Below, piece after piece: positions 1 through 7,667 of a stretch of 7,667 nt of DNA; the first letter of the stretch is position 1, and each line of letters starts with the position of its first letter. The notes under the pieces were generated by a model, which was given only the letters and a program-made list of their open reading frames with translations, was not told the DNA's origin and made no database searches. Source of the DNA: an uncultured delta proteobacterium (GTDB lineage: Bacteria; RBG-13-61-14; DRUE01); contig CAIYYW010000080.1 in NCBI GenBank assembly GCA_903930515.1, positions 1-7,667 of the forward strand, read 5' to 3'. The position numbers were made by a program, and so were the translations under genes.

Positions 1-368
1 AAATTGCGGTTAAGCAAAAAAACCGATTACCCAAAGCCGCTTAAACTTTTTCATTATAATGCCCCATTGACCCCTTTGTCGTAATCCGCCAAGCCACAAA
101 TAAATCAGGGTCTCAAGCTCTTAATCAGGATACCGAAACCAATTTATAATGTCAATGGGAACGGTTTCCGGAGTTTCGGCTCGGCGGTCTTCTACCCTTA
201 CTCAGCCCCGCAGGGAAACCCTTTAAGGAGAATGTAAATTGTCAGCCCTGCCCCCAATCTGACTGCGAAAAAAGCGGTAATCAAAACGATTTGATAACCG
301 CGCCTCAAGATCCCTTTTTTGGGCGCAGATTCCAAAAGGCCTAAATTTTGGTATCCTAATGGATTCCG
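1..368. other. Gene-free leader region upstream of the MATE gene
   Basis: No coding region here is convincing. The first 150 bases are AT-rich and carry two TATAAT hexamers, at 55-60 (inside the 10-bp palindrome CATTATAATG, 52-61) and at 145-150. Neither has a good -35 partner on the forward strand; the best for the second is TAATCA at 122-127 with a 17-bp spacer, three of six matches. A 7-bp inverted repeat (CCGAAAC 133-139, GTTTCGG 173-179) could form a weak stem. A reverse-strand open frame of 62 codons (386-198) encodes a basic stretch followed by one hydrophobic segment, but its start lies inside the MATE gene and no ribosome binding site was seen, so I do not call it a gene. Confidence 0.5.
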
Positions 369-1754
369 ATGTCGGCGCAGAATCATAATGAATTGATGTT
401 CATAATCCCGGAGGGCAGTGAGAAGCGGTTCCTCTGGTCGCAGTCCTGGAGACTGGCCTGGCCGGTTTTCATCGGACAGGGCGTAAGCACCTCAATGATC
501 CTGCTCAGCCGGGTGATGATCGGGACCATCAGCGCTTCGGCTTTGGCCGCGCTCGGGATCGGGCAGATGATCTTTTTCGCGGTGGTAATGGGTTTGACCT
601 CAATCAGCGTCGGGATGGTGGCCTTGATCGCGCGGGAAGTGGGCGGCGGCAATTCCAAGGGCGCAAGCAAGATTTTCGGGCAGGGAACAAAATTCGGGAC
701 CATCCTCTCGGTCCTGCTCGCGGGATTGGGAATTTGGCTGACCCGTCCGATTTTTCAGGCGCTCCAGATCGCGCCCGAGGTTATGGACGACGCGGTTAAA
801 TGTATGATCTGGCTATTCCTGGGGCTCCCTTTCGCCTCAATTTGCTTTTTCCTCGGAGCCGGCCTGCGCGGAGCCGGCGACACCCGCACCCCGATGATCA
901 TCATCGTGATCAACACGGCCCTCAATATCATCATCCAGTACGCGTTGGTATTCGGCAAATTCGGCATCCCGAAAATGGGGATCATCGGCGCCGGGCTGGC
1001 GATGAACATCGCGTTCCTGCTCGCAACCGTGATGTTCGTGCCGGTCTTTTGGCTTAAGCTGGCGGTTCTGCCGATCAATTTATCCGGCTTCCGGATTGAT
1101 TGGGGGATCATCAAAAAGATCGTCCGGATCGGAGGCCCCACTGCGGTGGAATGGGAATTGATCCAGCTCGGCCTGATCGCAATCGTGTCCATCATCAACC
1201 ATTACGGTCCGGAGGAAGGCGCCGCCTATATCATCGGGCTGACCATCCTCAACTTCTTCCAGCTCCCGGCAATCGGATATAACGCCGCGGCAACCACCCA
1301 GATCGGGATGTGTCTCGGGGCCAAAAGGCCGGACCTGGCCGAGCAGAGCGTCCGGATCAACCTGATCGCCTCCGTGATCCTGATGAGCATCCTCTCCGGA
1401 ATCCTGATCGCATTCGCCCGGCCCCTGATCACCGCGCTTTTTCCCGAAAGCTCCGAATACACCGTCAGCCTCGCCCGGCTCTACCTTTTCGCGGTCGCGA
1501 TCTGCCAGCCCCTGATGGCGCTGGCCTTTGTCCAGGCAGGCGCGTTGCGCGGAGCCGGTTATTCCATCTCGCCGATGATCGCGCAATCGCTCGGGATGTA
1601 TGTGTTCCGGATCGGCCTGGCGGTGGTATTATGGAAGGTCTATCGCGCCCCGGTTTATTGGATCTGGCTCACCCAACTCCCGGATTTCATCTTCCGCTCC
1701 GTATATCTCACCATCTCCGTCCGCCGCGGGAAATGGAAAGTAGTAAAGGTTTAA
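369..1754 (+). CDS. MATE-family efflux transporter (Na+ or H+ antiporter)
   Basis: This predicted inner-membrane exporter of 461 residues has the usual MATE length and is hydrophobic throughout, consistent with 12 helices in two homologous halves. The family exports cationic drugs and organic compounds in exchange for Na+ or H+. The internal duplication is visible: LRGAGDTRTP (166-175) is mirrored by ALRGAGYSISP (392-402), and the loop around GGGNSKGASKI (92-102) by LGAKRPDLAEQSV (316-328). A conserved-type proline entry into helix 1 is at W31-P32, and a matching GGP begins helix 7 (255-257). Where many MATE proteins have an acidic residue in helix 1, this one has Ser47. ATG 369 is the first possible start after an in-frame stop at 357-359; no Shine-Dalgarno is evident, and Met10 (396) is an alternative. 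It stands alone and converges on the next gene. Family assignment is secure; substrate is unknown. Confidence 0.93.
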   Translation: MSAQNHNELMFIIPEGSEKRFLWSQSWRLAWPVFIGQGVSTSMILLSRVMIGTISASALAALGIGQMIFFAVVMGLTSISVGMVALIAREVGGGNSKGASKIFGQGTKFGTILSVLLAGLGIWLTRPIFQALQIAPEVMDDAVKCMIWLFLGLPFASICFFLGAGLRGAGDTRTPMIIIVINTALNIIIQYALVFGKFGIPKMGIIGAGLAMNIAFLLATVMFVPVFWLKLAVLPINLSGFRIDWGIIKKIVRIGGPTAVEWELIQLGLIAIVSIINHYGPEEGAAYIIGLTILNFFQLPAIGYNAAATTQIGMCLGAKRPDLAEQSVRINLIASVILMSILSGILIAFARPLITALFPESSEYTVSLARLYLFAVAICQPLMALAFVQAGALRGAGYSISPMIAQSLGMYVFRIGLAVVLWKVYRAPVYWIWLTQLPDFIFRSVYLTISVRRGKWKVVKV

Positions 1755-1778
1755 ATCATACGGCCACGCGCTCAGGCC

Positions 1779-1837
1779 GAGTGGAGCCTCCCTTCGGGTC
1801 TGAGCCTCCGGGTTGAAGACTGCGGCTCCGGGTTGAA
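1779..1837. repeat. Degenerate 20-bp tandem repeats between convergent genes
   Basis: Two adjacent 20-bp units, GTCTGAGCCTCCGGGTTGAA (1798-1817) and GACTGCGGCTCCGGGTTGAA (1818-1837), match at 17 of 20 positions. A weaker third copy sharing GAGCCTCC precedes them (1779-1797). They fill the gap between the MATE stop and the stop of the convergent LURP-like gene. There is a small UUCG-capped stem possibility (1790-1799) but no T-run on either side, so this does not look like a canonical intrinsic terminator. The function is unknown. Confidence 0.6.
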
Positions 1838-1845
1838 TATTATTA

Positions 1846-2442
1846 TTACTGTTGGCGCATTTCAATCCCGCACAGCAGAATCCCGGCCCCGACCAACAGC
1901 CTCGGGTCCAGCGAAGGAGAAGGCTCGGTCAGGGACAGGGTGTATTTCAAAACAAAGGGATTGAAATGCTGCTGGATGGCCGCAACCTGGTTCCCGCCCG
2001 CCCCGGTGATCACATAGGACTGCGGGATCAGCTTGATCCATCTGCTCAGCAGCGCGAGGGCCCAGCTTTTTTCAGACAGCTTGCCGATCTCTTTGCCGTC
2101 GGTGGAGAGGATCTGCCATTCGTCAAAAAAGATGGACTTCAGGCCCTTGCGCTTGAGCGCGCCCACCGCTTCCTTGGTCTGCGAATCCGTGATGTGATAG
2201 GTCGCGCTGATGTCCAGGATCTTAGGGGTCTTGATCGCCAAAAGTTCCTGGCTCATCTGCTCGTCCGCGTAAATCCGGAAATCCTCTTTCAGCTTGAAGG
2301 CCGCCTGTTTTCCGTAAAAGACCAGGTTCCCGTTGGAATCATATACATGAAAAGCTCCCCCGAACAATTTCAAAACCTTCCTCCGAAACAAATACTCCCG
2401 ATGCTGAAAAGCCGGTCCCAATCCGGTTGATCCTGCCATCAT
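1846..2442 (-). CDS. LURP-one-related / phospholipid scramblase-like (tubby C-terminal fold) protein
   Basis: The 198-residue product matches the pattern of bacterial LURP-one/scramblase-like proteins, which adopt a tubby-like beta-barrel around a hydrophobic central helix. Visible family-like stretches are YLFRRKVLKLFGGAFHVYD (17-35), AFKLKEDFRIYADE (48-61), ALKRKGLKSIFFDEW (95-109) and NPFVLKYTLSL (161-171). A hydrophobic C-terminal helix runs from about 181 to 194 (LLVGAGILLCGIE), as expected for the central helix of the fold. The biochemical role of bacterial members is not established; lipid or membrane association is only inferred from the fold. The start is supported by AGGGGGTG six bases before ATG 2442; a second ATG follows immediately (2439). 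The gene ends in three consecutive TAA codons. It converges on the MATE gene and is separated from cca by about 240 bp, so it is probably monocistronic or the last gene of a leftward run. Confidence 0.85.
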   Translation of the reverse strand: MMAGSTGLGPAFQHREYLFRRKVLKLFGGAFHVYDSNGNLVFYGKQAAFKLKEDFRIYADEQMSQELLAIKTPKILDISATYHITDSQTKEAVGALKRKGLKSIFFDEWQILSTDGKEIGKLSEKSWALALLSRWIKLIPQSYVITGAGGNQVAAIQQHFNPFVLKYTLSLTEPSPSLDPRLLVGAGILLCGIEMRQQ

Positions 2443-2446
2443 TTGA

Positions 2447-2454
2447 CACCCCCT
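2447..2454 (-). promoter_or_regulatory. Shine-Dalgarno of the LURP-like gene
   Basis: Reading on the reverse strand, AGGGGGTG is followed by TCAA and then ATG at 2442. This is the clearest ribosome binding site in the window and fixes the start of the 198-residue protein. The MATE, GH2 and cca starts have nothing comparable. Confidence 0.6.
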
Positions 2455-2538
2455 GATTAAATTTCAAGTATTATTGCACAATTTTAAGAATTTTTCCAAC
2501 CCCGGTTCTAAACTCATTTATTCCGCCGTGAGCAGGAT

Positions 2539-2565
2539 GCCTGACATAGCAGGCTGAATGGCCTG
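2539..2565. repeat. Three-arm alternating inverted repeat (GCCTG / CAGGC / GCCTG)
   Basis: GCCTG (2539-2543), CAGGC (2550-2554) and GCCTG (2561-2565) are each separated by six bases. The central arm can therefore pair with either flank to make one of two mutually exclusive 5-bp hairpins. It lies between the end of cca and the start of the LURP-like gene, in a stretch without any convincing ORF. There is no T-run to make it a terminator. It could be chance. Confidence 0.35.
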
Positions 2566-2679
2566 AACATTTTGCCGCAAATTCGGCTTTCCTGTCAATG
2601 GCGATGATGGTTTTGGGTTAAATTTTTGGAGTGCGGCGGCCTTAGACACCGCTTGGTTATTTCTTACCGCCTAATTTTA

Positions 2680-3995
2680 TCAAGAAGCATCTTCTTTTTT
2701 CACCATCCTGACCGCCTCTTCCCTGGTCTTGATTTTGCCTTCCAGTTGGGCGTCTTCAATGGCAGTGAGGATTTCGCGGAAGATGGGGCCGGGGGCGAGC
2801 CCGAGCCGGATCAGGTCATCGCCGGTGAGCAGGCGTTTGGGCCTGGATTTGAATTTGGCCTGTTCTTTGCGGAATAGGGCCAGGTTTTTTTCACGAACCG
2901 ATAGGTTGACAGGTCGTGATGGCTTCCGACGCAATCAATCCGGTGCAGTTCCAAATGGAGGTCGAAATATTCCAGACTCATAAAGCGTTTGAGGGTGCTC
3001 TGCTTCATCTTGCGCGCGTCAATGAACTTCAGATGCTCCCGGACCAGGGCGACGATGATTTTGACCTGGCGGTTGGAAAACCGGAGGCGCTTGAGGATTT
3101 TTTGGGAGATTTCCGCTCCCAGTGTGGAATGTCCGTTAAAGCGGATCCGGTCCGCGATTTGGAAAGTATCGGGCTTGCCGATGTCGTGGAGCAGAACTCC
3201 CCAGGCCAGTTCCGGGCTGGGCTGTTTCATCAGCTTCAGCATCAGCCGGGTATGCTTGAACACATCTCCTTCGGGATGAAACTGTTTTGGCTGCCTCACC
3301 CCTTTCAGCGCGCTCACTTCCGGGAGGATCGCTTTCAAAAGGCCCAGCCGGTCAAGCAGGTCCAATCCCCGGTCCGGGCGCGGCTGGGTGAAGATGTAAA
3401 CCAGCTCGTCCCGGATCCGCTCCCGGCTCACCTGGTTGATTTCGCCGCAATGCCTTTTGATCGCGGCCGCGGTTTTTTTCTCAATCGGGAAATTGAACCT
3501 TGCGGAAAAACGGACGGCGCGGAGCATCCGGAGCTTGTCTTCATAAAAGCGCTGGTCCGGGTTTCCGATCGCGCGGATGATCCCGGTTTTCAAATCCTTT
3601 TGACCGCCGATGAAGTCCAAAACTTTTTTACCGACCGGGTCGTAGAACATTCCGTTGACGGTGAAATCCCGTCTCCGGGCGTCTTCTTCCGGGCCGGAAA
3701 ATTGCACCTTGCCGGGATGCCTTCCATCCGCGTAATCCGAATCTTTGCGGAAGGTGGCCACCTCATAATTTTTCCCGGCCATCCTCACGATCACCACCCC
3801 GAATTTGGCCCCGACCGGAATGGTTTTCTGGAACAGCCGGATGATCTGCTTAGGTTTGGCATTGGTGGCCACATCCCAGTCCTTGGGCTGGATTCCGAGC
3901 AGGAGGTCCCGCGCGCATCCGCCCACCAGGTATGCCTGGAACTTATGACCCCGCAGGGTCTTGACGATTTTTTTCGCGTTCGCGTCAATGGCCAT
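2680..3995 (-). CDS. cca: CCA tRNA nucleotidyltransferase with HD domain, frameshifted near the 3' end
   Basis: This enzyme adds or repairs the 3' CCA of tRNAs. Class II nucleotidyltransferase motifs are all present: VGGCARDLLLG (24-34), catalytic D39-x-D41 in KDWDVAT, RRRDFTVNGM (107-116), and EDKLRMLRAVRF (152-163), whose E-D-x-x-R is the nucleotide-selecting motif. An HD phosphohydrolase-type domain follows, with H248, H270-D271 and probably D354. ATG 3995 is the first possible start, because the upstream in-frame codons back to the GH2 stop contain no ATG, GTG or TTG. The frame breaks after residue 370 at a run of seven A's (2885-2891 on the plus strand). As sequenced it adds 24 unrelated residues and stops at 2811. 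With one more A the frame continues for 68 residues to the stop at 2680, giving 438 aa. The downstream part (KSRPKRLLTGDDLIRLGL and following) reads as a normal CCA-enzyme C-terminus. The catalytic head is intact either way. The upstream neighbour is the GH2 gene, 42 bp away and in the same frame. Confidence 0.92.
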
Positions 3996-4001
3996 ATTTT
4001 G

Positions 4002-4007
4002 ATTATA
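4002..4007 (-). promoter_or_regulatory. Consensus -10 box immediately before cca (possible leaderless start)
   Basis: A perfect TATAAT on the reverse strand ends six bases before the cca ATG (3995). A transcript initiated from it would start at or very near the start codon. No Shine-Dalgarno precedes this ATG, which fits a leaderless message. The -35 region at 17-bp spacing is poor (TTCCCG, three of six), so a promoter is possible but not demonstrated. Confidence 0.4.
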
Positions 4008-4037
4008 AACCCAAGCGGTTTTGGCGGGAAATGACGC

Positions 4038-6659
4038 TCAGAGCAAGTAGAGCGAAAACAGGAGCATGCCCATCAGGACATTGACAAAGATGAAGAACAG
4101 GAACAGGTATAGAACCGCGCGGAAGAATCCGGTTTTCAGGCCGGTCCTGACCACCAGCGGGAGCTTGATCCAACTGATCAGGATCAGGGATACAAAACTG
4201 AATTGGAAGATCAGCCAGGGGATGGTGGAAAAATGGTTTAGGAATTCGCCGTAGAAAATCAGGGAGGGAACATTCAAGGACAGGCCGACCAGGACCGGGG
4301 AGAAAAAGATGATCGGGTAGGGCAACACCATTGCCAGCGGGTCTCCCACTCCCAGGGCCAGCTCAAAGGGATGCCGGCCGACCTGGGCTTTCCTCCGCTC
4401 CACCAGCTGGGACAGGAACTCGCTGAACAGCCACCAGCTCCAGAACAGGAACAGGTAAATAAAAATCATTCGGAGCGGTGAGTGGAAAATCAACTGGATC
4501 AGCCTGGTGGAAGGATAGGAAAAGGAGATCGGGAGGCTGAGGGGCTGGTGGTTGAGGTAGCTTTCCCAAGTCAGCTCTAGGATCAGGGTTTGCAACCCGG
4601 TAACCAGCAAAGCCCTCCGGATCAGTTTCTTCGGATGGGTCAGACCGGGCATGAGCAAAATCCATTTTTCCGGAATCCCGCTTGAGATGCCGAAAAAGAT
4701 CGTGATCAGGATCAGTCCGGCCAGGATGGATTCCCGGATTCTGGTTTCCAGACGGCTCCTCGCGGTGATGTGTATTTCCTGGTCCTGAAAGAGCGATGCC
4801 GCGACTTTATATCCCAGTTTCTCCTTGCGGTCTTCGGTCACCAGCCCTTTCTGGTTGGTAAAGGCCTTGGGGTTAAATGCCCGGATCGGGTCCGGATAGT
4901 CGGCGAAGAGCCAGATGATCCCTCCGGAGAGGTTCGGATTATTTTCAATTATTTTATAGGCCTTTTTCAGAAAAACCGCCTGGTTCTCCTCGCTGTAAAT
5001 GTCCCCGCTCGTACCGTGCTTGCGCGCCTGGGCGTCCGCGCCGTATTCCGAGATCAGGATCGGCTTGTCCTTGATCGCGGCCTGGACCTTTTTGATCCGA
5101 TCGTCCATATCCTCCACTTTCCCGCCATACCATCCGAAATAACAATTAAGCCCGAGCAGGTCCAGGTATGGCGCGGCCAGCTCTTTTTCAAACCGGTCTC
5201 CGGCCGCGGCCAAAAGCTGCCCGGCCATAAGGGGCCGGATGAATTCCGAAAGGTCCTTGATGAAATTCCTCCCGCTCTCCCGGTCCGACGGTATTTCATT
5301 CGCCACCCCCGCGATTACCAGGCTGGGATGGTTCCGGTCGCGGAGGATCATTTCCGATAGTTGCGATTTGGCCAGAGCGATCACTTCCGGGTCCGCGTAA
5401 TCCGGACTCCATCTCCCCCAGGCCGGAATCTCCTCCCAGACCAGCAGTCCGCCCTGGTCGCATAAATCCAACAGATATGGATGGTTCGGGTAATGACCGA
5501 GCCGGACCAGGTTCGCCCCCATTTCCTTGATCTTGCCCAGGTCCGCCTGGATCGTCTCCGGCGGAAGGGTCTGGTAATAAACCGGATAAAAATTATGACG
5601 GCTAACCCCTTTGATCTTGAGCAATTTATCGTTCAGATATAACTGATCCCCCCTCGCTTCCAGACGACGGAACCCGATCCGGTAATTAAGCTGGTCCTCC
5701 AGCCGCGCCCCGGCCGGATTCAACCGATACAATTTGACCGCCAACAAATAAAGCCTGGGCTGCTCCGGGCTCCAGGGCTTCACTTTGTTCACATCCGCTT
5801 CCAGTTCCAGCTCTAATTCCTTCTCCCCGGACAGAGACACCTTTTTCTCCAGTTCCTGGACTTCGGTCCGATTGGTCAACTCCGCGCTGACCAGGAAATC
5901 GCCGCTCCCGCCCAACCCGTTTTCCAGGCTGAGACTGACCCGGAGCTTGCCGCCCCTGGCCGAAGGCTCGGCCTGAATTTTTACCCCCTTGATGAAAACC
6001 TCCGGCCGCTTTTCCAGATATACCTCGCGGTAAATACCTCCGACCTGTTTCCAGCCCTCAAATTTCCCCGGCAGTGTTTTCATTGACAACTGGTTGTCAA
6101 CTTCAACCTTCAGCCGGTTGATCTTGCCCTGCTCTCGCTCCGGGCCGAGCTCAAATGGTTTGCTGTCCAGTTCCGCGTTTTCCCAGGTCTCATCCACCCG
6201 GAGCGCTTGGTCGGTGATCTCAAACTCAAACGGGGTGTATGCCCCCCGGTGTTCGCCCAGCAAGGCGGAATTAAGCGAGACCCGGGCCTGATAGGACACC
6301 CCTCGGAAGCAGAGGAAGGTTCTGGGCCCCAGGTTTTTTGGAAGCAGGAAATCCAGGGAATAGACGGCCTTGCCGTAATAATTGGCCATTCCCGGAAAGG
6401 AGTTCCAGCACGAGGGCGCCGTGATTTTGACCGGCCCGGTTCCGAGCTGGGACTGGAAATCCCAATCCGATCCGTCCAGCCAAATCCGGGTCCGGAATTT
6501 GCCGTTCTCATAAAAACGGTTGTCCGCGTCTTTCAGCAGATCGTTCACCTGGTCCATCTTCTCCGGCTCCAACCCCGGCATCCAGAGCAAAGAATTGGCC
6601 AGCACCAGAACAAACGGGACCAGAATTAATATGACGATTCTGATTATGCGTTGAATCAT
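4038..6659 (-). CDS. Membrane-anchored GH2 glycoside hydrolase (beta-glucuronidase-like) with C-terminal multi-pass membrane domain
   Basis: The 873-residue protein begins with a signal anchor (basic R4/R7, hydrophobic about 5-23). GH2 domains follow in order: jelly-roll sugar-binding domain (about 60-218), immunoglobulin-like sandwich (about 220-335) and TIM barrel (about 336-625). The predicted acid/base is E455 in GVANE and the nucleophile is E538 in ISEYGAD. Other barrel marks are KGVSRHNFYP (350-359), LVRLGHYPNHP (384-394) and WLFADY (583-588). NCYFGWY (505-511) and NQKGLVTEDRKEK (602-614) resemble beta-glucuronidases, where N-x-K contacts the glucuronate carboxylate; beta-galactosidase or another exo-specificity remains possible. 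Residues about 640-873 form five to seven hydrophobic helices, unusual for GH2. The catalytic part probably faces the periplasm or outside. The ATG at 6659 lies 12 bp after the preceding short ORF, without an evident Shine-Dalgarno. Confidence 0.9.
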   Translation of the reverse strand: MIQRIIRIVILILVPFVLVLANSLLWMPGLEPEKMDQVNDLLKDADNRFYENGKFRTRIWLDGSDWDFQSQLGTGPVKITAPSCWNSFPGMANYYGKAVYSLDFLLPKNLGPRTFLCFRGVSYQARVSLNSALLGEHRGAYTPFEFEITDQALRVDETWENAELDSKPFELGPEREQGKINRLKVEVDNQLSMKTLPGKFEGWKQVGGIYREVYLEKRPEVFIKGVKIQAEPSARGGKLRVSLSLENGLGGSGDFLVSAELTNRTEVQELEKKVSLSGEKELELELEADVNKVKPWSPEQPRLYLLAVKLYRLNPAGARLEDQLNYRIGFRRLEARGDQLYLNDKLLKIKGVSRHNFYPVYYQTLPPETIQADLGKIKEMGANLVRLGHYPNHPYLLDLCDQGGLLVWEEIPAWGRWSPDYADPEVIALAKSQLSEMILRDRNHPSLVIAGVANEIPSDRESGRNFIKDLSEFIRPLMAGQLLAAAGDRFEKELAAPYLDLLGLNCYFGWYGGKVEDMDDRIKKVQAAIKDKPILISEYGADAQARKHGTSGDIYSEENQAVFLKKAYKIIENNPNLSGGIIWLFADYPDPIRAFNPKAFTNQKGLVTEDRKEKLGYKVAASLFQDQEIHITARSRLETRIRESILAGLILITIFFGISSGIPEKWILLMPGLTHPKKLIRRALLVTGLQTLILELTWESYLNHQPLSLPISFSYPSTRLIQLIFHSPLRMIFIYLFLFWSWWLFSEFLSQLVERRKAQVGRHPFELALGVGDPLAMVLPYPIIFFSPVLVGLSLNVPSLIFYGEFLNHFSTIPWLIFQFSFVSLILISWIKLPLVVRTGLKTGFFRAVLYLFLFFIFVNVLMGMLLFSLYLL

Positions 6660-6671
6660 TGTTTTAAAAAA

Positions 6672-6941
6672 TCATTTAATAGATTTTAGAATTTTTAGAG
6701 CCTCCGCCACTTCTCCAGCTTTTCCTTCCGTCAGATGAGAAACAATATACGCCCCTACTCCCAGAATTGCCCGGGTGTTTGTAGAAATGGCGGCTTTGCT
6801 CTTTGGGAAATCTAAATATTCTTTTCCTTGCGGAGCGGCTGAACCTGCATATATGCGGGAAATATCGCCCAAGCTTGACCACCGCCTGAGCGAAGCAAGG
6901 TGTGAAGGGTGTGAAGAGTGCGAAGGGTGGGAGGGGAACAT
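6672..6941 (-). pseudogene. Probable remnant of a type I restriction specificity subunit (HsdS)
   Basis: This 89-codon ORF starts within TAATG, one base overlapping the stop of the IVP gene. Its first 20 residues translate a 9-bp repeat (Ser-His-Pro units). Residues 24-43, LGDISRIYAGSAAPQGKEYL, resemble the start of an HsdS target-recognition domain, and 45-70, with FPKSKAAISTNTRAILGV then AYIVSHL, resembles a later part of the same kind of domain. In a complete protein of that type I would expect roughly 40 residues between them, so an internal deletion is inferred. The tail after SHLTE (73-89) is unrelated and stops early. Alternatively, a GTG at 6882 followed by VKLG would join the recognisable frame if one G of GGGC (CTTGGGCGAT) were removed, another hint of decay. 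A short uncharacterised protein is the alternative. The resemblance is recalled, not searched. Confidence 0.5.
6899..6934. repeat. 9-bp tandem repeat array (four units)
   Basis: On the plus strand the units are GGTGTGAAG, GGTGTGAAG, AGTGCGAAG and GGTGGGAGG. The first two are identical and the others diverge progressively. Nine bases equal three codons, so copy number could change without shifting the frame. In the overlapping reverse ORF they read as Ser-His-Pro/Ser units at its N-terminus. The array sits between the end of the IVP gene and the HsdS-like segment, where a rearrangement junction would be expected. Confidence 0.7.
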
Positions 6942-7471
6942 TATTCTTTTTCCTTTTTTTCGCGCTCTTGTCTCGCGCGGATATTGACTAATTGGGCTTG
7001 TCCGAGGGCCACTCTTTGCTCCTGTTTAAGCTCGGCGGAGAAGCGCTGGGGCCGGGCGAATTTTTCTCCTTGATAGGCTGATTTCTGGAGATGGGCGATC
7101 AGGTTGGAGATCATACCGCTGACCCGGCGGGCGAGGTCATGGAGGCGCTCGTAGTCGGAGGGACTGATATAATTCTGGTCGTGGGCGATTCGGAGTTGGG
7201 CGCGGACTTCACCGGCGGAGCCTTTGGCGTAGAAGAGGAACTGGATAAATTCGGTTTTGGAGCCGCGTTCAAAGCCCTCGGCGATATTGGACATAACGGA
7301 AACCGAGGATCGCCTAATTTGGTCCACCAGGCCGTAATCTCGGGCAAAGTTTTCCGAGCGGGTCAGGGCATAAATGGCATTGGTCAGCTCGGTTGCGCGC
7401 TGATAGATATGCAATTCCTCAAATGATTCCGCGACTTTGTTCCGACCCTTCATACCCTTCTCACTATTCAT
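6941..7471 (-). CDS. Four-helix bundle protein, 23S rRNA intervening-sequence (IVP) family
   Basis: The core matches the IVP/four-helix bundle family, first noticed in intervening sequences inside some 23S rRNA genes but also common as free-standing genes. Taking the Met at 7471 as residue 1 (176 aa), the hallmark stretch is YGLVDQIRRSSVSVMSNIAE (46-65) followed by GFERGSKTEF, then YAKGSAGEVRAQLRIA (81-96). The core runs from about 17 to 130. A charged tail of about 45 residues (131-176, ending REKKEKE) is longer than usual for the family and may be read-through into flanking DNA. ATG 7471 overlaps the stop of the HsdR-like stub (ATGAATAG), suggesting coupling. ATG 7453 lies just after GAGAAGGGT, and the frame is open back to 7525. 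No 23S rRNA sequence surrounds it. Function is unknown; an RNA- or nucleic-acid-related role is speculation. Confidence 0.87.
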   Translation of the reverse strand: MNSEKGMKGRNKVAESFEELHIYQRATELTNAIYALTRSENFARDYGLVDQIRRSSVSVMSNIAEGFERGSKTEFIQFLFYAKGSAGEVRAQLRIAHDQNYISPSDYERLHDLARRVSGMISNLIAHLQKSAYQGEKFARPQRFSAELKQEQRVALGQAQLVNIRARQEREKKEKE

Positions 7472-7562
7472 TCCGCAAACATTCTCTCTTTGGTCTCCAG
7501 CCGCGAGCATGCAAGGCCGGATCAACCAGCTTGGCGCGAGTATCTGATTCGTTATATCCCAT
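7464..7562 (-). pseudogene. Truncated N-terminus of type I restriction endonuclease subunit R (HsdR)
   Basis: The first 22 of these 32 codons read MGYNESDTRAKLVDPALH then ARGW, which closely matches the usual HsdR opening (N-E-x-D-T-R-A-K-L-I-D-P-x-L-x-x-x-G-W). HsdR subunits are about 800-1100 residues, carrying a nuclease and a DEAD-box translocase. Here the resemblance stops at Trp22, ten unrelated residues follow, and a TAG overlaps the IVP start. The ATG at 7562 is preceded by AAGG nine bases upstream and by a strong promoter at the right distance, so this is the real start of a once-complete gene, or now a short leader peptide for the IVP gene. It is too short to be a functional nuclease. 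Confidence 0.72.
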
Positions 7563-7591
7563 TATTTTCAGCCTTGAAGCAGTTGGATAGA

Positions 7592-7620
7592 ATTATAATT
7601 TTTACAGTGTTGAAAGTCAA
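7592..7620 (-). promoter_or_regulatory. Sigma70-type promoter driving the leftward gene run
   Basis: On the reverse strand TTGACT (7620-7615), a 17-bp spacer and TATAAT (7597-7592) form a near-perfect housekeeping promoter, eleven of twelve consensus bases. Transcription would start around 7585, giving a leader of roughly 20 nt before the HsdR-like ATG at 7562. It could serve the IVP gene and, by read-through, GH2 and cca, since no terminator is visible between them. Confidence 0.75.
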
Positions 7621-7643
7621 TTTTAGATATTATGGAAGAAGCT

Positions 7644-7658
7644 GGCCTTTGGCAGGCC
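7644..7658. repeat. Small GC-rich hairpin at the right edge
   Basis: GGCCT (7644-7648) and AGGCC (7654-7658) are perfect inverted arms around a five-base loop. It lies about 25 bp upstream of the promoter's -35 box. There is no T-run, and flanking sequence ends nine bases later, so whether it is an operator, the end of a neighbouring gene's terminator or chance cannot be told here. Confidence 0.35.
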
Positions 7659-7667
7659 CTAAGATCA

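Follow-up and report, generated by a model that had tools for sequence, protein, structure and literature searches.

A probable decayed type I restriction operon around an intact IVP gene with inverted repeat arms

To our knowledge, IVP/S23 proteins have no known function, although the intervening sequences (IVSs) of rRNA have long been known. Cyanobacteria carry tandem heptanucleotide repeats (STRR; also the P6b stem of the trnL intron), which are degenerate, have a 7-nt period and are able to pair into a stem, and we know of no tie between these repeats and an IVP gene. The 23S IVS of Coxiella burnetii is excised by RNase III and has heptameric repeats before its ORF (PMC4990558), and IVSs with an IVP ORF have been reported from CPR bacteria as well, in genes for 16S and 23S rRNA (PMC11270868). 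The IVP family has a solved structure, the homopentameric ring 2gsc (PMC4990558), and IVP is among the CRISPR-linked genes listed in one figure legend (PMC10910872). In literature of incomplete coverage, we found no paper in which hsd genes are linked to IVP or four-helix-bundle genes, nor one describing repeat arms outside rRNA, and the novelty of the module anatomy outside rRNA is provisional. Here, we describe an IVP gene located between fragments of type I restriction genes. The account that we favour, with a probability of roughly 0.7, combines the decay of a type I restriction operon with an IVS-like IVP module; the operon decay is by itself highly probable, and an IVS-like mode of action of the module stands at about even odds.

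The IVP gene and its place on the contig

The window, by which we mean the whole stretch of 7,667 nucleotides that was analysed, is one whole contig of a fragmented assembly (401 contigs, 93% complete). Leftward from the contig end, its minus strand carries a promoter-like site, a 32-aa ORF, the IVP ORF and an 89-aa ORF (Table 1). The IVP ORF matches PF05635 (23S_rRNA_IVP) with 122.7 bits (cut-off 33.8, E 1e-35, profile positions 1-105 of 106), TIGR02436 with 119.8 bits (cut-off 24) and the PDB entry 2gsc (E 2e-12). Its reading frame is intact, with differences concentrated at third codon positions; an intact frame alone does not prove selection in this lineage. An Rfam search of the window gave no match, and the gene does not lie inside an rRNA gene. 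Like an rRNA IVS, the locus has a sense IVP-family ORF in a transcribed unit, complementary ends able to form a stem and the ORF in the loop. In contrast to rRNA IVSs, for which RNase III cutting is known, the host transcript is here a protein-coding operon, and many IVP loci outside rRNA have longer arms made of degenerate repeat arrays. The gene is also related to bAvd/Avd of diversity-generating retroelements, a family of four-helix bundles, but the match is weak and below both cut-offs (bAvd profile 21.8 bits, cut-off 40; NCBIfam Avd model 19.1, cut-off 80), and no reverse transcriptase occurs among the window proteins scanned.

Elsewhere in the window, the gene for the CCA-adding enzyme (2680-3995, minus strand) has an apparent one-base frameshift at a T7 run near 2885. 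Its frame of 394 aa is followed by a C-terminus that runs on in another frame, and the copy of a congener is a single 451-aa frame (L214 5729-7084); the frameshift is either real decay or else a sequence error.

Table 1. Features of the restriction remnants and the IVP module in the window (descending coordinates)
Feature	Position	Strand	Remarks
Sigma-70-like promoter (predicted), TTGACT-17-TATAAT, upstream of hsdR stub	7620-7592	(-)	11/12 consensus matches; predicted from consensus alone
32-aa ORF	7562-7464	(-)	first 22 codons are the hsdR remnant
hsdR remnant, first 22 codons, MGYNESDTRAKLVDPALHARGW	7562-7497	(-)	matches to L070 and G002 HsdR
hsdR remnant, last 9 codons and stop, ETKERMFAE*	7497-7468	(-)	aligned to the L070 HsdR C-terminus KTKETLFAA*
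IVP / four-helix-bundle gene	7471-6941	(-)	PF05635, TIGR02436; start 7471, or 7453 as in L069
Left arm of IVP module, TGAATAGTGAGAAGGGTATGAAGGG	7470-7446	(-)	inverted partner of 6936-6912
89-aa ORF	6941-6672	(-)	hsdS remnant parts and unmatched tail
Right arm of IVP module	6936-6912	(-)	reverse complement of left arm type
hsdS remnant part 1, LGDISRIYAGSAAPQGKEYLD	6872-6810	(-)	with part 2 matches L071 HsdS, E 2e-9
hsdS remnant part 2, FPKSKAAISTNTRAILGVGAYIVSHL	6809-6732	(-)	joined in frame to part 1 after loss of 47 codons
Tail of 89-aa ORF, TEGKAGEVAEALKILKSIK*	6731-6672	(-)	without HsdS match

Remnants of hsdR and hsdS

An earlier sequence-only reading had described the region as a decayed type I restriction locus housing an IVP gene, and this description holds, with the start of HsdR, the end of HsdR and parts of HsdS flanking the intact IVP gene. 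Residues 1-22 of the 32-aa ORF, read as an HsdR-like N-terminus breaking off at Trp22, align from residue 1 with residues 1-22 of the HsdR at locus L070, from a Verrucomicrobia MAG (59% identity, E 7e-5), and with the HsdR of the order-mate G002 (54%, E 2e-4); the alignment score of 69 exceeds the best of 1000 shuffles (41). The Pfam profile HSDR_N gives 13.5 bits over profile positions 2-26, below its cut-off, and it is the significant direct protein comparison that identifies these residues as the HsdR N-terminus of a type I restriction-modification system. The HsdR on C65 (L006) was considered as parent of the fragment and set aside: its available sequence has no match, and its N-terminus lies off the contig.

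The HsdR-like frame loses its match shortly before the IVP gene, as would be expected if insertion of the module, near codon 22 of hsdR and within or beside hsdS, had itself broken the operon. C-terminal codons of hsdR are, however, found between codon 22 and the IVP gene: the peptide ETKERMFAE*, directly joined to codon 22 and out of frame with it, ranks first among 313 stop-preceding 9-mers in the window when compared with the end of L070 HsdR (score 26, next 12), which in L070 lies shortly 5' of the IVP gene. Since this end survives between codon 22 and the IVP gene, the interior of hsdR appears to be lost through an internal deletion, and the IVP gene stands 3' of the hsdR stop. Insertion at codon 22 would moreover have left the remainder of hsdR beyond the module, where only hsdS sequence occurs, and in L070 the module follows an uninterrupted, full-length hsdR; among the alternatives considered here, it has the smallest chance of being correct. 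Of the two events proposed earlier, deletion is thus the better one. It had been proposed to fuse the hsdR start, the IVP gene and hsdS; the deletion stands in refined form, the IVP gene sitting after the surviving end of hsdR.

On the other side of the IVP gene, two HsdS-like segments with an internal deletion had been proposed, and residues 24-44 and 45-70 of the 89-aa ORF indeed align to two stretches of one HsdS from a Syntrophaceae MAG (L071; E 2e-9). Between these stretches, 47 residues of the L071 HsdS are missing from the window, so an in-frame deletion joined the two hsdS parts. Each part is significant on its own, exceeding 1000 shuffles (69 vs 37 and 94 vs 40). The L071 partner scores 137 bits for PF01420, and the ORF is in this sense a remnant of an HsdS specificity sequence; a Pfam scan of the whole 89-aa ORF gave no match, its last 19 residues do not match HsdS (score 21, shuffles reaching 40) and the hsdS piece had no matches in plasmids. 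Compared with the type I systems (HsdR/HsdM/HsdS), the window shares the HsdR start and end, N-terminal parts of HsdS and the operon order, and differs in that hsdR and hsdS are only stubs and hsdM is not seen, so that the system cannot be active as it is. No hsdM is seen because the contig ends at 7667, 105 bp past the start of the hsdR stub.

The deletions could also be artefacts of metagenome assembly, in which case living cells would have an intact operon and the contig would contain a mis-joined edge piece. The fragments lie less than 1 kb from the contig end, and the frameshift in the CCA-transferase gene makes small sequence errors possible. Against an artefact, two separate clean junctions occur within 800 bp, of which just one preserves the frame, and among the contigs of the genome there is no second copy or intact version of the region, the sole other HsdR contig found carrying a different HsdR; we consider this explanation improbable.

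The same first reading had noted a strong promoter in front of these genes and overlaps between the ORFs, and both are borne out, the promoter as a close consensus match. The IVP ATG (7471) overlaps the stop of the 32-aa ORF by 8 bp and the IVP stop overlaps the ATG of the 89-aa ORF by 1 bp, on the minus strand and roughly where they had been placed; the IVP gene now lies ~120 bp downstream of the old hsdR promoter-like site. The retained promoter-like site and the start/stop overlaps, which suggest translational coupling, would suit short ORFs that are functional as they stand, a trimmed HsdR and mini-HsdS-like peptides forming a small regulatory or anti-restriction unit with the IVP protein. 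However, the relatives found include none with these short ORFs, the start and the end of the hsdR remnant are in different frames and no homologue was found for the tail of the 89-aa ORF, and such a unit is very improbable.

Restriction genes beside IVP genes in relatives and in the survey

Among the three closest IVP relatives, two lie in type I loci (L070 and L071) and the third, L069, does not. The L070 order is hsdR-IVP-hsdS, with an hsdR of 799 aa containing EcoEI_R_C and helicase domains and an hsdS containing PF01420, both full length. In L071, the order is hsdM-IVP-hsdS, the gene 5' of IVP being hsdM and not hsdR. The IVP gene is thereby immediately 5' of hsdS in all three hsd loci with related IVPs (the window, L070 and L071), which could reflect joint transfer; IVP would then be a bystander carried along when the hsd operon was transferred horizontally, and its arms incidental intergenic repeats. 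The different operon order of L071 argues against a bystander, as do the arms described below. The hsdM of L070 (10519-12257) is split into two overlapping frames, and this restriction system may itself be damaged or mis-sequenced.

One genome per species (84,980 species) was scanned with an IVP alignment, which gave 80 loci, the gene calls of this survey being longest-ORF approximations, and PF01420 was searched in all 78 genomes involved. An hsdS adjoins IVP in two of the 80 loci; the other surveyed IVP contigs have no hsdS near IVP, and none of 43 further PF01420 matches in possible coordinate ranges lies on an IVP contig. Comparison within the phylum of the window covered three genomes, and in G001 and G002 the IVP contigs are distinct from those with hsdS or hsdM-like matches. 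By chance, roughly 0.1 hsdS neighbours would be expected in 80 loci (about 120 hsdS genes, some 290 Mb), so the two found are an excess, yet hsd is not the usual home of IVPs. We therefore rejected hsd operons as a general home, and the proposal that a recurrent hsd setting would explain IVP spread is weak, though two of the three closest relatives share that setting. In the congener G001, the matching slot beside a glycoside hydrolase gene is instead occupied by an Eco57I-type restriction-methylase together with a Bro-N gene (L214 1-2865, G001:C170). This position is thus variable in content and open to restriction genes, and it looks like a variable restriction/defence slot.

Repeat arms, empty sites and a proposed module

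The two arms of the window are 25 nt each and identical at 20/25 positions when inverted (p 0.002-0.006), which makes them short and among the weaker ones in the set. MFE and centroid RNA folds both pair them around the IVP frame, giving the complementary stem typical of an IVS, and the total fold energy is ordinary (z 0.24). Arm statistics were obtained for 97 IVP loci outside rRNA (the window, L005, L027-L044 and L069-L148), which were mostly found with one conserved motif and partly share ancestry. An inverted flank score of at least 30 is reached by 67% of these loci and by 2.3% of 532 control genes from the same loci (Mann-Whitney p 1e-42). The IVP flanks have a 7-nt period (z about 17) and consist of degenerate repeats of roughly 7 nt; by their description, they are like the cyanobacterial STRR in being degenerate, 7-nt-periodic and stem-forming. 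The upstream arm is strand-oriented, being richer in G than in C in 67 of 74; GGTT is present in 40 arms and absent from all reversed ones. Similarity between arm motifs tracks similarity between IVP proteins (r 0.42; control flanks r -0.03), also when pairs with similar neighbours are removed (r 0.38, 0/2000 permutations). In a check for 23S rRNA motifs, none of the loci was recognised as lying in 23S rRNA, one isolated 11-nt motif occurring in L092.

In 91% of cases, an IVP gene shares the strand of its upstream neighbour (67% in controls), and in 74% it shares that of both neighbours (44% in controls). On annotated plasmids, IVPs separate cas6 from cas4, cas10 from cmr3 and the gene of an AAA-family (ParA-like) ATPase from parB, and a further location is a tra operon; the IVPs of these cas, parA/parB and tra settings carry arms. 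IVPs occupy operon gaps of many kinds. On cyanobacterial plasmids, armed IVPs are present in type I-D and III-B cas operons and in the gap between a ParA-like ATPase gene and parB (L198 4007-4366; L201 3995-4351; L202 3983-4345).

Two empty sites were found by comparing the congener (G001) with the genome of the window (G000): module L040 of G001 corresponds to C289 of G000 (537 nt vs 48 nt) and module L028 to C200 (551 nt vs 87 nt), and in both cases gene and arms are absent together. Arms that are far commoner and oriented at IVPs compared with control genes, that co-vary with the protein and that disappear with the gene are not what is expected of incidental repeats, and we regard a bystander IVP as unlikely, though somewhat less so than the other alternatives.

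Copies of host sequence flank two of the modules. In L036, the upstream gene is ferredoxin-like, and a 112-bp stretch from its end occurs twice, once immediately outside each arm (6682-6793 and 7463-7574; 96/112 bp). In L070, a copy of the hsdR end lies beyond the IVP gene, just 5' of where hsdS starts (6901-6930 and 7654-7683; 27/30 bp), as expected for module insertion at that place. These host-tail copies hint at how insertion keeps both neighbours whole. A target-site duplication is unlikely as a general rule, as most direct repeats are arm repeats; the clear host-tail copies are those of L036 and L070, and L097 has a direct repeat of 44/45. In the window, no copy of the hsdR tail was found on the far side of IVP, and no target-site duplication is present there. 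No transposase domain was found in the window proteins scanned, IVP being the sole intact ORF of the module. The inverted arms and empty sites are a better hint at the way IVPs spread than the hsd setting is.

In the proposed model of operon decay around an IVS-like module, the ancestral type I operon would have had the order hsdR-IVP-hsdS, as in L070, the IVP module (left arm, gene and right arm) having come between the hsdR end and the hsdS start. Later deletions would have taken most of hsdR (from codon 23 up to roughly the last ten codons), 47 internal codons of hsdS and the remaining hsdS, killing the restriction system while IVP kept its reading frame. The module would resemble a ribosomal intervening sequence within an mRNA: it would be read together with the host operon, in the sense direction, and pairing of the two arms could form a stem around the IVP frame. 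By analogy, we infer that RNase III or a similar double-strand RNase may cut this stem, freeing the IVP message from its neighbours, and that the IVP protein may recognise its own arm repeats. The restriction locus would then be a case of ordinary operon decay, yet one in which a module outlived its host operon.

More tentatively, and with a chance somewhat below even, IVPs outside rRNA could belong to a common but so far little-described type of small mobile module in operon mRNAs, in which inverted arrays of repeats of about 7 nt enclose a gene in sense orientation, and whose protein recognises its own arms and drives or protects their spread. If so, the host operons of these modules would span restriction, CRISPR, partition and metabolism. 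From the arm co-variation, the orientation bias and the empty sites follows the prediction that each IVP would bind the arms flanking its own gene, as opposed to those of a distant locus, and that the host mRNA would be cut at the stem. The source genome of the window has a second IVP gene (L005 143-649, G000:C341), which has TGAGATTT-type repeats on its flanks and is close to a contig end that finishes in a long G run.
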